From contig CALXHQ010000005.1 in NCBI GenBank assembly GCA_944388145.1, positions 1 to 64,000 of the forward strand: a stretch of DNA of 64,000 bases. Direction: 5' to 3'. The notes beneath the pieces are model-generated. The model was given only the letters and a program-made list of their open reading frames with translations, had not been told where the DNA came from and ran no database searches. Below are positions 1 to 64,000 of this stretch, piece by piece; positions within the stretch are counted from its first letter, which is position 1, and each line of letters opens with the position of its first letter. The stretch is from an uncultured Gemmiger sp. GTDB lineage: Bacteria > Bacillota > Clostridia > Oscillospirales > Ruminococcaceae. The position numbers were made by a program, and so were the translations under genes.

Positions 1-314
1 TGCTGCTGGGGCATATACCCGAGCACACGGCGGAAGCGGATGCCCCGCGCGGGCCTGCCGCACCAGAGCACCTCGCCGGAATCCGCCGCCAGCGTGCCAG
101 TGATGATGCCGATCAACGTGCTTTTGCCCGCGCCGTTGGGACCCAAAAGGCCGTAAAGCCCCGGGCCGAGGGTGAGGGACACCCCGGCCAGAGCCTGTTT
201 TGGACGAAGAACTTTCTTCCTTTGACGTGAAAAGAAGAAAAATACACGATTTGGCACTTGATAGGCTTTTTGCAGGTTTTGAATAACAAGATCTGCATGA
301 ATCGAAGAAGGCAT
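1..314 (-). CDS. ABC transporter ATP-binding protein (partial)
   Basis: This is the N-terminal part of an ABC ATPase whose C-terminus lies outside the window. The reading frame begins [20 protein letters not shown] and reaches a Walker A motif, GPNGAGKST, preceded by the typical [18 protein letters not shown] strand. It continues through [10 protein letters not shown] to LGYMPQQ, where the Q-loop ends at the window edge. The form ([15 protein letters not shown], then GYMPQQ) is that of ABC-2 type export ATPases, not of solute importers. A short Phe-, Lys- and Arg-rich stretch before the ALAGVSL strand is unusual. No clear ribosome site precedes the ATG, so the start is uncertain. Signature and Walker B motifs cannot be seen. 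The substrate is unknown. Confidence 0.8.
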
Positions 315-387
315 AAGCAATAAGAAGTATATGTTATATGTGATATATAATATTGATTTGGAAACAGAAAATTGGAATTTTCAGAAA

Positions 388-1611
388 TTATTCAAATGCA
401 TCGTCAACCATTTGATAACCACTGGAGTTAGAGTTTACATAATCCTGCTTGGTAACAAAGGCATAAATATTGGCAACGTAATCGAAATTGGAAACCGTGC
501 CATCTTCGGAAATGGAAACGGGGGTATAGGTTGTATAGTCCGTTGCGACATAACAAAGATCTCCAATGGTTGTCAACACATACACAGGTCGGTTGTTGTA
601 TGGTGTTTGCAAGGTAAACTCCGTACAGTCTCCAGTTTCAAAATCCAAGATATAAGCACACATATCATACGAATTGTCATCCGGTTCCATCTGCGTTTCG
701 GTAATCATCAAATTTCCATCAAACAAGTATCGCATACTGGGGGCCCCGAAGGACTCTTTCACCGTAAAAGTGGCGCTTTTCTCTTCGTTATCCGTCAGGC
801 TAATTCTTTGCACACTATTGTTTTGCTCGTTGAGAGCAAACAGGTATCCATCGCGAACCAAGGAGTTGCCACTTGCACTGTTATCGACATAAAATGGTTC
901 CTGTATTATGTTGCTTTGCGGATCGTACATACAATAGCTAATTCCTTCGGGGGAGATATAATTAAGACATAGCATATCTTCCGTACAATCACACAGCGAA
1001 TAGTGGCTATCACCGGAGCCAAGGTCCATCACTTTCTCGCAGATACCACTTTCAAAGTTTGCATACCACAATTGGTAGGTGATGTCTCCGTCTTCCCCAA
1101 TTTCATAAAGGTCGAAATAAAGATCATTCCCGGTAGTACAAAATCCCCCTTGTATATATTGGTTGGAGGAAAGTTCAAATACAGTTCGGCGATCAGACCC
1201 GTCCATGTTCATCAACATGGCGTACGGGTTACTGGAATCGGTAGCTTCGGAGAAAACCACCAAGAGCTGATCTCCAACACGTAATAGCATGGGTGGAAAC
1301 ATTGTAGAAGGTGTTGAAATATAACTCGGGCAGCTTTCATCTGCGTGTGTGCAGTTTGGATTTGCACACAAGAAAATACGCTGTTTTGTATTGACATCCG
1401 TATAGAACAGGTTAGCGGAATCAGGAAAAACTGTTTGAAGTTCATAGATTCCCGCGTCAGTAGTGACATATAGGCCATCTCCGGCAGTTGTCAAAGCGCT
1501 GGTGAGATTGGTTTCTGACGTTGGAGACGAACTTCCTTCATTGGTTACAGTGCACCCTGCAAGACTGGCGACAGCCAAACTAACGCACAACAATTTCAAC
1601 ACGAATTTCAT
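388..1611 (-). CDS. Secreted lipoprotein, DUF5050/propeller-like
   Basis: A 407-residue predicted lipoprotein. It starts MKFVLKLL, with a hydrophobic signal and a lipobox LAGC placing the lipidated cysteine at residue 20. The mature part is Tyr-, Asp- and Ser-rich with repeated short beta-strand blocks (for example DGYLFALNEQNN and GDLCYVATD). It carries a Cys-rich motif, FLCANPNCTHADESCPSY, that recurs in Clostridial lipoproteins annotated as DUF5050 or beta-propeller-like. The start at 1611 is chosen because the signal peptide begins there and GAAAGG lies upstream; longer in-frame forms have no signal. It follows the small secreted protein gene with a 190-base gap containing a hairpin. A sensor or envelope role is possible, but the function is unknown. 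Confidence 0.75.
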   Translation of the reverse strand: MKFVLKLLCVSLAVASLAGCTVTNEGSSSPTSETNLTSALTTAGDGLYVTTDAGIYELQTVFPDSANLFYTDVNTKQRIFLCANPNCTHADESCPSYISTPSTMFPPMLLRVGDQLLVVFSEATDSSNPYAMLMNMDGSDRRTVFELSSNQYIQGGFCTTGNDLYFDLYEIGEDGDITYQLWYANFESGICEKVMDLGSGDSHYSLCDCTEDMLCLNYISPEGISYCMYDPQSNIIQEPFYVDNSASGNSLVRDGYLFALNEQNNSVQRISLTDNEEKSATFTVKESFGAPSMRYLFDGNLMITETQMEPDDNSYDMCAYILDFETGDCTEFTLQTPYNNRPVYVLTTIGDLCYVATDYTTYTPVSISEDGTVSNFDYVANIYAFVTKQDYVNSNSSGYQMVDDAFE

Positions 1612-1668
1612 GTTTACCCAAAGCCTTTCATTGTAGAAGTTTGATTGGCAATAACAAATGAAGTGGGA

Positions 1669-1726
1669 CAAGTGCGACACATCGCTTTGAAGCCTACGAT
1701 TTGCCATCGCGCTTGTGCCGCACTTG
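1669..1726. repeat. Intergenic inverted repeat
   Basis: The arms CAAGTGCG.CACA and TGTG.CGCACTTG face each other across about 32 bases between the two secreted-protein genes. There is one mismatch in the arms and no T-run, so it is more likely an RNA processing or stability hairpin than a strong terminator. Confidence 0.4.
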
Positions 1727-1802
1727 CCCAATTCACTAATGTTAAATGTGAGGATAATCTCGAAGGATTCTCGAAACAGCGAGCAATCTTCCGGTGGTAA
1801 TG

Positions 1803-2279
1803 TCAGTTCGCACGTACCCAAACAGAGATGCCGCTACCACCGAAATAGACGGTACTCCACGGACCAACGGGCTCGCGAGCGGTTAAAAGTTCACGGGAAT
1901 AGTACAGTCGGATCACAGACTCACTGTTGTCGTACAAACGAGAATCGGCAGAGCCCGTTGACAGAGGCCAAATGATTGCACGTCCATTGGAATCAGATCG
2001 ATTCACAGCATAATTGACGTTTGCGGTAACCATCATGTAATATCCAGTGTAGCCGCTGCGTGTACCGATTAAAAAGTTCTGATCTTTCCCCATTGTACTG
2101 GTCTGCATCAGATTCAGGGCGCGGCCTTGGTAGGCAGAGCCGGTCGAGCCGTTGATATTCAACAGATAGCCAAATTGTCCATTGGGACGATAGCTTGCAG
2201 CAAAAGAGGGAAGTGCCATTGCGCAAGCCATCACGAGGGCCAGACAAGCGGTCAGGAGCTTCTTACTCAGCGTTTTCAT
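1803..2279 (-). CDS. Small secreted protein, possibly ricin-B/lectin-like
   Basis: A 158-residue protein with a clear Sec signal peptide (MKTLSKKLL, hydrophobic core, ALPSFAA cleavage region near residue 27). The mature part is about 130 residues, Gly-, Ser- and Asn-rich and Cys-free. It contains GYLLNINGSTGSAYQGRALN and a DQNF motif that recall one ricin-type beta-trefoil repeat, but only loosely. The start is fixed by an AAAGGAGG ribosome site 8 bases upstream of the ATG at 2279. It is probably co-transcribed with the downstream lipoprotein. The lectin assignment is tentative; it could equally be an unrelated small extracellular protein. Confidence 0.65.
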   Translation of the reverse strand: MKTLSKKLLTACLALVMACAMALPSFAASYRPNGQFGYLLNINGSTGSAYQGRALNLMQTSTMGKDQNFLIGTRSGYTGYYMMVTANVNYAVNRSDSNGRAIIWPLSTGSADSRLYDNSESVIRLYYSRELLTAREPVGPWSTVYFGGSGISVWVRAN

Positions 2280-2495
2280 CACATAAGTCCTCCTTTTCAC
2301 CAGGTTTTTGGTGATGGAGTTGGTTTTGAAGCGAAGACCATTACCTGCGCGCCGGTAACGGCTTTTACAAGTCGTGGTCAGTTCCCGGGTTCGCTGACCC
2401 TTTCCTGTAACCACAAGATACCATAGAATCATTTGCTACACCACAAATTTGACACCAAATTAGAGTCTTTCGACATGAAATGCCAGTAAACAACA

Positions 2496-2520
2496 GATGC
2501 CTCGGCGTAGCCGGGGCATC
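2496..2520 (-). terminator. Hairpin downstream of the XRE gene
   Basis: GATGCCTCGGC and GCCGGGGCATC form an 11-base stem with a 3-base loop. It lies just past the end of the minus-strand XRE regulator, and the following T-rich tract on that strand is weak. Probably the terminator of that gene. Confidence 0.5.
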
Positions 2521-2552
2521 TTGTGGATTTATGAGCAATAGAAACAGGTGCA

Positions 2553-2924
2553 CTACTGGTTTAAGAGACGAACAAGTTCTGTGATGAGAAACCATTGTAG
2601 TTCAATGGATTTTTGCCTTGTGGATTCGGTGCCAAAATATTCTGCCAGTGCAGATACCAGCCCTTTTTGTTCTTGTGACAATGAGCGAACAGAAAGCAGC
2701 TCCGCATTTTCACCATAAACCAGTGTGTCGAGAGATATACCAAATAATTCCGCCATCTCGATCAGGCATTCAGCGGACGGCAGTTTGGCGTTTGTCTCAT
2801 AAGCGCTGATGGTTGAGGTCTTTTTCCCCAGCCGCTTGCCGAACTCCTGTTGTGTCCACCCTTTGCTTTCCCGCAACCGGCGAATGTGATCGCCAATATA
2901 GTAAAATCGCTCTGTATTTTTCAT
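2553..2924 (-). CDS. XRE-family helix-turn-helix transcriptional regulator
   Basis: A 123-residue DNA-binding protein. An N-terminal HTH_3/Cro-CI domain covers roughly residues 10-65 (IRRLRESKGWTQQEFGKRLG, then TSTISAYETNAKLPS). The C-terminal helical part (residues 80-123) has no recognised domain and is probably for dimerisation. The ATG at 2924 has an AGGA 7 bases upstream and is preferred over an upstream in-frame TTG at 2981. It is transcribed divergently from the response regulator gene, and a perfect palindrome overlaps that gene's -10 box. The simplest reading is a repressor of the neighbouring agr-like operon and perhaps of itself, as is common for regulators on mobile elements. Confidence 0.88.
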   Translation of the reverse strand: MKNTERFYYIGDHIRRLRESKGWTQQEFGKRLGKKTSTISAYETNAKLPSAECLIEMAELFGISLDTLVYGENAELLSVRSLSQEQKGLVSALAEYFGTESTRQKSIELQWFLITELVRLLNQ

Positions 2925-2997
2925 GTCTGTATCCTGACCGTTTGAACATCCCGCACAGTTATTTTCTTTAAGATAAGACAATTTTATACAATTGCGG

Positions 2998-3027
2998 TTG
3001 CCAATCGGTGTAATGCAAACGTATAAT
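2998..3027 (+). promoter_or_regulatory. Promoter of the agr-like operon
   Basis: TTGCCA (2998-3003) and TATAAT (3022-3027) are 18 bases apart, placing transcription start near 3034. They lie in the divergent gap between the XRE repressor and the LytTR regulator. Confidence 0.6.
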
Positions 3028-3045
3028 TACACTATAAGTGTAATT
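3025..3045. promoter_or_regulatory. Palindromic operator overlapping the promoter
   Basis: AATTACACT-ATA-AGTGTAATT is a perfect palindrome with 9-base arms that overlaps the -10 box and the expected start point. Its position suits repression by the divergent XRE protein. Binding is inferred, not shown. Confidence 0.6.
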
Positions 3046-3138
3046 CTGATAAAAAACTTGACTTTCAGGAGGGTAGGTCGTATGTTGGAGTGTAAAGAAG
3101 GACGCCTGCTGCGGCGCAACAAAGGCGGGAGTACAACG

Positions 3139-3870
3139 ATGAAAATCAATGTTTTGCTCTGTGATGATGAGAAAGACTTTCTGCAGAGGCTGACTGAAAC
3201 GATTACACAACAACCTCTGCCAGAGGGGACTTCCGTTGCCGTCACAAAGAATTCCCACTCGACAAGCTTGAGTGACCGTGACCTGTCACAATACCAAATC
3301 ATGTTTTTGGACATTGATATGCCAGAGCGGAGCGGTATGGACATTGCAAGGCGGGTGCGGGAACTCTACCTTGACACAATTATCATCTTTGTGACCAATT
3401 ACCCCCAGTTTTCCCTGGAAGGGTACGAAGTGCGGGCATTTCGCTATCTGCTCAAACAGGAGATGGAACAAAAACTGCCTGTGTATTTCCGCGATGCGCT
3501 GGCGGAAATTTCGCGTGGTGAAAAAGGGCTGCATTTTTCCGTCAATGCTGAATCCTACTATGTGCCGTATGGCGATATTATTTATATGGGCTGCGATCAG
3601 CGAGTAATCTACCTGTACACCGTCACCCCCCGGCAAAACGGCGATCATTTTTACGGTAAGATGGAAGATCTGGCCCGTGAACTGGAGCCGGAAGGCTTTT
3701 TGCGCATACAAAAAAGCTACCTGGTCAATATGGCGCATATCAAAAAGCTCAACTATGACCGTGTCATTTTAAGCAACGGCAAAGAGCTTTCTGTCAGCCG
3801 CAAGGGATATTCGCAAATCAAAATCCAGTATCTGGCGTGGAAGAACCGGCAGTGGAGGACATCGCAGTGA
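3139..3870 (+). CDS. LytTR-family response regulator (AgrA-like)
   Basis: A 243-residue response regulator. The receiver domain (about 1-125) opens MKINVLLCDDE and has the phosphoacceptor Asp58 in MFLDIDMPERSG, the switch Thr in FVTNYP and the conserved Lys in YLLKQE. The LytTR DNA-binding domain (about 135-240) holds IIYMGCDQRVIYLYT, FLRIQKSYLVNMAHI and SNGKELSVSRKGY. This layout is that of AgrA, LytR and VirR. The ATG at 3139 starts exactly at the receiver fold, but an in-frame ATG at 3082 has a better AGGAGGG site and would add 19 basic residues, so both starts are possible. The stop codon overlaps the kinase GTG by four bases, indicating translational coupling in a quorum-sensing type operon. 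Confidence 0.92.
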   Translation: MKINVLLCDDEKDFLQRLTETITQQPLPEGTSVAVTKNSHSTSLSDRDLSQYQIMFLDIDMPERSGMDIARRVRELYLDTIIIFVTNYPQFSLEGYEVRAFRYLLKQEMEQKLPVYFRDALAEISRGEKGLHFSVNAESYYVPYGDIIYMGCDQRVIYLYTVTPRQNGDHFYGKMEDLARELEPEGFLRIQKSYLVNMAHIKKLNYDRVILSNGKELSVSRKGYSQIKIQYLAWKNRQWRTSQ

Positions 3871-5174
3871 AGGAATATCTGTTGACATACTTGTGGTCTG
3901 GACTGGAATGCTATGCGGCAATTTTGCTGTTTGACGGATTTTCAGAGAGAAAACACAGGTCAGGGATACACTGGCTTATTGCGGCGTGCTTTACGGTTCT
4001 AATGGCGACAGGCCTAAACCTGCTTGATCCCGGATTGGCTAATTTGGGTAAAATATTGTATGTGTGCGCTGCTTTTTTTCTATTGCACTGTATTTTGTAT
4101 CAAAGCGGCCTTTTGTTTGGCCTGTACATGACGATCATTTACTATGCAACGATGGGCTGTGTTGACAATCTCTGTGCAACATTTGTGTTTTGGCAATCCG
4201 GCGAATCCACCGCAATCGATTTAAGCGATCAGGTTCCGGTTTCTATTATCATCCACATGATCGAAATATTACTTTTCTATTTGCTCAATCGAATCCGCAA
4301 GAGCAAAGTTACCGCAACCACAAACTGGAAATGGTATACCGTCCCAACTTTGCTCTCGATAGTTAGTATTTTGCTCATTCCCTTCTTTGGCAGCTGCTTT
4401 CAAAAAGGCCAAATGGACGTGTTTCCGCTCTTTGTCTGTGCAGTCTTCCTTGCCTTCCTGCAAACGGCGGCAATGTTTCTGGTCAGTTGGATGGAACAGA
4501 ATGCGCACTTTCGGGAGGAGTCACTCAGCCTGCGGACAAGGGCACAGGCACAGCAGGAGAGCATCGAAGCGCTGAGTGCGGCTTACGCCCAGCAGCGTAA
4601 ACGGACCCATGATTTCCAGGCACATCTGGACACGCTGTCAGGGATGCTGGCACAGCAACCGCCTGATACAAGGGCACTGCAAAAGTATGTGCAGGGGTTA
4701 CGGGCATCGCAGACAGACCGCATTTTGCTGGTCAACACGCATCACGCCGCGCTGGATGCCTTGCTCAACCAGAAGGCGTTTGTGGCCAAAAACCGCAAAA
4801 TTGACATTCAGTTTTCGGTCAATGATCTGTCTGCGGTCAAAATTAATATGGTGGACCTTACCATCCTCATCAGCAACACCTTGGACAATGCCATCGAGGC
4901 CTGCGAGAAGTTGCCGGAGGACGACCGGCAAATTTTCGTACAGGTTTTGCTGGAAGAGGATGTACTGTTTTATTCTGTCCGCAACCGCTCGCTGCCGGTG
5001 AATGTACAGCCGGGGCAGTTACCGGTCACGACAAAAATTCCTCCGGCACTGCATGGATACGGCCTGCAAAATGTGCAGACCACACTGAGGAAGTATCATT
5101 CCCTTTATGCCCTTAACTACGCCGACGGCTGGTTTGGATTTGCGACAGATCTGCCCAATACTCTAATTTCATGA
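3867..5174 (+). CDS. GHKL sensor histidine kinase (AgrC-like)
   Basis: A 435-residue membrane kinase. The first 220 residues hold about six transmembrane segments and no large extracellular domain, as in AgrC peptide receptors. A coiled linker then leads to the dimerisation helix with the likely phospho-His in RTHDFQAHLDTL. The GHKL ATPase domain has the N-box ISNTLDNAIEAC and a G-box HGYGLQNVQTTL. The GTG at 3867 is chosen because it forms a GTGA overlap with the regulator stop and has GGAGGA 8 bases upstream. It is followed by a truncated agrB, so it probably once sensed a cyclic peptide made by that locus. No agrD is visible, so its present ligand is unknown. Confidence 0.92.
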   Translation: MKEYLLTYLWSGLECYAAILLFDGFSERKHRSGIHWLIAACFTVLMATGLNLLDPGLANLGKILYVCAAFFLLHCILYQSGLLFGLYMTIIYYATMGCVDNLCATFVFWQSGESTAIDLSDQVPVSIIIHMIEILLFYLLNRIRKSKVTATTNWKWYTVPTLLSIVSILLIPFFGSCFQKGQMDVFPLFVCAVFLAFLQTAAMFLVSWMEQNAHFREESLSLRTRAQAQQESIEALSAAYAQQRKRTHDFQAHLDTLSGMLAQQPPDTRALQKYVQGLRASQTDRILLVNTHHAALDALLNQKAFVAKNRKIDIQFSVNDLSAVKINMVDLTILISNTLDNAIEACEKLPEDDRQIFVQVLLEEDVLFYSVRNRSLPVNVQPGQLPVTTKIPPALHGYGLQNVQTTLRKYHSLYALNYADGWFGFATDLPNTLIS

Positions 5175-5266
5175 CAAATAACTGCTCTTTCACTACAAAA
5201 AAGAGGGCAAGGCGCAAATGATCTGCTTTAATAAGGGTAGGTTATCATATAAGAGGGTTCAACCAA

Positions 5267-5560
5267 ATGGATAAACTGATAGAATCCATCACGCAAAAAT
5301 GCATTCGGGAAAACCTGATTGACGAAGACCAAGCCGAATGGCTGCAGTACTCGTTGCAATGCAAGGTCATGAACATCGGCGGTTTCTGCATTTTGATTGC
5401 CTTGGGTTCTTTGGTTGCGCCGTTTCCGCAGGTACTTCTTTTGAATCTTGGATTGGCATTCTTACGCAAAAAGACCAATGGCCTGCACATGCCAACAAAA
5501 CTATCCTGCTTTGCGTTTTCGCTCGCTTGTGAGTATATGTGTCACCAACCACCAATTTAA
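5267..5560 (+). pseudogene. Truncated AgrB-like peptide-processing protease
   Basis: The first 90 or so codons encode the N-terminal half of an AgrB accessory gene regulator protein. There is an initial amphipathic part, then hydrophobic segments and the family motif LRKKTNGLHMPTKLSC. In it the catalytic His and Cys are seven residues apart, as in AgrB. AgrB proteins are near 190-210 residues with further membrane helices. Here the homology stops near base 5540 and the frame closes after 97 codons in sequence that reads as IS256 transposase on the other strand. AGAGGG precedes the ATG. The dyad is kept but the C-terminal helices are lost, so it is very likely inactive. Confidence 0.8.
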
Positions 5561-5636
5561 CCCCATCCAGACCACGGCCACGGAGCCACTGAAAGAAATT
5601 AACCCAACTGGCCTTGTCTTCTTTCATGCCCTCTGC
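5541..5636 (-). pseudogene. IS256-family transposase relic
   Basis: Read on the minus strand, this stretch encodes MKEDKASWVNFF followed by QWLRGRGLDGVKLVVGD. That is the conserved block just before the catalytic region of IS256/Mutator transposases. Only about 31 codons remain, with agrB sequence directly on one side and the PycTM gene on the other. No terminal inverted repeats can be seen. It is a scar of insertion and deletion, not an active element. Confidence 0.75.
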
Positions 5637-6078
5637 TGAAGCTAAAAATGCGGCAATAATCGCATTAAATATAGCAATAGCCGCTGCATTTATATCCGCG
5701 TCTTTTACATATGGTTTGTACAGGGTGGCATTAGGTCTCTTATTTATAGCATCACTCGTCTCGTTAATAAGTTTTTGGCCATCTCTGGCTAGTGTTATCT
5801 TCCCCAGAAGAAAAAATAAAATAGCAGAAAACTATATTTATTTTGGCGACGTTGCTTTGATCGACAACAAGGATGACTACATTGATTATATTAGTGAATC
5901 TTACTTTGGTGGGAGCCAGATTAAAGGGGGTAAACGAAATCTGGTTTCTGATTTTGCAAGCGAGATTATATATAATAGTCGTCTTGCGAAGAGTAAGTTT
6001 TTCTTTTCACGAGTTGCATTAGTTTTAGACTTAATAGCTCTCCTTCTTGTTATTATTCAGCTGCTAGTTTGTCTATGA
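5626..6078 (+). CDS. PycTM-domain (DUF5706-like) membrane protein, N-terminally clipped
   Basis: A protein of about 150 residues with the plan of the PycTM effector domain. It opens SAEAKNAAIIALNIAI, leading into two closely spaced transmembrane helices. A soluble middle follows with NYIYFGDVALID and a DY-rich helix. The last helix (SRLAKSKFFFSRVALVLDLI) runs into a C-terminal transmembrane segment. PycTM proteins are membrane-disrupting effectors of Pycsar anti-phage systems when paired with a pyrimidine cyclase. No cyclase lies nearby. The ATG at 5626 has no ribosome site and lies inside the IS256 relic, so the original N-terminus is probably lost. The family match rests on pattern only. 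Confidence 0.6.
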   Translation: MPSAEAKNAAIIALNIAIAAAFISASFTYGLYRVALGLLFIASLVSLISFWPSLASVIFPRRKNKIAENYIYFGDVALIDNKDDYIDYISESYFGGSQIKGGKRNLVSDFASEIIYNSRLAKSKFFFSRVALVLDLIALLLVIIQLLVCL

Positions 6079-6278
6079 TTAACTGACTTGAATTGGCATT
6101 ACTTTCTGAACTGTTCATTTGGGCCGCAAACGGTAGTTACTGTACGTTTGCCTCATGTGCTATATTGCAATGACGATGCTATCTCAGTATAATTAAACGC
6201 CACTAAGTAGTGAATTTGCTTTGTACGATATACCTGTCCTCACTTAATACGGATGATGCCTGTTTGTCAAAATCCAAA

Positions 6279-6308
6279 AGTACTTTTTTGGAAAGTACTT
6301 TTTTGGAA
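6279..6308. repeat. Tandem duplication of a 15-base unit
   Basis: AGTACTTTTTTGGAA occurs twice in perfect tandem (6279-6293 and 6294-6308). Probably a replication-slippage product in AT-rich non-coding DNA. Confidence 0.8.
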
Positions 6309-6417
6309 ATCAGCGTGATAGAGTGATTTGAAGAAACTACCTTAAACCACTTTCACAAAAAGAATGGAAATAATATCTCAGTCCTCGCCAGTAATAAAGG
6401 CTAACCAACACAAAAAA

Positions 6418-6443
6418 GGTCGCTGTATTGCCGTACAGCGACC
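6418..6443. terminator. Bidirectional intrinsic terminator
   Basis: GGTCGCTGTA and TACAGCGACC form a perfect 10-base stem with a 6-base loop. The hairpin is followed by TTATTGTTTT on the plus strand and by TTTTTT on the minus strand, so it can stop transcription both ways between the PycTM gene and the integrase. Confidence 0.8.
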
Positions 6444-6821
6444 TTATTGTTTTGTCATGGTTCGTGCTTGTCGATTCACTTTGTGACAATGCACGCTGCG
6501 ATATTGGCCATGACAGATAGAACAAAACTGATAAGATAGTCCATAGGGAGCCGCCCTTCTGTGCCGATTTATTTAGCTAGCAGTTGGCACAGGGACTATT
6601 TTATCAGTTTTTTATTTTGCTGGGAATTTTGCGGCGGCAACAGGGCGTTGACCTGCTGCTTCTCCTAATTTGTAGGGGCCGATGCTCGCACTGGCGTCCG
6701 CAGGCGTCGTTTCGGACTGCGCCCACAGGCGCGTTTTGGAGGCCAACAGGACCGCCGGGGCCGGCTTTTGGGCCGGAGATCAACCCGCCAAAATGTTTTT
6801 TCAAAGCAACCTGCAGACTCG

Positions 6822-7994
6822 TTACAGCCCCATCACCTCCCCCAGCTTCTCCTGCGCCTCCCGCTTCTTCTTGTCAAAGGCGTGGGCGTAAATGTCCAGC
6901 GTTGTACTGGCCTGGGAATGACCTAACAGGCTGGCTACCGTGCGGACATCCACGCCCTGGGCGATCAACAGGCTGGCATTTGTATGGCGAAGGCTGTGTA
7001 CATTCAGATTTTCCGGCAAGCCGTTCTGGCGCAAAATTTTCTTGAAGCGGAAGGTAAAGGTGGTGGGGACCATCGGGTCGCCGCTGGACTGGCGGAACAG
7101 GTAGTCATCTTCCTGTAATACCTCATCATTCTGTTTGCGATCCCACACGCATTGCTGCTTCCACGACTTCAACAATTTGGCCATCTCCTTGCTGACATAC
7201 ACCACCCGGTCACCGCTGGCAGTCTTGGGCGGTTTCACAAAGATGGGTTCGTGGCTCAATTTTACCACATTGCGCTGGATGTGGATTGACCGCTTCTTCC
7301 AGTTGATGTCCGACCACCGCAGCCCGCAGGCTTCACCGCGGCGCATCCCGGTGGCCAGAACAAGTTTGAAGTAGGTTTCGTATTTCAGGCTTTGCCCCTC
7401 CAGGGCGACAATCAAACGCTGCACCAGTTCCTCATCCGCCACCGGCCGCTCCTTCTTCTCGCTTTGCGGTTTATACATTTTCCAGGCCGGGTTATGGAGT
7501 AAGTATCCCTCCTCTACTGCATCGCTCAAGATACTGCACAGAGTGTTGTGGATGCCCTCCACGCTTTTCTCACTCAATGGTTTGCCGTCAGTCAGCTTGG
7601 GCGCCTTGCGCATTTCCTCGTAAAAATCCCGGACGACTTCTTTGCGCAGGTCGGTCAGTTTGTAGTGACCTAATACAGGTAAGATTCTCCGCACATCCTG
7701 CCGGTCGCGGGAGTAGGTGGTTTTCGCCAGCTTCTTGGGCGCGACATCCGCCAACCAGTGGTCAATGTACTTCGCCAGTGTAATGCTCTTGTTCACCGGC
7801 TCCGGGGTGTGGTGAACTTCCCGTTCAAACAACACTGCCTGTTCTTGCAGCCACTTCTCGCGCTGCTTCGGTTTCAATTCCACCGGCGGATGTACGGTTT
7901 TCTGTGCCGCCTTCAGCCGGTTGCCCTCGTAGTCGTACCCGCGAGAGACCACGATCAAATAACTGTTCTCTCCCCGCTTGCGAATGGATGCCAT
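6822..7994 (-). CDS. Tyrosine site-specific integrase
   Basis: A 390-residue tyrosine recombinase. The N-terminus (MASIRKRGENSYLIVVSRGY, about 1-50) is the arm-binding-like beta domain. A core-binding SAM-like domain follows at about 75-170, then the catalytic domain. Visible catalytic residues are Arg in TGMRRGEACGLRW, HSLRH at about 333-337, GHS near 358-360 and the nucleophile Tyr at about 369 in TLDIYAHAF. AAAGGA lies 10 bases before the ATG. Its 5' end faces a truncated oppD only 67 bases away, so it marks the end of an integrated element whose body runs leftward. No excisionase is recognised nearby. The family is that of ICE and prophage integrases. Confidence 0.95.
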   Translation of the reverse strand: MASIRKRGENSYLIVVSRGYDYEGNRLKAAQKTVHPPVELKPKQREKWLQEQAVLFEREVHHTPEPVNKSITLAKYIDHWLADVAPKKLAKTTYSRDRQDVRRILPVLGHYKLTDLRKEVVRDFYEEMRKAPKLTDGKPLSEKSVEGIHNTLCSILSDAVEEGYLLHNPAWKMYKPQSEKKERPVADEELVQRLIVALEGQSLKYETYFKLVLATGMRRGEACGLRWSDINWKKRSIHIQRNVVKLSHEPIFVKPPKTASGDRVVYVSKEMAKLLKSWKQQCVWDRKQNDEVLQEDDYLFRQSSGDPMVPTTFTFRFKKILRQNGLPENLNVHSLRHTNASLLIAQGVDVRTVASLLGHSQASTTLDIYAHAFDKKKREAQEKLGEVMGL

Positions 7995-8060
7995 ACTGCC
8001 ACGTCCTTTCTGATGTGATTTTCTTTGGTTTGCCTTGGATACTTTTTTGGCGTCTGGTCA

Positions 8061-8942
8061 TCATTCTTGACCATCTGCACCACAAAGCATATCCTTCAGG
8101 CTGGGTACTGTCCCCTTGATGGTAAACAGGCGGCTGTTGTCGTTGATCTTGGGGATGGAGGCCAGCAGCCCCTTGGTATATGGGTGCAGTGGGTTGGTGA
8201 ACAGATCGTAGCAACTGCCCTTCTCCACACTGTTGCCGCCGTACATCACCATGACGCGGTCGGCCATTTCAGCCACGACGCCCATGTCATGGGTGATAAA
8301 GATAACGGCGGTATCCAGGTCTTTCTTCAGGTCGTTGACCATCCGCAGTACCTGGGCCTGGATGGTCACGTCAAGCGCCGTGGTGGGCTCGTCGCAGATC
8401 AGCACCGCCGGTTTGCAGGACAGGGCCATAGCGATGATGACCCGCTGGCGCATACCTCCGGAAAGTTCGTGCGGATACTGTTTGGCTCGGACTTCAGGGT
8501 TGGGAATACCGACTTTGCGCAGCATTTCCACCGCCTGCTTTTCCGCCTCCTTGCGTTTCATTCCCTGGTGGCGCATGAACGGCTCGACCATCTGGCTCAT
8601 GATGGTCAGCGTCGGGTTCAACGAGGTCAGGGAATCCTGGAACACCATCGAGATCGCGTTGCCGCGGATCTTGCTCATCTCTTTGTTGCTCAGTTTTGTC
8701 AATTCCTCGCCCTTGAGTTTGACCGAGGAAGTCGGGGCAATTTCGCTGGTCTTTTCGTCCAGCAGCCGCATGATGGCCATGCTGGTAACACTCTTGCCGC
8801 AGCCACTCTCGCCCACAATGGCCAGCGTTTCGCCGGCATGCAGGTCAAAGTTGATACCGTTGACGGCTGTGAGCTTGCCAGCCTTGGTGTAGAAACTGAC
8901 GGTCAGGTTCTTAACTTCCAGGACGGTTTGTTTTTCAGACAT
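8061..8942 (-). CDS. Oligopeptide/dipeptide ABC transporter ATPase, OppD/DppD type (3' truncated)
   Basis: An ATPase of 293 residues energising the OppBC permeases. Walker A is GESGCGKS, the signature is LSGGMRQR and Walker B is AVLICDEPTTALD. The oligo_HPY region LHPYTKGLLASIPK follows. Family members are about 325-340 residues and end with a Cys-containing segment after VPSLKDMP. Here the homology ends at VPSLKDM and six foreign residues (LCGADGQE region) reach a stop 67 bases from the integrase start. GGGAGGAA precedes the ATG at 8942. The usual partner oppF is absent. Truncation by integration of the element is inferred; whether the shortened subunit works is unknown. Confidence 0.92.
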   Translation of the reverse strand: MSEKQTVLEVKNLTVSFYTKAGKLTAVNGINFDLHAGETLAIVGESGCGKSVTSMAIMRLLDEKTSEIAPTSSVKLKGEELTKLSNKEMSKIRGNAISMVFQDSLTSLNPTLTIMSQMVEPFMRHQGMKRKEAEKQAVEMLRKVGIPNPEVRAKQYPHELSGGMRQRVIIAMALSCKPAVLICDEPTTALDVTIQAQVLRMVNDLKKDLDTAVIFITHDMGVVAEMADRVMVMYGGNSVEKGSCYDLFTNPLHPYTKGLLASIPKINDNSRLFTIKGTVPSLKDMLCGADGQE

Positions 8943-8956
8943 AGACGCTTCCTCCC

Positions 8957-9829
8957 TTAGCCGACCTTGGTCTTGGGGTCCAGCGCGTCGCGCAGGCCGT
9001 CGCCAAACAGGTTGATGCTGATCAAAGTGATCAGGATGCACAGTCCCGGCGGGATCCACATCCAAGGCTGGGTTGCCACCACCGCCAGCGACTGTGCGGC
9101 GTTGAGCATATTGCCCCATGTGGATTGCGGAATCTGGATGCCCAGGCCAAGGAAGCTCAGCGCCGATTCGGACAGGATTGCGCTCGGCACGCCGAAGGTG
9201 AAAGCAACCAGCGCAGGGCTCAGTGCGTTCGGCAGAATGTACTGGATCATAATGGTGCTGTTTTTGGTGCCGATAGCCCGGGCCGCTTCAACATATTCCT
9301 TTTCACGGATGGACAGCACGCTGGAGTACAGCAGGCGGGTGAAGCTGGGCCAGCCGGTGATGCCGATGACCATAACAATGGTCCAGAAAGAAGGGCTGAA
9401 CACCGTAACCAGCACCAGGTTCAAGCACATGTTGGGGATGGAGTTGAAGATGTCGGCCAAGCGCATGATCACCACCTCAGCCGTGCCACGGTAATACCCG
9501 GCAATGATGCCCAGCGGGATGCCGATAATCGCCTGGACCAGCACGGCCAACAGGCCAATTCCCAGGCTGGTCTGCCCACCGTAAAGCAGGCGTGCCAACA
9601 GGTCGCGGCCGGTGGTGTCGGTTCCCAAAGGGAACTCAGCGCTCGGCGCCGCACTGAAGTAGGGGGTGATCTCATTGGGCTTGCTGCCCAGCAGGACCGG
9701 CAGCAGGAAGAGCAGAACGATCTCCAGCACCAGGACCACCAGGCCAACCACCGCCATTTTGTGGCGGGTGAAGCGCTCGATGGTATCACGCAGATACGCA
9801 TCTTTGACGATTGTTTTGCTTTGTTTCAT
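8957..9829 (-). CDS. Oligopeptide/dipeptide ABC transporter permease, OppC/DppC type
   Basis: An inner-membrane permease of 290 residues. It has the OppC N-terminal helix (RFTRHKMAVVGLVVLVLEIV), then the motif HPLGTD-like FPLGTDTTGRDLLARLLYGG, and then about five more helices. The EAA loop is EYVEAARAIGTKNSTIMIQYILPNAL, which contacts the ATPase. A GTG at 9838 would add three residues, but AAAGGGG spacing favours the ATG at 9829. It lies between oppB and oppD with 14-base gaps. It imports a substrate related to the catabolic enzymes upstream in the same operon. No substrate-binding protein is encoded in the visible operon. Confidence 0.93.
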   Translation of the reverse strand: MKQSKTIVKDAYLRDTIERFTRHKMAVVGLVVLVLEIVLLFLLPVLLGSKPNEITPYFSAAPSAEFPLGTDTTGRDLLARLLYGGQTSLGIGLLAVLVQAIIGIPLGIIAGYYRGTAEVVIMRLADIFNSIPNMCLNLVLVTVFSPSFWTIVMVIGITGWPSFTRLLYSSVLSIREKEYVEAARAIGTKNSTIMIQYILPNALSPALVAFTFGVPSAILSESALSFLGLGIQIPQSTWGNMLNAAQSLAVVATQPWMWIPPGLCILITLISINLFGDGLRDALDPKTKVG

Positions 9830-9843
9830 TCTTGACACCCCTT

Positions 9844-10803
9844 TCAGGCCTTATCCCCAATTCGGGGGTCAAGCAGACGGTAGAGAATGTCCAGCAACAC
9901 ATTGCCAACGAGGACAACGACTGAAATCAGCACCGTAATGCCCATGATGGTCGGGTAGTCGCGCCCCTGGATGGAACGGAGCATCAGGGTTCCCATTCCA
10001 GGCCAGGCAAAGATTTGTTCGATAACGATAGAGCCGCCAACCAGCGACGGCAACGCCAAGCCTGCTGATGTAACCACTGGCTGCAGGGCGTTACGCAGCA
10101 TGTGCTTGAACAGCACAGTTTTTTCACTCATGCCTTTGGCGCGCGCCGTTCGGATATAATCCTCCGAGAGGCATTCCACCGCACTGTTGCGCATCTGGCG
10201 GGTGAACACGCCGATGTTGGCCAGCACCATGGTTGCGCAGGGAAGCGCCATGTGGGCGACAAGCTGAGTAAAGGAACCGGTTGAGCCGGCATCATACATA
10301 CCGCTGGCGGGCAACCAGCCAAGCTGGATGCTGAACACATAGATCAGCAGCAGGGCCACAAAGAAGGTCGGCGCGCCGCGGCCGATGAAGGCAATAATGG
10401 TAGAACCATAGTCCCAGCCGGAATAGGCTTTGTAGCCCGCGATGGTCCCCAGCGGCACCGCGATGAGCAGTGCAATGACCAGAGACGAGATGCTCAACAG
10501 CAGGGTGGGGCCGATGCGGTCCATCAGCAGATCCCAAACCGGGCGGTACTGGCTGTAAGAGGTGCCAAAGTTGCCCTGCAGCATGTTACCCAGCCAGTAG
10601 AAATACTGGACAATGAGCGGTTGGTCCAGCCCCATGCGGTGTTCAATCTCGGCGATTTCCTCCGCCGAAAGGCCCGATCCCGGCTGCACCAGCATGTCCA
10701 GCGGGGTGCCGGGCATCAAGGAGGCCAGAATATAGGTGATGATGGTAATGCCAAAGAATGCCACGATGGCAGTCAATAGGCGCTTGACTATGTATCTGCC
10801 CAT
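9844..10803 (-). CDS. Oligopeptide/dipeptide ABC transporter permease, OppB/DppB type
   Basis: A 319-residue permease typical of the OppB/DppB branch. The first helix is MGRYIVKRLLTAIVAFFGIT. The periplasmic part has PGTPLDMLVQPG and the MGLDQPLIVQYFYWLGNMLQGNFGTS block, reaching a permease domain. The EAA loop is EDYIRTARAKGMSEKTVLFKHMLRNAL. Six transmembrane helices are expected. GGGGGA lies about 8 bases before the ATG. It is the first transporter gene after the Gfo/Idh/MocA dehydrogenase (50-base gap) and is probably on the same transcript. DppB-type systems also move nickel or oligosaccharides, so the cargo cannot be read from this gene. Confidence 0.93.
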   Translation of the reverse strand: MGRYIVKRLLTAIVAFFGITIITYILASLMPGTPLDMLVQPGSGLSAEEIAEIEHRMGLDQPLIVQYFYWLGNMLQGNFGTSYSQYRPVWDLLMDRIGPTLLLSISSLVIALLIAVPLGTIAGYKAYSGWDYGSTIIAFIGRGAPTFFVALLLIYVFSIQLGWLPASGMYDAGSTGSFTQLVAHMALPCATMVLANIGVFTRQMRNSAVECLSEDYIRTARAKGMSEKTVLFKHMLRNALQPVVTSAGLALPSLVGGSIVIEQIFAWPGMGTLMLRSIQGRDYPTIMGITVLISVVVLVGNVLLDILYRLLDPRIGDKA

Positions 10804-10853
10804 AGATTTTTCCCCCGTTCAGGCTGACGGCCTTACCTGCCAGCCTTTGGATT

Positions 10854-11873
10854 TTATTTCACCTCTTCAACAAGGACGCGGTGTTTTTCGTCGTTGGATT
10901 TGCGGATGGCCTCCATAGCCAGCAGGCAGGCTTGCCCGTCGTTGCCGTCACAGATCGGCGCCTTACCGCCAAGGTACGCAATAAAGTGGTGGGTGATCTG
11001 CTGCCAGGCGTCGGGGTCCTGCTGGACGATGTGTTCTTCGACGCTGCCGTCCGGCTTTTCCACCACAACGCCTGGGCCAGTGCACAAGCGCATGATACCT
11101 TCGGTACCGTAGATCGTGGTGCCACGCTCCGGCCGGCCGTAGTCGCACCAGCTGATCCAGATGGAGCCCTGGATTCCATTTTCCATCTCGGCCAGAATCA
11201 TCGCATGGTCAGCCGCCTTGATCGGGCTGCCGTCGGCATAGGTTTTGTCGATCGTCGGGGTTACAGCGCTGACCGCCTTGATGGGACTGTCGAAGAGATA
11301 ACGCACCAGGTCCACGCGGTGGCAGCCAACACTGAGCATGACGTCCCCCACACCCGCCAGATGTTTGTCATAGAAATCCGGGGTGGGGCCGCCGATGCTG
11401 GCATATTCCACACCTTTGTGGGCCAGCTCGGTGCGGAACGCGATGGGTTTTCCGATGACCCCCTCCCGCAGCAGTTTTTTGCCCAGCTGATGTTCGGCTG
11501 TCAGCCGCTGGGCGAAGGCTACCATCAGCCTGCGTCCGCTTTTATGCCAGGCATCCAGGATCTGTGCTCCCTCCTGCGGGGTCATGGCCAACGGCTTTTC
11601 ACACAGCACATCCTTGCCAGCTTCCAGCGCCGCAACCACATGGGTGCAGTGAAAGCGTTCCGGCGTACAGATGATGACGGCATCCACGGCCGGGTCTGTG
11701 ATCGCCTCGTTCACGTCATAGAAAGCCCTGGCTCCATATTGTTCAGCCAGTGCGTCGGCGTTGGCCCGTGTCTGGTCGCACACCGCGTACAGTACGGCAT
11801 CCGGGTTGACGGCCACCGCCGGGGCATGCCTGGTTTTTGCGATGGCGCCACAGCCAATGATCGCAATATTCAT
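10854..11873 (-). CDS. Gfo/Idh/MocA-family NAD(P)-dependent oxidoreductase
   Basis: A 339-residue dehydrogenase. The N-terminal Rossmann fold (1-120) has IAIIGCGAIAKTRHAPA and the family motif CEKPLAMT, with the catalytic Lys. The C-terminal Gfo/Idh/MocA alpha/beta domain includes VGDVMLSVGCHRVDLVRYLF, supplying the conserved Asp/His pair. Enzymes of this type oxidise a secondary hydroxyl on sugars, inositols or glycosides. The ATG at 11873 has GAGGTG 8 bases upstream; a GTG at 11882 would add three residues. It lies directly downstream of two TIM-barrel isomerase-like genes, a pairing seen in inositol, keto-sugar and C-glycoside breakdown. The exact substrate is not predictable. Confidence 0.92.
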   Translation of the reverse strand: MNIAIIGCGAIAKTRHAPAVAVNPDAVLYAVCDQTRANADALAEQYGARAFYDVNEAITDPAVDAVIICTPERFHCTHVVAALEAGKDVLCEKPLAMTPQEGAQILDAWHKSGRRLMVAFAQRLTAEHQLGKKLLREGVIGKPIAFRTELAHKGVEYASIGGPTPDFYDKHLAGVGDVMLSVGCHRVDLVRYLFDSPIKAVSAVTPTIDKTYADGSPIKAADHAMILAEMENGIQGSIWISWCDYGRPERGTTIYGTEGIMRLCTGPGVVVEKPDGSVEEHIVQQDPDAWQQITHHFIAYLGGKAPICDGNDGQACLLAMEAIRKSNDEKHRVLVEEVK

Positions 11874-11878
11874 GCTTT

Positions 11879-12646
11879 TCACCTCGCATCAATCAGCCGC
11901 CGCAGTGTCTGCAGGCTGATACGTGCATCCTCCAACACATCTTTTTTGTGCAGGTCCTGCTCCGCAACCACCCACTGGGCGCCAATTTCCACCGCCTTGG
12001 CGGCAATGGCTTCCACATCCACAAGGCCTTCGCCCACGGCGCAGAAGTCGATATCCATGTATCCGGGGCCGGTCTTGCCAACGTAGTCCTTAAAGTGGAC
12101 ATAGCGGATTCGATCCTTGTACCGATCCATGAGTGCGAGGGTATCGATCCCGGCGTAGGTGGTCCAGAAGGTATCGATCTCATACTCAAGGCCCGGCTCT
12201 TTTTCCAGGATTGCGTCCATCAGGCAGGCATGATCCCCGTAGGGCTGGAATTCAAAATCGTGGTTGTGCCAGGCAAGCTGCAGGCCCGCTTCGGCGCAGC
12301 GCTTTTTCCACTGGGGGATGGCGTCCAGGACTTTCCGGTAGTAGGCGTCGTTGCGGTCCTCATCCGGGATGTGGGGCAGTGCAAGGGTTTCCATTCCCAC
12401 CTGACGCGCATAGTCGATCTCCTCCTGCAGATTGTCAAAAAAGCGGTACATACGCGGGTGGGAGCTGAACACCCTGATGCCGATTTCCTCGGCTGCCGTC
12501 TTGAGTTCGGCGGCAGTCAAATCGTAGGGCAAGAACAGTTCCACCCCGTCGTAGCCCATCTCTTTGAGGGTGCCCATAACCTTGATCAGGTCCTGGCCGT
12601 TTTGGATGATCGTGTAAGCCGAAAACAGATTATAACCGTATTTCAT
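11879..12646 (-). CDS. Xylose isomerase-like TIM-barrel protein (sugar phosphate isomerase/epimerase family)
   Basis: A 255-residue AP-endonuclease-2-like TIM barrel (IolE, IolI and hydroxypyruvate isomerase superfamily). Metal-binding motifs are visible: a Glu in DGVELFLPYD, AWHNHDFEFQP, EYEIDTFWTTYAG, then RYVHFKDY and VAEQD near the end. Proteins of this family use a divalent metal to isomerise, epimerise or dehydrate keto-sugars, or act as lyases. An AGGAGG site precedes the ATG. It lies between the larger TIM-barrel paralogue (15-base gap) and the dehydrogenase gene. The arrangement suggests consecutive steps on the same oxidised sugar. Confidence 0.9.
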   Translation of the reverse strand: MKYGYNLFSAYTIIQNGQDLIKVMGTLKEMGYDGVELFLPYDLTAAELKTAAEEIGIRVFSSHPRMYRFFDNLQEEIDYARQVGMETLALPHIPDEDRNDAYYRKVLDAIPQWKKRCAEAGLQLAWHNHDFEFQPYGDHACLMDAILEKEPGLEYEIDTFWTTYAGIDTLALMDRYKDRIRYVHFKDYVGKTGPGYMDIDFCAVGEGLVDVEAIAAKAVEIGAQWVVAEQDLHKKDVLEDARISLQTLRRLIDAR

Positions 12647-12661
12647 CTTCGGGTCCTCCTT

Positions 12662-13624
12662 TCAGGCCCACCACATGGCGGCCGGCTGTTCCGAGATGAT
12701 GACTTGACGCAGGAAGGCGACCGCCTTTTCCAAGCCTTCCTTGATGGACATCAGGCTATCCTCGTGCTCAATGGCCAGCGTACCGTCAAAGCCACACATG
12801 CGCAGCGTGCTGACGATCTGCTTCCATTCGTCAGCGCTGTGGCCATAGCCCAGCGTGCGGAAGATCCAGCTGCGATGAAGCTCATCGGCGTAGGGTTTGG
12901 TGTCCAACACGCCGTACTTGCGGGCGTTGACCGGTTCCACATAGCAATCCTTGGCATGGAAATTATAGATGATCCCCTTGAGTTCGCGGATGGCTGTGGG
13001 AATATCGATACCCTGCCAATACAGATGGCTGGGGTCAAAATTGGCGCCGACCGCGTCGCCAACCGCCTCGTGGATGCGGAGCATCGTTTCAGGGTTGTAG
13101 ACACAGAAACCCGGGTGCATCTCAAACGCCGCTTTCACATGGTGGGCGTTGAGGAACTTGGCCATCTCCTGCCAGTAGGGGATCAATACCTTGTTCCACT
13201 GATAGTCCAGTATTTCCAGGAAATCTTCCGGCCAGGGGCAGGTGACCCAGTTGGGATGTTCAGACGCGGGGCAGTCGCCCGGGCAGCCGGAGAATGTATT
13301 GACAACGCCGACGCCGAGCTTTTCGGCCAGCAATACGGCATTGCGGAATTCATGGTCGGCTTTTTGGGCCACGGCCGGGTTCGGATGGACCGCGTTGCCA
13401 TGACAGCTAAGGGCACTGATGCTCAGATGGTTCTTTTCCAGAACCGCCTTGAACTCGGCCAGAGCCTGCGCATCATTCAACAATATTTCTGGGTCACAAT
13501 GGGCGTTGCCGGGGGAACCGCCGCAGCCGATCTCGACGGCTTCTACGCCAATGGAAGCCTGATAGGCCATAGCATCGGCGAAAGGCATACCGGAAAGCGG
13601 CACATTCAAAACACCAAGTTTCAT
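12662..13624 (-). CDS. Xylose isomerase-like TIM-barrel protein, larger paralogue
   Basis: A 320-residue TIM-barrel enzyme of the sugar phosphate isomerase/epimerase superfamily, longer than its neighbour. It shows VEAVEIGCGG, SALSCHGNAVHPNP, KAAFEMHPGF, GANFDPSHLYWQGID, YNFHAKDC and LAIEHEDS. Together these supply the expected His, Glu and Asp metal ligands at strand ends. GAGGTG precedes the ATG at 13624. Forms of this size with an internal HAKD motif often act with Gfo/Idh/MocA dehydrogenases in sugar or inositol breakdown. It is separated from the upstream UroD-family gene by about 200 bases that hold a strong hairpin, so expression of the downstream part may be adjusted there. Confidence 0.9.
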   Translation of the reverse strand: MKLGVLNVPLSGMPFADAMAYQASIGVEAVEIGCGGSPGNAHCDPEILLNDAQALAEFKAVLEKNHLSISALSCHGNAVHPNPAVAQKADHEFRNAVLLAEKLGVGVVNTFSGCPGDCPASEHPNWVTCPWPEDFLEILDYQWNKVLIPYWQEMAKFLNAHHVKAAFEMHPGFCVYNPETMLRIHEAVGDAVGANFDPSHLYWQGIDIPTAIRELKGIIYNFHAKDCYVEPVNARKYGVLDTKPYADELHRSWIFRTLGYGHSADEWKQIVSTLRMCGFDGTLAIEHEDSLMSIKEGLEKAVAFLRQVIISEQPAAMWWA

Positions 13625-13684
13625 AAAGACACCTCTTTTATGTTGTCACAATGGCGGCCTTTGGGCGTGTCAATTGCCGAACCT

Positions 13685-13738
13685 CCGCCTGCAACGCAAA
13701 CGGTGCAGGTTTGCTTGCACCGCTTGCGTTGCAGGCGG
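13685..13738. repeat. Long intergenic hairpin inside the catabolic operon
   Basis: The arms CCGCCTGCAACGCAA and TTGCGTTGCAGGCGG are perfect complements, and an inner pair, CGGTGCA/TGCACCG, extends the stem. It has the look of a REP-like or mRNA-stabilising hairpin. There is no T-run, so it is not a typical terminator. Confidence 0.7.
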
Positions 13739-13828
13739 CCCCGGCCGGGGCCACACTGCTGAGGAGAAAGAGCAAAAAGAACAATAGAATAAGGAAGGCG
13801 TTCTGCGTGATGGGCAAAAAGAAAGCAC

Positions 13829-14935
13829 TCAAGCTTTGGCGGCGCGCTCGGCTTCCACCTCGTCCAGGACCTGGCTGAGGACCGGGAAGCGATGCGGTTC
13901 GTAGCAACCGCAGCCGGGAGCAATAACCAGTTTGTCGCCCGCACCGGCGATGGCGGCATCCACACGGCTGCGCAGCGTCTTTTTAATCAGGCGGCGATCC
14001 GCGCCGGCAAAGTCGTTGCCGCCACCCGCACCGTTCATCACGCTGCGATCCAGCGGCAGGCGCAGATGATTGATGCCGCCGACAAGGACCTTGTCGGTCT
14101 TTTTGCGCAGTTCTGCCAAGCTGGGCATGGATTCCCATGTATCCGTATAGTTGAAGGCGGTGACGGGAAGGTCCAGGCACCATTCAATGGAGGCGGTGTC
14201 CTTTTCTTTAATGCCGCTGCCATTGCACAGGTGCGCCATGTTGAACCAGGTCTTATCCTTGATGGCGTTGACGATACGGGCGGTTCCATCAAATTCGTAC
14301 TTTTTGAACAGCTCGTACCCCATCTTCTGGTCCAGACCGTTCTGCATCCCGATAAAGAAACCGGCCGCGCCTGCATCCACATAGGCTTCCATCAGGTTGA
14401 CGAGAGTCTCTTCGATGACCTGGAGACCGTACTCCACCTCTTTGGTATCGTACTCAAACATTTTGATGAGCTTTTCCTGGTCAAAGAATCCAGCAACAAA
14501 CTCACCCGCCATGCTCACCGGACTGAACACGGTGGGCAGCACCGGCACATCGCCCTGATAGTGGTCGCAGACCCGCTTAACGGCTTCCACATTGCGCTGG
14601 AAGACCTCGCTGTCCTTCACCTTCAGCGGACGCAATGTCAGCCAGTCCTTAGCATGGTTGATGCGCCAGGTATCCACATTCAGCCAGGCCTGCATATCCG
14701 CATGCAGCGGAGTGGCGATTTTCTGGCCGAACGCCTCAGGAAAGTACATGCCCGAGAAATCAAATTTAATGAAATCCCACTGATAGGCATCCTCGTTGGC
14801 GATCATAGCGTAGGCCAGGTCGTAGGCATCCAGTTCTTCAAAATTGAGGTGCGGCCCCCAAAAAGCTGCACAGGGACGATCCAGGTGTTCGCCAGCCACA
14901 GCGGCCTTCAAGCGTTGTGTGTGCGTCATAGCCAT
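13829..14935 (-). CDS. Uroporphyrinogen decarboxylase (UroD/MtaA)-family protein
   Basis: A 368-residue protein with a UroD-type TIM barrel. It starts MAMTHTQRLKAAVAGEHLDR and has PVLPTVFSPVSMAGEF and DAGAAGFFIGMQNG. MAHLCNGSGI is the site where corrinoid methyltransferases of this family place a zinc-binding His/Cys. VLVGGINHLRLPL and APGCGCYEPH complete the pattern. It is not the heme enzyme: its neighbours are all sugar catabolism and transport genes. It could be a methyltransferase or an uncharacterised lyase; no corrinoid protein is seen nearby. The ATG at 14935 is preferred because GGAGG is 8 bases upstream, over one at 14950. It is the first gene of the minus-strand operon. Confidence 0.82.
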   Translation of the reverse strand: MAMTHTQRLKAAVAGEHLDRPCAAFWGPHLNFEELDAYDLAYAMIANEDAYQWDFIKFDFSGMYFPEAFGQKIATPLHADMQAWLNVDTWRINHAKDWLTLRPLKVKDSEVFQRNVEAVKRVCDHYQGDVPVLPTVFSPVSMAGEFVAGFFDQEKLIKMFEYDTKEVEYGLQVIEETLVNLMEAYVDAGAAGFFIGMQNGLDQKMGYELFKKYEFDGTARIVNAIKDKTWFNMAHLCNGSGIKEKDTASIEWCLDLPVTAFNYTDTWESMPSLAELRKKTDKVLVGGINHLRLPLDRSVMNGAGGGNDFAGADRRLIKKTLRSRVDAAIAGAGDKLVIAPGCGCYEPHRFPVLSQVLDEVEAERAAKA

Positions 14936-14963
14936 CGTTATTTCCTCCATCTGTGATGTGTTA

Positions 14964-14987
14964 TGTAAATTATTTTCATAATTTACA
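14964..14987. promoter_or_regulatory. Perfect palindromic operator at the catabolic operon start
   Basis: TGTAAATTAT-TTTC-ATAATTTACA has perfect 10-base arms. It lies immediately downstream of the -10 box, over the expected transcription start. The neighbouring LacI-family protein is the obvious candidate to bind it. A 10-base core (AATTATTTTC) recurs before the opposite arm at 16699-16708. Confidence 0.7.
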
Positions 14988-14993
14988 GTTCTT

Positions 14994-15022
14994 ATTATAA
15001 CTACTTACATCATAGTTTTCAA
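14994..15022 (-). promoter_or_regulatory. Promoter of the UroD-Opp operon
   Basis: On the minus strand TTGAAA (15017-15022) and TATAAT (14994-14999) are separated by exactly 17 bases. This near-consensus sigma-A promoter fires toward the UroD-family gene. Confidence 0.8.
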
Positions 15023-15203
15023 GCATTTGCATTATTTTCGTGCCTTTTTACAATTCAGACCTTGCCGTTTTGTCGAATGCTCCAAATTCATGTCAGTTTT
15101 ACACATTTTTAGCTCATTTCCCCGCCCTTTTCCACCAATTTGTACATCAATCCGCATGACGATACCGGCATACCGCACAGCGGCCCATGAAAATTGTATG
15201 AAA

Positions 15204-15239
15204 AAAACCGGGGCCTGATGGTTTTCAGGCCCCGGTTTT
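15204..15239 (-). terminator. Terminator of the LacI-family gene
   Basis: AAAACCGGGGCCTGA and TCAGGCCCCGGTTTT form a 15-base stem with a 6-base loop, followed by a T-run on the minus strand. It separates the regulator transcript from the downstream operon promoter. Confidence 0.85.
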
Positions 15240-15268
15240 GCGGGTAATATTCGTCGCCTTGGCGGCTT

Positions 15269-16297
15269 TCAAGTAGACTCTCGCACCAGAAGGTCTACAT
15301 CCATCAAGATCTGCTGGTTGGCCACCTGTACGCCCGCAACCATATCCAGCAGGATCTCTGTTGCATAGGCACCCATCTGGCTGCCCCGCTGGCGCACGGT
15401 GGTCAGAGACGGTTCACACATCTGTGCAATATAGGTATCATCAAATCCCACGACCGCGATATCCTCCGGCACTTGCAGATTCGCGCGATGGATCGCACGG
15501 ACTGAGGCCACCGCCATTACGTCAGACACGGCAAAGATCGCGTCTGGTCGCTCCGGCAGGCTGAGCAGCCGACTTGCAGAGGAAAGTGCCAGATCAAACT
15601 CGCTGACCGGCTGATGGATCACCAAGCTGTCATCCCGCTCGATGCCCGCCCCCTGCAGGGCGTCAAAATACCCGCGCTCCCGCTCCACTGCGTACTTATA
15701 CTGCAATGGGCCGTTCAGCAGCGCAATGCGGCGGCGGCCTTTTTCCAAAAGCAGCTGCATAACCGATTTTGCGGCTCCATAATCGTCGATGGAAACATAC
15801 GGCAGGCCGCACTCTTTTTCAAACTCGGCACACTGCACAACCGGCACGTAACGGTTCAGCTCCTCCAAGTCCTTCGGTGTCGAGATTTTTCCCAGAGTCA
15901 GGACACCGCAGGCATGGATGGCTTCTACCAGTTCCCGTAGTTCCTCCAGGCTGTACCGTGCCACCTTGGCTCGATACAACACTGTCTCATAACCGCGAAA
16001 ATCTGCTTTGGAGATGATGCCATCCAGAACGTCCGCATAAAACGGGTTGCGCAGTTCCGGCAAAATTGCCAGGATTGTGTGGCTTGGCTTGGACTGGGCT
16101 TCGGTTTCGTCCGGGGCGCTTGCGGACAGCACCATAGAGGGTGCAGCCGCGCCGTAGCCAACCTCGCCAAATGCCTGTTGAACCCGCAAGCGAGTCCCAT
16201 TTTTGACCGCCTGCGGATTGTTTAACACCCGTGAAACAGTGGCAATGGAAACGTTTGCTGCCTTGGCGACATCCTGAATTGTCACTTTTTTGGCCAT
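15269..16297 (-). CDS. LacI/GalR-family transcriptional regulator
   Basis: A 342-residue regulator. The N-terminal LacI HTH and hinge (VTIQDVAKAANVSIATVSRVLNN) covers residues 4-60. A periplasmic-binding-protein-like effector domain (about 70-340) has ILPELRNPFYADVLDGI, the dimer-region PDAIFAVSDVMAVASVRAI and VGFDDTYIAQMCEPSLTTVRQ. A linker of about 25 residues between them is longer than usual. AAAGGTG precedes the ATG. It stands between the two divergent arms of the catabolic locus, and a shared AT-rich site is found at both promoters, so it probably represses both until a sugar-like inducer appears. It has its own terminator. Confidence 0.95.
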   Translation of the reverse strand: MAKKVTIQDVAKAANVSIATVSRVLNNPQAVKNGTRLRVQQAFGEVGYGAAAPSMVLSASAPDETEAQSKPSHTILAILPELRNPFYADVLDGIISKADFRGYETVLYRAKVARYSLEELRELVEAIHACGVLTLGKISTPKDLEELNRYVPVVQCAEFEKECGLPYVSIDDYGAAKSVMQLLLEKGRRRIALLNGPLQYKYAVERERGYFDALQGAGIERDDSLVIHQPVSEFDLALSSASRLLSLPERPDAIFAVSDVMAVASVRAIHRANLQVPEDIAVVGFDDTYIAQMCEPSLTTVRQRGSQMGAYATEILLDMVAGVQVANQQILMDVDLLVREST

Positions 16298-16692
16298 TGT
16301 TTACACACCTTTTCGCAATAAATCTATTTTCTGTATCTGATTCAGTTGTTTTGACATTGGACAACACAAACGGACAATGGCTCCTTTTTGAGGTGCCCCG
16401 GCGCAGAGTACGGGCGGGAATATTTTATCTGCCTGCTCCTGCCGTCCCAGAAAATTTACATGCTTCAGGCACGGCCTGTTCCGGTTGCATACAGTCCCGT
16501 CAACGCAGTAACGACCTTCACTGTATCCATATTATACCATCTCATAAGATCCGGCGCAAGACACTTATGAAAATATTTTTCATTTTTATGTTCCGCATTT
16601 TCGGGTTATCGGAGGGCATCCTGTTGTATTTCCGTTGAAACGGTGGATGCCTGTTGTCATTTTGACGATTTTTTTTGGCATTCTATGTAAAA

Positions 16693-16714
16693 TGTGACAA
16701 TTATTTTCTGTAAA
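16693..16714. promoter_or_regulatory. Operator-like site upstream of the OYE operon
   Basis: The site shares the 10-base core AATTATTTTC, and a flanking TGT, with the perfect palindrome at 14964-14987. It lies just upstream of the -35 box. It is consistent with control of both arms by one LacI-family protein. Confidence 0.45.
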
Positions 16715-16726
16715 ACAAATCATCTA

Positions 16727-16755
16727 TTGAAAATTTTGATGTGCTCGTGTATACT
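16727..16755 (+). promoter_or_regulatory. Promoter of the OYE-S10 operon
   Basis: TTGAAA (16727-16732) and TATACT (16750-16755) with a 17-base spacer, about 90 bases before the first gene. Confidence 0.75.
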
Positions 16756-16844
16756 TTCACTCAGACAAGCGGTCAATCTTGCTGCATTTTTCATTTCAAA
16801 ATGTGAAAAGAGTTAGACGGATTGCCGAACAGGAGGAGGTTTCT

Positions 16845-17969
16845 ATGTACGACGCACTGTTTTCCCCTTTGCAGATTGGCAACCATACTGTGCGCAACCG
16901 GTTCTGCTTTCCCTCGGTGGGGTTGCCCTTTGACGCCGACCCGCGCACAGGCGGACCGCTGGAAAATCGCCTTCAACAGTATGAAGCAGTGGCTGCGGGC
17001 GGCACCGGGCTGATCGTGGTGGGCATCACCGCCGTGCAAAAGAATGCCCGCCTGCGCACCGGCGAGTTTGGCCTGTGGACAGACCGCCAGATTGATCTGT
17101 TCCGCCCGCTGACCGAGGCCATCCACCGGCACGGAGCGCTGACCACTGTACAGCTGCACCACGCCGGAGCGCGGGTCATGCCGGAGGTTTGCAGGGAACG
17201 GGTCGCCCCCTCCCCCATCCCGGGCTATGGCGCCCGGGCCATGACGTTGGCGGAGGTACAACGGCTGCGCGACGATTTCATCGCCGCCGCCCGCCGGGCA
17301 CAACTTGCCGGGTTTGACGGCATCGAATTGCACGCCGCACACGGTTACCTGCTCTCTCTGTTCGCCTCCCCGCGATACAACCACCGCGCTGACCGTTACG
17401 GCGGCAGCCTGGAAAATCGAGTTCGCCTGCAGACCGAGATTCTGCAGGGCGCGCGGCAGGTGTGTGGGCCTGACTTTATCCTGGCCAGCCGCATCGGCGG
17501 CAATGAGCCCACCTATGCCGAGGGGGTACAAATAGCCAAGCTGCTCGAACAGGTTGGCGCCGACTACATCAGCGTCTCCTTCGGTCTGGACGATCACTAT
17601 GATCTGGACACCCCTTATTGGCGGCCAACCCCCGCACCGGACTGGTTCGACGGCAACGCCGTGACCTACGGTGCCAGCGTGGTGCGGCAGTCCGTTCGCA
17701 TTCCGGTGGTGGCGGTGCGCAGTATCTGCACCGCCAAACGGGGCGAATGGCTGCTGGAAAACGGCCATGCCGATCTCATCGCCTACGCCCGCCCGATGCT
17801 GACCAACCCGGATTTCGTCAACCGTATCCGCAATGGCGTCCACCCCGCCACCGAATGTCTGAACTGCGGCGCCTGCCGGTGGTTCACCAATCCGGCGGCC
17901 TGCCCGATTGAAAGGAAGCACGGCCGGGACATCTACGCAGCGCTCCACACCGCGAGGGATGGGACGTAA
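16845..17969 (+). CDS. NADH:flavin oxidoreductase, Old Yellow Enzyme family
   Basis: A 374-residue FMN TIM barrel. It has the OYE opening LFSPLQIGNHTVRNRFCFPS, then TTVQLHHAGAR, the substrate-binding pair in GFDGIELHAAHGYLLSLF, and SPRYNHRADRYGGSLENR. A C-terminal Cys cluster, CLNCGACRWFTNPAAC, resembles the 4Fe-4S site of the larger 2,4-dienoyl-CoA reductase type, but the FAD/NAD domain of those enzymes is absent. AGGAGGAGG precedes the ATG at 16845. Such enzymes reduce activated C=C bonds, for example in enones. As first gene of the right-hand arm it may act on an enone produced from a keto-sugar or aglycone. The substrate is not known. Confidence 0.92.
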   Translation: MYDALFSPLQIGNHTVRNRFCFPSVGLPFDADPRTGGPLENRLQQYEAVAAGGTGLIVVGITAVQKNARLRTGEFGLWTDRQIDLFRPLTEAIHRHGALTTVQLHHAGARVMPEVCRERVAPSPIPGYGARAMTLAEVQRLRDDFIAAARRAQLAGFDGIELHAAHGYLLSLFASPRYNHRADRYGGSLENRVRLQTEILQGARQVCGPDFILASRIGGNEPTYAEGVQIAKLLEQVGADYISVSFGLDDHYDLDTPYWRPTPAPDWFDGNAVTYGASVVRQSVRIPVVAVRSICTAKRGEWLLENGHADLIAYARPMLTNPDFVNRIRNGVHPATECLNCGACRWFTNPAACPIERKHGRDIYAALHTARDGT

Positions 17970-18047
17970 CTTGACGGTTCCTTCACTTTGTTCATTATTC
18001 TACATAATAAACCGATAAACCGAAAAAGACAAAATGAGGTGTTATTT

Positions 18048-19187
18048 ATGAAGAAAACGATTCGTACCGGCATTATCGGCGCAGGCATGATGGGCCGCAC
18101 ACATACCGAGGCATTGCGCCGCATCCCCGGTGTGGAGGTTGTGGCTCTGGCCGATCGCAACGAGGCTCTAGCCAAGAAAACCTGTGAGGAACTGTACATT
18201 CCCGCCGCCTACGCCGATTACCGGGAAATGATGTCCAAAGAGCATCTGGATGTGGTTCACGTCTGCACCCCGAACTTTGTTCACTTCGAGGCCTGTAAGG
18301 CTGCCATTGAGGCCGGGGTCAACGTTTATTGCGAAAAGCCGCTGGCCAACACCGCCGCCGAAGCGGACGAGCTGACCGCTCTGGCCAAAGAGCACGGTGT
18401 GCTGTGTGCCGTCAACTTCAACTACCGGCACAACGCCATCGTACAGGAGATGCACGAGCGGGTCGCTGCCGGGGACTGGGGCCGCACTTTCCTGTTGCAC
18501 GGCACCTATTTGCAGGACTGGATGATGTATGACAGTGACTACAACTGGCGCTGCATCCCCGAGATGGGCGGCGCCAGCCGCACCGTGGCCGACGTCGGCT
18601 CTCACTGGTTCGACACCGTGCAGTTTATCACCGGCAAAAAAATTGTCCGGGTGTACGCCAAGCTCATGACAGTTCTGCCCCAGCGCAAAAAGTACACAAC
18701 TCAGGCTGCTACTTTCCAGAAGCAGAGCGGGGATGACTATACGTTGGTGGATATCAACACCGAGGATGCCGCCTTTATTCTGGTACAGTTTGAGGATGGC
18801 GTACTGGGCAACCTGGTGCTTTCCCAAGTATCAGCCGGGTACAAGAACGGCTTCACCATCGGCATCGACGGCAGCAGCTACTCGATGAGCTGGAATCAGG
18901 AAACCCCTGACCGGCTGTTCATCGGCAGCCGTGAGCAGGGCATGACCTGTGTACAGGCATCCGCCGATGCGCTGCACGGCACCGCACGCCGGTACGCCAC
19001 GCTGCCCGCCGGGCACGTGGTCGCCTGGAATGATGCACTGCGCAACGCCATCCAGAGTTTTTACGAGGAACTGTCCGGCGTACCGAACAACCGCTTCACT
19101 CGCTTCAGCGATGGCGCCCGCATCGTGCACATTGTTGAAGCCTGCCTGGCCAGCAACCAGAGCGGGCAGTGGGTGGATGTGCAGTAA
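18048..19187 (+). CDS. Gfo/Idh/MocA-family oxidoreductase, second paralogue
   Basis: A 379-residue NAD(P)-dependent dehydrogenase. The Rossmann part has IRTGIIGAGMMGRTHTEAL and CEKPLANTAAEADEL with the catalytic Lys. The second domain has MGGASRTVADVGSHWFDTVQF, giving the Asp and His pair. It is longer than the paralogue at 10854-11873 and only distantly related, so the two probably act on different intermediates. GAGGTG lies 7 bases before the ATG at 18048. It is 78 bases after the flavin reductase and is probably co-transcribed with it and with the desulfidase-family gene. The substrate is probably a sugar or glycoside. Confidence 0.92.
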   Translation: MKKTIRTGIIGAGMMGRTHTEALRRIPGVEVVALADRNEALAKKTCEELYIPAAYADYREMMSKEHLDVVHVCTPNFVHFEACKAAIEAGVNVYCEKPLANTAAEADELTALAKEHGVLCAVNFNYRHNAIVQEMHERVAAGDWGRTFLLHGTYLQDWMMYDSDYNWRCIPEMGGASRTVADVGSHWFDTVQFITGKKIVRVYAKLMTVLPQRKKYTTQAATFQKQSGDDYTLVDINTEDAAFILVQFEDGVLGNLVLSQVSAGYKNGFTIGIDGSSYSMSWNQETPDRLFIGSREQGMTCVQASADALHGTARRYATLPAGHVVAWNDALRNAIQSFYEELSGVPNNRFTRFSDGARIVHIVEACLASNQSGQWVDVQ

Positions 19188-19236
19188 AGTCCGAATTGCT
19201 TTGACCCCAAGTCGTTTCACACAGGAGGGTATCCAC

Positions 19237-20502
19237 GTGGACAAAAATCAATACCAAACCTACACAAACATCCTGAAACAGGAACTGATCCCTGCTTTCG
19301 GCTGTACCGAACCCATCGCCGTCGCGTTTGCCGCCGCCAAGGCGCGGGAGGTTCTCGGCAAAATGCCTGAGCATCTGGTCGTAAAATGCAGCGGCAACAT
19401 CATCAAAAACATCAAAGGTGTCATCGTTCCCGCCTCGGGCGGGCTGCGCGGTATCGCCATCAGCGCCCTTCTCGGCGCCGTGGGCGGTGATGCCTCCCGT
19501 GGGCTGGAGTGCCTGTCCGCTATCACCGACGCCCAGCGCGCCCAAGCCAGACAGTTGGAGACTGACGGCATCTGTGATGTGGAACTGCTGGAGGGGGTGC
19601 CGAATCTGGACATTATCATGGAAGTCCGGGCCAGTGATTCCACCGCTCTTGTGGAAGTGCGCAACGCGCACACCAACATTGCCCGCATCGAGAAGGACGG
19701 CAAGCTGATCTACCAGGGTGAGGGCCACCCCGTTGCCGAGGAGACCGACCTCTCCGCGCTGACCCTGGCAGATATTCTGACCTTTGCCGAGACCGTCCCG
19801 CTCGAGATGGTGCAGTCCATTCTGGAAAATCAACTTCAGTGCAATCTGGCCATCGCCGAGGAGGGTCTGAACGGGACCTGGGGTGCCAACGTCGGCAAGA
19901 CGCTGCTCAAACACCTTGGGGATTCCTGGCAGGTCAGAGCTGCCGCTTATGCCGCCGCGGGCAGCGACGCCCGCATGGCCGGATGCGAGATGCCGGTGGT
20001 CATCAACAGCGGCAGTGGAAACCAGGGCATGACGGCCTCGCTGCCGGTGTACATCTATGCGCAGCACATCGGCGCCGACCGCGAAAAGCTGATCCGGGCG
20101 CTGACGCTCAGCAACCTCGTTGCCTTGTACCAGAAGAACCAACTGGGCAAGCTCAGTGCCTACTGCGGCGCGGTCAGCGCGGCCACCGGCAGCGGCGCGG
20201 CCATCGCCTGGCTGTCCGGCGGCGATGAAGTCTGTATCGAGCGCGCCATCACCAACACCATCGCCGATGTCAGCGGCATTGTCTGCGACGGCGCCAAGAG
20301 CAGCTGCGCCGCCAAGATCGCCAGCAGCGTGTTCAGCGCCATCATGGGGTACTACATGGCGGCCGACGGAAACGTGTTCCAGCCCGGCGAAGGCCTGGTC
20401 GGGGAGACGCTTGCCGATACGGTCAACTCCTACACCCGTATGGGCCGCGTGGGTATGGCCTCGACCGATATTGCCATTCTGAACATGATGATCGGCAAGT
20501 GA
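19237..20502 (+). CDS. L-cysteine desulfidase / serine dehydratase-alpha-like protein (UPF0597, CyuA family)
   Basis: A 421-residue protein of the UPF0597 family, which includes iron-sulfur cysteine desulfidases (CyuA/YhaM). Visible family marks are ELIPAFGCTEPIAVAFAAA, the CSGNIIKNIKGVIVPASGG loop, the Gly-rich NSGSGNQGMTASLPV and late Cys residues in DVSGIVCDGAKSSCAAKI. These cysteines are suited to hold a 4Fe-4S cluster. The GTG at 19237 has AGGAGGG 8 bases upstream. It would release sulfide, ammonia and pyruvate from cysteine or a related beta-substituted amino acid. Next to a peptidase gene and an Opp transporter, it could process a peptide- or cysteine-derived part of the substrate; this link is inference. 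Confidence 0.88.
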   Translation: MDKNQYQTYTNILKQELIPAFGCTEPIAVAFAAAKAREVLGKMPEHLVVKCSGNIIKNIKGVIVPASGGLRGIAISALLGAVGGDASRGLECLSAITDAQRAQARQLETDGICDVELLEGVPNLDIIMEVRASDSTALVEVRNAHTNIARIEKDGKLIYQGEGHPVAEETDLSALTLADILTFAETVPLEMVQSILENQLQCNLAIAEEGLNGTWGANVGKTLLKHLGDSWQVRAAAYAAAGSDARMAGCEMPVVINSGSGNQGMTASLPVYIYAQHIGADREKLIRALTLSNLVALYQKNQLGKLSAYCGAVSAATGSGAAIAWLSGGDEVCIERAITNTIADVSGIVCDGAKSSCAAKIASSVFSAIMGYYMAADGNVFQPGEGLVGETLADTVNSYTRMGRVGMASTDIAILNMMIGK

Positions 20503-20533
20503 TGATGGCGGGCTCCCCGCCAGGAGGTACCTT

Positions 20534-22012
20534 ATGTATAACACCGACGCCTTCTCCCCTGCCTGCTTCCATGGAGGCGGCAGCCTGCGGCTCCATGGGC
20601 AGGAGATCACCTATGAGACTGTCTGTGAGGACAACGTCTTCTACGACGAAACCGGCAAACCGCTGGCCACCATCTTTTCCTATTCCTATTTTCGCACCAA
20701 TGTCAAAAACCGTTCGAGCCGCCCGGTTCTGTTTTGCTTCAACGGTGGGCCCGGGGCGTCCTCCTCGTCGGTGCACGCCGGTTGTTTCGGCGCACTGCGG
20801 GTCAAATACCCAGCAGACCCGACTGCAGAAACTGCCCTGCCGCCCTACGAGGTCATTGATAACCCTGACTGTCTGCTGGATGTGGCCGACCTTGTCATGG
20901 TGGACCCCACCGGAACCGGCTATGGTCTGCTGCTGGATGAGGCCGCCGATAAGCGCTTTTACGGCATCGACGAGGACGCCGAAGCGTTGTTGATGTTCAT
21001 TCGGCGCTGGCTGTCCCGCTACGGGCGTTGGAGCAGCCCCAAATACCTTGTGGGCGAAAGCTACGGCTGCACCCGCGCCGCCACGGCTGCGGGTATCGGC
21101 ATGACCGGCGGAGCGACCCGCAGCTACAACATGGCTTTTGACGGGGTCATCCTGCTGGGCAACACCGTCACGGTGGCCAAATACTTCAACCGCGGCGCAC
21201 CGGTGGAACCGGCAGTGGAAGCCCTGCCCACCATGGCGGCGATCCACTGGTACCACAACCGCCCCACCGATCAGCCGCTGGAGGAGTTTGTCAAGGAGGC
21301 AGCGGTCTTTGCCGCCCGAGAGTATCTGCCCGCCCTGTTCCGGGGCGAGGGGCTGACCGGTCCGGAACGCAACCACCTCAAACAGAAGCTGATGGCCTAC
21401 ACCGGCGTGTCGGAGGAATATCTTGAAGCCCGCGATTTGCGGCTGGAACGCTGGTCCTTCTGCCACGAAGTGCTGCGGAAAAAGCAAGAAGTCGTCTCTC
21501 TGATGGACGGCCGCTTCACCAGGCCGGCCCTTCGCCCTCTTTATCGCGAAGGCACGCCCGGATTCGCCACCGACGCCACCTCGGAGCGATATTCTCCCTT
21601 CTTCCAGAGTGCCCTGCTGGGTGAGATGTCTGATCGGCTGGGCATCCGAAACTTTGACCGCAGTTTTGTCCCTTCCTGCGACTTCGGTACCGAGCTTGTT
21701 CCCGGCTCCCGCTGGGACTTTGAAAGTGCGCAGCAGCTTTCCGGTGAGCGATTGTCCATCGCCATGCAGAGCAACCGCCGGATGCGCACCTTCTTCGCCA
21801 ATGGCTGGTATGACCTGGTCACCCAAACCGGCATCGTCTGGCATACCATGACCCACATGCACCTGCCTGCCGACCGCACCTTTATGAAAGGGTATCCCTC
21901 TGGCCATATGATCTTCATTGGCGAGGACAACGTCCGCCAGCTCAGTGAGGACATCCGCTGCTTTGTCTGCGGCCAGACGCCCGCGGGCACAATGTCTGCC
22001 CCCTCTTTCTGA
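20534..22012 (+). CDS. Serine carboxypeptidase-like protein (peptidase S10 family)
   Basis: A 492-residue alpha/beta-hydrolase of the S10 type. It shows the oxyanion motif CFNGGPGASSSS, VDPTGTGYGLL, the nucleophile Ser in YLVGESYGCTRAA (near residue 178), the Asp in NGWYDLVTQTG and the His in YPSGHMIF. The S10 triad is therefore complete. There is no signal peptide, so it should be cytoplasmic, unlike most S10 enzymes. An AGGAGG site precedes the ATG, and a strong terminator follows, so it closes the right-hand arm. S10-related proteins may be carboxypeptidases or acyltransferases. With Opp-type import nearby, trimming of an imported acylated or peptidic compound is plausible. Confidence 0.88.
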   Translation: MYNTDAFSPACFHGGGSLRLHGQEITYETVCEDNVFYDETGKPLATIFSYSYFRTNVKNRSSRPVLFCFNGGPGASSSSVHAGCFGALRVKYPADPTAETALPPYEVIDNPDCLLDVADLVMVDPTGTGYGLLLDEAADKRFYGIDEDAEALLMFIRRWLSRYGRWSSPKYLVGESYGCTRAATAAGIGMTGGATRSYNMAFDGVILLGNTVTVAKYFNRGAPVEPAVEALPTMAAIHWYHNRPTDQPLEEFVKEAAVFAAREYLPALFRGEGLTGPERNHLKQKLMAYTGVSEEYLEARDLRLERWSFCHEVLRKKQEVVSLMDGRFTRPALRPLYREGTPGFATDATSERYSPFFQSALLGEMSDRLGIRNFDRSFVPSCDFGTELVPGSRWDFESAQQLSGERLSIAMQSNRRMRTFFANGWYDLVTQTGIVWHTMTHMHLPADRTFMKGYPSGHMIFIGEDNVRQLSEDIRCFVCGQTPAGTMSAPSF

Positions 22013-22042
22013 TATTGCTTTTTCTCCTTTCTCTCCCCTCGA

Positions 22043-22074
22043 GACCCGCCGCGGATATGGTTTTGCGGCGGGTC
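22043..22074 (+). terminator. Terminator after the S10 gene
   Basis: GACCCGCCGC and GCGGCGGGTC form a perfect 10-base stem with a 12-base loop, followed by TTTTGT. Confidence 0.85.
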
Positions 22075-22366
22075 TTTTGTGCTGTCAGAAGTTTGTCGTT
22101 TTTGTTGTGTTCCGCCCACTCCTCCACTGTTAACCGCACTCACGAATTTTCCGTTCATTCACTTTTTTCGCTTGCCCAGACTGAATATTTGTGAGGGGCT
22201 TCCCTTATCACACAAACAGCAAAGGCGGAACTCTTCGTGATGCACACCTTGACAGTACCGGCGGATGTACTTACACAAATGTCACATTTCCAACAAACAG
22301 GAGGCAGAAAGGAGCGCACCTGCCGGTTTTATGATTGTTTGGCGCCAACAGACAGGGTGGGAGGAT
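22075..22366. other. Non-coding gap before the Rrf2 gene
   Basis: About 290 bases between the S10 terminator and the end of the convergent Rrf2 gene. No coding or structured feature can be supported. Confidence 0.5.
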
Positions 22367-22792
22367 CTACCTGCTGTGATACTCCTTCAAAATATCCCGC
22401 AGGTTGATTTCTTCCAGGCTGCGCCGCAGGTCCCGCCGGATCTTCTGGTAGGTTTGATCCAGTACGGCATGGATGCTGCGGCCGACCGGGCACTCCTGCG
22501 ACGGATTTTGGTGAATCCCGATCATCTTATCCAGAAAATCAGGCTCGAGGGCCTGGCAGATGCGGAAAACGGTGATCTCCTGCGGCGGGCAATGCAGTGT
22601 TGCCCCGCCATGGCCGCTTTTTACCAGAAGGACGCCGTCCTTCTTCAGCACGCTGAGGATGGTGCGGATGGTCACCGCGTTGACACCGGTGGAGCGGGAC
22701 AGCAGATCGCTGGTGACGCGGACGGTCTGCCCGTACTCCGCGATAAAGATCAGGCAATGAATGGCAACGGAGCACTTGGTACTGATATGCAT
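22367..22792 (-). CDS. Rrf2-family transcriptional regulator
   Basis: A 141-residue winged-helix regulator. It starts MHISTKCSVAIHCLIFIAEY and has VTSDLLSRSTGVNAVTIRTILSVLKKDGVLLVKSGHGGA, the classic Rrf2 recognition region. The later Cys residues (CQALEP and ECPVGRSIHAVLDQ) are in the area where IscR/NsrR relatives bind a cluster. The usual set of three close cysteines is not obvious, so it may be of the cluster-free type, like CymR or YwnA. AAAGGAAG precedes the ATG. It is divergent from a strong promoter that has a palindrome at its start point and that leads to the HdeD-like gene. Confidence 0.92.
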   Translation of the reverse strand: MHISTKCSVAIHCLIFIAEYGQTVRVTSDLLSRSTGVNAVTIRTILSVLKKDGVLLVKSGHGGATLHCPPQEITVFRICQALEPDFLDKMIGIHQNPSQECPVGRSIHAVLDQTYQKIRRDLRRSLEEINLRDILKEYHSR

Positions 22793-22863
22793 GATGCGCT
22801 TCCTTTGATTACAATTACAGCGATTTATTCTTATTATATTTCATTTTTGTCCCGATGTAAATA

Positions 22864-22891
22864 TTGACATTACAAGAGAAAATGGTATAAT
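22864..22891 (+). promoter_or_regulatory. Strong promoter divergent from the Rrf2 gene
   Basis: Consensus TTGACA (22864-22869) and TATAAT (22886-22891) are 16 bases apart. The start point is expected near 22898. Confidence 0.85.
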
Positions 22892-22894
22892 TAT

Positions 22895-22917
22895 GATGTA
22901 ATGTTAAACATTACATC
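22895..22917. promoter_or_regulatory. Palindrome at the transcription start, candidate Rrf2 operator
   Basis: GATGTAATG-TTAAA-CATTACATC has perfect 9-base arms over the expected start point, and a further CATTACA half-site lies between the -35 and -10 boxes (22868-22874). The divergent Rrf2 protein is the likely binder. Confidence 0.6.
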
Positions 22918-23145
22918 ACGCGGTGGCAAGCCCCGCGATCTCGGGTTATGAATCGAACCGCTGTTTTGCAGCCTGCGGCGAACCCGCCGCTTTTTGGAAT
23001 CCGTGAAGGATAACAAGGAAGCGGTACGGGTGACGAGACAGGGGCCGGTGTTGCCTTGAGTATAGAGCGCTCTTTCAAAAAAAGCGGGGGCGGCGATTCG
23101 TTTCAGGATGCCCGGATGGTTTGGATACTGTCCGGGCATTTTCTG
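22898..23145 (+). ncRNA. Candidate structured leader or small RNA
   Basis: A consensus promoter drives about 210 bases of GC-rich, non-coding sequence that ends in a hairpin, ATGCCCGGA/TCCGGGCAT (23108-23139), followed by ATTTTCTG. The next gene starts only at 23299. The region has several complementary tracts, for example CGCGG and CCGCG at 22918-22938. It may be a terminated leader controlling the HdeD-like gene or an independent small RNA. No known RNA family is recognised with confidence. Confidence 0.4.
23108..23139 (+). terminator. Hairpin terminating the leader transcript
   Basis: ATGCCCGGA and TCCGGGCAT are perfectly complementary around a 14-base loop. The T-run behind it is short (ATTTTCTG), so read-through into the HdeD-like gene is likely at some level. 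Confidence 0.55.
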
Positions 23146-23298
23146 TTTGCTGATTCACGGCGGGCCGGCAACGGCGCGCCGGGTCAGGGGTGTATCTGAT
23201 AAATCAAAAACGCTGAGGATTTTTCAGATCCACCCGAGGATCATTTCGGCATGGCAGGGTTCGTCAAGCTCTGCCGGATAGAGGAAAGGATGGTATGT

Positions 23299-23889
23299 AT
23301 GACCTGGTTTGACCCGCAATATGATTACATTTCGGAATTTATCGACAACTGGAACAGCAAGCTTGGGCGGTTTAAAGGAATGTTGATCGTGGTGGCGGTT
23401 CTGCTGCTGGTGGCAGGGGTGCTTTGCGCGCTGCTGCCGGAGGAGACGTTCCTGACCATTCAGATCTTTGCCGCAGCCGCCCTCATTGTCCAGGGCATCG
23501 GGCACATCGTGTCCTATGCCTTCACGACCTACTATTTCAAGGACCCCATGCTCATCATCGCGGGCATCCTGGATATTTTGCTGGGGCTTATGGTGGCATC
23601 CATGCCGGTGGGGGTTACGGTGGCAACGCTGACCTTCCTGTTTGCCTTCCTGCTGCTGTTCCACGGGGCAGAGCACATCGCCTTTGCCTCCCGTATGAAA
23701 TACTACCGCATTATGAATACGGGCGCCATTACCTTCAGCGGCGTGGTCAGCATCATTTTGGCAGTCATCTTTATCCTGCTGCCGCTGCTGTCCATGCTGA
23801 TGCTCAACTATATCCTGGCGGCCTATCTGATCGTGGAGGGGATCGCCCTGCTGGTGGAAGCCCTTTCGCTGAAGCAGATCCACCGCTGA
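23299..23889 (+). CDS. HdeD/DUF308-family membrane protein
   Basis: A 196-residue integral membrane protein with six predicted helices in three tandem hairpins. It shows the DUF308 pattern of repeated small hydrophobic blocks, such as GMLIVVAVLLLVAGVLCALL and GILDILLGLMVASMPVG. HdeD proteins are linked to acid stress in enterobacteria; in Clostridia their role is unknown. The ATG at 23299 has GAGGAAAGG 9 bases upstream and is preferred over one at 23290. It follows the Rrf2-linked promoter and leader and lies 50 bases before the PlsY-like gene, so it may head an envelope operon. Confidence 0.88.
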   Translation: MTWFDPQYDYISEFIDNWNSKLGRFKGMLIVVAVLLLVAGVLCALLPEETFLTIQIFAAAALIVQGIGHIVSYAFTTYYFKDPMLIIAGILDILLGLMVASMPVGVTVATLTFLFAFLLLFHGAEHIAFASRMKYYRIMNTGAITFSGVVSIILAVIFILLPLLSMLMLNYILAAYLIVEGIALLVEALSLKQIHR

Positions 23890-23939
23890 AGGGAATCTGT
23901 CGTTTGCTCTGCATCAATGCATAGAAAAGAGGAAACCAT

Positions 23940-24581
23940 GTGACACAGCAACTTGCGGCTTGGACCTTTTGGACGACCGCCGGCTTTTTGAGCGGCGGCG
24001 TAATGTACTGCCAGTGGCTGCCTCTGCGGCTGACCGGGCATGACATCACCCGGGAGAGCCGGGACCACAATCCTGGCACCGCTAACGTCTTTTTGATCTG
24101 CGGCGTGCCCCTGGGGCTTATCTGCCTGGCACTGGATCTGCTCAAGGGCTTTGTGCCGGTGGCACTGGGCAGCCGGGCCGTCGATTCGCGCTCACTGCTC
24201 TTTGCCGGCCTCCTTGCGGCGCCCGTTCTGGGCCACGCGGCCGGTGTATTCAACCATGGGCGGGGCGGCAAATGCATTGCCACCGCCTTTGGCGCCCTGG
24301 CTGGCCTGCTGCCAGGCTGCGGCGTGGTGTTTTTGCTGGCGGCGCTCTACCTGCTGTTTTCCACCATCATCCGGCTGCGCCCCATGGCCCGGCGCAGCCG
24401 TGTGGTGTTCACGCTGTTCGGCGTGCTGGGCGGCGGGTGGCTGCTCTGGACCGGCCACCCCCCGCTGGCCCTGGGCTGTGTGGGGATCGCGGCGATTGCC
24501 GTCCACCGCCACTGTGTGCAGCCCACCGTGCCGGAAGCGGAGAAGCCTGCGACCGTACAGGAGGGCATCCCGCCACAGTGA
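23940..24581 (+). CDS. PlsY-like acyl-phosphate:glycerol-3-phosphate acyltransferase family protein
   Basis: A 213-residue polytopic membrane protein with the three PlsY cytoplasmic motifs in recognisable form. They are an early SGGVMYCQWL segment, DHNPGTANVF (compare GNPGATN) and LDLLKGFVPV followed by GHAAGVFNHGRGGKCIATA. PlsY transfers an acyl group from acyl-phosphate to glycerol-3-phosphate in phospholipid synthesis. The changes in the motifs suggest a paralogue, not the housekeeping copy. The GTG at 23940 is preceded by AGAGGA 7 bases upstream. It is in the same direction as a metallophosphoesterase and a CDP-alcohol phosphatidyltransferase, giving a lipid-related set. Confidence 0.82.
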   Translation: MTQQLAAWTFWTTAGFLSGGVMYCQWLPLRLTGHDITRESRDHNPGTANVFLICGVPLGLICLALDLLKGFVPVALGSRAVDSRSLLFAGLLAAPVLGHAAGVFNHGRGGKCIATAFGALAGLLPGCGVVFLLAALYLLFSTIIRLRPMARRSRVVFTLFGVLGGGWLLWTGHPPLALGCVGIAAIAVHRHCVQPTVPEAEKPATVQEGIPPQ

Positions 24582-24612
24582 CAGCCTGAACATTTGCAGA
24601 GCGTCCGGCTGA

Positions 24613-24647
24613 ACAGGTCGCTTTCCTCCGGCGGGGAAAGCGGCCTG
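24613..24647. repeat. Intergenic hairpin
   Basis: ACAGGTCGCTTTC and GAAAGCGGCCTGT pair with one mismatch around a short GC-rich loop. There is no T-run; it could be a weak terminator or processing site between the PlsY-like gene and the phosphoesterase gene. Confidence 0.4.
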
Positions 24648-24719
24648 TGGCTGCGTGCGGCGGTTTGCCGGGTATGGCCATATTTTGCCATTGATTGAGT
24701 GGGAAAGAGGGCGAACAAC

Positions 24720-25865
24720 TTGGAGACAAAGTTTGGCAAATGGATCGAAAGCCGGGGCTTCCCTGTCACCGTCAACGCCATCGTGATCCTGGCACTGGGG
24801 TATATGGCTTTGCGGGATGCCAACGCACTGGACTGGGGGCTGCACCGTTCGCTGTATGGGCCGGTTTTCCTTGCGGCCGGGGTCGTGCTGTTGCTGTTTT
24901 TTACGCTGCTGCGGAAATACCACCGCGGTTTCCCGGGTGCCTGCCGGCGGGCGGCGGCCTACCGGCTGTGCTTTCTTATTTATGACGTCCCGGCGCTGCT
25001 GATCTGCGATCTGGCGTCGGCCCTGTTGGGGCTGGGGCATCCGGCCCGCGCCGGGCTGATCCTGGCCTGTACCTGTTTGGCAGGCGGATTGCTGCTGTAC
25101 GGCAGCCTGCACGCCCGGCGCCTCAAGACAGTGGACTACACGGTGCCGCTGAAAACAAAAAACGGTCCGTCCAAAATCGTACTGCTGAGCGACCTGCATG
25201 TGGGGCTGTTCATCGGCAGCCGCTACCTGGACCGCGTGGTCCGGCGCGTCAACGGGCTGGACCCGGACCTTGTGCTGATCGCCGGGGACCTGCTGGACGG
25301 CTACCTGCCGGAGGAGGCCCAACTGCAGGCCGCCGGCCGTGCCCTGCGGCGGCTGCGTGCCCCGCTGGGCGTCTATGCGGTGACCGGCAACCATGACCCG
25401 GACATCTCGGACAAGCGTTTCCAGGACTTTTTGCGAGCGGCCGGGATCCACATGCTCTACAACGAAACCTGCCGGCTGGACGGCCTGACACTGGTGGGCC
25501 GCACCGGCATTGTGGACACGCCGCAGCTGCGCACCCCGCTGGCCCCGATGCTGCGCGGCCTGCCGGCACAGCCGGTTCTCGTGATCGACCATGATCCCCA
25601 GGGCATTCGGGAGGCCGCCGCCTGCGGCGCGGACCTGGTGGTCTGCGGGCATACCCATCGGGGGCAGTTTTTCCCGATGACGGTCTTTACACGGTGGCCC
25701 AACGGGCGTGACTACTTCTACGGTGCGGGCCTGCACGGGCACACCCGCTCCATTATCTCGGCCGGAACCGGATTCTTCGGCCTGCCGGTCCGCATCGGAA
25801 CCGACAGCGAGGTGGTGGTACTTCACCTGGAAGAGCCGCAAAAAGCAACAGGATGTCATTCTTGA
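24720..25865 (+). CDS. Membrane-anchored metallophosphoesterase (YaeI/YkuE type)
   Basis: A protein of about 381 residues. The first 140 residues hold four hydrophobic helices. The catalytic domain then has all calcineurin-like motifs: LLSDLHVG, IAGDLLDG, VTGNHD and VVCGHTHRGQF. Relatives such as YkuE and LpxH-like enzymes act on lipid-linked phosphates at the membrane. The start is uncertain. A TTG at 24720 has GAGGG about 9 bases upstream and is preferred, while a GTG at 24699 lacks a ribosome site. It sits between the PlsY-like gene and a CDP-alcohol phosphatidyltransferase, consistent with phospholipid or undecaprenyl-phosphate metabolism, but the substrate is inferred only. Confidence 0.88.
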   Translation: METKFGKWIESRGFPVTVNAIVILALGYMALRDANALDWGLHRSLYGPVFLAAGVVLLLFFTLLRKYHRGFPGACRRAAAYRLCFLIYDVPALLICDLASALLGLGHPARAGLILACTCLAGGLLLYGSLHARRLKTVDYTVPLKTKNGPSKIVLLSDLHVGLFIGSRYLDRVVRRVNGLDPDLVLIAGDLLDGYLPEEAQLQAAGRALRRLRAPLGVYAVTGNHDPDISDKRFQDFLRAAGIHMLYNETCRLDGLTLVGRTGIVDTPQLRTPLAPMLRGLPAQPVLVIDHDPQGIREAAACGADLVVCGHTHRGQFFPMTVFTRWPNGRDYFYGAGLHGHTRSIISAGTGFFGLPVRIGTDSEVVVLHLEEPQKATGCHS

Positions 25866-25912
25866 GACGGCAACCGTGTGGTATACTTGGAATGAAGGAA
25901 GGGAATGGTCTT

Positions 25913-26515
25913 ATGCAGCATACGAAAAAAGACCCGCGGAAGCGGATTCTGACGATCCCCAATCTCTTATCCCTGTTCCGCATGATCCTGCTCCCCTTTT
26001 TTGTCTGGCTGTATGTGTTCCGGCAGCGCTATCTGGCAGCGGGGTGCGTGCTGATCCTTTCCGGCGTGACCGACATCGCGGACGGGGTGATTGCCCGCAA
26101 GTTCCACATGGTCAGCGACCTGGGCAAGGTGCTTGACCCGGTGGCGGACAAAGTGACGCAAGGGGTGGTTCTGCTCTGCCTGATGGTATGCCATCCCTGG
26201 ATGGCGGTGCCGCTGGCCCTCATGCTTTGCAAAGAACTTTGTATGGCCGTGACGGGCGGCCTGGTGATTTACCGCTCCGGGCAGGTGTACAGCGCGGCCT
26301 GGCATGGCAAGCTGGCCACGGTCTTTCTGGATGCCATGCTCGTGGCACACTTGGTTTGGCTTCAAATACCCGATTTTGTATCCATCCTTATGGCAGCGGC
26401 CGCCTCCGTTTTGATCCTGCTGTCGTTTGTGCTGTATCTGCGCCAGAATATTCGGCTTTTGCGCGGGACAGCAAAAGAAAATCGACGCTCGGAACAGATC
26501 GAGGAAAAAGTTTGA
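25913..26515 (+). CDS. CDP-alcohol phosphatidyltransferase (PgsA-like)
   Basis: A 200-residue membrane enzyme. It opens with the PgsA-type segment LTIPNLLSLFRMILLPFFVW. It carries the complete CDP-alcohol transferase signature in DIADGVIARKFHMVSDLGKV followed by LDPVADK, with all the conserved Asp residues. It would join CDP-diacylglycerol to glycerol-3-phosphate or a similar alcohol. An AAGGAAGGG site lies about 9 bases before the ATG at 25913. The gene begins 47 bases after the phosphoesterase. As the organism needs a housekeeping pgsA, this may be that gene or a paralogue; the sequence alone does not decide. Confidence 0.9.
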   Translation: MQHTKKDPRKRILTIPNLLSLFRMILLPFFVWLYVFRQRYLAAGCVLILSGVTDIADGVIARKFHMVSDLGKVLDPVADKVTQGVVLLCLMVCHPWMAVPLALMLCKELCMAVTGGLVIYRSGQVYSAAWHGKLATVFLDAMLVAHLVWLQIPDFVSILMAAAASVLILLSFVLYLRQNIRLLRGTAKENRRSEQIEEKV

Positions 26516-26555
26516 CCGCCATTTTGTCCTGATTTGGGAAAAGAGGAATACAGCT

Positions 26556-27419
26556 ATGGTTTGGATCGCTTTTGCCTGTGGGTCCGCCTTTTTCGCGGGC
26601 ATCACGGCGGTTTTGGCTAAAATCGGCATCGAGCATGTGAACTCCACCCTGGCCACCGCCCTGCGCACGGTGGTGGTGCTGGCATTCTCCTGGCTGATGG
26701 TGTTCGTGGTGGGTTCCCAGAACACCATCGGGCAGATCACCGGGGGCACGCTGTTGTTCCTGGTGCTGTCGGGGCTGTCCACCGGGGCGTCCTGGCTGTG
26801 TTACTTCAAGGCGCTGCAGCTGGGCGACGTGAACAAGGTAGCGCCCATCGACAAGTCCAGCACGGTGCTCTCCATCCTGCTGGCCTTTGTATTTCTGGGG
26901 GAGCCGGTCTCCCTGCCCCAGGTGCTGGGGGTGCTGGGCATCGGCACAGGCACCCTGCTGATGATTGCCAAAAAGCAGGGAACCCAGCCGGCGGCCCAAG
27001 GCAGGGGGTGGCTGGTCTACGCTTTCCTCTCGGCGCTGTTTGCCAGCCTGACCTCCATCTTTGGCAAGATCGGGGTGGAGAACGTGGAATCCAACCTGGG
27101 CACGGCGCTGCGCACGGTGGTGGTGCTGGTGATGGCCTGGGGCATGGTGTTCCTGACAGGGGCGCAGAAGGGCATCGGGCAGATCAGCCGCAAGAGCTGG
27201 CTGTTCCTGCTTTTGTCCGGCATTACCACAGGGTTGTCCTGGCTGTGCTATTACCGGGCGCTGCAGGACGGCCTGGCCAGCGTGGTGGTGCCCATCGACA
27301 AGCTGAGTATCCTGGTGACCATCCTGTTCTCCGGCCTGGTCCTTCACGAAAAGCTCACCACCAGGGCGGCGGTGGGCCTGGTGCTGATCCTGGCCGGTAC
27401 CGGGGCCATGCTGCTGTGA
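26556..27419 (+). CDS. EamA/DMT-family transporter
   Basis: A 287-residue membrane protein made of two clearly repeated EamA halves of about 140 residues. Each opens with a similar stretch (GSAFFAGITAVLAKIGIEHV and SALFASLTSIFGKIGVENV). Each contains ATALRTVVVL or GTALRTVVVL and later PIDKSSTVLSILLAF or PIDKLSILVTILFSG. Ten helices are expected. Members export small metabolites such as amino acids or act as permeases. GAGGA precedes the ATG at 26556. It is 40 bases after the PgsA-like gene and about 100 bases before the trp promoter, so it probably ends the envelope operon. Confidence 0.92.
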   Translation: MVWIAFACGSAFFAGITAVLAKIGIEHVNSTLATALRTVVVLAFSWLMVFVVGSQNTIGQITGGTLLFLVLSGLSTGASWLCYFKALQLGDVNKVAPIDKSSTVLSILLAFVFLGEPVSLPQVLGVLGIGTGTLLMIAKKQGTQPAAQGRGWLVYAFLSALFASLTSIFGKIGVENVESNLGTALRTVVVLVMAWGMVFLTGAQKGIGQISRKSWLFLLLSGITTGLSWLCYYRALQDGLASVVVPIDKLSILVTILFSGLVLHEKLTTRAAVGLVLILAGTGAMLL

Positions 27420-27519
27420 GCGGCGGGCAGAGGTGCGCCATAGATCAGAAAAATCAACGAGGCCTGCTTATGCCTTGTAACGAACAATTTTGTTGCCAAT
27501 ATTTCTCTGAAATTTTCTC

Positions 27520-27548
27520 TTGACAGGGAACGCAAGCTGTGCTACAAT
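27520..27548 (+). promoter_or_regulatory. Promoter of the trp operon
   Basis: TTGACA (27520-27525) and TACAAT (27543-27548) are 17 bases apart, just upstream of the T-box leader. Confidence 0.85.
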
Positions 27549-27554
27549 CCAGAC

Positions 27555-27854
27555 AATTCAATACGCTAAACCGTTGAAGCGGAGATAACGGCAGCCATGC
27601 CTTCACAGAGAGCCTGCGATGGTGGAAATCAGGCAAGAGACAAGCTGTCAAATGGACCGCTGAGGGTGCAGGGAACAGAGCGGGGTGACCCGTTCCCAGT
27701 ATTCTGCAACGTGCAGGCATACGTCAGTTGCCGGGGATATGTTGGTATCCTGTCAAGTGCATGGGGTCAAACCCGTGAAGTCAAGGTGGCACCGCGGATA
27801 AAGTGTTTTATTCGTCCTTAGCAGACCGTATAGGGTCTGCCGGGGGCGTTTTTT
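27555..27854 (+). promoter_or_regulatory. T-box leader, tryptophan-specific
   Basis: The leader has the T-box antiterminator sequence AAGGTGGCACCGCGG (27783-27797) and the stem I AGAGAGCCTG...GGTGGAAAT...CAGG element. The probable specifier loop is AAATGGACCGC, in which TGG (27653-27655) is the tryptophan codon followed by A. A terminator follows. Uncharged tRNA-Trp would pair with the TGG and the T-box bulge and allow transcription of the downstream trp genes. The specifier assignment is by position and agrees with the operon content. Confidence 0.92.
27813..27854 (+). terminator. T-box regulated terminator
   Basis: GCAGACC and GGTCTGC form the upper stem, and CGTCC with GGGCG (one G-U pair) form the lower stem, followed by TTTTTT. 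It is the alternative to the antiterminator that includes the T-box sequence. Confidence 0.85.
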
Positions 27855-27857
27855 ATT

Positions 27858-27902
27858 GCCGCCTTTCCCGGCAGGCTGTGCAACCCGCCGGTGAAAGGCG
27901 GC
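27858..27902. repeat. Inverted repeat between the T-box terminator and the first trp gene
   Basis: GCCGCCTTTC and GAAAGGCGGC are perfect complements, with an inner CGGC/GCCG pair. The hairpin occupies the place where the trpE ribosome site and start codon should be and contains only a poorly placed GTG at 27878. Confidence 0.7.
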
Positions 27903-28906
27903 TCGCCGATTTTACCACCCCCATCGAGGTGCTCAAGCAGCTCAAACGGGTTTCCCGCCACTGCTACCTGCTGGAATCCGCTGTGGCCGATGCCCGGTGG
28001 GGCCGCTACACCTTCCTGGGGTTTGACCCCCGGATGGAGATCACCTGCCGGGACGGCCGCATGCAGGTGGGGGACATCGCGCTGGAGACCGATGACCCGG
28101 CCGGCGTGCTGCGCGGGCTGCTCGCCCGCTACCGCAGCCCGCGGCTGCCCGGGCTGCCCACCTTCACCGGCGGGCTGGTGGGCTACTTTGCCTACGAGTA
28201 TTTCGGCTATGCCGAGCCCTCCGTGCGCGGCCGCACCGAGAACACCGAGCAGTTCCGGGACCTGGACCTGATGCTGTTTGACAAGGTTATCGCCTTCGAC
28301 CATGTGGCGCAGGTCATCCACCTCATCGTCAACATGCGGCTGTGCGAGGGCGAAGCCGGCTACAACAAAGCCGCGCTGGAGCTGGACTACCTGCGCCGGC
28401 TGCTGCTGGGCCCGCGGGCGGCGGAGCCGCCGGGGCGATTGACCGGCGATTTTACCCCGCTGCGCCCGCGCCGCCTGATCCTGTCCCCCGGCCCGGGCCG
28501 CCCGGAGGACGCCGGCGTCACGATGGAGGCCGCCAGAACGCTTGGCCCGCAGATCCCCACGCTGGGCGTCTGCCTGGGGCACCAGGCCATCTGCGCGGCG
28601 TTCGGCGCGGCGGTCATCCACGCCAAGCGGCTGATGCACGGCAAACAGTCGCAGGTCACGCTGGCCCCCGGCTGCCCGCTGTTCCGCGGCCCGCCGCCCG
28701 TCATCCCGGTGGCGCGGTACCATTCGCTGGCGGCGGACCCCGGTTCCCTGCCCGATTGCCTGGCCGTGACAGCCCGCGCCGAGGACGGCGAGGTCATGGC
28801 CGTGCAGCACAGAGCATACCCGATTTGTGGAGTGCAGTTTCACCCCGAATCCATCCTGACGCCGGACGGCGCCGCCATTCTGCAAAACTTCCTGCGCGAA
28901 GTGTGA
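27878..28906 (+). CDS. Hybrid of truncated TrpE and truncated TrpG (anthranilate synthase remnant)
   Basis: This frame joins two partial proteins. Up to about base 28460 it encodes the TrpE N-terminal domain: [60 protein letters not shown]. It then passes straight into TrpG at [14 protein letters not shown], with the nucleophile Cys in [14 protein letters not shown] and the HPES His-Glu pair. The whole chorismate-binding domain of TrpE (about 270-300 residues) and about 45 N-terminal residues of TrpG are missing, so anthranilate synthase activity is not expected. No good start exists: the GTG at 27878 is in frame but has no proper ribosome site, and the open frame reaches back into the T-box. 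Deletion is the simplest explanation. Confidence 0.85.
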
Positions 28907-28920
28907 AAGGAGCACCCGCT

Positions 28921-29961
28921 ATGATCAAAGAAGCCATCGTCAAAATTGTGGACAAACAGGACCTGACCTACGACGAAGCCTACGCCGTCATGAACGAGAT
29001 CATGAGCGGCGAGACCACCCCCACCCAGAACGCGGCCTTCCTGGCGGCGCTGTCCACCAAGAGCGCCCGGGCCGAGACCACCGATGAGATCGCGGGCTGC
29101 GCGGCCGCCATACGGGCCCACGCCACCCAGGTGGACACCGGCATGGAGGTGTTCGAGATCGTGGGCACCGGCGGCGACAACGCCAACAGCTTCAACATTT
29201 CCACCACCGCGGCGCTGGTGGCGGCGGCCGGCGGCGTCAAGGTGGCCAAGCACGGCAACCGGGCGGCCTCCTCCCAGTGCGGCACGGCCGACTGCCTCGA
29301 GGCGCTGGGCGTCAACATCAATCAAAGCCCGGCCCGCTGCGTTGAACTGCTGAACGAGGTCGGCATCTGCTTCTTCTTCGCCCAGAAATACCACGCCTCG
29401 ATGAAGTACGTCGGGGCGATCCGCAAGGAGCTGGGCTTCCGCACCGTGTTCAACATTCTGGGCCCGCTGACCAACCCTGGCAAACCGTCGGTCCAGCTTT
29501 TGGGCGTCTACGACGAGTATCTGGTCGAGCCGCTGGCCCAGGTGCTCATCAGCCTCGGGGTGCGCCGGGGCATGGTGGTCTACGGGCAGGACAAGCTGGA
29601 CGAGATCTCGCTCTGCGCGCCCACCAAGATCTGCGAAATCAAGGACGGCTGGTTCAAATCCCACACCATCCGGCCGGAGGACTTCGGCCTGGCCCGCTGC
29701 GCCCGGGAAGACCTTCGCGGCGGCACCCCGGCCGAGAACGCGGCCATCACCCGGGCGGTGCTGGGCGGGGAGGCCGGCCCCCGGCGGGACGCCGTGCTGC
29801 TCAACGCGGGCGCCTCGCTCTACCTCTGCGGCAAGGCGGAATCCCTCGGCGCGGGGGTGGCGCGGGCCGCCGCCCTCATCGACGCGGGCAAGGCGCTGGC
29901 GACCCTCGAAGCCTTCATCAAGGTCAGCAACCGCCCGGACCTCACGGAGGTGCAGCCATGA
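28921..29961 (+). CDS. trpD: Anthranilate phosphoribosyltransferase
   Basis: A 346-residue TrpD. It converts anthranilate and PRPP to phosphoribosyl-anthranilate, the second step of tryptophan synthesis. Family motifs are all visible: the N-terminal helical part ([20 protein letters not shown]), the PRPP loop [54 protein letters not shown] and [20 protein letters not shown] lies 8 bases before the ATG, which is 14 bases after the hybrid TrpE/TrpG gene. The ATGA overlap with trpC shows coupling. The gene looks fully intact even though the enzyme that should supply its substrate is broken. Confidence 0.97.
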
Positions 29962-30743
29962 CCATCCTCGAGCAGTTGGCCGGTCACGCCTGGGCCCGGG
30001 TGGCGCTGGCCAAGGCGGAAAAACCGCTGGCGGAACTCCGGCGCGAGGCCCTCGCAATGCCCCGCGGGGAGTTCGCCTTTGAAAAGGCGCTGGCAAAACC
30101 CGGGCTCTCCTTTATCTGCGAGTGCAAGCGGGCCTCGCCCTCGAGGGGGCTGATCGCGCCCGACTTCCCGTATCTGGACATCGCAAAGGAATACGAGGCC
30201 GCCGGGGCCGACGCGATCTCGGTGCTGACCGAGCCGAAATGGTTCCTCGGCAGCGACCGGTATCTCGCCGAGATCGCCGCGGCGGTGCAAATCCCCTGCC
30301 TGCGCAAGGACTTTACGGTGGACGCGTATATGATCTACGAGGCCAAACGGCTGGGCGCGTCGGCAGTGCTGCTGATCGTCTCGCTGCTAGAGGCGCCGCA
30401 GTTGGCCGACTACCTGGCCCTCTGCGATGAGTTGGGGCTGTCGGCACTGGTGGAAGCCCACGACGCCGCGGAGATCAAAACCGCCCTGCGGGCCGGGGCG
30501 CGGGTGATCGGGGTTAACAACCGCAATTTGCAGGACTTTACGGTGGACACGTCCAACGCCGCTCGGCTGCGGCGGCTGGTACCGCGGGACGTGCTGTTTG
30601 TGGCCGAAAGCGGGGTGGCAACTGCCGCCGATGCGGCCGCCGCGCGGGCCATTGGGGCGGACGCCGTGCTGGTGGGCGAAGCGCTGATGCGCGCGCCGGA
30701 CAAGCGCGCCAAACTGGCCGAGCTGCGGGGGTGTGCGGAATGA
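29958..30743 (+). CDS. trpC: Indole-3-glycerol phosphate synthase
   Basis: A 261-residue TIM barrel converting carboxyphenylamino-deoxyribulose phosphate to indole-3-glycerol phosphate. Family marks are [20 protein letters not shown] with the catalytic Lys, [57 protein letters not shown] and [12 protein letters not shown]. All expected catalytic Glu, Lys and Asn residues are present. The ATG overlaps the trpD stop as ATGA and is preceded by GGAGG. It runs into trpF by another ATGA overlap. Confidence 0.97.
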
Positions 30744-31357
30744 CCAAAATCAAGCTGTGCGGCCTGCGCACCCCGGCGGACATCCGTGCCGCCAACGCGC
30801 TGCGGCCGGAATATATCGGCTTTGTGCTGGCCCCCGGCAGCCGCCGGGCCGTCACCCCCGTGCAGGCCGCGGCGCTGAAAGCCCGACTTGCACCCGGCAT
30901 CCGGACGGTGGGGGTCTTTGTGGACGCGCCGCCCGCCGAAGTCGCCGCGCTGCTGAGCAACGGCACCCTGGACATCGCCCAGCTGCATGGGCGGGAGGAC
31001 GAAGCCTACCTGACCCGGCTGCGCGCGCTGACCGATAAACCTCTCTGGCAGGCGGTACGGCTCACCGGGCCCGGCGCGATGCAGGCACTGGAAACTGCCC
31101 GGCGCAGCACGGCGGATCTCGTCCTGCTGGACGCCGGCGCGGGCGACGGCGCCGCGTTTGATTGGGGGCTGGCCGGGCGGCTGGGGCGGCCCTACTTGCT
31201 GGCCGGCGGGCTGACGCCCGGCAATGTGGCCGGGGCCATCCGCCGCCTGCACCCCTTTGGGGTGGATGTGAGTTCCGGCATTGAGACAAACGGCGTCAAG
31301 GACGCCGAAAAAATGGCGGCCTTTGTGGCCGCCGTGCGAAAGGAGGAGGCAGTATGA
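30740..31357 (+). CDS. trpF: Phosphoribosylanthranilate isomerase
   Basis: A 205-residue TIM barrel with the TrpF pattern. The catalytic Cys is in [12 protein letters not shown], followed by [67 protein letters not shown] and [17 protein letters not shown]. The general acid Asp (VLLDAG) is conserved. The ATG at 30740 is within an ATGA overlap with trpC; a GTG three codons upstream is less likely. It carries out the Amadori rearrangement between TrpD and TrpC and overlaps trpB by ATGA. Confidence 0.97.
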
Positions 31358-32544
31358 CCAACCCGAACGGACGCTTTGGCGTGCATGGAGGGCAGTATAT
31401 CCCCGAAACGCTGATGAACGCCGTGATCGAACTGGAACAGGCCTACAATTTTTATAAAAACGACCCGGATTTCAACCGGGAGCTGACCGCCCTGTTCAAT
31501 GACTACGCGGGCCGCCCCTCGCGGCTGTACTATGCCGCCAAGATGACGGCTTCCTTAGGCGGGGCAAAGATCTACCTCAAGCGGGAGGATCTGAACCACA
31601 CCGGCGCCCACAAGATCAACAATGTGCTGGGCCAGGCGCTACTGGCCAAAAAGATGGGCAAAACCCGCCTGATCGCCGAGACCGGCGCCGGGCAGCACGG
31701 CGTGGCCACCGCCACCGCGGCGGCACTGCTGGGCATGGAGTGCGTCGTCTTTATGGGGGAGGAAGACACCCGCCGCCAGGCGCTGAATGTGTACAAGATG
31801 CGGCTGCTGGGAGCCGCCGTCGTGCCGGTCACCACCGGTACCGCCACCCTCAAGGACGCGGTGTCCGAGGCAATGCGGGAGTGGACATCCCGCATCGCGG
31901 ACACCCACTACTGCCTCGGCTCGGTCATGGGGCCGCACCCGTTCCCTACCATCGTGCGGGACTTCCAGGCGGTCATCTCCAGGGAGATCAAGGCTCAGCT
32001 GATGGAAAAGGAAGGTCGCCTGCCCGATGCGGTCATCGCCTGTGTGGGCGGCGGCTCCAACGCCATCGGCAGCTTCTACCACTTTATCGGGAACCCCGGC
32101 GTGCGGCTCATCGGCTGCGAGGCCGCCGGCCGCGGCGTGAATACCCGGGAGACCGCCGCCACCATCGCCACCGGAAAACTGGGCATCTTCCACGGCATGA
32201 AGTCCTATTTCTGCCAGGACGAGTACGGCCAGATTGCGCCGGTCTACTCGATCTCGGCGGGGCTGGACTACCCCGGCGTCGGCCCCGAACACGCCTACCT
32301 GCACGACATCGGCCGGGCCGAGTATGTGCCCGTCACCGACGATGAGGCCGTGGACGCCTTCGAGTATCTCTCCCGCACCGAGGGCATCATCCCGGCCATC
32401 GAGTCGGCCCACGCGGTGGCCTATGCCTGCAAGCTCGCCCCGACGATGACCAAAGACCGGATCATCGTCATCACGATCTCGGGCCGCGGCGACAAGGACT
32501 GCGCCGCCATCGCCCGTTACAGAGGGGAGGATCTCCATGAGTAA
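31354..32544 (+). CDS. trpB: Tryptophan synthase beta chain
   Basis: A 396-residue PLP enzyme that joins indole and serine. It has the N-terminal segment [16 protein letters not shown] and the PLP lysine in [52 protein letters not shown] (phosphate loop), the [16 protein letters not shown] hinge and SGRGDKD follow. The length and motifs match TrpB1 (not the TrpB2 type), which works with the alpha subunit encoded next. AGGAGG precedes the ATG, which overlaps the trpF stop. It can also use free indole, so this step could still be useful if indole is supplied from outside. Confidence 0.98.
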
Positions 32545-33328
32545 GATCGCATCGGCCTTCCAAAATGGCAAGGCGTTCATCCCGTTTCTGACCTGCGGCG
32601 ACCCGGACCTCGCCACCACCGCGGCGGCGGTGCGGGCGGCTGCGGCGGCCGGGGCTGATCTCATCGAGCTGGGCATCCCCTTTTCCGACCCCACCGCCGA
32701 GGGCCCGGTCATTCAGGCGGCCAGCCTGCGGGCGCTGCAGGGCGGCGTCACCACCGACAAAATTTTTGCCCTCGTGCGCGACCTGCGCCGGGATGTGACG
32801 GTGCCGCTGGTGTTCATGACCTACGCCAACGTCGTCTTTTCCTACGGCACCGAGCGGTTTGTCAAAAACTGCCGGGATGTAGGCATCGACGGCCTGATCC
32901 TGCCCGATGTCCCCTATGAGGAGAAGGAGGACTTTTTGCCCGCCTGCCGGGCATACGGCGTTGACCTGATTTCGCTCATCGCACCGACTTCTGAAAACCG
33001 CATTGCCATGATCGCCAGGGAGGCTGAGGGGTTCCTCTATCTCGTCTCCAGCCTCGGCGTCACCGGCGTGCGCAGCGAGATCACCACCGACCTCGGCGCG
33101 ATCGTGGAGGTGGTGCGGCAAAACACAAACATCCCCTGCGCCATCGGCTTCGGCATCTCGACGCCGGAACAGGCAAGGGAAATGGGCGCGCTGGCCGACG
33201 GCGTCATCGTCGGCTCGGCCATCGTGCGGCTGGTCGAACAGTACGGCCAAGCCGCCCCGCCCCATGTAGGGGACTATGTCCGCCGGATGAAGGCGGCGCT
33301 GGGCGAACTGCCGGTGAACCCGCAGTGA
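32537..33328 (+). CDS. trpA: Tryptophan synthase alpha chain
   Basis: A 263-residue TIM barrel that releases indole from indole-3-glycerol phosphate. The catalytic Glu is in [20 protein letters not shown] and the Asp in [68 protein letters not shown] and [10 protein letters not shown] complete the pattern. GGGAGG lies 7 bases before the ATG, and the gene overlaps the end of trpB by 8 bases. It is the last gene of the operon and is followed by a perfect 21-base inverted repeat. Confidence 0.97.
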
Positions 33329-33329
33329 T

Positions 33330-33377
33330 GGCATACACAAGGGGTGTGGAAAAGGATCCACACCCCTTGTGTATGCC
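33330..33377. terminator. Perfect 21-base hairpin after trpA
   Basis: The arms at 33330-33350 and 33357-33377 (beginning GGCATACACAAGGGGTGTGG) are perfect complements with a 6-base loop. There is no T-run on either side, but its place between the convergent trpA and glycosyltransferase genes suggests a transcription or RNA-end function. Confidence 0.7.
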
Positions 33378-33464
33378 CGGCTGCACCTGGCGGCGGTCAT
33401 GGCAGGCAGGAAAATTTGCACCGGCAGTGTCTTTTCGCGCCTGCGCAGCCGGCGTTGGCAGCGT

Positions 33465-34286
33465 TCATGTATCGCAAAGGATCTTGTCGGCCAGATGCAT
33501 ATAATGCAGGTACAGCACGCCGAACCGGCGCCGGTAGTGGGGCAGCCAGGGTTTTTCGCGGCCGCAGAAGTGCAGGATGGAGGTGTGGGCCATCACCCAG
33601 GCCAGATCGGCCTCGCCATGGCTCAGCATATAATAGCTGCCATAATTTCTGGCGTCGTAATTCCACAGATCATCCCGAATTTCCAAAATCTGACTGCCGT
33701 ACAGGGCGTTCAGCACATCCTGATCGGGAAGGACCAGCTCCATCGCGTGCTCCCGGACATATCCGAAAATCGCATCCGGCGCGATTTTTGCCCGGCATTG
33801 TGACAGATTGATGAGGAGCACACCGGAGTTATAGTAGTTGGCATCCGTACCCAGGCGCAGGCGGTTGACACTGCCGGCCAGCTCAGCCGCCCCCTGGTGG
33901 GACGCTGCGGCAAAGAGGGCATCGCCCATTTCCAGATTCCAGAGAGCGGCCAGCGAGTTGATGACCAGGATGTCCGGGTCCAAATAGAGCACGCGGTCCA
34001 GCGTATCAGGCAGGAGCTGGCCCGCCAGCAGCCGGAAATACATCTCCTGCGGGTACTGCTTCATCACAGGCGCGCCCTGGAACAGCCGCTCATCCACCTG
34101 GATCGGAATCAGCCGATGCCCAAGCCGGGCTAGCGACTGCTGCAGAGGCTGTAAAACCGATGGGTCAAAATTGCGGTGAAGCAGATAAATGCTGCACGTC
34201 ACGCCGGGGTTGTTCAAGAAAAGCGAGGTAAGCAGAACGCGCAGTTGGGGAAGATAGTTTTCGTTCAAACTGACAAGAATATCCAT
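33465..34286 (-). CDS. Family 8 glycosyltransferase
   Basis: A 273-residue GT-A enzyme. It starts MDILVSLNENYLPQLRVLLT and has the metal-binding DxD in DRVLYLDPDILV. YYNSGVLLINLSQCRA, LPDQDVLNALYG and the C-terminal ILHFCGREKPW (His-x-x-Gly-x-x-Lys-Pro-Trp-like) complete the GT8 pattern of LgtC and general-stress GspA. It transfers a galactose or glucose unit, probably to a surface glycan or lipid. GGGAG lies 7 bases before the ATG at 34286; longer in-frame forms have no support. It is convergent with the trp operon and not linked to a polysaccharide cluster, so its acceptor is unknown. Confidence 0.92.
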   Translation of the reverse strand: MDILVSLNENYLPQLRVLLTSLFLNNPGVTCSIYLLHRNFDPSVLQPLQQSLARLGHRLIPIQVDERLFQGAPVMKQYPQEMYFRLLAGQLLPDTLDRVLYLDPDILVINSLAALWNLEMGDALFAAASHQGAAELAGSVNRLRLGTDANYYNSGVLLINLSQCRAKIAPDAIFGYVREHAMELVLPDQDVLNALYGSQILEIRDDLWNYDARNYGSYYMLSHGEADLAWVMAHTSILHFCGREKPWLPHYRRRFGVLYLHYMHLADKILCDT

Positions 34287-34578
34287 AACACAACTCCCAG
34301 ATGCCGGATGGCCCGGCTTTTTAGCCCCGATACACAACTTGGGGGTACATGAGCTTCCTGTAGCTGTCGCCAAAAGGGGGGGCAATCCATGCCCCCGCAG
34401 CATTGGCCGGCCGCTCTGTCGGTCGTTTTGCTCCGGCATGAGATCGGCGGCAGACATAAGTATTATACCGTGAATCGGGAGAATTTGACAACAAACGATT
34501 GCTGAGAATATGGTGTGAACATCCTTACGACTTTCTTTTTGCGTTTGCTTGAAATTTTTTCTTTCCTTGACATACAAA
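34287..34578. other. Upstream region of the glycosyltransferase gene
   Basis: About 290 non-coding bases. It must hold the glycosyltransferase promoter on the minus strand, but no near-consensus pair stands out. Confidence 0.4.
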
Positions 34579-34632
34579 ATGCTCCCTTCTCTGCGTTCAG
34601 TGCTTTTTCACTGTTCGCTTAGAAGGGAGCAT
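34579..34632 (-). terminator. Terminator of the raffinose-type operon
   Basis: ATGCTCCCTTCT and AGAAGGGAGCAT form a perfect 12-base stem, followed on the minus strand by TTTG. It lies about 95 bases past the end of the GH13 gene. Confidence 0.6.
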
Positions 34633-34726
34633 ATCAAAGCGTCTCCCCGCTGTTGTTATGGTTTGTTTTGGTCAATGCAGCGCACAGGCTCCCGCCTCAG
34701 GCGAGTCCGCATCACAGATCGCAGAG

Positions 34727-36664
34727 TCAAACGGAGGCGGGCGGCGCGGGAAGGTGACATTTGCGGCACAGCCAGCGGCAGCCGAAGGCGGGCAGCGGCA
34801 CGGCGTCGGCGGGCAGGCGCTCGCCGGTGAGCAAATCCTCGTAGAGCTCGCTCCCCTGCCGGATGCCCGCGGTGCGCGCCTCACCGCTGAAATTGTACAG
34901 TCCGATGAAGCGTTCCTCGTCGTTTTCCCGCACCAGCCCCAGCACAGCCCGGTCGCCGGTGTCGATGGTGGCGAAGGGCACCGTCGCGCCAAAGACGCTG
35001 TGGCTGCGGCGCAGCTGTTCAAGACGCATCAGCGCCGGGAACAGCCGGTTTTGCAAGGTGCCCGGCACGCTTCGGTTGGCGGCCAGATCCCAGCGGAAGA
35101 CTCCGCGGTGCAGGTAACGGGAATCGGCGGCCTTGTCGGGGTCAGCTTTGTAGCTGTAATCATTGAGCTGGCCGATCTCGTCGCCGCTGTACAACACAGG
35201 GATGCCCGACTGCGAGAACATGAAGGCATGCAGCGTCAGGTCTAACCGGATTGCGCGCTCCTGCGCGGCCGCGTCGCCCGCGAACCCGGCCCGCTCGATG
35301 CCGCAGAGGGAGGCCGTCGTGCCGCACAGCCGGGCGTCGCCGAGGCGCGGGTCATCGTTGTACAGCTCGCCGATCGCGAAGGAATTGTCCGTCTTGCCGG
35401 TGAAAAAGTCGTTGAGGTACTTTTTATGCGGTACTTCCCGGATGCCGAACCGGGCAAGAAAATCGTAATCCAGCCCCCAGCCGATGTCATCGTGGCAGCG
35501 CAGATAGTTCTGAAAAACGTACCCGCGGGGCAGCCCGGCCAGGATATCCAGCTGGCGGCGCAGAAGGGCGGTGTCGGCGGTGGCGACCGTGTGCCAGGTG
35601 CTGGCCATGGTGGTCACATTATACAAAATGTGGCACTCCGGTTTGTCGGGCGTGCCAAAATAGGGCGCCACCTTGTCCGGCTCCATGACCACCTCACCGA
35701 GCAGCAGCACACCGGGGCAGACGATCTCGCTGATGATCCGCATCATGCGCACAATGCTGTGCACCTGCGGCAGATTGCGGCAATTGGTGCCCAACTGTTT
35801 CCAGATATAGGGCACTGCGTCGAGGCGAACCACATCCACCCCCTGGTTGACGAGATAGAGCATGTTGCCCACCATCTCGTTGAACACGACCGGGTTGCCG
35901 TAGTTCAGGTCCCACTGATAGGGGTAGAAGGTGGTCATCACCACCTTGCGGCAGTCGGGCAGCCAGGTGAAATTGCCCGGCGCCGTCGTCGGGAATACTT
36001 GGGGGCAGGTCTTTTCATACTGGTCGGGGATCGTGGAATCCTCAAAGAAAAAGTAGCGGTCTTGGTATTCCTTTTCCCCGGCGCGGGCCCGGCGGGCCCA
36101 TTCATGCTCCTCCGAGGTGTGGTTCATCACAAAATCCAGGCAGACGTTGATCCCGTTTTTGTGGCAGGCGGCGGTCAGGGCCGCAAAGTCATCCATGGTG
36201 CCCAGCTCCGGCTGAACGGTGCGGAAATCCGCCACCGCGTAGCCGCCGTCGCTCCTGCCTTTGGGGCTTTGCAGCAGCGGCATCAGGTGCAGGTAGTTGA
36301 TGCCGCACTCCTTCAGGTAGTCAATATGACGGGCGGTCCCCTGCAGCGTGCCGCCGAAGTTGCTGACGTACAGCATCATGCCCATCAGGTCGTTGCGGCG
36401 GTACCAGTCGGGGTCGGCCTCCCGCTTTTTGTCCGAAGATTTCAGCGCGGCGGGGCGCTCGTCATAGAACCGGTGCATGGCCGCGGCCAATTTGTTCAGG
36501 TGCTCGGCCGCGTCGGAGCGGTCGCTGTACAGCTCACAATACAGCCATTTCAGCTCGTCCCAGCGGGCGGACAGCCGCTTTTCGTAGAGTCTTTCTGCCG
36601 CCGCTGCGCGCTTGCCTGTGGGGGCTTCCTCGACCGGGCCGCGGGTGGAGGACGTTTTTTTCAT
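34727..36664 (-). CDS. Amylosucrase/sucrose hydrolase-like alpha-glucosidase (GH13, subfamily 4 type)
   Basis: A 645-residue GH13 enzyme. An N-terminal helical domain (about 1-95) leads to RNDLMGMMLYVSNFGGTLQG, then YLHLMPLL, GGYAVADFRTV, DFVMNHTSEEHEWA, the nucleophile in GVDVVRLDAVPYIW, the acid/base Glu in LLLGEVVM, and CHDDIGWG. The helical front and the HDDIGW motif are those of amylosucrases and sucrose hydrolases. It has no signal, so it acts inside the cell, cleaving sucrose left after alpha-galactosidase removes galactose from raffinose. Two adjacent ATGs exist; the one at 36664 has better spacing from GAGGAG. The start overlaps the GH36 stop. Confidence 0.9.
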   Translation of the reverse strand: MKKTSSTRGPVEEAPTGKRAAAAERLYEKRLSARWDELKWLYCELYSDRSDAAEHLNKLAAAMHRFYDERPAALKSSDKKREADPDWYRRNDLMGMMLYVSNFGGTLQGTARHIDYLKECGINYLHLMPLLQSPKGRSDGGYAVADFRTVQPELGTMDDFAALTAACHKNGINVCLDFVMNHTSEEHEWARRARAGEKEYQDRYFFFEDSTIPDQYEKTCPQVFPTTAPGNFTWLPDCRKVVMTTFYPYQWDLNYGNPVVFNEMVGNMLYLVNQGVDVVRLDAVPYIWKQLGTNCRNLPQVHSIVRMMRIISEIVCPGVLLLGEVVMEPDKVAPYFGTPDKPECHILYNVTTMASTWHTVATADTALLRRQLDILAGLPRGYVFQNYLRCHDDIGWGLDYDFLARFGIREVPHKKYLNDFFTGKTDNSFAIGELYNDDPRLGDARLCGTTASLCGIERAGFAGDAAAQERAIRLDLTLHAFMFSQSGIPVLYSGDEIGQLNDYSYKADPDKAADSRYLHRGVFRWDLAANRSVPGTLQNRLFPALMRLEQLRRSHSVFGATVPFATIDTGDRAVLGLVRENDEERFIGLYNFSGEARTAGIRQGSELYEDLLTGERLPADAVPLPAFGCRWLCRKCHLPAPPASV

Positions 36665-38946
36665 CATGCTCTCTCCTCTCTGCCTTCAGCTTCATCGGCC
36701 AGGGTCAGGTGAAGCTGTACGGCAGGATAATCGCCAAACAGCTGGGGCAGCGTGAGCCCCGCGTTCATCAAAAGGCTGCCGCTGAACACACCGCCCGACA
36801 GCGCGGCGGCCCCGCTTTCCCGCCGGGCTTCGGCTGCGCCGGAGCAGCCGGCAAAGACCAGCTCATCCACCCGGTAACTTGCGTCGGGGCGCAGCCCGCG
36901 CAGCCGCAGGTGGATGGGCCGCGGGTTGGCCTGGGGGTGGGTGACCACCAGGTTGAGCAGCGTCTCGCCGCCGTCCGGCGCGGCGAACTGCCAGGCCGTA
37001 AAGTACCCGCCCTGCGGCGGCACAAGCCGGAAGTAGGCCCCGCCGCCGATCAGCCCGGCCCAGCGCTTGAACCGCGCAATCTGGCTGCGCACGGCGCCGC
37101 ACTCAGCGTCGGACAGGCGGTTCAGGTCCAATTCGTAGCCAAAGGTGCCGGACATGGCCACGACGGCGCGGGTATCCAGCGGGGTGGTGCGGCCGGTCTG
37201 GTGGTTGGGGCAGGCCGACACATGGGCCCCGACCGCTGATACCGGGTAGCCGAACGAGGTGCCGTGCTGGATGGTCAGCCGCTCGATGGCATCGGTGTCG
37301 TCGCTGCACCAGATCTGCGGGAAGTAGCAAAGCATCCCAGCGTCAAACCGCCCGCCACCGCCCGCGCAGCCCTCGAACAGCACGTCGGGGAAGGATTGTG
37401 TCAGCCGTTCCAGCAGGCTGTACAGCCCCAGCATATAGCGGTGGGTGGTCTCGCCCTGGCGTTCGGGGGGCAGCGCACGGCTGTACACGTCGCTCATGTT
37501 GCGGTTCATGTCCCACTTGATGTAGTCGATGGCGTGATCCCGCAGCAGCGCGGTCATCCAGCCGGTGATATAATCCACAACCTCCGGCCGGGCCAGGTCG
37601 AGCACCAACTGGTTGCGGCCCATGGCCGGCCGGCGGCCGGGCAGCGTCAGGGCCCAGTCCGGGTGGGCGCGGTAGAGGTCGGAATCCTCGCTGACCATCT
37701 CGGGCTCCACCCAGAGGCCGAACTTCATGCCAAGGGCGTGGATGCGCGCGATCAGCGGGTCCAGGCCGCCGGGCAGTTTGTCGGTGTTCACCTGCCAGTC
37801 GCCCAGGCTGCTGTTGTCGTCGCTGCGGCGACCGAACCAGCCGTCGTCCAGGACGAGCATCTCCACGCCCAGGCCGGCGGCTTTCTCGGCAATGCGGACG
37901 ATCTTGTCGGCGTCGAAATCGAAGTAGGTGGCTTCCCAGTTGTTGATGAGCACCGGCCGCCGCGCAAACCGCCAAGGTCCGCGGCAGACGTTGCGCCGCA
38001 CAAAGCCATGGAATACGCGGGACAGCGCCCCCAGCCCCCGGCCGGTGTAAGCCAGGATAACCTCCGGCGCCGTGAATGTCTCGCCGGGCTGCAAAAGCCA
38101 GCGGAAGCCCTCCTCATGGATGCCGGTGACCAGCCGCGTCAGGCCTGTCTGGGTCACCTCCACATCGGTGCGGAAGCTGCCCGAGTAGACCGGCATGATG
38201 CCGCAGCAGTCGCCCGACTCCTCGGTTGTCTCCCGGTCACAGAGGATCACAAAGGGGTTGTGGTGATGGCTGGACGCGCCGCGGGTGGAGGAAACGGTCT
38301 GGATCGCATCGGCCAGCGGCGTGCGTTCCATCTGGCGCTCCATCGCATGGCGGCCATGGAAGTGGATCAGGTCCCAGCAGCCAAAGGGCAGATCCAGGCA
38401 GGCGGAGGCCGCTTTGTCCAGCCACAGCGGGCCGCGGCCCTCGTTGACCAGCCGGGCGGCCCGGGTGATGACATCCTGCTGCGCAAACACAGCATAGAGC
38501 AGTTCCAGCGTCAGGCCGGTCACCGGGTCCTGCAGGCGCACCGTCAGCGTCTCGGCCTCGCCGTCCTCGTCGTGAGAGGCGGGCAGCCCCGCCAGCGCGT
38601 ACTTGCCCGAAACGATCCTGTGGGAAACATAGATAAAATCCGCACCGCGCGCCCCGGCGCCATCGGTGACCGACACGCAGCCGAGCCGGAAATCCCCCAC
38701 ATTGCAGCCCGTATACTCCTGGGGCAGCAGGTCCGGGGAGAGCACCCGTTCAAAACGGCCCGCGTAGTAGCTGGGCGAGAATCCCACATCCGCCGGCGGG
38801 TACAGTGCAGCCAGATCGCCTTCGCCGATGCGGCTGCCATAGTACAGGTGCAGCAGGTGCCCGCCGCGGCCCACACGCATGCAGTAGCTGGTGTGTTGGG
38901 TCTGCAACCGGAAGGTTTGGTCCTGGGGCTGATAGACAATGCTCAT
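36664..38946 (-). CDS. Alpha-galactosidase (GH36)
   Basis: A 760-residue intracellular alpha-galactosidase. The N-terminal beta-supersandwich (1-330) has RGASSHHHNPFVILCD. The TIM barrel has RRPVLINNWEATYFDFD, LVLDDGWFGRR, the nucleophile Asp in YIKWDMNRNMSD, FEGCAGGGGRFDAGML and the acid/base Asp in WCSDDTDAIERL. A C-terminal beta domain ends the protein. The length matches bacterial tetrameric GH36 group I enzymes. AAGGAGGAA precedes the ATG. It removes galactose from raffinose, stachyose or melibiose brought in by the ABC transporter encoded just upstream. Confidence 0.96.
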   Translation of the reverse strand: MSIVYQPQDQTFRLQTQHTSYCMRVGRGGHLLHLYYGSRIGEGDLAALYPPADVGFSPSYYAGRFERVLSPDLLPQEYTGCNVGDFRLGCVSVTDGAGARGADFIYVSHRIVSGKYALAGLPASHDEDGEAETLTVRLQDPVTGLTLELLYAVFAQQDVITRAARLVNEGRGPLWLDKAASACLDLPFGCWDLIHFHGRHAMERQMERTPLADAIQTVSSTRGASSHHHNPFVILCDRETTEESGDCCGIMPVYSGSFRTDVEVTQTGLTRLVTGIHEEGFRWLLQPGETFTAPEVILAYTGRGLGALSRVFHGFVRRNVCRGPWRFARRPVLINNWEATYFDFDADKIVRIAEKAAGLGVEMLVLDDGWFGRRSDDNSSLGDWQVNTDKLPGGLDPLIARIHALGMKFGLWVEPEMVSEDSDLYRAHPDWALTLPGRRPAMGRNQLVLDLARPEVVDYITGWMTALLRDHAIDYIKWDMNRNMSDVYSRALPPERQGETTHRYMLGLYSLLERLTQSFPDVLFEGCAGGGGRFDAGMLCYFPQIWCSDDTDAIERLTIQHGTSFGYPVSAVGAHVSACPNHQTGRTTPLDTRAVVAMSGTFGYELDLNRLSDAECGAVRSQIARFKRWAGLIGGGAYFRLVPPQGGYFTAWQFAAPDGGETLLNLVVTHPQANPRPIHLRLRGLRPDASYRVDELVFAGCSGAAEARRESGAAALSGGVFSGSLLMNAGLTLPQLFGDYPAVQLHLTLADEAEGREERA

Positions 38947-39100
38947 GGAAGTTCCTCCTTGGCCGCTGTGGCGGCCGGTCGATCAGGGCACATCCGTTTT
39001 ATTGAACCGTAACAAAAGAGCATGGCGGGCGGAAGCATTCCGCCCGCCATGCCGCGCAGCCTGCGCCCTGCCCTCAGGCTGCCGGGTTGGGGTGCAGTGG

Positions 39101-39937
39101 TTATTTGCCGCCGGTCATGGCGATGCCCTGGATGAACTGTTTCTGGAACAGCAGGTACAGCACCACCATCGGGATCATGGCCAGCAGGCTGCCCGCCATC
39201 AGCACCGGGAAGTTGGTGCTGTATTGCCCGTTGAGGGTGGACAGCCCGGCCGACAGCGTCATCATGTTCAGGTCGGTGTTGCAGATCAGCGGCCACATCA
39301 GGTCGGAGTAGGCGAACACCGCCGTGAAGATGGCCAGCGCCGCCATGCTTGAGCCGGTCAGCGGGAACATGACCTTGGTGAAGGTCTGCCATTTGTTGCA
39401 GCCGTCCAGGTAGGCAGCCTCGGCGATTTCATTGGGGATACCCAGGTAGGTCTGCCGCAGGAAGAAGGTGCCGAAGGCCGACACAATCCCCGGGAATACC
39501 AGCGCGAAGATCGTGTTGGTCAGGCCCATATGAGCCAGCATCAGGTACTGGGGCGTGATGAAGATCTGGCTGGGCAGCATCATCTGCACCAGCACCACCG
39601 AGAACAGCAGGTTCTTGCAGGGAAAGTTCAGCTTGGCGAAGGCATACCCGGCCATCGAGCTGAAGAGGACGGCGCACAATACGCGGAACAGGATCAGCAG
39701 GCCGGTGTTGACGTACAGGTTGACAAACGGCAGGCTTTGCAGCGCCGTGACAAAATTTTCGATGCCCCAGTGGGAGGGCAGGATCTGCGGCGGAATGGCC
39801 ATCGACTCGGCCTGGGTCTTGAAGCAGGTCAGCACCATCCACACAAAGGGGAAGATCATGATGACGCTGCCAAGGATCAGAACGGCGTAGGTCAGGCCGG
39901 CGGAGAGTCTCTTGTTGCTTTTCATACTGGTTTGCAT
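39101..39937 (-). CDS. Carbohydrate ABC transporter permease, MalG/MsmG type
   Basis: A 278-residue inner-membrane permease. It starts with the LTYAVLILGSVIMIFPFVWM helix and PPQILPSHWGIENF. The EAA loop is IAEAAYLDGCNKWQTFTKVM, which docks on the ATPase, and the end is FIQGIAMTGGK. This is the standard CUT1 MalG arrangement with six helices. AGGTG lies before the ATG at 39937. It is paired with the MalF-like gene 4 bases upstream. No ATPase is encoded in the operon, as is usual for CUT1 systems of Firmicutes that share one MsmK-type ATPase. Confidence 0.95.
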   Translation of the reverse strand: MQTSMKSNKRLSAGLTYAVLILGSVIMIFPFVWMVLTCFKTQAESMAIPPQILPSHWGIENFVTALQSLPFVNLYVNTGLLILFRVLCAVLFSSMAGYAFAKLNFPCKNLLFSVVLVQMMLPSQIFITPQYLMLAHMGLTNTIFALVFPGIVSAFGTFFLRQTYLGIPNEIAEAAYLDGCNKWQTFTKVMFPLTGSSMAALAIFTAVFAYSDLMWPLICNTDLNMMTLSAGLSTLNGQYSTNFPVLMAGSLLAMIPMVVLYLLFQKQFIQGIAMTGGK

Positions 39938-39940
39938 AGC

Positions 39941-40828
39941 TTACACCTCGTAATTGACCCACTTTTTCTGGCCGATGAACTGAATGACCGTGACAATGCC
40001 GATGAGCAATACCGTCCACACCACAATGGCGGAGGCGTAGCCCTTGTCGCCCGCGACAAAGCTCTCGCGGTAGAACAGCGACATCAAGGTTTGTGCATCA
40101 CTCAGTGCCGGGTTGGCGTCGTCCACCATCATGTAGACCAGGTCGAACACCTTGAGCGAGGACATCAGCCGCATGATAAGCACAACGAACAGCGTGGGCG
40201 AGACCATTGGCAGCGTGATGCTGAAGAACTGCCGCACCTTGGACGCGCCGTCCAGGTCGGCGGCCTCGTACAGCGTGGCGCTGACGTTCTGCAGCCCGGC
40301 CAGCAGCAGCACGGCATCGTAGCCGATGTTGGACCAGATCTGCACGACCGCGCAGGTCAAAAGCACAAAGCGGGAGTCGGTCAGCCAGCCGATGTTCTGC
40401 CCCAGCATCGTGTTGATGATGCCGTACTGGGTGTTGAAGATCCACTTCCACACCATGGCAACGGCCGCGGGGGCCACGACCATCGGCAGGAAAAAGATCG
40501 CGCGGAAGGTTGTGCGGCCGCGGATCTTGCTGTTGAGCATCACGGCCACCAGCAGCGCCAGAAAAATGCCCACCGGTACCGTCAGGATGCAGAACAGAAT
40601 GGTGTTCCAGGTCGCCTTCCAGAATTCGGCATTGCTGAACATCTCGACATAGTTGTCGATGCCCTCAAACTCGAACTCGCCGAAGGGCAGCGACTTGGAA
40701 AAGCTCATGTAGATGGCCTGGAAAAACGGCCAGATGTTCAAAACCAGCAGTCCGATGACAGTCGGGGCCACCATGACAAGCCCCCACACGGCGCCATCGC
40801 GGGACAGTTTGGATGTCTTTTGCATCAT
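39941..40828 (-). CDS. Carbohydrate ABC transporter permease, MalF/MsmF type
   Basis: A 295-residue permease of the CUT1 family. It starts MMQKTSKLSRDGAVWGLVMV, with a first helix and FPFFQAIYMSFSKS-like periplasmic start (IWPFFQAIYMSFSKSLPFGE). It has six helices and the EAA loop TLYEAADLDGASKVRQFFSI. The ATG at 40828 overlaps the binding-protein stop as ATGA. A second ATG at 40825 has better spacing from GAGGAGG, so initiation could be at either. It forms the pore with the MalG-like partner for oligosaccharide import. Confidence 0.95.
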   Translation of the reverse strand: MMQKTSKLSRDGAVWGLVMVAPTVIGLLVLNIWPFFQAIYMSFSKSLPFGEFEFEGIDNYVEMFSNAEFWKATWNTILFCILTVPVGIFLALLVAVMLNSKIRGRTTFRAIFFLPMVVAPAAVAMVWKWIFNTQYGIINTMLGQNIGWLTDSRFVLLTCAVVQIWSNIGYDAVLLLAGLQNVSATLYEAADLDGASKVRQFFSITLPMVSPTLFVVLIMRLMSSLKVFDLVYMMVDDANPALSDAQTLMSLFYRESFVAGDKGYASAIVVWTVLLIGIVTVIQFIGQKKWVNYEV

Positions 40829-42099
40829 GCATCCTCCTCGTAATACTCGGCGCTGGCGGTGTCCACTTCCTGCTGCATCTGCTGCAGGCCGGTCTGCAGG
40901 TCCAGTTCGCCGGTGTAGATCTTGAGAAGCGTATCGCTGACGGGCGTTTTCCACTCGGGGCGGGCTGCGTTGTTGACACTCTGCACACAGTAGTCGAACA
41001 TATCCACAAAGCAGGTCACGTCGATGGGGTACGCGTCAAACACCCCGACCCAGGTATCCTCCAGCCCTTCATAGGCCGGGATGGCGGCGCCGCTCTCGCC
41101 CTGGATGCGCTGGCCCTCCTCGCTGCCGAAGAATTTCAACACATCCTTGACGATGTCCAGGTGTTTGTTGTTGGCGCCGGTGGCGTAGCACAGGCCGTTG
41201 GAGATCGTGGCCCGGCCGTCGCCGGAGACGGGGTCCGGGCAGGCAGGCAGCACCGCCACATCCCACTTGCCCACCATGTCGGGGTAGTTCTGCAATTCCG
41301 ACAGGATGTTCCAGTTGCCTTCAAGGAACATGGCCCCCTTTTCAGAGAAGAAGGCGGTGCCGGGGGAAGTCTCGGCAAAGTAGGTCTGGTCGGGGCACCA
41401 ATCGTTTTTCTGCAGGCCGATGTAGAACGCCATGCCCTTCTCGGTACCGGGGTCAAGGAAGTTGCCGCGGGTCTTGTCTGCGGTCAGGATGCTGCCGCCC
41501 GCCTGGTACACAAAGTTCCAGTATCCCAGTTGGTCGTCGGCGTAAGCCATGTAACCATAGTTGCCGGTGGCGTCGTAGATCTTCTGCGACGCGTCCACCA
41601 GATCGTCCCAGGTCCAGGTTTCGTCGGGGTAGGCCACCCCGGCGGCGTCGAACATCTCCTTGTTGTACACAAGGCCCACGGTGTCCTTGTCCTTGGGCAC
41701 GCCGTAGAGCACCCCGTCCGACCCGCTGGCGTTGGACAGAGAGATGTCGGAGAAATGTTCGGTGTCCACAATGTCGGAACAGTCCGCCAGCTTGCCGTTG
41801 TCGGCATACTTCAGGATCTCGTTGGTGTGCATCCAAAAGATGTCCGGCATCTTGTTGGACATGGTGGCCGCTTCCAGCTTGGTCCAGTATTCGTCCCAGT
41901 TGATGACCTGCACCTGGATGTGAACATCCGGGTGCTGCGCCGTGTAGGCGTCGCACATGGCCTGCATGCCGTCGCGCTGGGCCACATCCCAAATCTGGAA
42001 GGTCAGATTCACCGTGCCGTCATCCGGGGCGCACCCGGCCAAACCGGCCGCCATCAGCGCCGCCAGGGCACCGGCGGCCAATCGATGCAGCTTTTTCAT
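40825..42099 (-). CDS. Carbohydrate ABC transporter substrate-binding lipoprotein
   Basis: A 424-residue family 1 solute-binding protein. The signal peptide ends in a lipobox, GLAGC, with the lipidated Cys at residue 23. The mature domain has LTFQIWDVAQRDGMQAMCDA, MPDIFWMHTNEILKYADNGK, GVLYGVPKDKDTVGLVYNKE and the Gly-Asn motif AMFLEGNWNILSEL. AAGGAGAT lies 7-8 bases before the ATG at 42099; an upstream in-frame start lacks support. It is the first gene of the operon, so it should be the most abundant product. From the enzymes downstream it probably binds raffinose, stachyose or melibiose. Confidence 0.95.
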   Translation of the reverse strand: MKKLHRLAAGALAALMAAGLAGCAPDDGTVNLTFQIWDVAQRDGMQAMCDAYTAQHPDVHIQVQVINWDEYWTKLEAATMSNKMPDIFWMHTNEILKYADNGKLADCSDIVDTEHFSDISLSNASGSDGVLYGVPKDKDTVGLVYNKEMFDAAGVAYPDETWTWDDLVDASQKIYDATGNYGYMAYADDQLGYWNFVYQAGGSILTADKTRGNFLDPGTEKGMAFYIGLQKNDWCPDQTYFAETSPGTAFFSEKGAMFLEGNWNILSELQNYPDMVGKWDVAVLPACPDPVSGDGRATISNGLCYATGANNKHLDIVKDVLKFFGSEEGQRIQGESGAAIPAYEGLEDTWVGVFDAYPIDVTCFVDMFDYCVQSVNNAARPEWKTPVSDTLLKIYTGELDLQTGLQQMQQEVDTASAEYYEEDA

Positions 42100-42199
42100 G
42101 ATCCATCTCCTTTTATTAAATCGCAAAAGGGTAAAAGGCTGTGGCCGGCCAATAGGGAAGCATGGCGCTCTTCGTCATTTTGATGAAATCAGGCGTCCG

Positions 42200-42229
42200 A
42201 AATTGTGCATAGTGCACATTGCACAATTT
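42200..42229. promoter_or_regulatory. Palindromic operator between the binding-protein and AraC genes
   Basis: AAATTGTGCA-N10-TGCACAATTT has perfect 10-base arms, with a further GTGCAC in the middle. It lies in the 283-base divergent gap. On the minus strand a TATAAT box is at about 42250-42255, so the site sits just downstream of that promoter's start. The neighbouring AraC-family protein is the likely binder. Confidence 0.65.
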
Positions 42230-42382
42230 CTACTTCTTTCTTGCAAAGATATTATACATTCTGTCCCCCTTATAATGAAATGCCACTATGCCGTTTTTTA
42301 TATGCCAATTTCAAGGTTTTTGCCCATTTTTGTTGAAGTCAGAACGCATTTTGGTATATACTGTTCAAAAGGAGGGTTGCCC

Positions 42383-43243
42383 ATGGCACCGCAGACAAAG
42401 GACGTATCTAAGCTGAAATTTCATGTTTTTCGCGACGAGAGGTTTGTGGACCTGAACCTGTACCAGTTCGGCTGGGAACGCACCGAACCGGCCCACAGCT
42501 ACGGCCCGCACGCCCGCAACCACTACCTGTTCCACTATGTGATCGCGGGCAAAGGCATGCTGCAGGCCAACGGGCAGGAGTATCCGATCACGGCAGGGCA
42601 CGGCTTTTTGGTGGTCCCGGGGCAGATTACCACCTACCGCGCCGACGAGCAGGACCCTTGGGAGTACACCTGGCTGGAGTTTGACGGTCTGCGCGCCCAC
42701 GAAAGTCTGAATCTGGCCGGGATCAGCGGAATCCAGCCGATCTACACCGCCCGAAGCGCCCGCGCCGGCCAGCTTTTGCAGGACGCCATGCTCTACATCG
42801 TCAACCACAGCGATGCCAGCCCCATCCATCTGATCGCCCACGGTTTTTTGTTTCTGGACCAGCTTGTGCAGTCCTCCGCCAACCGTCAGGAGGGCCGGGA
42901 ACGCCGCCTGCGGGATTTTTACATCAAGGAGGCACTGGTCTTTATCGACCAGAACTACCAGCGCGACATCTCCATCGAGGAGATCGCCGCGGTCTGCGGG
43001 CTCAACCGCAGCTATTTCGGCAAGGTGTTCCGGGATGCGGTGGGGGAAAGCCCTCAGGCTTACCTGCTGCACTACCGCATGGCCCGCGCCGCCCAACTGC
43101 TCAAAGAGACGCGGCTCTCCATCGGCGAGATTGCCCAGCAGGTCAGCTACGCCAATCAGCTGCACTTTTCCCGCGCCTTCAAAAACGTCCACGGCGTCTC
43201 CCCGCGTGAATACCGGCAGACCCACTTCATCCAGCCCAGGTGA
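42383..43243 (+). CDS. AraC-family transcriptional regulator (raffinose-type, MsmR/RafR-like)
   Basis: A 286-residue regulator. An N-terminal cupin-like sensor domain (about 20-150) has HYLFHYVIAGKGMLQANGQE and GHGFLVVPGQITTYRAD. The C-terminal AraC domain has two HTH motifs, DISIEEIAAVCGLNRSYFGKV and LSIGEIAQQVSYANQLHFSR followed by FKNVHGVSPREYR. This is the MsmR/RafR plan that activates alpha-galactoside genes. AAAAGGAGGG precedes the ATG at 42383. It is divergent from the binding-protein operon, with a palindromic site between, so it probably activates that operon when an alpha-galactoside or sucrose-like inducer is bound. Confidence 0.93.
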   Translation: MAPQTKDVSKLKFHVFRDERFVDLNLYQFGWERTEPAHSYGPHARNHYLFHYVIAGKGMLQANGQEYPITAGHGFLVVPGQITTYRADEQDPWEYTWLEFDGLRAHESLNLAGISGIQPIYTARSARAGQLLQDAMLYIVNHSDASPIHLIAHGFLFLDQLVQSSANRQEGRERRLRDFYIKEALVFIDQNYQRDISIEEIAAVCGLNRSYFGKVFRDAVGESPQAYLLHYRMARAAQLLKETRLSIGEIAQQVSYANQLHFSRAFKNVHGVSPREYRQTHFIQPR

Positions 43244-43323
43244 GCTCCCCTTCCCTGCCGGAATCGGGGATCTTTCGCAGGAACCGATACAAAAGCCGGG
43301 GCTGTACGCCGGAGACGGAGCAG

Positions 43324-43360
43324 CACAAAAAAAGCGCTGTCCCGCAAAAAGGGCAGCGCT
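43324..43360 (-). terminator. Terminator of the GNAT gene
   Basis: AGCGCTGTCCC and GGGCAGCGCT pair (one G-U) with a short loop, and on the minus strand a run of seven T follows. It lies about 100 bases past the GNAT stop codon. Confidence 0.8.
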
Positions 43361-43400
43361 TGTAAATCTTCCTGACTGGACCGGTTTGCCATGGCATCCC

Positions 43401-43414
43401 GTAGAAATTGTGCA
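43401..43414. repeat. Second copy of the 14-base AraC-site half
   Basis: GTAGAAATTGTGCA is identical to the reverse complement of 42220-42233, one arm and flank of the palindromic operator. It lies between the AraC gene and the GNAT gene. Confidence 0.6.
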
Positions 43415-43458
43415 CAGCCGGGAACCTTTGGATCGCGGCAGCGTCAGGGGAGGGTCCG

Positions 43459-43731
43459 TTATTCTCCCAGCAAATCCCGCTCCTCGGGGTGCGTTTCAAA
43501 CCAGTGCACGGCATAGGAGCAGATGGGCCTGGCTCTGCGGCCTTCCTGGCGCAGGGTATCGGCTACCGCGCGCAGAAGTTGTCCCGCCACCCCCTGCCCC
43601 CGCAGTGAGGCATCCACAAAGGTGTGATTGATGACGGCAACGCCCTCCTTTTCCGGGAAGGTCACCTCCGCCAACAGCTTTCCTGTTTCATCCGTGGCAA
43701 AAATCCGGCCGGGTTCTTTGCGAAACTCCAT
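43459..43731 (-). CDS. Small GNAT-fold N-acetyltransferase (COG2388/NATD1-like)
   Basis: A 90-residue single-domain protein with the compact GNAT form of the YjdJ/NATD1 family. It shows an N-terminal strand with GRIFATDETGKLLAEVTF, then INHTFVDASLRGQGVAGQLL, whose R-G-Q-G-V-A is the acetyl-CoA pyrophosphate loop. PICSYAVHWFETHPE at the C-terminus carries the conserved Cys and Tyr. AGAGGTG lies before the ATG at 43731; longer in-frame forms have no ribosome site. The acceptor is unknown. It is between two sugar operons but not obviously connected to either. Confidence 0.88.
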   Translation of the reverse strand: MEFRKEPGRIFATDETGKLLAEVTFPEKEGVAVINHTFVDASLRGQGVAGQLLRAVADTLRQEGRRARPICSYAVHWFETHPEERDLLGE

Positions 43732-43793
43732 AACAATCACCTCTGTTTCCAGTGTAACAAAAAAATTTGGCAGGGGCAACAGCCATGTGGAAA

Positions 43794-43832
43794 ACCGCAA
43801 AAGGGACCGGAAAATCCGGTCCCTTTTGCGGT
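43794..43832 (-). terminator. Perfect hairpin terminator of the GH operon
   Basis: ACCGCAAAAGGGACCGGA pairs perfectly with its complement (18-base stem, 3-base loop), and on the minus strand TTTTCC follows. It lies about 240 bases past the GH106-like gene and just ahead of the GNAT gene, so it separates their transcripts. Confidence 0.75.
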
Positions 43833-44074
43833 GACGTAAGAGCCAAAAAGGCCTTTTTACGGGGTTGACAGTGGAAACAGCCTGCGCATCTTCCAGACAG
43901 AGCCGGCAGCACCGCTCCCCCAGGGGAGCTGCGCTTTTTTCCGCCAGGCAGCCGATGCAGGGCAAAGGTCAGGAACATTTTGTATAATTCTATAATATTA
44001 TACAGCTTGTTTTTCCGGTATTGTCTCCATGGCGGGTGTGTTTGACAGCATGCCGTTCACACTGCTTTTGCCGC

Positions 44075-46741
44075 TTATTTTTGCCGAATCCGATGCAGGC
44101 TCACGGTGCCGGTCAAACCGCTGCCCCCGGCAGGTTTGGGGGCCAGCATCTTGCGGTAGCCGTCCAGCAGCGGATAGCATTGCCGCTCGAGGGTGGTGGC
44201 CACCTCGATGACCAGGGTGTTCTCCCCCGCCTGTCCTGCCAGGTCATAGGCAAAGGGCGGGGCGATCTGAATGCCGGCGCAGGCGCCGTTCAGGAACACC
44301 TCCACCCCCTCGGCGGCGTCGGTGATGGTCAGGCGCAGCGGCGCGGGCCCGTCCAGCATGAAGCGGGCCTCATACCGCACAAAGCCGGAAAATTCCGGCT
44401 GTTCCTCGGCCAGGGCGTCGGGCAGCGTGACGGGCACAGCCGGGCCGAATGCCGGGTAGGCGGCTCCCTCGCAGGTGGCGCGGGTCCAGCCGGTCAGGGG
44501 GATGGCGTCGCCCAGGGCCGGAGCCGTGTACAGCGCCGCCCCGGCGGGCGATTCGCCCAGCACCAGGACCCGGGGCTGCAGCGGCAGGATATTGACGGCA
44601 ACTTGCAGGCCGCCGGGGGTGTCGGCGGCGTCGGCGGGCTCACAGCGGTTGGCCCAGGGGTCGTACCAGCAGCAGGGGCCGGAAAGGCCGGGCAGCGTCA
44701 GCGTGCCGGTGCAGGGGGTGGTGCCCTCGTTGACGGCCAGCACCATTGTGGTGTCGCCCTGCACCGTCAGCAGGCGCAGCCGGTTGTTGCGGGGCTCCAA
44801 CACCGGGGCGGCCACCCCGGCGGCCCGGATGGCGGCGGGCAGGCTGGCCGGGGGCACCACCGGGCAGGCGGCCAGGGCAGCGGGCAGCGGGCCGCCCTCG
44901 CACAAGGTTTCGGGCCGCTGCCCGGCAAAGAGCACCGGCAGCCCGGCTTCCGCCAGCGCGGCCAGCCCCCGGGCTGCGGCGGCGGGCAGGCGTTTGGCCC
45001 CCGGCACCACGAAGGCCCGATAGGCCCGGCCGTTGACCAGCAACGGGCTGCCCAGTTTGGTTTTGTACCGGTCCGGTTCGCCAAACACATCGGCGGGCAA
45101 CACCCGGCAGGCGATCTGGTCGTCATACAGTGGGCGGACCACCTGCTCAAAAGGCATGGCGTCGGGATCACACCACTCGGCCTCGCCGTGGTAGAGCACC
45201 GCCACCGGGGCCTCGTGGGCCCCCGCACTGGTCAGTGTGGCCACCCGGTTCATATAGGCCATCAGCTGGCCGAAGTGCCGGTACTGAGGGTTGTGGCCGT
45301 GGGCGTAGAAGTGGGGCGGGCAGTCAGGGTCCGGGAATGCCTTGCCCGAGAAGGCGTGGGGCACAAAGTAGTTGATGCCCCGGACCAGGAAATGGTCGGC
45401 CAGGTACTTTTCCAGCCGGACGCCCTCGGACCAGCCGTAGTTGCCAAAGATCTCACACATGGCGTTGCCGCCCTTGGTCGGCTCAATCGCCGCGGCGCTC
45501 TCGGCCAGGGTGGCCAGGCCGTAGTGGTAGAAGGTGCCGTCGCGGGGCTGGCGCATATTGTTGACGCGGGGTTCGTCCTCGCCCTGGGGCAGCACCTGGC
45601 CGCCGATGTCATCGATCCCGGCCATATCCTGGCCCTGCAGGCCGCGGAAGTAATGCCCCAGGCTGGAGCCGGTGCGGCAGTGCTGGCCGTCGTCCTCGAT
45701 CAGGTGGCCGATATACCGTACACCGTGGTCATGGCACCAGGCGGCCAGCTGTTCACTGAAGTTCTGGCGTACCAGTTTGGTCAGGCAGTCCATGTAAATG
45801 GTGTGGATGCGGGCGGTCTCGGCGCTGGCATCCTGGCAGAACAGCCGGGGCAGCGCGGCGGTGTAACCCGGGCCGAAGTCTGCGGCCACGGCGGCCTCCA
45901 GCGGGGCGCTCCAGGGCAGATCCTGGCCGCAGCCCAGGGTGTTGCCCTTCTGATACAAAAGGCCGTTGCCCAGCTCCGGCTCGTCGGAGAAAAAGCCCGC
46001 GATGGTCTTGCCGAAATCGGCGGCATAGTGGGCCCAGTGGGGCTCATACACCGCATCAATCAGCAGCCGCACACTGGCGGGGTCGGTCATGTTGATGTAG
46101 TCCCTATGGTAGCCCGCGTTTCGGCTGGCCGTGACCACCTGCAACGCATACGCCCCGGCGGGCTTGTCCCAGTGCAGCACGGTGCCCTGTACCATGGGCA
46201 GAAGATCGGTCACGGCACCGCCCTCTGCCACGGCCTGAACGGTGAGCAGCCGGTCGGTGGCGGGGTCAAAGCTGCGGGCAGGCGGCATCTTGGCCGCAAA
46301 GGCCTGCATGGGGTCGCGCAGGTCCAGCCGCGGCGGGTCCATCAGTCCCTCAGCCCGCAGATCCAGGGTCAGCGGCCCGGCAGCGCTGTCCAGGGGCTTC
46401 TCGTTGCCCAGGATGCTCTGGCGGCAGCGTTCATCCGGCGCAGTTTTCACCGCGCCGTTGGCAAATCCGGTGGGAAAATGGCTGTCGTCCAGAATCCAGA
46501 CCTGCATATGGCGGCGGCGCGCCTCATCCAGGATCACGTCCATATCAGCCCACCACTTGGGGCCGCAGAAATCCGGGTGGGGACGGCTTTCCACGCAGAC
46601 GGCCCTGCAGTTGGCGCCCTCGATGGCCGCCATCATCTCGCGCAGGGTGGCCTCGTCCTCACCATGCTGCCAGAAAAAGGGCAGAATGTGGTTATCGGCC
46701 CGGCCGCCCAGCAGGGCTTCGATGGTCTTGTTAGCAGACAA
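44075..46741 (-). CDS. Large glycoside hydrolase, GH106/rhamnosidase-like TIM barrel
   Basis: An 888-residue protein without a signal peptide. Residues 1-450 look like the TIM barrel of GH106-type enzymes: VESRPHPDFCGPKWWADMD, VWILDDSHFPTGFANG, the acidic KTIAGFFSDEPELGNG and HLIEDDGQHCRTG, which could supply the acid residues. A middle region (about 500-700) has a Rossmann-like beta-galactosidase trimer form (PVAVLYHGEAEW). The last 140 residues resemble a jelly-roll galactose-binding domain (FVRYEARFMLDG). The start is a TTG at 46741 with AAAGGAGTGA 9 bases upstream. The substrate is probably a rhamnose- or arabinose-containing glycan; the family call is tentative. Confidence 0.75.
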   Translation of the reverse strand: MSANKTIEALLGGRADNHILPFFWQHGEDEATLREMMAAIEGANCRAVCVESRPHPDFCGPKWWADMDVILDEARRRHMQVWILDDSHFPTGFANGAVKTAPDERCRQSILGNEKPLDSAAGPLTLDLRAEGLMDPPRLDLRDPMQAFAAKMPPARSFDPATDRLLTVQAVAEGGAVTDLLPMVQGTVLHWDKPAGAYALQVVTASRNAGYHRDYINMTDPASVRLLIDAVYEPHWAHYAADFGKTIAGFFSDEPELGNGLLYQKGNTLGCGQDLPWSAPLEAAVAADFGPGYTAALPRLFCQDASAETARIHTIYMDCLTKLVRQNFSEQLAAWCHDHGVRYIGHLIEDDGQHCRTGSSLGHYFRGLQGQDMAGIDDIGGQVLPQGEDEPRVNNMRQPRDGTFYHYGLATLAESAAAIEPTKGGNAMCEIFGNYGWSEGVRLEKYLADHFLVRGINYFVPHAFSGKAFPDPDCPPHFYAHGHNPQYRHFGQLMAYMNRVATLTSAGAHEAPVAVLYHGEAEWCDPDAMPFEQVVRPLYDDQIACRVLPADVFGEPDRYKTKLGSPLLVNGRAYRAFVVPGAKRLPAAAARGLAALAEAGLPVLFAGQRPETLCEGGPLPAALAACPVVPPASLPAAIRAAGVAAPVLEPRNNRLRLLTVQGDTTMVLAVNEGTTPCTGTLTLPGLSGPCCWYDPWANRCEPADAADTPGGLQVAVNILPLQPRVLVLGESPAGAALYTAPALGDAIPLTGWTRATCEGAAYPAFGPAVPVTLPDALAEEQPEFSGFVRYEARFMLDGPAPLRLTITDAAEGVEVFLNGACAGIQIAPPFAYDLAGQAGENTLVIEVATTLERQCYPLLDGYRKMLAPKPAGGSGLTGTVSLHRIRQK

Positions 46742-46747
46742 TGCGGG

Positions 46748-47617
46748 TCACTCCTTTGTATCCAGATGGGTGTTCAGCCAGCGGGCGCTGACCTGCAGGC
46801 TCTTGACGGGGTCGTTGCCGACCCAGTTGCGGTGGCTTTCCAGCACGATGGCCTCGACGCCGTTTGCCTTGGCGATCTCAGCCCAGGCGGCAAGGGGCAG
46901 ATTGCCGGTGCCCAGCTCCATGCTGTCGGTCTTGAGGATCGGCGTCATGGCCTTTTCGGCGGGTGACAGGCGGGTGCCCCGGTCATTGATGTGCCAGAGT
47001 TTCATTCGGCTGCCCAGGGCTTTCATCACAGAGGCCACGTCGGCGCCGCCCTCGGCGAACCAGTAGGAGTCAAACTCAAAGTTGAGGTGGGCAGGGTCGG
47101 TCTCGGCCAGCAGGATGTCGTAGCCGCGTTTTTCCCCTTCCACCCGCTGCAGTTCGCAGTTGTGGTTGTGGTAAAGCAGCTGCACCCCCTGGGCATCCAG
47201 CGCCGCACCGGCTTTGTTGAGCCGCGCGGCCAGGTCGTGCCAGGCGGCTGCGTCGGCGTAAGCAAAGCGGTACATGCCGGTGATGACGGCATAGCGGGTA
47301 CCGAAGCTCCGGGCCTCGGCTGCAACGGCCGCGGCGTCCCGCTCGACGCTGCCCAGGTCGGTGTGCAGGCTGATCACCGCCAGGCCGGACTCTTTCACAA
47401 GGGCGTGCCAGTCCAGCTTGCCGCCGTTGCCGGTGGGCATACCGGCGGCGCGGGTCAGCAGCCGTACCATCATGCCGGTGGGGTGGATCATAAACCCGCA
47501 CAGCTCAATGCCGGTGTATCCGGCGGTTTTGACAGCGGCCAGGGTCTGGCGGGCCTGGGCTTCGCGGTTCAGGGCGGTGCCCAGCATAAATTGCTGCACG
47601 CCGGTTTGGATCTTCAT
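46748..47617 (-). CDS. Xylose isomerase-like TIM-barrel protein (sugar phosphate isomerase/epimerase family)
   Basis: A 289-residue TIM barrel of the same superfamily as the proteins at 11879-13624. It shows GYTGIELCGFM, AVISLHTDLGSV, LLYHNHNCELQRV, LNFEFDSYWFAEGGAD, LWHINDRG and AIVLESHRNW, giving the Glu, His and Asp metal ligands. The ATG at 47617 follows GGAG by about 11 bases. It lies between a GH43 enzyme and the GH106-like hydrolase, so it probably converts a sugar that these release. It is not closely related to the other two paralogues of the window. Confidence 0.9.
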   Translation of the reverse strand: MKIQTGVQQFMLGTALNREAQARQTLAAVKTAGYTGIELCGFMIHPTGMMVRLLTRAAGMPTGNGGKLDWHALVKESGLAVISLHTDLGSVERDAAAVAAEARSFGTRYAVITGMYRFAYADAAAWHDLAARLNKAGAALDAQGVQLLYHNHNCELQRVEGEKRGYDILLAETDPAHLNFEFDSYWFAEGGADVASVMKALGSRMKLWHINDRGTRLSPAEKAMTPILKTDSMELGTGNLPLAAWAEIAKANGVEAIVLESHRNWVGNDPVKSLQVSARWLNTHLDTKE

Positions 47618-47636
47618 GGTCACAGTTCTCCTCTCT

Positions 47637-49454
47637 TTACGCCTGCAGCGCAAACACCGGGCCGGGGGTCACGCCGTTTTCGTTGAAGCTGTCCACGGCG
47701 ATATAGTAGGTTTGCCCGGCGGTCAGGGTGGTCAGGGCGGCTTCGCTGGCACCGTAGACCAGGTGGCTCAGGTAGAGTTTGTCCGGCGCGATGCCGTAGC
47801 GGATGTTCACGCCCTGGGCGCCCATGGCGGCAAGCGGCTGCCAGCACACGATGGCGTCCAGGCCGCCGCGCCGCTGGGCCGAAGCTTGGGCCGGGGCCGG
47901 TTTTGCCCCGCCGCCGCGGCCGAACACCCGCAGCCCGGACACCCGCAACACCTGGCCGTAGGGCAGCTGCCCGCCCACCAGGCGCACATACCGCGCCGCA
48001 ACACCGTTTTCAACTTCATAATAGCCGTTGGAGCACTCCCTTGCAACAGATACAAGCTGTGCCCAGTGTTCGCCGTCGGTGCTCGCCTCGATGGCATAGT
48101 GAGAGATCTGGGGCTCCAGCTCGATGTGCCGGGTGTGGCGGTCGTCGCCGTAGGCTTCCGGCGGCAGGTCCAGGGCAATGTCCTGGTCGGCCAGGTTGAC
48201 CTGCACGGCGTGTACATCCATCACCCGCCCCAGGTCCACGGTCAGCCACTGGCCGGGGGCAGCGTCGGCGGCGCTCCACCAGGTGCGGATGTTTTCATCC
48301 ACGGCCAGGGAGGGGTCACTCCCCGCCGCAGTGGAGGAGGCGAAGGCCGCCTTGCCGCAGGAGAGCAGCATCCACTCCGGCTGCCAATCGGCCGGGTCGA
48401 ACCGTCCGGCGGGGATGCGGTGGGGGTAGCTGGCAAAGTTCTGGTTGCAGTAGAGCACCCCATCCTTGTCGAACCCGGCGGGGAACAGCCCGACACGGCG
48501 CTCAAAGTCGTGGTTGACACTGATGCGCATGGTAGCGGCGTGCCAGTAGTTGCCGTATCGGTCGGCGATGGTGCTGCCGTGCCCCGCGCCGGTGAGGAAA
48601 CCGCCGGTCACAGCCGAGAACGGGTTGGCCGCCTGCCGGGTGAAGGGGCCGAGCGGGCTTTCGCCCACATAGACGCCGTCGGCGTAGGTGTTATACTGGG
48701 TGCCGGGGCAGGCGTACTGCAGGTAGTATTTGCCGCCGTGCTTGGTCATGAAGGCGCCCTCAATGTAGGGTTGGCCCACGGCGAGGAAGATTTTGGTCAG
48801 CGCCTCGACCGGGTAGCCGCCCAGGTCGGTGACGCCCTCGGGCAGCTTGAGTGTCCGGGTCTCGGGATCAAACAGCGGGGCCAGGCTGCGGTACATGACG
48901 CTGGATTCCTTGTCCACCACGCCGTTCTCGCCCGGGCGCTCGTAGCCCAGGTGTTCAGGGTCGCCGTGGATCAGCGCCGTCTTCTCGCCGATGGGTTCCA
49001 GGGTCTCCCGGTCCAGCTCAACACCCCAGATGGGCTGGGTGTTGGTGCAGCCCCAGTAGAGATACAGCCGTCCGTCGTCGTCGAGAAAGAGGTCAGGGTC
49101 CCAGAAGGGGAAGGGCGCGGCCACCGGCTTGAACTTCTCATGCAGCGGATCGGCGCTGCGCAGGATCGGGCAGTTTTCGCTGCGGCGGGAGGCGCAGAAG
49201 TACAGGTACTCCCCCACCTGGCGCACATCGGGGGCGTAGTCGTAGATCAGCAGATCGGGGTCTGCGTGGAAAGACCAGTGCAGCAGGTCGTCGGAGTAGA
49301 AAAAGCCCGCCGACATCGACACGAACAGGTAGTAGGTACCCTTGAAATATACGAGCGTGGGGTCCGCCCCCTCCCGGAAGGCATAGCGGCGCCCCTGTTC
49401 GTTCATGTGCTGGTAGCGGTAGGGCAGGTCCAGCGGATTGCAGTAGGTGTTCAT
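47637..49454 (-). CDS. GH43 glycosidase with C-terminal discoidin-type binding domain
   Basis: A 605-residue protein without a signal peptide. The five-bladed GH43 domain (about 1-320) has the base Asp in REGADPTLVYFKGTYYLFVS, the pKa-modulating Asp in FWDPDLFLDDDGRLYLYWGC and the acid Glu in GQPYIEGAFMTKHGGKYYL. Residues 380-520 form an F5/8-type domain (AVDENIRTWWSAADAAPGQW, LTVDLGRVMDVHAVQV). A Fn3-like tail (QTYYIAVDSFNENG) ends it. GH43 enzymes release arabinose, xylose or galactose. GGAGG lies 7 bases before the ATG, which overlaps the GH2 stop as ATGA. Confidence 0.92.
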   Translation of the reverse strand: MNTYCNPLDLPYRYQHMNEQGRRYAFREGADPTLVYFKGTYYLFVSMSAGFFYSDDLLHWSFHADPDLLIYDYAPDVRQVGEYLYFCASRRSENCPILRSADPLHEKFKPVAAPFPFWDPDLFLDDDGRLYLYWGCTNTQPIWGVELDRETLEPIGEKTALIHGDPEHLGYERPGENGVVDKESSVMYRSLAPLFDPETRTLKLPEGVTDLGGYPVEALTKIFLAVGQPYIEGAFMTKHGGKYYLQYACPGTQYNTYADGVYVGESPLGPFTRQAANPFSAVTGGFLTGAGHGSTIADRYGNYWHAATMRISVNHDFERRVGLFPAGFDKDGVLYCNQNFASYPHRIPAGRFDPADWQPEWMLLSCGKAAFASSTAAGSDPSLAVDENIRTWWSAADAAPGQWLTVDLGRVMDVHAVQVNLADQDIALDLPPEAYGDDRHTRHIELEPQISHYAIEASTDGEHWAQLVSVARECSNGYYEVENGVAARYVRLVGGQLPYGQVLRVSGLRVFGRGGGAKPAPAQASAQRRGGLDAIVCWQPLAAMGAQGVNIRYGIAPDKLYLSHLVYGASEAALTTLTAGQTYYIAVDSFNENGVTPGPVFALQA

Positions 49455-51670
49455 GCGTTGGCCTCCGGTTTCTTGATCCCCTGCAGGATGCGGTTGAGCT
49501 GTTTGATGCTCTGCTCGTCGGCCCCCGCCTGTTTGAGCAGGCTGACCAGCGTGATGCGGTTCATCATCCGCTGCAGGGCCGGGTTGTCCTTGACGGTCTC
49601 GGCCACCTCGCCGTGGCTTTCGGCACCCTTGGCCATCATCTGATCGATGATCGCCCCCGCCTCAGGATTCTGGCGGATCTCGCCCAGCGTATCCAGGATG
49701 GAGTAGCAGGTGGGGTCGGCCTCGCCCTTGTCGAACCAGTTGGTCACATTGACCGACGCCGCGCGTCCGGGCTTGCGGTAGGCCGGGTTGGGTTCGGCGA
49801 CTTTGCGCACAAACATCACGCTGGTGCAGCCACCGGCGCGGGCTTCGATGGTATGCTCGCCCGAGATAGGCACCTGGAAGGTGAATACCACATGGCCCTG
49901 CTGCGTTGCGAACAGCTTGCCGTCCACATACAGGCTGACCTCGTCCTGGTTGGAGTAGGCTTTGACCTCGGTGACTTCCTCGGCGCGGTCAACGTAGCGG
50001 CTGCCGCACAGGTGGACAAAGGCTTCCTTGTGGTTCCAGGCCGCTTTGTACAGGTAGAAGGCATCCTTTTTGAGCTTGCGGTCGAAGGTGACCAGGCCCT
50101 TCTGGTTCTCACCGTGTTTGCCGCCCTCGTCCCGGCCGTCGGCGCCGAAGTCAAACAGGTTCCACACGTGGGTGGCCCACAGCCAGGGGCGGGCCTCGAT
50201 CATCTTGAGCATATGCTCATGGTAGACGCACTGGTAGGTCTCGGTGTAGTCGCCCTTCTCCGGCGTAGGGCTCTGGTAGGCGGGGTTGGCGTCGGCACCA
50301 TACTCCGAAAAACCGATGCAGCGGTCGGGGTATTTGGAATGGTACTCGTCGAAGAACTCATCGTTCTGCTCCAGCTCGCCCAGGTACCAGCCGAAGTAGA
50401 GGTTGTAGCTGTTGACGTCGGGGATCTCCAGGATGGGGCTGTCGGTCTCCAGCATGAACACATCGGCCATGGTGGTGGGGCGGGTGGGGTCCAGCCTGTG
50501 GCACAGGTCGTTGAGGGCGCGGTGGTTTTCCAGCAGTTCCTCATTGACGGCGGAGGCGGCGGTGATCTCGTTGGACAGGCCCCACACGGCGATGCAGGGG
50601 TGGTTGTAGTTCTGGATGACCAGCTCCTCCATCTGGGAGAGGGTGTTTGCCCGGCCGCCGTGCATGTGCATGGTGATGTAGGGGATCTCAGCCCAGACGA
50701 CGAGGCCGTTTTCATCGCAGAGGTCGTAGAAATACCGGGCGTGCTGGTAGTGGGCCAGGCGCAGGGTGTTGGCGCCCAGCTCCTTGATGATGGCCATGTC
50801 CTCCTCCATCATGGCGGGGGTCAGGGCATTGCCCGCACCCTTGCGGTCCTGATGGCGGGAGACGCCCCGCAGCGGGTAGGACCGGCCATTGAGCAGAAAG
50901 CCCTTCTGGGGGTCGATCTCAAATTTCCGGCAGCCGAACCGCACGCTGACCGCATCGCCGCCGGTCAGGCTGGCCGTGGCCGTGTAGAGGTAGGGGTCGT
51001 CGAGGCCGTCCCACAGGTGGACGTTCTCAATGGTGAAATCGGCGCGGGCGGTCCCGTCCGCCACCGGCACCGTTTGGGTCTGCCCGGCCAGCGCAAAGGT
51101 GACTTGGGCGTTTTCGGCCGGGCCTTCCACCCAGGCTTCCGCGGTGACGGCGGCGGTGTGCGCAGCCAAATCGACAATCGGGGTGATCTTCAGCCCCGGG
51201 CCGCCGTGGTAGCCCAGGGCAAAGTGGGCCGCGGGCACCAGGATGAGGTTCACGTTCCGGTACAGCCCGCCGTAGAAGGTGAAGTCGGCCCGCTGGGGGT
51301 AGACCGTATCGCTGCGGGCATTGCTGACCGCCACAGCCAGCTTGTTGTGTTCCTTCAAATGGTCGGTCAGGTCCACCCGGAAGGTGGAGTATCCGCCCGC
51401 GTGTTCGGCCAGTTTTTCGCCGTTCAGGTAAACTTCCGCGGTCATGGCTGCGCCCTCGAACTCCAGCCAGGCCCGGCCGCCTGCAGGCAGTTGGGGCTTG
51501 TCCAGGTCCCGCAGGTACCAGCACTGGCCGCGGTGGTAGTCATCGCCGCCGTCCTGGCCGTCCTCGGCGTTCCAGGTGTGGGGCAGCGTGACTGTAACGC
51601 CCTCGCCGTCGGCGGGGTGTTCGGCCTTGATAAAGGTCCAGTTGTCGTTGATGGTTTGGATGGTACGCAT
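49451..51670 (-). CDS. Beta-galactosidase-like glycoside hydrolase (GH2)
   Basis: A 739-residue intracellular GH2 enzyme. The sugar-binding domain has VTLPHTWNAEDGQDGGDDYH and YGGLYRNVNLILV. The immunoglobulin-like domain has NVHLWDGLDDPYLYTATASL. The TIM barrel has GVSRHQDRKGAGNAL, LRLAHYQH, the acid/base in CIAVWGLSNEITAA and the nucleophile Glu in IGFSEYGADAN. About 130 residues after the barrel form an extra C-terminal part with helix-rich MMAKGAESHGEVAETV, seen in some Clostridial forms. AAAGGAG lies before the ATG. It is the first gene of the operon and is divergent from the AraC regulator at 51766. Confidence 0.94.
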   Translation of the reverse strand: MRTIQTINDNWTFIKAEHPADGEGVTVTLPHTWNAEDGQDGGDDYHRGQCWYLRDLDKPQLPAGGRAWLEFEGAAMTAEVYLNGEKLAEHAGGYSTFRVDLTDHLKEHNKLAVAVSNARSDTVYPQRADFTFYGGLYRNVNLILVPAAHFALGYHGGPGLKITPIVDLAAHTAAVTAEAWVEGPAENAQVTFALAGQTQTVPVADGTARADFTIENVHLWDGLDDPYLYTATASLTGGDAVSVRFGCRKFEIDPQKGFLLNGRSYPLRGVSRHQDRKGAGNALTPAMMEEDMAIIKELGANTLRLAHYQHARYFYDLCDENGLVVWAEIPYITMHMHGGRANTLSQMEELVIQNYNHPCIAVWGLSNEITAASAVNEELLENHRALNDLCHRLDPTRPTTMADVFMLETDSPILEIPDVNSYNLYFGWYLGELEQNDEFFDEYHSKYPDRCIGFSEYGADANPAYQSPTPEKGDYTETYQCVYHEHMLKMIEARPWLWATHVWNLFDFGADGRDEGGKHGENQKGLVTFDRKLKKDAFYLYKAAWNHKEAFVHLCGSRYVDRAEEVTEVKAYSNQDEVSLYVDGKLFATQQGHVVFTFQVPISGEHTIEARAGGCTSVMFVRKVAEPNPAYRKPGRAASVNVTNWFDKGEADPTCYSILDTLGEIRQNPEAGAIIDQMMAKGAESHGEVAETVKDNPALQRMMNRITLVSLLKQAGADEQSIKQLNRILQGIKKPEANA

Positions 51671-51765
51671 AGTGTTCTCCTTTGCTGCGTGTGCGCCGCC
51701 GGGCTACCCATGTGCGGCGGAATACGGTATAATGGGACAAAACGGGAAAGGAACGAAATGTTTTG

Positions 51766-52986
51766 ATGACGCGTGAAGACAAGGCCAGCCTGCTGCGGGA
51801 GCTGTTTGACCTGTGTGACAGGCTCTCCACCTGGACCTATGACGCCAACGGCTCACTGCTGGCGTCGGACTGTACCGACGAAGCCGTGCTGAACACGGCG
51901 TTTTCAGCCTTTGGCTGCCGGGAACAGATGCTGGCTGCCGCGGCCCAGGGTGACAGCCCGGTGGTCCTGGGCACCAGCCTGGGGCTTGTGTGGGGCGCCG
52001 CCTTTGAAAAAAGCGACACCGGCGCATTGCAGCGGTGCTGGGTGCTGGGGCCGGTGTTTTACACCAGCGTATCCATGGGGCAGATCGAGTTGGGCTACGG
52101 CAACTACCAGGGTCTGGAACTGAGCCTGGCCTGGAAAGAGCAATTCATACAGGCGGCGGTGCGCCAGCCCATTGTGACCAACGTGCTGTTGGGGCGCTAC
52201 CTGCTGATGCTGCACTACTGCCTGACCGGCCGGCGGCTGAGCATCAGCGACCTGCAGCTGCCCAGCGAGACCCTCGCCCTGCCCGGGCGGAGGAACGACG
52301 GCGTGGCCAGCCACGACCGCTACCAGATCTATGCCTCGGAGCGCGCCCTGCTGGACATGGTGCGCAACGGCGACCTGCACTATCAGGATGCGTTCAGCAA
52401 CTCCAGTCTGCTCAGCAACGGCGTGCCGGTGTCCGGGCTGGACCCGCTGCGCCAGACCAAGACAAGCATCACGGTGTTCACCAGCCTGGTCTGCCGGGCC
52501 GCCATCGAGGGCGGCCTCTCCCCCGAGGTGGCGTATCCCCTGGGCGACGCCTACATTCAAAGCACGGAGAGTGCCCGCACAATGGATGAGCTGCGCCGGC
52601 TGGCTCCCACAATGTACGATGACTTTATCCACCGGGTACACCGCTGCCGCACCAACCCTCATTACAGCCCCATGGTGCAAAAGTGCGTTGATTACATCGA
52701 CCTGCACCTGGAACAGAAGATCCAGGCGGCGGACCTGGCCGCGCAGCTGGGCTACGATGAATATTACATCACCCGGCGTTTCAAACGGGAGACCGGCTAC
52801 TCGCTGACCAACTACATCAAGTTTGCGAAGGTCGAGCGGGCCAAGGTGCTGCTGCAGTCCACCAAACTGACCGTGCAGCAGGTTGCCGACCAGTTGGGGT
52901 TCACCACCCGCAGCTACTTCATCCAGTGCTTCAAGGCGGTCACCGGCCGCACGCCCACGGCCTGGCGCGCCCGGGTGAACCAATAA
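51766..52986 (+). CDS. AraC-family transcriptional regulator
   Basis: A 406-residue regulator. Residues 1-270 form a sensor part unlike the usual cupin (LLRELFDLCDRLSTWTYDAN, then VVLGTSLGLVWGAAFEK). This type is common in regulators of Clostridial sugar operons. The C-terminal AraC domain (about 300-406) has YIDLHLEQKIQAADLAAQLG and LTVQQVADQLGFTTRSYFIQ then CFKAVTGRTPTAWR. The ATG at 51766 is 13 bases from AAAGGA; a TTG at 51763 has better spacing, so the true start could be either. A TATAAT box is at 51728-51733. It is divergent from the GH2-GH43 operon and probably activates it. Confidence 0.9.
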   Translation: MTREDKASLLRELFDLCDRLSTWTYDANGSLLASDCTDEAVLNTAFSAFGCREQMLAAAAQGDSPVVLGTSLGLVWGAAFEKSDTGALQRCWVLGPVFYTSVSMGQIELGYGNYQGLELSLAWKEQFIQAAVRQPIVTNVLLGRYLLMLHYCLTGRRLSISDLQLPSETLALPGRRNDGVASHDRYQIYASERALLDMVRNGDLHYQDAFSNSSLLSNGVPVSGLDPLRQTKTSITVFTSLVCRAAIEGGLSPEVAYPLGDAYIQSTESARTMDELRRLAPTMYDDFIHRVHRCRTNPHYSPMVQKCVDYIDLHLEQKIQAADLAAQLGYDEYYITRRFKRETGYSLTNYIKFAKVERAKVLLQSTKLTVQQVADQLGFTTRSYFIQCFKAVTGRTPTAWRARVNQ

Positions 52987-53035
52987 CACCACCAGGGAGG
53001 GACGGCAGTTTGCCGCCCCTCCCTTTTTAGGCGGG

Positions 53036-54508
53036 TTATTTGTTTTGCAGGGCCTGCTTCTTTTCAGAGATTCGCTTCTGAACGTCCACCATATCCTTCT
53101 TGGTGAGCTTGTAGAACCGCATCGCAACCAGCGAAATCACATAGCCGATGATGGGCACGCCGAAGTAGAGGAACAGTGCCATCGCCTTGATGGCCGGGGT
53201 GGCAGCGTCGGTGGGCTGGGGCGTGGTATTGACATAGCCGATCAGCGACACACAGAAGGTGGCAATGGTGATGCCGAAGGAGGAGATCACCTGGTCAATG
53301 AAGTTGTAGGTGGCTGTGACAATGCCGGGGATGTACTTGCCGGAGGCGTCCAGCTCGTAGTCCACAATGTCGGCGCGCATGGCGCCGTTGGCCGTGGTGA
53401 TGCACATCTTGGAACCGTTGTTCAGCAGCAGCAGCGCAAAGAACACGCAGAGCAGCACTATGTTGGTGCGGATGGTGCTCATATCAATAAAGGCACAGAA
53501 CAGGATCGAGAGGACCGAGATTGCCACACAGACCCAGGTCCAGGTGACGGTGGCCTCCTTGTTGCCGTGCTTGCCGCAGTACCGCGCGCCGAAGATTGCA
53601 AACACGATGCTGGGCAGCATCGAGAGCATGGACAGGATGGTGCCGAACTGGATATTGCCGATCAGGATGCCGAACAGCATCGTCGAGATGATCGCCTGGC
53701 TGTTGACCTGCTGGGCCAGCTTGTCGGCCACAGCGGACAGGGTGTACAGCTGGAAGGGCCGGTTGCTCGCCAGGAAGTGGAACATGTCCTTCAGGCCCAC
53801 GTCGTCACCGCCGGCGGTGATGCCCTCAAAGTTTTCGGGTTTGTCCACCGGCGTCAGGCCGATGCAGGCAATCAGCGTCAGCACCCAGGCCACCGCCACA
53901 TAGATGATGCAGGTCAGGGACAGCATCTCTTTGGTGTACTGGTTGCCGAACATCGGCAGAAGAACCATGGTGGAAACCAGGGACAGCGCCACCGGGAAAG
54001 CGTAGTTGTACACGGTCGCCCAGACCTGCACGGTGGGGCGCTGGCGCGGGTCGTTCGTCATGACGGCGGGCAGCATATTGCCTGCAATGTCAAAGATCGA
54101 GTTGCCCACAATGTTGATCATGTACAGGATCACAAACAGCACCACGCTCTGGGTCTTGCCCGAGAACCAGACGAACAGCAAGAGCATGGCGATGCTGCGG
54201 ATGGTCAGGCCCAGCAGCATCAAGATGCGCAGCTTGCCGAACCGGGTGTGCAGCTTGTCGATCCAGACGGCCAAAAACGGGTCGATGATGCCGTCAAACC
54301 AGCGGGTGGCGGTCAGGATCATACCGGCCACCGCCAGCGCGATGCCGTAACCCTCGCTGGCCACGTAGCTCATCAGCCCCACCAGGGAATAGAACGCCAT
54401 CGCGGCTCCGCCCTGCATCTCGGCGATTGCAATACACCAGGTGGGAACGCGGCGGTATTGTACGCCGTCGATCTCGCTCTGGCTGGGTTTCTTCTTGCCA
54501 AATGCCAT
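53036..54508 (-). CDS. GPH-family sugar:cation symporter
   Basis: A 490-residue transporter with about twelve helices, of the glycoside-pentoside-hexuronide family. It shows the family regions YGIALAVAGMILTATRWFDG with the conserved Asp (DGIIDPFLAVWIDK), a later GNMLPAVMTNDPRQRP cytoplasmic loop and MRADIVDYELDASGKYIPGI. It couples sugar uptake to sodium or protons. GGGAGG lies 9 bases before the ATG at 54508. It is divergent from the GH1 gene and follows the AraC gene convergently. A beta-glucoside or beta-galactoside is a likely cargo, matching the GH1 neighbour. Confidence 0.93.
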   Translation of the reverse strand: MAFGKKKPSQSEIDGVQYRRVPTWCIAIAEMQGGAAMAFYSLVGLMSYVASEGYGIALAVAGMILTATRWFDGIIDPFLAVWIDKLHTRFGKLRILMLLGLTIRSIAMLLLFVWFSGKTQSVVLFVILYMINIVGNSIFDIAGNMLPAVMTNDPRQRPTVQVWATVYNYAFPVALSLVSTMVLLPMFGNQYTKEMLSLTCIIYVAVAWVLTLIACIGLTPVDKPENFEGITAGGDDVGLKDMFHFLASNRPFQLYTLSAVADKLAQQVNSQAIISTMLFGILIGNIQFGTILSMLSMLPSIVFAIFGARYCGKHGNKEATVTWTWVCVAISVLSILFCAFIDMSTIRTNIVLLCVFFALLLLNNGSKMCITTANGAMRADIVDYELDASGKYIPGIVTATYNFIDQVISSFGITIATFCVSLIGYVNTTPQPTDAATPAIKAMALFLYFGVPIIGYVISLVAMRFYKLTKKDMVDVQKRISEKKQALQNK

Positions 54509-54636
54509 TGTTGATTCCTCCCAAATAGATTCGAAATGCGCAAAAGATTCCGGCCGGCATGACGCCGCGCCGGCCGGCGCGGCTGTGCCCCGCGTCGCTG
54601 TGTTTTTACGATAACACGGCGGCGGAGTGCAAAAAA

Positions 54637-54721
54637 CACAAATATTTGGTTTGAAAATCAATTATTAAGATAGTTTTGTCAATCGCACAAATATTTAATT
54701 TTTAATTCAAATAATTGATTT
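54637..54721. promoter_or_regulatory. Repeats in the GPH-GH1 divergent promoter region
   Basis: AAATCAATTATT (54655-54666) and AATAATTGATTT (54710-54721) are perfect inverted repeats. CACAAATATTT occurs twice as a direct repeat (54637-54647, 54686-54696). The AT-rich block lies between divergent sugar genes, so these are likely operator sites for a local regulator such as the AraC protein at 51766. Confidence 0.5.
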
Positions 54722-54831
54722 AGGCTTTTATTGCCCATCCATTATACTCAAAGAAAAGGCAGGGGTCTGCTGCCGTGCATCCCCCCCACCCCGCCATTTT
54801 GGCCATCAGAACAGAAAGAGAGGACTCTACC

Positions 54832-56133
54832 ATGAAACAATTTGCACCCGGTTTTCTCATCGGCGCGACCACCGCCGCCCACCAGGTGGAAGGCAACAAC
54901 CTGAACAGCGATTGCTGGGCTCTGGAAAACATTCCCCATACACTTTACGTCGATCGCTCCGGCGATGCGGTGGATCACTACCATCTATATGAGCAGGATA
55001 TCCGCCTGATGGCCGAAGCGGGGTTCAACGCTTATCGCTTCTCGCTGGAGTGGGCCCGCATCGAGCCCGAAGAAGGGCATTTCAGCGATGCCGAGATCGA
55101 ACATTACCGGCGCGTCATTCGGTGCTGCAAGCAATATGGCCTGGAACCCATGATCGTGCTGATGCACTTTTCCAGCCCTCGATGGCTCATTGCCAAGGGC
55201 GGCTGGGAAAGCGAGACCGTTGTCGAGGATTTTGCCCGCTATTGCCGTTATGTTATGGAGCGTCTCGGAAATGAGGTGCGGTACGTCTGTACCATCAATG
55301 AGCTGAACATTCGCCTGCAAATTGCCGATATCATGAAGCGTTATGCGCTGCAGGCCCAAAAAGCCAGTGCGGCCAAAGACGCCGAAGCTTCGGTGCAGAT
55401 GGGCATGAACCTGCAGGCGATTATGGAGCTGCAGAAGCTCAGCGGCCAAGAAGGTGCCCGAGCCTTTGGCCTGGAAGATCCCCAAGCGGTGCATGTATTT
55501 CAGTCTGCCTGTACGGCCGCCGGCGATGAGATCCTCTGCCAGGCCCATGTGGCAGCCCGGCAGGCGATCCGGGAGGTCTGCCCCCAGGTCAAGGTAGGAC
55601 TATCTCTTTCGCTGCACGATTTCCAACCTCTTCCCGGGGCGGAAACGATTGCCGAGGCCGAGTGGGACAAGGAGTTCCGCCACTATCTGCCTTATATTCA
55701 GGAGGATGACTACCTGGGCGTGCAAAACTATACCCGCTCGCTGCTCGGGCCGGACGGGCTGCTTCCTGTTCCCGACGGCTCTGAAGTCACCCAGGCCGGG
55801 TATGAATACTATCCCGAAGGTCTGGAACATGTGGTACGGAAGGTAGCCGCCGACTATTCAGGCGATATTTATATCACCGAGAACGGCATCGCCACCGCCG
55901 ACGACACCCGCCGGGTGGCCTTTATCGAGCAGGCGCTGGCCGGCGTGCAGCGCTGCGTTGCCGATGGACTGCCGGTACGGGGTTACTTCCACTGGAGCCT
56001 GATGGACAACTTTGAGTGGCAGAAGGGCTTTGCCATGCAGTTTGGCCTGATTGCTGTCGACCGCGCCCATGGCCAGATCCGCACCCCCAAGCCCAGTTTG
56101 GCCTTCCTGGGCAGCTATGCCGTCCGGGATTGA
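54832..56133 (+). CDS. Beta-glucosidase-like glycoside hydrolase (GH1)
   Basis: A 433-residue (alpha/beta)8 enzyme. It has the GH1 N-terminal signature FLIGATTAAHQVEGNNLNSD, then FNAYRFSLEWARIEPEEGHF. The acid/base Glu is in VCTINELNIRLQ, where GH1 normally reads NEP. VQNYTRSLLGPDG, the nucleophile Glu in DIYITENGIATADD and YFHWSLMDNFEWQKGF follow. It has no signal and is not obviously a phospho-glycosidase, which suits uptake by the GPH symporter and not by a PTS. AGAGAGGA lies 8 bases before the ATG at 54832. A strong terminator follows. Confidence 0.95.
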   Translation: MKQFAPGFLIGATTAAHQVEGNNLNSDCWALENIPHTLYVDRSGDAVDHYHLYEQDIRLMAEAGFNAYRFSLEWARIEPEEGHFSDAEIEHYRRVIRCCKQYGLEPMIVLMHFSSPRWLIAKGGWESETVVEDFARYCRYVMERLGNEVRYVCTINELNIRLQIADIMKRYALQAQKASAAKDAEASVQMGMNLQAIMELQKLSGQEGARAFGLEDPQAVHVFQSACTAAGDEILCQAHVAARQAIREVCPQVKVGLSLSLHDFQPLPGAETIAEAEWDKEFRHYLPYIQEDDYLGVQNYTRSLLGPDGLLPVPDGSEVTQAGYEYYPEGLEHVVRKVAADYSGDIYITENGIATADDTRRVAFIEQALAGVQRCVADGLPVRGYFHWSLMDNFEWQKGFAMQFGLIAVDRAHGQIRTPKPSLAFLGSYAVRD

Positions 56134-56235
56134 GGCCCCCCTTTTTCCCTGCTCCCTGACCGGTCCCCCGCCGCCTGCCCGGCATACGGCAGAGGAAAGC
56201 ACCCCGGTATGTGCAGCAGACAACACCATAAGGAA

Positions 56236-56269
56236 GCGCGCTGCGGAATTCTCCCCGCAGCGCGTCTTT
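56236..56269 (+). terminator. Terminator of the GH1 gene
   Basis: GCGCTGCGG and CCGCAGCGC form a stable stem with an 8-base loop, followed by GTCTTTTTG. Confidence 0.85.
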
Positions 56270-56814
56270 TTGTATCCGCGTGCAGAATGTGGTTGCAGCA
56301 TAACATCTCCCGGCGCAGAACAGCGCCGGATTTGCCGGCCGTTGAATACCGCGGGCCTGCGGTTTTGGGTATTTCCCATGGTTTGCGTTTTCTGCCCCTG
56401 CTGTGGTACTTCCGGCAGGGTTTGGCGGCATGGCGCCGCCGAAAACTATACATAATGTAATAAAGTCCTTTTGGTCAGTGAAATTTTATTGTTCAATTTC
56501 GTCACTTACGAAAAAAAAGCTATCATTTACGAAAAGACAAAACACAGCCGCCTTCCGGTGTGATATAGTGAATTTAACAGGATCAGCCCCTTCTGCGGGC
56601 GCTGAAAAAGAAGGCGAGGTGATAGCGCCGGGCAGCGGGCCCGGCAATGCCAGCGGGCAGCGCCATCCTGATCCCCTGTGCGCCCTTCCAAAGCATTCGT
56701 TTTGTGGAAGAGCACCGTGGCAGGGCTGCGTGGTACAGCCTGCCGTCAGGCGCGCTGCACCCCGGGGGATTTCCCTTTTCCCCAAAGAAAACAATACAAA
56801 AGGAGGATAAACAC
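56270..56814. other. Non-coding upstream region of the GH3 operon
   Basis: About 540 bases with no convincing gene. It holds a direct repeat TTACGAAAA (near 56506-56514 and 56527-56535, one 21-base step), a TATAGT box near 56565, and the AGGAGG site of the GH3 gene. The repeat is a candidate activator site. Confidence 0.5.
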
Positions 56815-59800
56815 GTGAAAAAGAGCAAACTGTGGTCAGGTCTCACCTCGGTGTTCGCGGTGCTGCTGGTCATCTGCCTGCTGGGGCAGAACCTGGCCCT
56901 TGCCAACGCCAGCTATATCAACACGGCTTTGGGTGTTTCCAGCTCAAAAGTGGTGGAGACCGGTGAAACCGGCGATACCACCTATTTCAAGAGCTCTTTC
57001 GGAAGTTTTGACGACCCCGAAGCACAGGCCGCCCTGCTGGCCGCCAGCTTTGAGCAGAACATCAATGAGATGCGGGAGGGCGCAACCCTGATGTACAACA
57101 ACGGTGCCCTGCCGCTGACCGATGCCGTACAGGTCTCGGTGTTCGGCCATGCGGCCGTCGATCCCATGTACCAGGGTTCCTCGGCCGGCACCAAGGTGGC
57201 GGACGGCGACCTGAACGTCATCAACCTCAAGACCGCACTGGAAAACGAGGGCTTTGAGGTGAACGAGGCGCTGTGGAATGCGCTGGCATCCACCAACACC
57301 ACCCGTTCCACCGGTGAAGGCGGCTTTGGCGGCGGCAAGAGCGTGACCGGCTCGGCCGCCAACACTGAGGAGAACAAGGCCTTCTATGAGGGGCAGCGCT
57401 CCACCTGGGCCGACGGCTACAAGGACGCCGCCATCGTGGTCTTCACCCGTGAGGGCGCCGAGGGCACCGATATGCTGATGCAGGATACCGATGATGACGG
57501 CGTGACCCCCATGAGCTCTCTGGCGCTGCACCAGAACGAGAAGGACCTGCTGGAGCTGGTCCGTTCCGAGTTTGACACGGTCATCGTCCTGCTGAACAGC
57601 CCTTACCAGATGGAAGTGCACGAGATCCTGCCCTACTGTGATGCAATGATGTTCATCGGCACCCCGGGCCACCAGGGGTTTGTGGGCGTTGCGGAGCTGC
57701 TGCGCGGCACGGTGAACCCCTCGGGCCATCTGGTAGACACCTACGCCACCAGTTCCCTGTCCGCCCCGGCCACTGTGAACTCGGGCACCAACACCCCGCA
57801 GTTTGCCAACGTGGACGAGATCAACGCCACCATCGACGCCGATGAGCGTGCCGAGTACATCTCCTTCCAGGCCGAGAACATCTATATCGGCTACCGCTAT
57901 TACGAGACCCGCTACGCCGACTGCGTGATGGGCCAGGGCAACGCCGCCGACCCGGCCGGTGCCCTGGACGGGGCCGCAGCCTGGAACTACGCCGACGAGG
58001 TGCAGTTCACCTTCGGCCACGGCCTGAGCTACACCACCTTTGAGCAGACGCTGGACAGCGTGGATGTGGGCGAGGACCAGATCACTGTGACCGCCACTGT
58101 GACCAATACCGGCTCGGTGGCAGGCAAATCGGTGGTACAGCTCTACGCCCAGACCCCCTACGGCGATTACGAGAAAGAGCACAAGGTGGAGAAATCCGCC
58201 ATTCAGCTGGCAGGCTTTGCCAAGACCCAGCTGCTGGACCCCGGCGCCAGCGAGACTGTGACCATCACGGTGGACAAGTACCTGCTGGCCAGCTACGACT
58301 CCACCGCCCATGACGGCGAAGGCGGCTACATTCTGTCCGATGGCGATTACTATCTGGCCATTGGCGATGACTGCCACGATGCGCTGAACAACATCCTTGC
58401 CGCCCAGGGCTACACCACCGCCAACGGCATGACCGCCGACGGCAACCCGGACAAGAGCTACACCTGGAACCAGAGCTTTGACGATGAGAAATACCGGCTG
58501 GGTGAGAACGGCGTGACCGTTTCCAACCAGTTTGAGGATTGCGACCTGAACTACTGGATTGAGGGCGCAGGCACCTACCTGAGCCGCAGCGACTGGGCCG
58601 GCACCTACCCTGTGGAGCAGACCACCGTGGAGGCCACCCAGGAGATGATGGACATTCTGGACGGCGAATGGTACGAGAAGCCGGAGGATGCCCCCACTTA
58701 CGCCGAGGTGGCCGCCAATTTCGGTGTGGATTCCGGCCTGAATCTGGCCATGATGAAGGACGTGCCGCTCTCCGACCGGGAGACCTGGCTCAAGTTCATC
58801 TATCAGCTGGAACCCGAGGATCTGCCCAACGCCACCGCCGAGAGCTTTGAATCCCCCGCTGTGGGCAACCTGTCCCCCGCCTTTGGCGTGGGCGACGGCT
58901 GCGACAGCGTGGGCGGCACGCTGCCCTTCACCGTTGAGTTCAACGGTGAGGAGGTCAACCCGCCGACAACCCGCTACTGCTCCAAGATCATCCTGACCGC
59001 CACCTTCAACACCGACCTGTACGCCAACCGCGGCAAGATGATGGGCGAGGATGGCCTGTGGTCCGGCTTTATGATCAATTACAGCCTGGGCGCCGACCTG
59101 CACCGCACCCCGTTTGGCGGCCGCAACTATGAGTACATGAGCGAGTGCCCCATCATGTCCTATCTGGCCGGCATCCCTGAGACCGAGGCCATGGAAGCCA
59201 CCGGTTCCCACATGGGTGCCAAGCACTTTGCCGGCAACGATCAGGAATTTTACCGTGATGGTGTGGCCTGCTTCTTCACCGAACAGGCCTGGCGCGAGGG
59301 CAACCTGCGCGCGTTTGAAGGTGCCGTGCGTGAAGCGGGCGCCGGCGGCATCATGCAGAGCTTTGAGCGCCTGGGCCTGAAGTGGGCTTCGGCCAGCAAG
59401 GCGATGAACACCGCAGTCCTGCGCAACGAGTGGGGCTGGAACGGCGCCATCGACACCGACGCTGCCCCCTGCTTTGACGAGTATACAGACGGCGGCTACC
59501 GCAACCACGCCGCCGAGGTGCTGGACGCCGGCACCCAGGAATGGTGCCTGGACGCCGTGGCCGGCCACGGCAACTGGGTGCTGCAAAAAGCCAAGGATAC
59601 CGATGACGGCCATCTGCTGGAACTGCTGCAGGAGGCTGCCATCAGCTGGGAGTATGCCATCAGCCGTTCCGGAATCACCAATGGCATCTCGGCCAGCGCC
59701 GTGGTGGTCCATGTGACCCCCTGGTGGCAGACCGCCATCCTGGTTGCCATCATCGCCAGCGCCGTGCTGACTGCCGCCTGCTTCGTAATGCTGGTGGTCA

Positions 59801-59829
59801 GCAAGGTCAAAAAAGGCAAAAAAGCGTGA
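56815..59829 (+). CDS. Membrane-anchored, domain-permuted beta-glucosidase-like GH3
   Basis: A 1004-residue GH3 protein with reversed domain order. After an N-terminal hydrophobic anchor (residues 8-30) comes the alpha/beta sandwich (EGATLMYNNGALPLTDAVQV, IVVFTREGAEGTDM). A Fn3-like domain (VTATVTNTGSVAGKSVVQLY) is next, then the TIM barrel (ILTATFNTDLYANRGKMMGE, PFGGRNYEYMSECP, GAKHFAGNDQE, VLRNEWGWNGAIDTDAAPCF with the nucleophile Asp). A second hydrophobic segment and KVKKGKK basic tail end it. The usual order puts the barrel first. The GTG at 56815 has AAAGGAGG 9 bases upstream. Two anchors make it probably membrane-bound. The small membrane protein that follows may be a partner. Confidence 0.9.
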   Translation: MKKSKLWSGLTSVFAVLLVICLLGQNLALANASYINTALGVSSSKVVETGETGDTTYFKSSFGSFDDPEAQAALLAASFEQNINEMREGATLMYNNGALPLTDAVQVSVFGHAAVDPMYQGSSAGTKVADGDLNVINLKTALENEGFEVNEALWNALASTNTTRSTGEGGFGGGKSVTGSAANTEENKAFYEGQRSTWADGYKDAAIVVFTREGAEGTDMLMQDTDDDGVTPMSSLALHQNEKDLLELVRSEFDTVIVLLNSPYQMEVHEILPYCDAMMFIGTPGHQGFVGVAELLRGTVNPSGHLVDTYATSSLSAPATVNSGTNTPQFANVDEINATIDADERAEYISFQAENIYIGYRYYETRYADCVMGQGNAADPAGALDGAAAWNYADEVQFTFGHGLSYTTFEQTLDSVDVGEDQITVTATVTNTGSVAGKSVVQLYAQTPYGDYEKEHKVEKSAIQLAGFAKTQLLDPGASETVTITVDKYLLASYDSTAHDGEGGYILSDGDYYLAIGDDCHDALNNILAAQGYTTANGMTADGNPDKSYTWNQSFDDEKYRLGENGVTVSNQFEDCDLNYWIEGAGTYLSRSDWAGTYPVEQTTVEATQEMMDILDGEWYEKPEDAPTYAEVAANFGVDSGLNLAMMKDVPLSDRETWLKFIYQLEPEDLPNATAESFESPAVGNLSPAFGVGDGCDSVGGTLPFTVEFNGEEVNPPTTRYCSKIILTATFNTDLYANRGKMMGEDGLWSGFMINYSLGADLHRTPFGGRNYEYMSECPIMSYLAGIPETEAMEATGSHMGAKHFAGNDQEFYRDGVACFFTEQAWREGNLRAFEGAVREAGAGGIMQSFERLGLKWASASKAMNTAVLRNEWGWNGAIDTDAAPCFDEYTDGGYRNHAAEVLDAGTQEWCLDAVAGHGNWVLQKAKDTDDGHLLELLQEAAISWEYAISRSGITNGISASAVVVHVTPWWQTAILVAIIASAVLTAACFVMLVVSKVKKGKKA

Positions 59830-59847
59830 GAGAAAGGAGCGATCCCT

Positions 59848-60246
59848 GTGAAAAACAAAGCAACCGGCTTTTATTTTGCCGTGATCGCAGCGGTGCTGAC
59901 CGTGGCAACACTGGTCATGACGCTGTTGTACGCAAATTCCGGCGGCATTGTCAGCCCGCTGGCGCTGGCGGCACTGGTCGCCGCCCTGGTATGTGAAGTG
60001 TCGCTCTTTTTTGGCGAGCGTGCCTGGACGGATTTTACCGGCATCGCTGCCGCCGTGCTGCTGGCCTTTGCCATGATGCGGGTTCTGTCTGACGGCATTT
60101 GGAACATCGCCGAGGCAATCAACGGCATCAAGATGGTCGGTCTGCCGGAACTGGCCGGCACAAACGTCTCGATGGCGGTTGTCAGCTTTCTGGCAATTCT
60201 GGCGTGCATCGTCAGCTGCTTTGCCAAAAAGAGCAAAACCAATTAA
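59848..60246 (+). CDS. Small four-helix membrane protein
   Basis: A 132-residue protein with four predicted transmembrane segments (GFYFAVIAAVLTVATLVMTL, PLALAALVAALVCEVSLFF, TGIAAAVLLAFAMMRVL, SMAVVSFLAILACIVSCFA) and a basic tail. No family is recognised. The GTG at 59848 has AAAGGAG 8 bases upstream, and the gene begins 18 bases after the GH3 stop, so the two are co-transcribed. Small proteins of this kind often follow the permuted GH3 gene in gut Clostridia as far as I recall. A role in holding or sensing the GH3 enzyme is a guess. Confidence 0.75.
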   Translation: MKNKATGFYFAVIAAVLTVATLVMTLLYANSGGIVSPLALAALVAALVCEVSLFFGERAWTDFTGIAAAVLLAFAMMRVLSDGIWNIAEAINGIKMVGLPELAGTNVSMAVVSFLAILACIVSCFAKKSKTN

Positions 60247-60482
60247 ACCGATGGCAGCAGCTCAGCCTGGCTGACTGCACACTGGCCGTCCGGGGCCTCG
60301 CCTCGGGCGGCTTTGTGGTATACTGTTCCTGGGGTTGCAGCCGTCCCCGGCGCCGTTCCGTCCCGCCAAAGACAGCCGCCCTGAACCTGCCGCTTTGTGT
60401 GAGCGGATTTTGACTTTCATGCACGTTGGATGGCGCAGATCTTTCGCCGCTTATCCCCATACTATAAGGAAGGAAACACATT

Positions 60483-62873
60483 ATGCTTGGCCACGACTTC
60501 AATCAAAACTGGACCTGCCGCCATCTGGAGGATGCCGCCCCCGGTGTACCGGTAACCCTGCCCCACGATGCAATGCTGGCCGAACCCCGCACCGCGGCTT
60601 CTGCCGGCGGTACCAACACCGGCTGGTGTGCCGGGCGGGACTATCTGTATGAAAAGCACTTTGATTTTTGCCCTGCGTGGGACGGTCAGATCCTCCTTTT
60701 GGAATTTGAGGGGGTCTACCACAACGCTGAAGTGATGCTCAACGGCCAAAAACTGGCGTTCCGCCCTTACGGATACACAAACTTTTATGTGGACCTGACC
60801 GGCCGCCTGAACCGGCAGGGTGCCAACCTGCTGCAGGTCATTGCCCGCAACGCCGATCAGCCCAACAGCCGGTGGTATTCCGGCGCGGGAATCTACCGCC
60901 CGGTGACCCTGTGGACAGCCCCGCAGGAGCACATCCTGGTCAATGGCCTGAAGGTGCGCACGGTCAGCCTGGACCCGCCCGTTGCAGAGGTTGCTGTGCT
61001 GACGGAGGGCGGCGGCGAGGTGCAGGTCGAGGTATTGGACGGCGACCGGGTGCTGGCGTCAGCCCGGGCGCAGTGCCAGGGCAGCGCCACGCTGACCCTG
61101 CCCCTGCCGGATGCAGAAACCTGGAGCCCCGAGCACCCCCGCCTTTACACCTGCCGGGCGCATTTCGGTGCCGACAGTGCCGCGTGCGAGTTTGGCCTGC
61201 GCACCCTTGCCTGGGGCAAGGAAGGGCTGCTGCTCAACGGCCGGCGGGTAATCCTGCGGGGTGCCTGCATCCACCACGATAACGGCGTCCTGGGTGCCTG
61301 CTGCTACGCGGACGCGGAATGGCGCAAGGTGCGCCTGTTGCAGGAGGCCGGATACAACGCCCTGCGCTCGGCGCACAATCCCTGTTCCAAGGCGCTGCTG
61401 CGGGCCTGCGACCATCTGGGCATGCTGGTCATGGACGAGTATACGGATATGTGGTACATCCATAAAACCGAGCACGACTATGCCTCCTATGTGGCAGACT
61501 GGTGGAAAAGGGATCTGCAGGACATGGTGGACAAGGATTACAACCACCCCAGCGTCATCCTCTATTCCACCGGCAACGAGGTCAGCGAGACCGCCCAGCC
61601 CAGGGGCATTGCCCTGACCGGCGAGCTGACCGACCGGCTGCACGCGCTGGATCCCAGCCGCCCGGTGAGCTGCGGCGTGAATATCTTCTTCAACTTTTTA
61701 AGTTCCATCGGTTTTGGCGTTTACAGTGACGCCAAAGCGAAAAAAGAGGCTGAAAAGGCCGCACGCCAGGGCAAGGCCAAAAAGAAAAAAGCGGTGGGCA
61801 GCGAATTTTTCAACAACCTGGCCGGGCTGCTGGGGGATGAGTTTATGAAGCGGGGCGCCACCCTGCCCCCCTGTGACTGGAAAACGCGGGACGCCTTCGC
61901 CCGCATGGACATCGCCGGGTACAATTACGGCATCTACCGCTACGGCCACGACCTGAAAAAGTATCCCCAGCGGCTGATCCTGGGCAGCGAGACCTTCTGC
62001 AAGGACGCCGCGCGCTTCTACGACCTGGCAAAGAAAGAGCCCCGGCTGGTGGGCGATTTTGTCTGGGCCGGCATCGACTATCTGGGCGAGGTTGGCATCG
62101 GCGCCTGGGAATATGCCGACTATGCCCCCGACCCCTCCCACGGGCCGGGCTGGGTGGCCGGCGGCAGCGGCCGCATGGATTTGACCGGCACCCCCTGGGG
62201 GGAGGTGCTTTACACCCGCGTGGCCTTTGAGCTGGAAAGCGGGCCGCGGCTGGCGGTCTGGCCGGTGAACCACACCGATGACCGGCATTCGCCCTCGGCC
62301 TGGCGGATGTCCAATGCGCGGGAGAGCTGGAGCTGGGAAGGCTGCGAAGGCAGACCGGCGCAGGTGGAGGTCTATGCCCGCGGGGCGCAGGTGGAGCTGC
62401 TGCTCAACGGCAAATCCATCGGCCGCCGCCCGTTAAAGCAATGTGTGGCGCGCTTTCGCACCAACTATGCGCCCGGCACGCTGGAAGCCGTGTGCTATGA
62501 CGCTGCCGGGCACGAGACCGGCCGCAGTGCACTGCACACTGCCGGACCGGACACCCTGCTGCGGGTAACACCGGAGCAGAGCGCCGTCGCCCCCGGTCAT
62601 CTGGCCTTTATCCGCCTGCAGTATACCGACCGGGACGGCACCGTCAAGCCGCTGGCCCGCGGCAGGCTGAAGGTTCAGGTTTCCGGTGGCCGGCTGCTGG
62701 GGTTGGGCAGCGGCTGCCCCTACAACCCTGACGGATTTTTGACCGACACCACCGACACCTATTACGGTCAGGCCCTCGCCGTGGTACAGGCAGATGGCGC
62801 CGGCCCGGTGCAACTCACCGTGACCGACGGGCAGCTGCAGGGCAGCGCCCGGGTGGCCGTTTTGCAAGCATAA
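60483..62873 (+). CDS. Beta-galactosidase-like glycoside hydrolase (GH2) with lysine-rich insertion
   Basis: A 796-residue intracellular GH2 protein. The sugar-binding domain has PVTLPHDAMLAEPRTAASAG and YSGAGIYRPVTLWTA. The barrel has RGACIHHDNGVLGACCYADA, ALRSAHNPCSKALLRACDHL, the acid/base Glu in VILYSTGNEVSETAQ and the nucleophile Glu in LILGSETFCKD. Between them (about residues 415-440) is a Lys- and Ala-rich insert, KAKKEAEKAARQGKAKKKKA, that is outside the normal barrel fold. C-terminal immunoglobulin-like domains (ARGAQVELLLNGKSIGR) follow. AAGGAAGG precedes the ATG. It is 236 bases after the small membrane protein and close to the next GH2 gene. Confidence 0.93.
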   Translation: MLGHDFNQNWTCRHLEDAAPGVPVTLPHDAMLAEPRTAASAGGTNTGWCAGRDYLYEKHFDFCPAWDGQILLLEFEGVYHNAEVMLNGQKLAFRPYGYTNFYVDLTGRLNRQGANLLQVIARNADQPNSRWYSGAGIYRPVTLWTAPQEHILVNGLKVRTVSLDPPVAEVAVLTEGGGEVQVEVLDGDRVLASARAQCQGSATLTLPLPDAETWSPEHPRLYTCRAHFGADSAACEFGLRTLAWGKEGLLLNGRRVILRGACIHHDNGVLGACCYADAEWRKVRLLQEAGYNALRSAHNPCSKALLRACDHLGMLVMDEYTDMWYIHKTEHDYASYVADWWKRDLQDMVDKDYNHPSVILYSTGNEVSETAQPRGIALTGELTDRLHALDPSRPVSCGVNIFFNFLSSIGFGVYSDAKAKKEAEKAARQGKAKKKKAVGSEFFNNLAGLLGDEFMKRGATLPPCDWKTRDAFARMDIAGYNYGIYRYGHDLKKYPQRLILGSETFCKDAARFYDLAKKEPRLVGDFVWAGIDYLGEVGIGAWEYADYAPDPSHGPGWVAGGSGRMDLTGTPWGEVLYTRVAFELESGPRLAVWPVNHTDDRHSPSAWRMSNARESWSWEGCEGRPAQVEVYARGAQVELLLNGKSIGRRPLKQCVARFRTNYAPGTLEAVCYDAAGHETGRSALHTAGPDTLLRVTPEQSAVAPGHLAFIRLQYTDRDGTVKPLARGRLKVQVSGGRLLGLGSGCPYNPDGFLTDTTDTYYGQALAVVQADGAGPVQLTVTDGQLQGSARVAVLQA

Positions 62874-62889
62874 GGAAGAGGAAACCGCT

Positions 62890-64000
62890 ATGCAATATAC
62901 GCTGAATGCAACAAACTACCATACCTTTTCCATTTTTGAGGTAAACAGGCTGCCGGCGCGCAGCTACTTTATCCCCTATCCCGACCGCAAATCGGCAGAC
63001 GCCGCCGCCCCGCTGGAGAAGCGCTACTGCTCCCCCAAGGTGCAGTGCCTGAACGGCCAGTGGGATTTCAAATTCTATCCCCGCCCGGCGGAGCTGCCCA
63101 CCCTGCTGGATACCGACCAGGTGGCGTTTGACAAGATCGACGTGCCGTCCTGCTGGCAGTTCCGTGGGTATGACAAGCCCTTTTACACCAACATCCGCTA
63201 CCAGTTTCCCTTCAAGCCGCCGGTGATCCCCACCACCGAAAAGGTGGGCCGGGTGTTCTCCTGGATGGGCTGCGACCAGGGCATCTCGCTGCGGTACAAG
63301 GACCCGGGCGAGGAATACAACTTTGTGGGTGTCTATCGCCGGTTTTTCCAGGTGGAGGACCCGGACGGACAGTATACCGTCTCCTTTTTGGGGGTGGCCA
63401 GCTGCCTGGATTTGTACCTGAACGGGGTGTTTGTGGGCTACTCGGAAGGGTCCCACAACACCGCCGAGTTTGACCTGACCGGCCGTTTGGTGGCCGGCGA
63501 CAATGAGCTGGTGGCCGTGGTCCACCGCTGGTGCAACGGCACTTACCTGGAGGACCAGGATATGTTCCGCAACAACGGCATCTTCCGGGATGTGCTGCTG
63601 CGCCGGGACGACCCACAGGATCTTCTGGACATTGACGCCGCGACAAAGCAGACCGGCGACACCTATGCGCTGACACTGACCGCCAAGACCCGGCAGGACA
63701 CCGCCGTCACCTTCACGCTGGAGGGGCACGGTCTTTGCAAAACGCAGACCGTGACCGCCCAAAACGGCCGTGCTGCCGTCACCTTTGAGGGGCTCTCGGT
63801 CACCCGGTGGAACGCAGAGGTGCCCACCCTCTACAACCTCTACTACGAGACGCCCTCCTGCTGCGTCAAAGAGCGGATCGGCTTCAAGACGGTGGAGATC
63901 CGGGGCGACAAATTCTATGTGAACGGGCGGCTGATCAAGTTTCACGGCGTCAACCACCACGACACCAGCCCCACAAACGGCTACACCATGACGCCTGAGG
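62890..64000 (+). CDS. Beta-galactosidase, LacZ-type GH2 (3' end outside window)
   Basis: The first 370 codons of a large GH2 enzyme, cut by the window edge. It starts MQYTLNATNYHTFSIFEVNR and has the LacZ-type front (RYCSPKVQCLNGQWDFKFYP, VPSCWQFRGYDKPFYTNIRY). FLGVASCLDLYLNGVFVGYS, DQDMFRNNGIFRDVLL and the barrel start NGRLIKFHGVNHHDTSPTNG follow. The catalytic residues lie beyond the window. GAGGA lies 7 bases before the ATG, which is 16 bases after the preceding GH2 gene, so the two are co-transcribed. The full length should be about 1,000 residues. It hydrolyses lactose or a related beta-galactoside inside the cell. Confidence 0.92.
   Translation, partial: MQYTLNATNYHTFSIFEVNRLPARSYFIPYPDRKSADAAAPLEKRYCSPKVQCLNGQWDFKFYPRPAELPTLLDTDQVAFDKIDVPSCWQFRGYDKPFYTNIRYQFPFKPPVIPTTEKVGRVFSWMGCDQGISLRYKDPGEEYNFVGVYRRFFQVEDPDGQYTVSFLGVASCLDLYLNGVFVGYSEGSHNTAEFDLTGRLVAGDNELVAVVHRWCNGTYLEDQDMFRNNGIFRDVLLRRDDPQDLLDIDAATKQTGDTYALTLTAKTRQDTAVTFTLEGHGLCKTQTVTAQNGRAAVTFEGLSVTRWNAEVPTLYNLYYETPSCCVKERIGFKTVEIRGDKFYVNGRLIKFHGVNHHDTSPTNGYTMTPE

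Follow-up and report, generated by a model that had tools for sequence, protein, structure and literature searches.

A probable deletion scar at the head of a T-box-controlled tryptophan operon in an uncultured Gemmiger species

Introduction

Gut genomes that encode TrpA, TrpB, TrpC, TrpD and TrpF but no TrpEG have been described as variant A3; the available part of that account counts 38 such genomes and proposes anthranilate salvage for them (PMC9026213). The genome studied here, G000, is alike in that these five proteins are present and no anthranilate synthase is found in an assembly that is 98.8% complete. A requirement for tryptophan or anthranilate is predicted for variant A3 in the same portion of the source (PMC9026213) and would be predicted for G000. 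The two differ in that the lost genes of G000 persist as a scar behind a T-box leader, whereas the available text on variant A3 describes no scar (PMC9026213).

The closest intact counterparts are the T-box-controlled trpEGDCFBA operons of L067, L100 and G158. These share with G000 the kind of leader and the tested gene order, with roughly 55–92% protein identity depending on the gene, but retain full trpE and trpG, which G000 does not.

Natural TrpE–TrpG fusion proteins also exist, for example in rhizobia, and place TrpE and TrpG in one frame as does the hybrid of G000. In such proteins the chorismate-binding domain is present and TrpG is complete; the hybrid has neither the domain nor a full TrpG. 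A literature search of titles and the opening parts of abstracts gave no TrpE::TrpG deletion hybrid among the matches listed. The loss of TrpEG is a known kind of outcome, while the scars themselves appear new with respect to the parts of the literature covered. Our analysis points to a young deletion scar in a T-box trpEGDCFBA operon that recently lost anthranilate synthase, rather than to a working chimera, and we hold this reading with considerable confidence.

The hybrid frame and its joint

The window is the whole stretch of DNA that was analysed, 64,000 nucleotides of G000, and all of its features given below lie on its forward strand. The hybrid is a single open frame of 367 codons at 27803–28906, a putative TrpE::TrpG deletion scar whose nominal GTG start is placed inside the T-box. 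The TrpE-derived part, at 27908–28462, runs from a DFTTP motif (about residue 31 of relatives) to the sequence FTPL (about residue 216); its assignment is sure from the motif onwards and possibly extends about ten codons further 5'. The TrpG-derived part, at 28457–28903, begins at about residue 41 and overlaps the TrpE part at the PL of the joint.

A Pfam scan places Anth_synt_I_N (PF04715) at hybrid residues 38–173 with 97.6 bits, which identifies a TrpE N-terminal domain with its 5' end cut. The GATase match, at residues 221–366, corresponds to positions 42–189 of a 190-position profile and is not a complete class-I GATase. Chorismate_bind (PF00425), the TrpE catalytic domain, is absent from the hybrid protein. 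The sequences LGVCLGHQ and QFHPES, which we take to be the GATase motifs carrying the catalytic Cys, His and Glu, both lie inside the frame, with the retained Cys codon at 28571–28573. The preliminary description had proposed that a T-box-controlled trp operon opens here with an in-frame TrpE–TrpG deletion hybrid, without the chorismate-binding domain and with Cys, His and Glu of the GATase kept; the Pfam domains, these motifs and an Rfam match agree with it. Its account of the ends of the two parts is borne out for the joint, with about 41 residues of TrpG missing where about 45 had been claimed, but it had overlooked that the 5' end of TrpE is lost as well.

Compared with L067, TrpE is fused after FTPL (about residue 215) to about residue 41 of TrpG, and the stretch missing at the joint is about 941 bp by subtraction of positions. 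Since trpE and trpG of L067 sit in different frames, the chance that a join stays in frame is one in three. One deletion of this size would have brought the two parts together in frame by chance. A CGCTG-like stretch shared at the junction is a possible microhomology, which the relatives are too distant to decide.

The start region of trpE

The second lesion lies at the other end of the TrpE remnant. In 25 of 25 aligned relatives (the best 25 having a TrpE frame longer than 440 aa) an ATG is found about 30 codons 5' of an (S/A)DFTTP-like motif, and the window has no ATG there. The motif is at residue 30 in all four relatives measured. A Shine–Dalgarno-like site and an ATG follow the T-box terminator in each of the eight printed leader stretches of relatives; in G000 a second hairpin passes straight into TrpE sequence.

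No in-frame ATG is present in the start region of G000, where the in-frame GTGs are those at 27803, 27878 and 27929. A search of 27797–27912 for Shine–Dalgarno-like cores returned just AAGG at 27895, within a hairpin arm, and no in-frame ATG, GTG or TTG follows it before 27929. The trpE of G000 lacks its ribosome-binding site, its start codon and the first ~16–29 codons, the range reflecting the choice of joint alignment. It is because of this loss that the nominal GTG falls inside the T-box, and the GTG at 27803 does not appear plausible as a start codon. Comparison with the relatives shows two lesions, not one, at the head of the operon.

Judged against intact relatives, both the start and the catalytic parts are lost, as in a pseudogene or deletion scar. 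Another deletion would have taken the ribosome-binding site, the start codon and the first codons of trpE, and little or no hybrid protein is likely to be made. The leftover frame would then be a scar, probably hardly translated and unable to produce anthranilate.

The T-box leader and the downstream genes

A T-box leader of the tryptophan type is located at 27565–27822 (RF00230, 84.1 bits, E = 8.1e-19). A first Rfam scan gave no T-box match because 84.1 bits is below the gathering score of 93. The T-box alignment places a UGG (Trp) specifier, positioned from the sequence, at 27653–27655, and the match and the specifier together identify the type although the bit score is below gathering. Over the aligned part the leader DNA is 67–82% identical to the leaders of other loci, the best full-length matches being L100 (81.7%) and L069 (81.4%). 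The pattern AAGGTGGNANCGCG, which covers just part of all T-boxes, has one exact match in the whole genome, in the leader described here. An EamA-type transporter at 26427–27419, on the same strand, is directly 5' of the T-box.

The minimum free-energy fold gives a terminator hairpin at 27814–27847 and, 3' of the T-box, the second hairpin at 27858–27902 (−33.6 kcal/mol in G000). G093, from another genus, also has a second hairpin (−21.9 kcal/mol), which is followed by a T-run, a Shine–Dalgarno sequence and an ATG; those three elements are missing in G000. A second hairpin is not visible by eye in all eight printed leader stretches of relatives.

The remaining genes of the operon are trpD (28921–29961), trpC (29958–30743, encoding IGPS), trpF (30740–31357, starting at an ATG inside the listed open frame), trpB (31354–32544) and trpA (32537–33328). 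Their frames overlap or are closely spaced, and Pfam domains are matched over nearly the whole length of each. The trpD frame is open throughout and has its own Shine–Dalgarno sequence, AAAGGAG; the assignments of trpD and trpA are further supported by conserved sites, and in trpB none of 232 near-invariant sites is changed. These observations uphold the earlier claim that the five genes are intact and overlapping, and no damage is visible. The T-box and trpD-C-F-B-A look intact, and a T-box should still permit expression of trpDCFBA when charged tRNA-Trp is scarce. On the reading that we favour, these genes would remain behind the Trp T-box, with trpD relying on a ribosome-binding site of its own.

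Genome content and the supply of anthranilate

The assembly of G000 comprises 2.73 Mb in 29 contigs. At E <= 0.001 PF00425 has no match in this 98.8% complete assembly, while 14 of 14 control genomes match. So far as the assembly is complete, this family therefore has no other member in G000, whether trpE, pabB or isochorismate synthase. A second anthranilate synthase elsewhere, one of the explanations offered in the preliminary description together with a call for a whole-genome search for trpE or pabB, is to that extent ruled out.

The same result bears on whether the locus is an artefact, a collapsed or chimeric contig standing in for a real genome with full trpE and trpG. The assembly is a draft, as are those of the related eroded cases. 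Against this, a TrpE catalytic domain is found nowhere else in the assembly, and two separate lesions within one locus speak against misassembly. Similar eroded operons occur in G093, G660, G165 and L070, and repeated cases with several lesions make misassembly unlikely as an explanation.

Chorismate synthase is present in G000, as in all 35 genomes of the genus, and the organism would be expected to make chorismate and no anthranilate. Kynurenine was considered as a source of anthranilate through the organism's own kynureninase; TIGR01814 has no match in the genome, with a weak control in which 10 of 14 genomes gave a signal, just two of them above the cut-off. As kynureninase was not found in the genome, anthranilate would need an outside source. 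We infer that G000 is an anthranilate auxotroph and a tryptophan auxotroph.

Conserved sites and the age of the probable scar

Each gene was compared, leaving one sequence out at a time, with 65–113 others. Loci were gathered by similarity to the hybrid, sequences with less than 85% coverage were dropped, and L011, L126, L134, L124, L127, L128 and L129 were excluded from the reference sets. At sites at least 95% conserved in relatives, none of 26 is changed in the TrpE part and none of 25 in the TrpG part. With a threshold of 80% the changes number 3 of 67 and 1 of 62, respectively, values that do not exceed the median among the other sequences. With other reference sets, too, no near-invariant site was changed, out of 30 and 50 sites in the two parts. 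The downstream genes trpD, trpC, trpF, trpB and trpA do not leave the range seen among the other sequences; at the 80% threshold trpF (5 of 68 changed) is somewhat above the median, a level reached by 21 of the 65 other sequences.

Most of the other sequences score zero as well, so that the power of the test is small. If the remnant evolves freely, 0 of 51 changed near-invariant sites corresponds to an amino-acid change since the deletion of at most about 6% (95% level). The lack of decay beyond that of intact genes at such sites suggests that the scar is young, and the deletion has plausibly occurred within the species. The accumulated decay of a pseudogene is not seen at these 51 sites, a comparison of low power that youth would explain and constraint would fit equally well. 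The frame of 367 open codons and its untouched near-invariant residues count to some degree against a scar, in that they would equally be expected under selection on a product.

Eroded operons in the family and order

In the family sample trpC is above the cut-off in 54 of 146 genomes and PF00425 in 52 of 146. Five of the 54 trpC-bearing genomes have no PF00425 match, namely G000, G093, G097, G084 and G036. PF00425 is unmatched in 94 of the 146 genomes, some of them incomplete, and these yielded no TrpE or PabB of this type.

A survey for hybrids covered 394 genomes of the order, 116 of which have TrpE-N, and 396 of the family, 154 of which do. Complete short TrpE frames are confined, among the matches listed, to G000, G093 and G660. 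The other candidates are of several kinds. The short frames of G224, G584, G764 and G654 end at contig ends in the fetched stretches, and that of G009 reaches a contig end by its coordinates. In G506 a frame change in TrpE-N is followed closely by the contig end and the catalytic part is present. In G419 (L129:1817–3300), and likewise in L102, trpE is split between two frames that are separated by a gap, again with the catalytic part present; either sequencing error or recent decay could account for this. The frame of G023 is 393 aa long, and this genome also has a PF00425 match.

The hybrid of G093 (L011:1441–2271) is an in-frame TrpE::TrpG join of 276 aa, which has a ribosome-binding site and an ATG and which we judge to be independent of that in G000. 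Its TrpG part begins after the catalytic Cys (the GATase profile is matched from position 96 only), and its trpD to trpA are free of stops. By eye, the joint may have arisen by deletion between two stretches that resemble each other, GY-AKA of TrpE and AK-L of TrpG. No TrpE part was found in six sampled congeners (77–98% complete), which leaves G093 the only one of seven to carry it.

In G660 (L145:5083–8676) trpE has an out-of-frame deletion with a T-box ahead, TrpG(1–111) is joined in frame to TrpF(173–202) with the removal of trpD and trpC, and trpB and trpA are open. In L070 (positions 7941–13917), which comes from a metagenome bin labelled Lachnotalea, an internal deletion puts trpE out of frame, trpG is interrupted by a stop codon at residue 83, and trpD to trpA contain no stops. 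These two out-of-frame deletions rule out in-frame joints as a rule.

The hybrids could alternatively be functional chimeras that are translated and retained; the product would be a Trp-binding domain ending in a glutaminase-like tail, or it would act as a spacer that sustains expression of trpD. Two independent examples with open frames and conserved residues, the good ribosome-binding site and ATG of G093 and the GATase Cys kept in G000 would suit such a role. If frame were a matter of indifference, the chance that both hybrids are in frame would be 1 in 9, which also weighs against a scar. The start region is, however, absent from the hybrid of G000, and that of G093 is without the Cys half of the GATase, which argues against a glutaminase common to both. 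Given the same two points, the earlier suggestion, in which a free GATase releasing ammonia would be joined to a Trp-binding domain, is not supported. The TrpE part is not seen in the six congeners of G093, and the out-of-frame trpE deletions of L070 and G660 indicate that the frame is not generally needed. A functional chimera is, in our judgement, highly improbable. Only a little better is the standing of a broader proposal, in which open-frame TrpE::TrpG deletions would be a repeated, selected route to an anthranilate- or indole-salvage T-box operon and the remnant would serve these Clostridia as a translated spacer or a Trp-binding leader protein; we regard it as very unlikely. A scar remains our preferred reading.

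Operons that lack trpE and trpG and are re-ordered occur in G097 (L130; B-A-D-C-F), G084 (L131; D-C-B-A) and G036 (L132; F-B-A-D-C). Their trpD and trpC are just ~36–45% identical to those of G000, and two of the three have T-boxes. They look like settled, predicted anthranilate-dependent operons.

Relatives within the genus

trpC was detected in three of 35 genomes of the genus, and in two of the 19 with a completeness of 90% or more and a contamination of 5% or less; it was not found in the other 32 of the 35, several of which are incomplete. G158 (L125) has all seven trp genes, each in one frame without stops. G165 (L124:3963–8324) has trpDCFBA without a T-box, trpE or trpG. A gene on the opposite strand adjoins the start of its trpD, which is interrupted by a stop codon at residue 119; its trpF has a frame change. 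The genus presents an erosion series, with an intact operon in G158, a scar in G000 and a deleted head with decaying genes in G165. The preliminary description had advised a comparison with the operons of relatives. Full trpE and trpG are indeed present in G158 and in L067, and taken alone this does not refute a deletion in G000.

A tree of TrpB and TrpA was built for G000 and 67 loci, after loci with less than 93% coverage, such as that of G036, had been dropped. G000 groups with L067, L100 and G165 in a clade of four (support 0.92), with L067 as its sister, and G158 ranks 40th of 67 by distance from G000. Since G000 and G165 have related operons, to which that of G158 is not close, transfer besides loss, and not solely inheritance within the genus, may have shaped the distribution.

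What is left of the operon might be a stable system for salvage of anthranilate or indole, maintained by selection, and not a step towards complete loss. The genes trpD to trpA and the T-box appear as conserved as in intact operons, and the E/G-less operons of G097, G084 and G036 persist in genomes with no PF00425 match, two of them with T-boxes. Salvage is also what the available account proposes for the 38 gut genomes of variant A3 (PMC9026213). The scar is nevertheless too young to tell selection from lack of time, trpC is not found in most of the genus, decay is under way in trpD and trpF of G165, whose operon is a relative, and with no kynureninase found in G000 the anthranilate would have to be external. 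We regard stable salvage as possible, and as somewhat doubtful. With regard to the scar itself, we suggest a deletion within a portion of the T-box operon that the cell could do without; tryptophan auxotrophy seems common in this lineage. trpDCFBA would either continue to serve the salvage of anthranilate or indole from outside or be in the course of being lost, as across the genus.

Biological implications

With the first step lost and the later steps apparently intact, the cell most likely requires tryptophan or a precursor of it from its neighbours. Annotation may label the hybrid frame as trpE, trpG or a TrpEG fusion despite its having no ability to make anthranilate. The locus is a biosynthetic operon caught losing its first step, at an early stage. 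Within the genus and family several stages coexist, from intact operons through scarred ones and one with a deleted head and decaying genes to genomes in which none is found, so that the order and manner in which tryptophan auxotrophy arises in such Clostridia may be studied.
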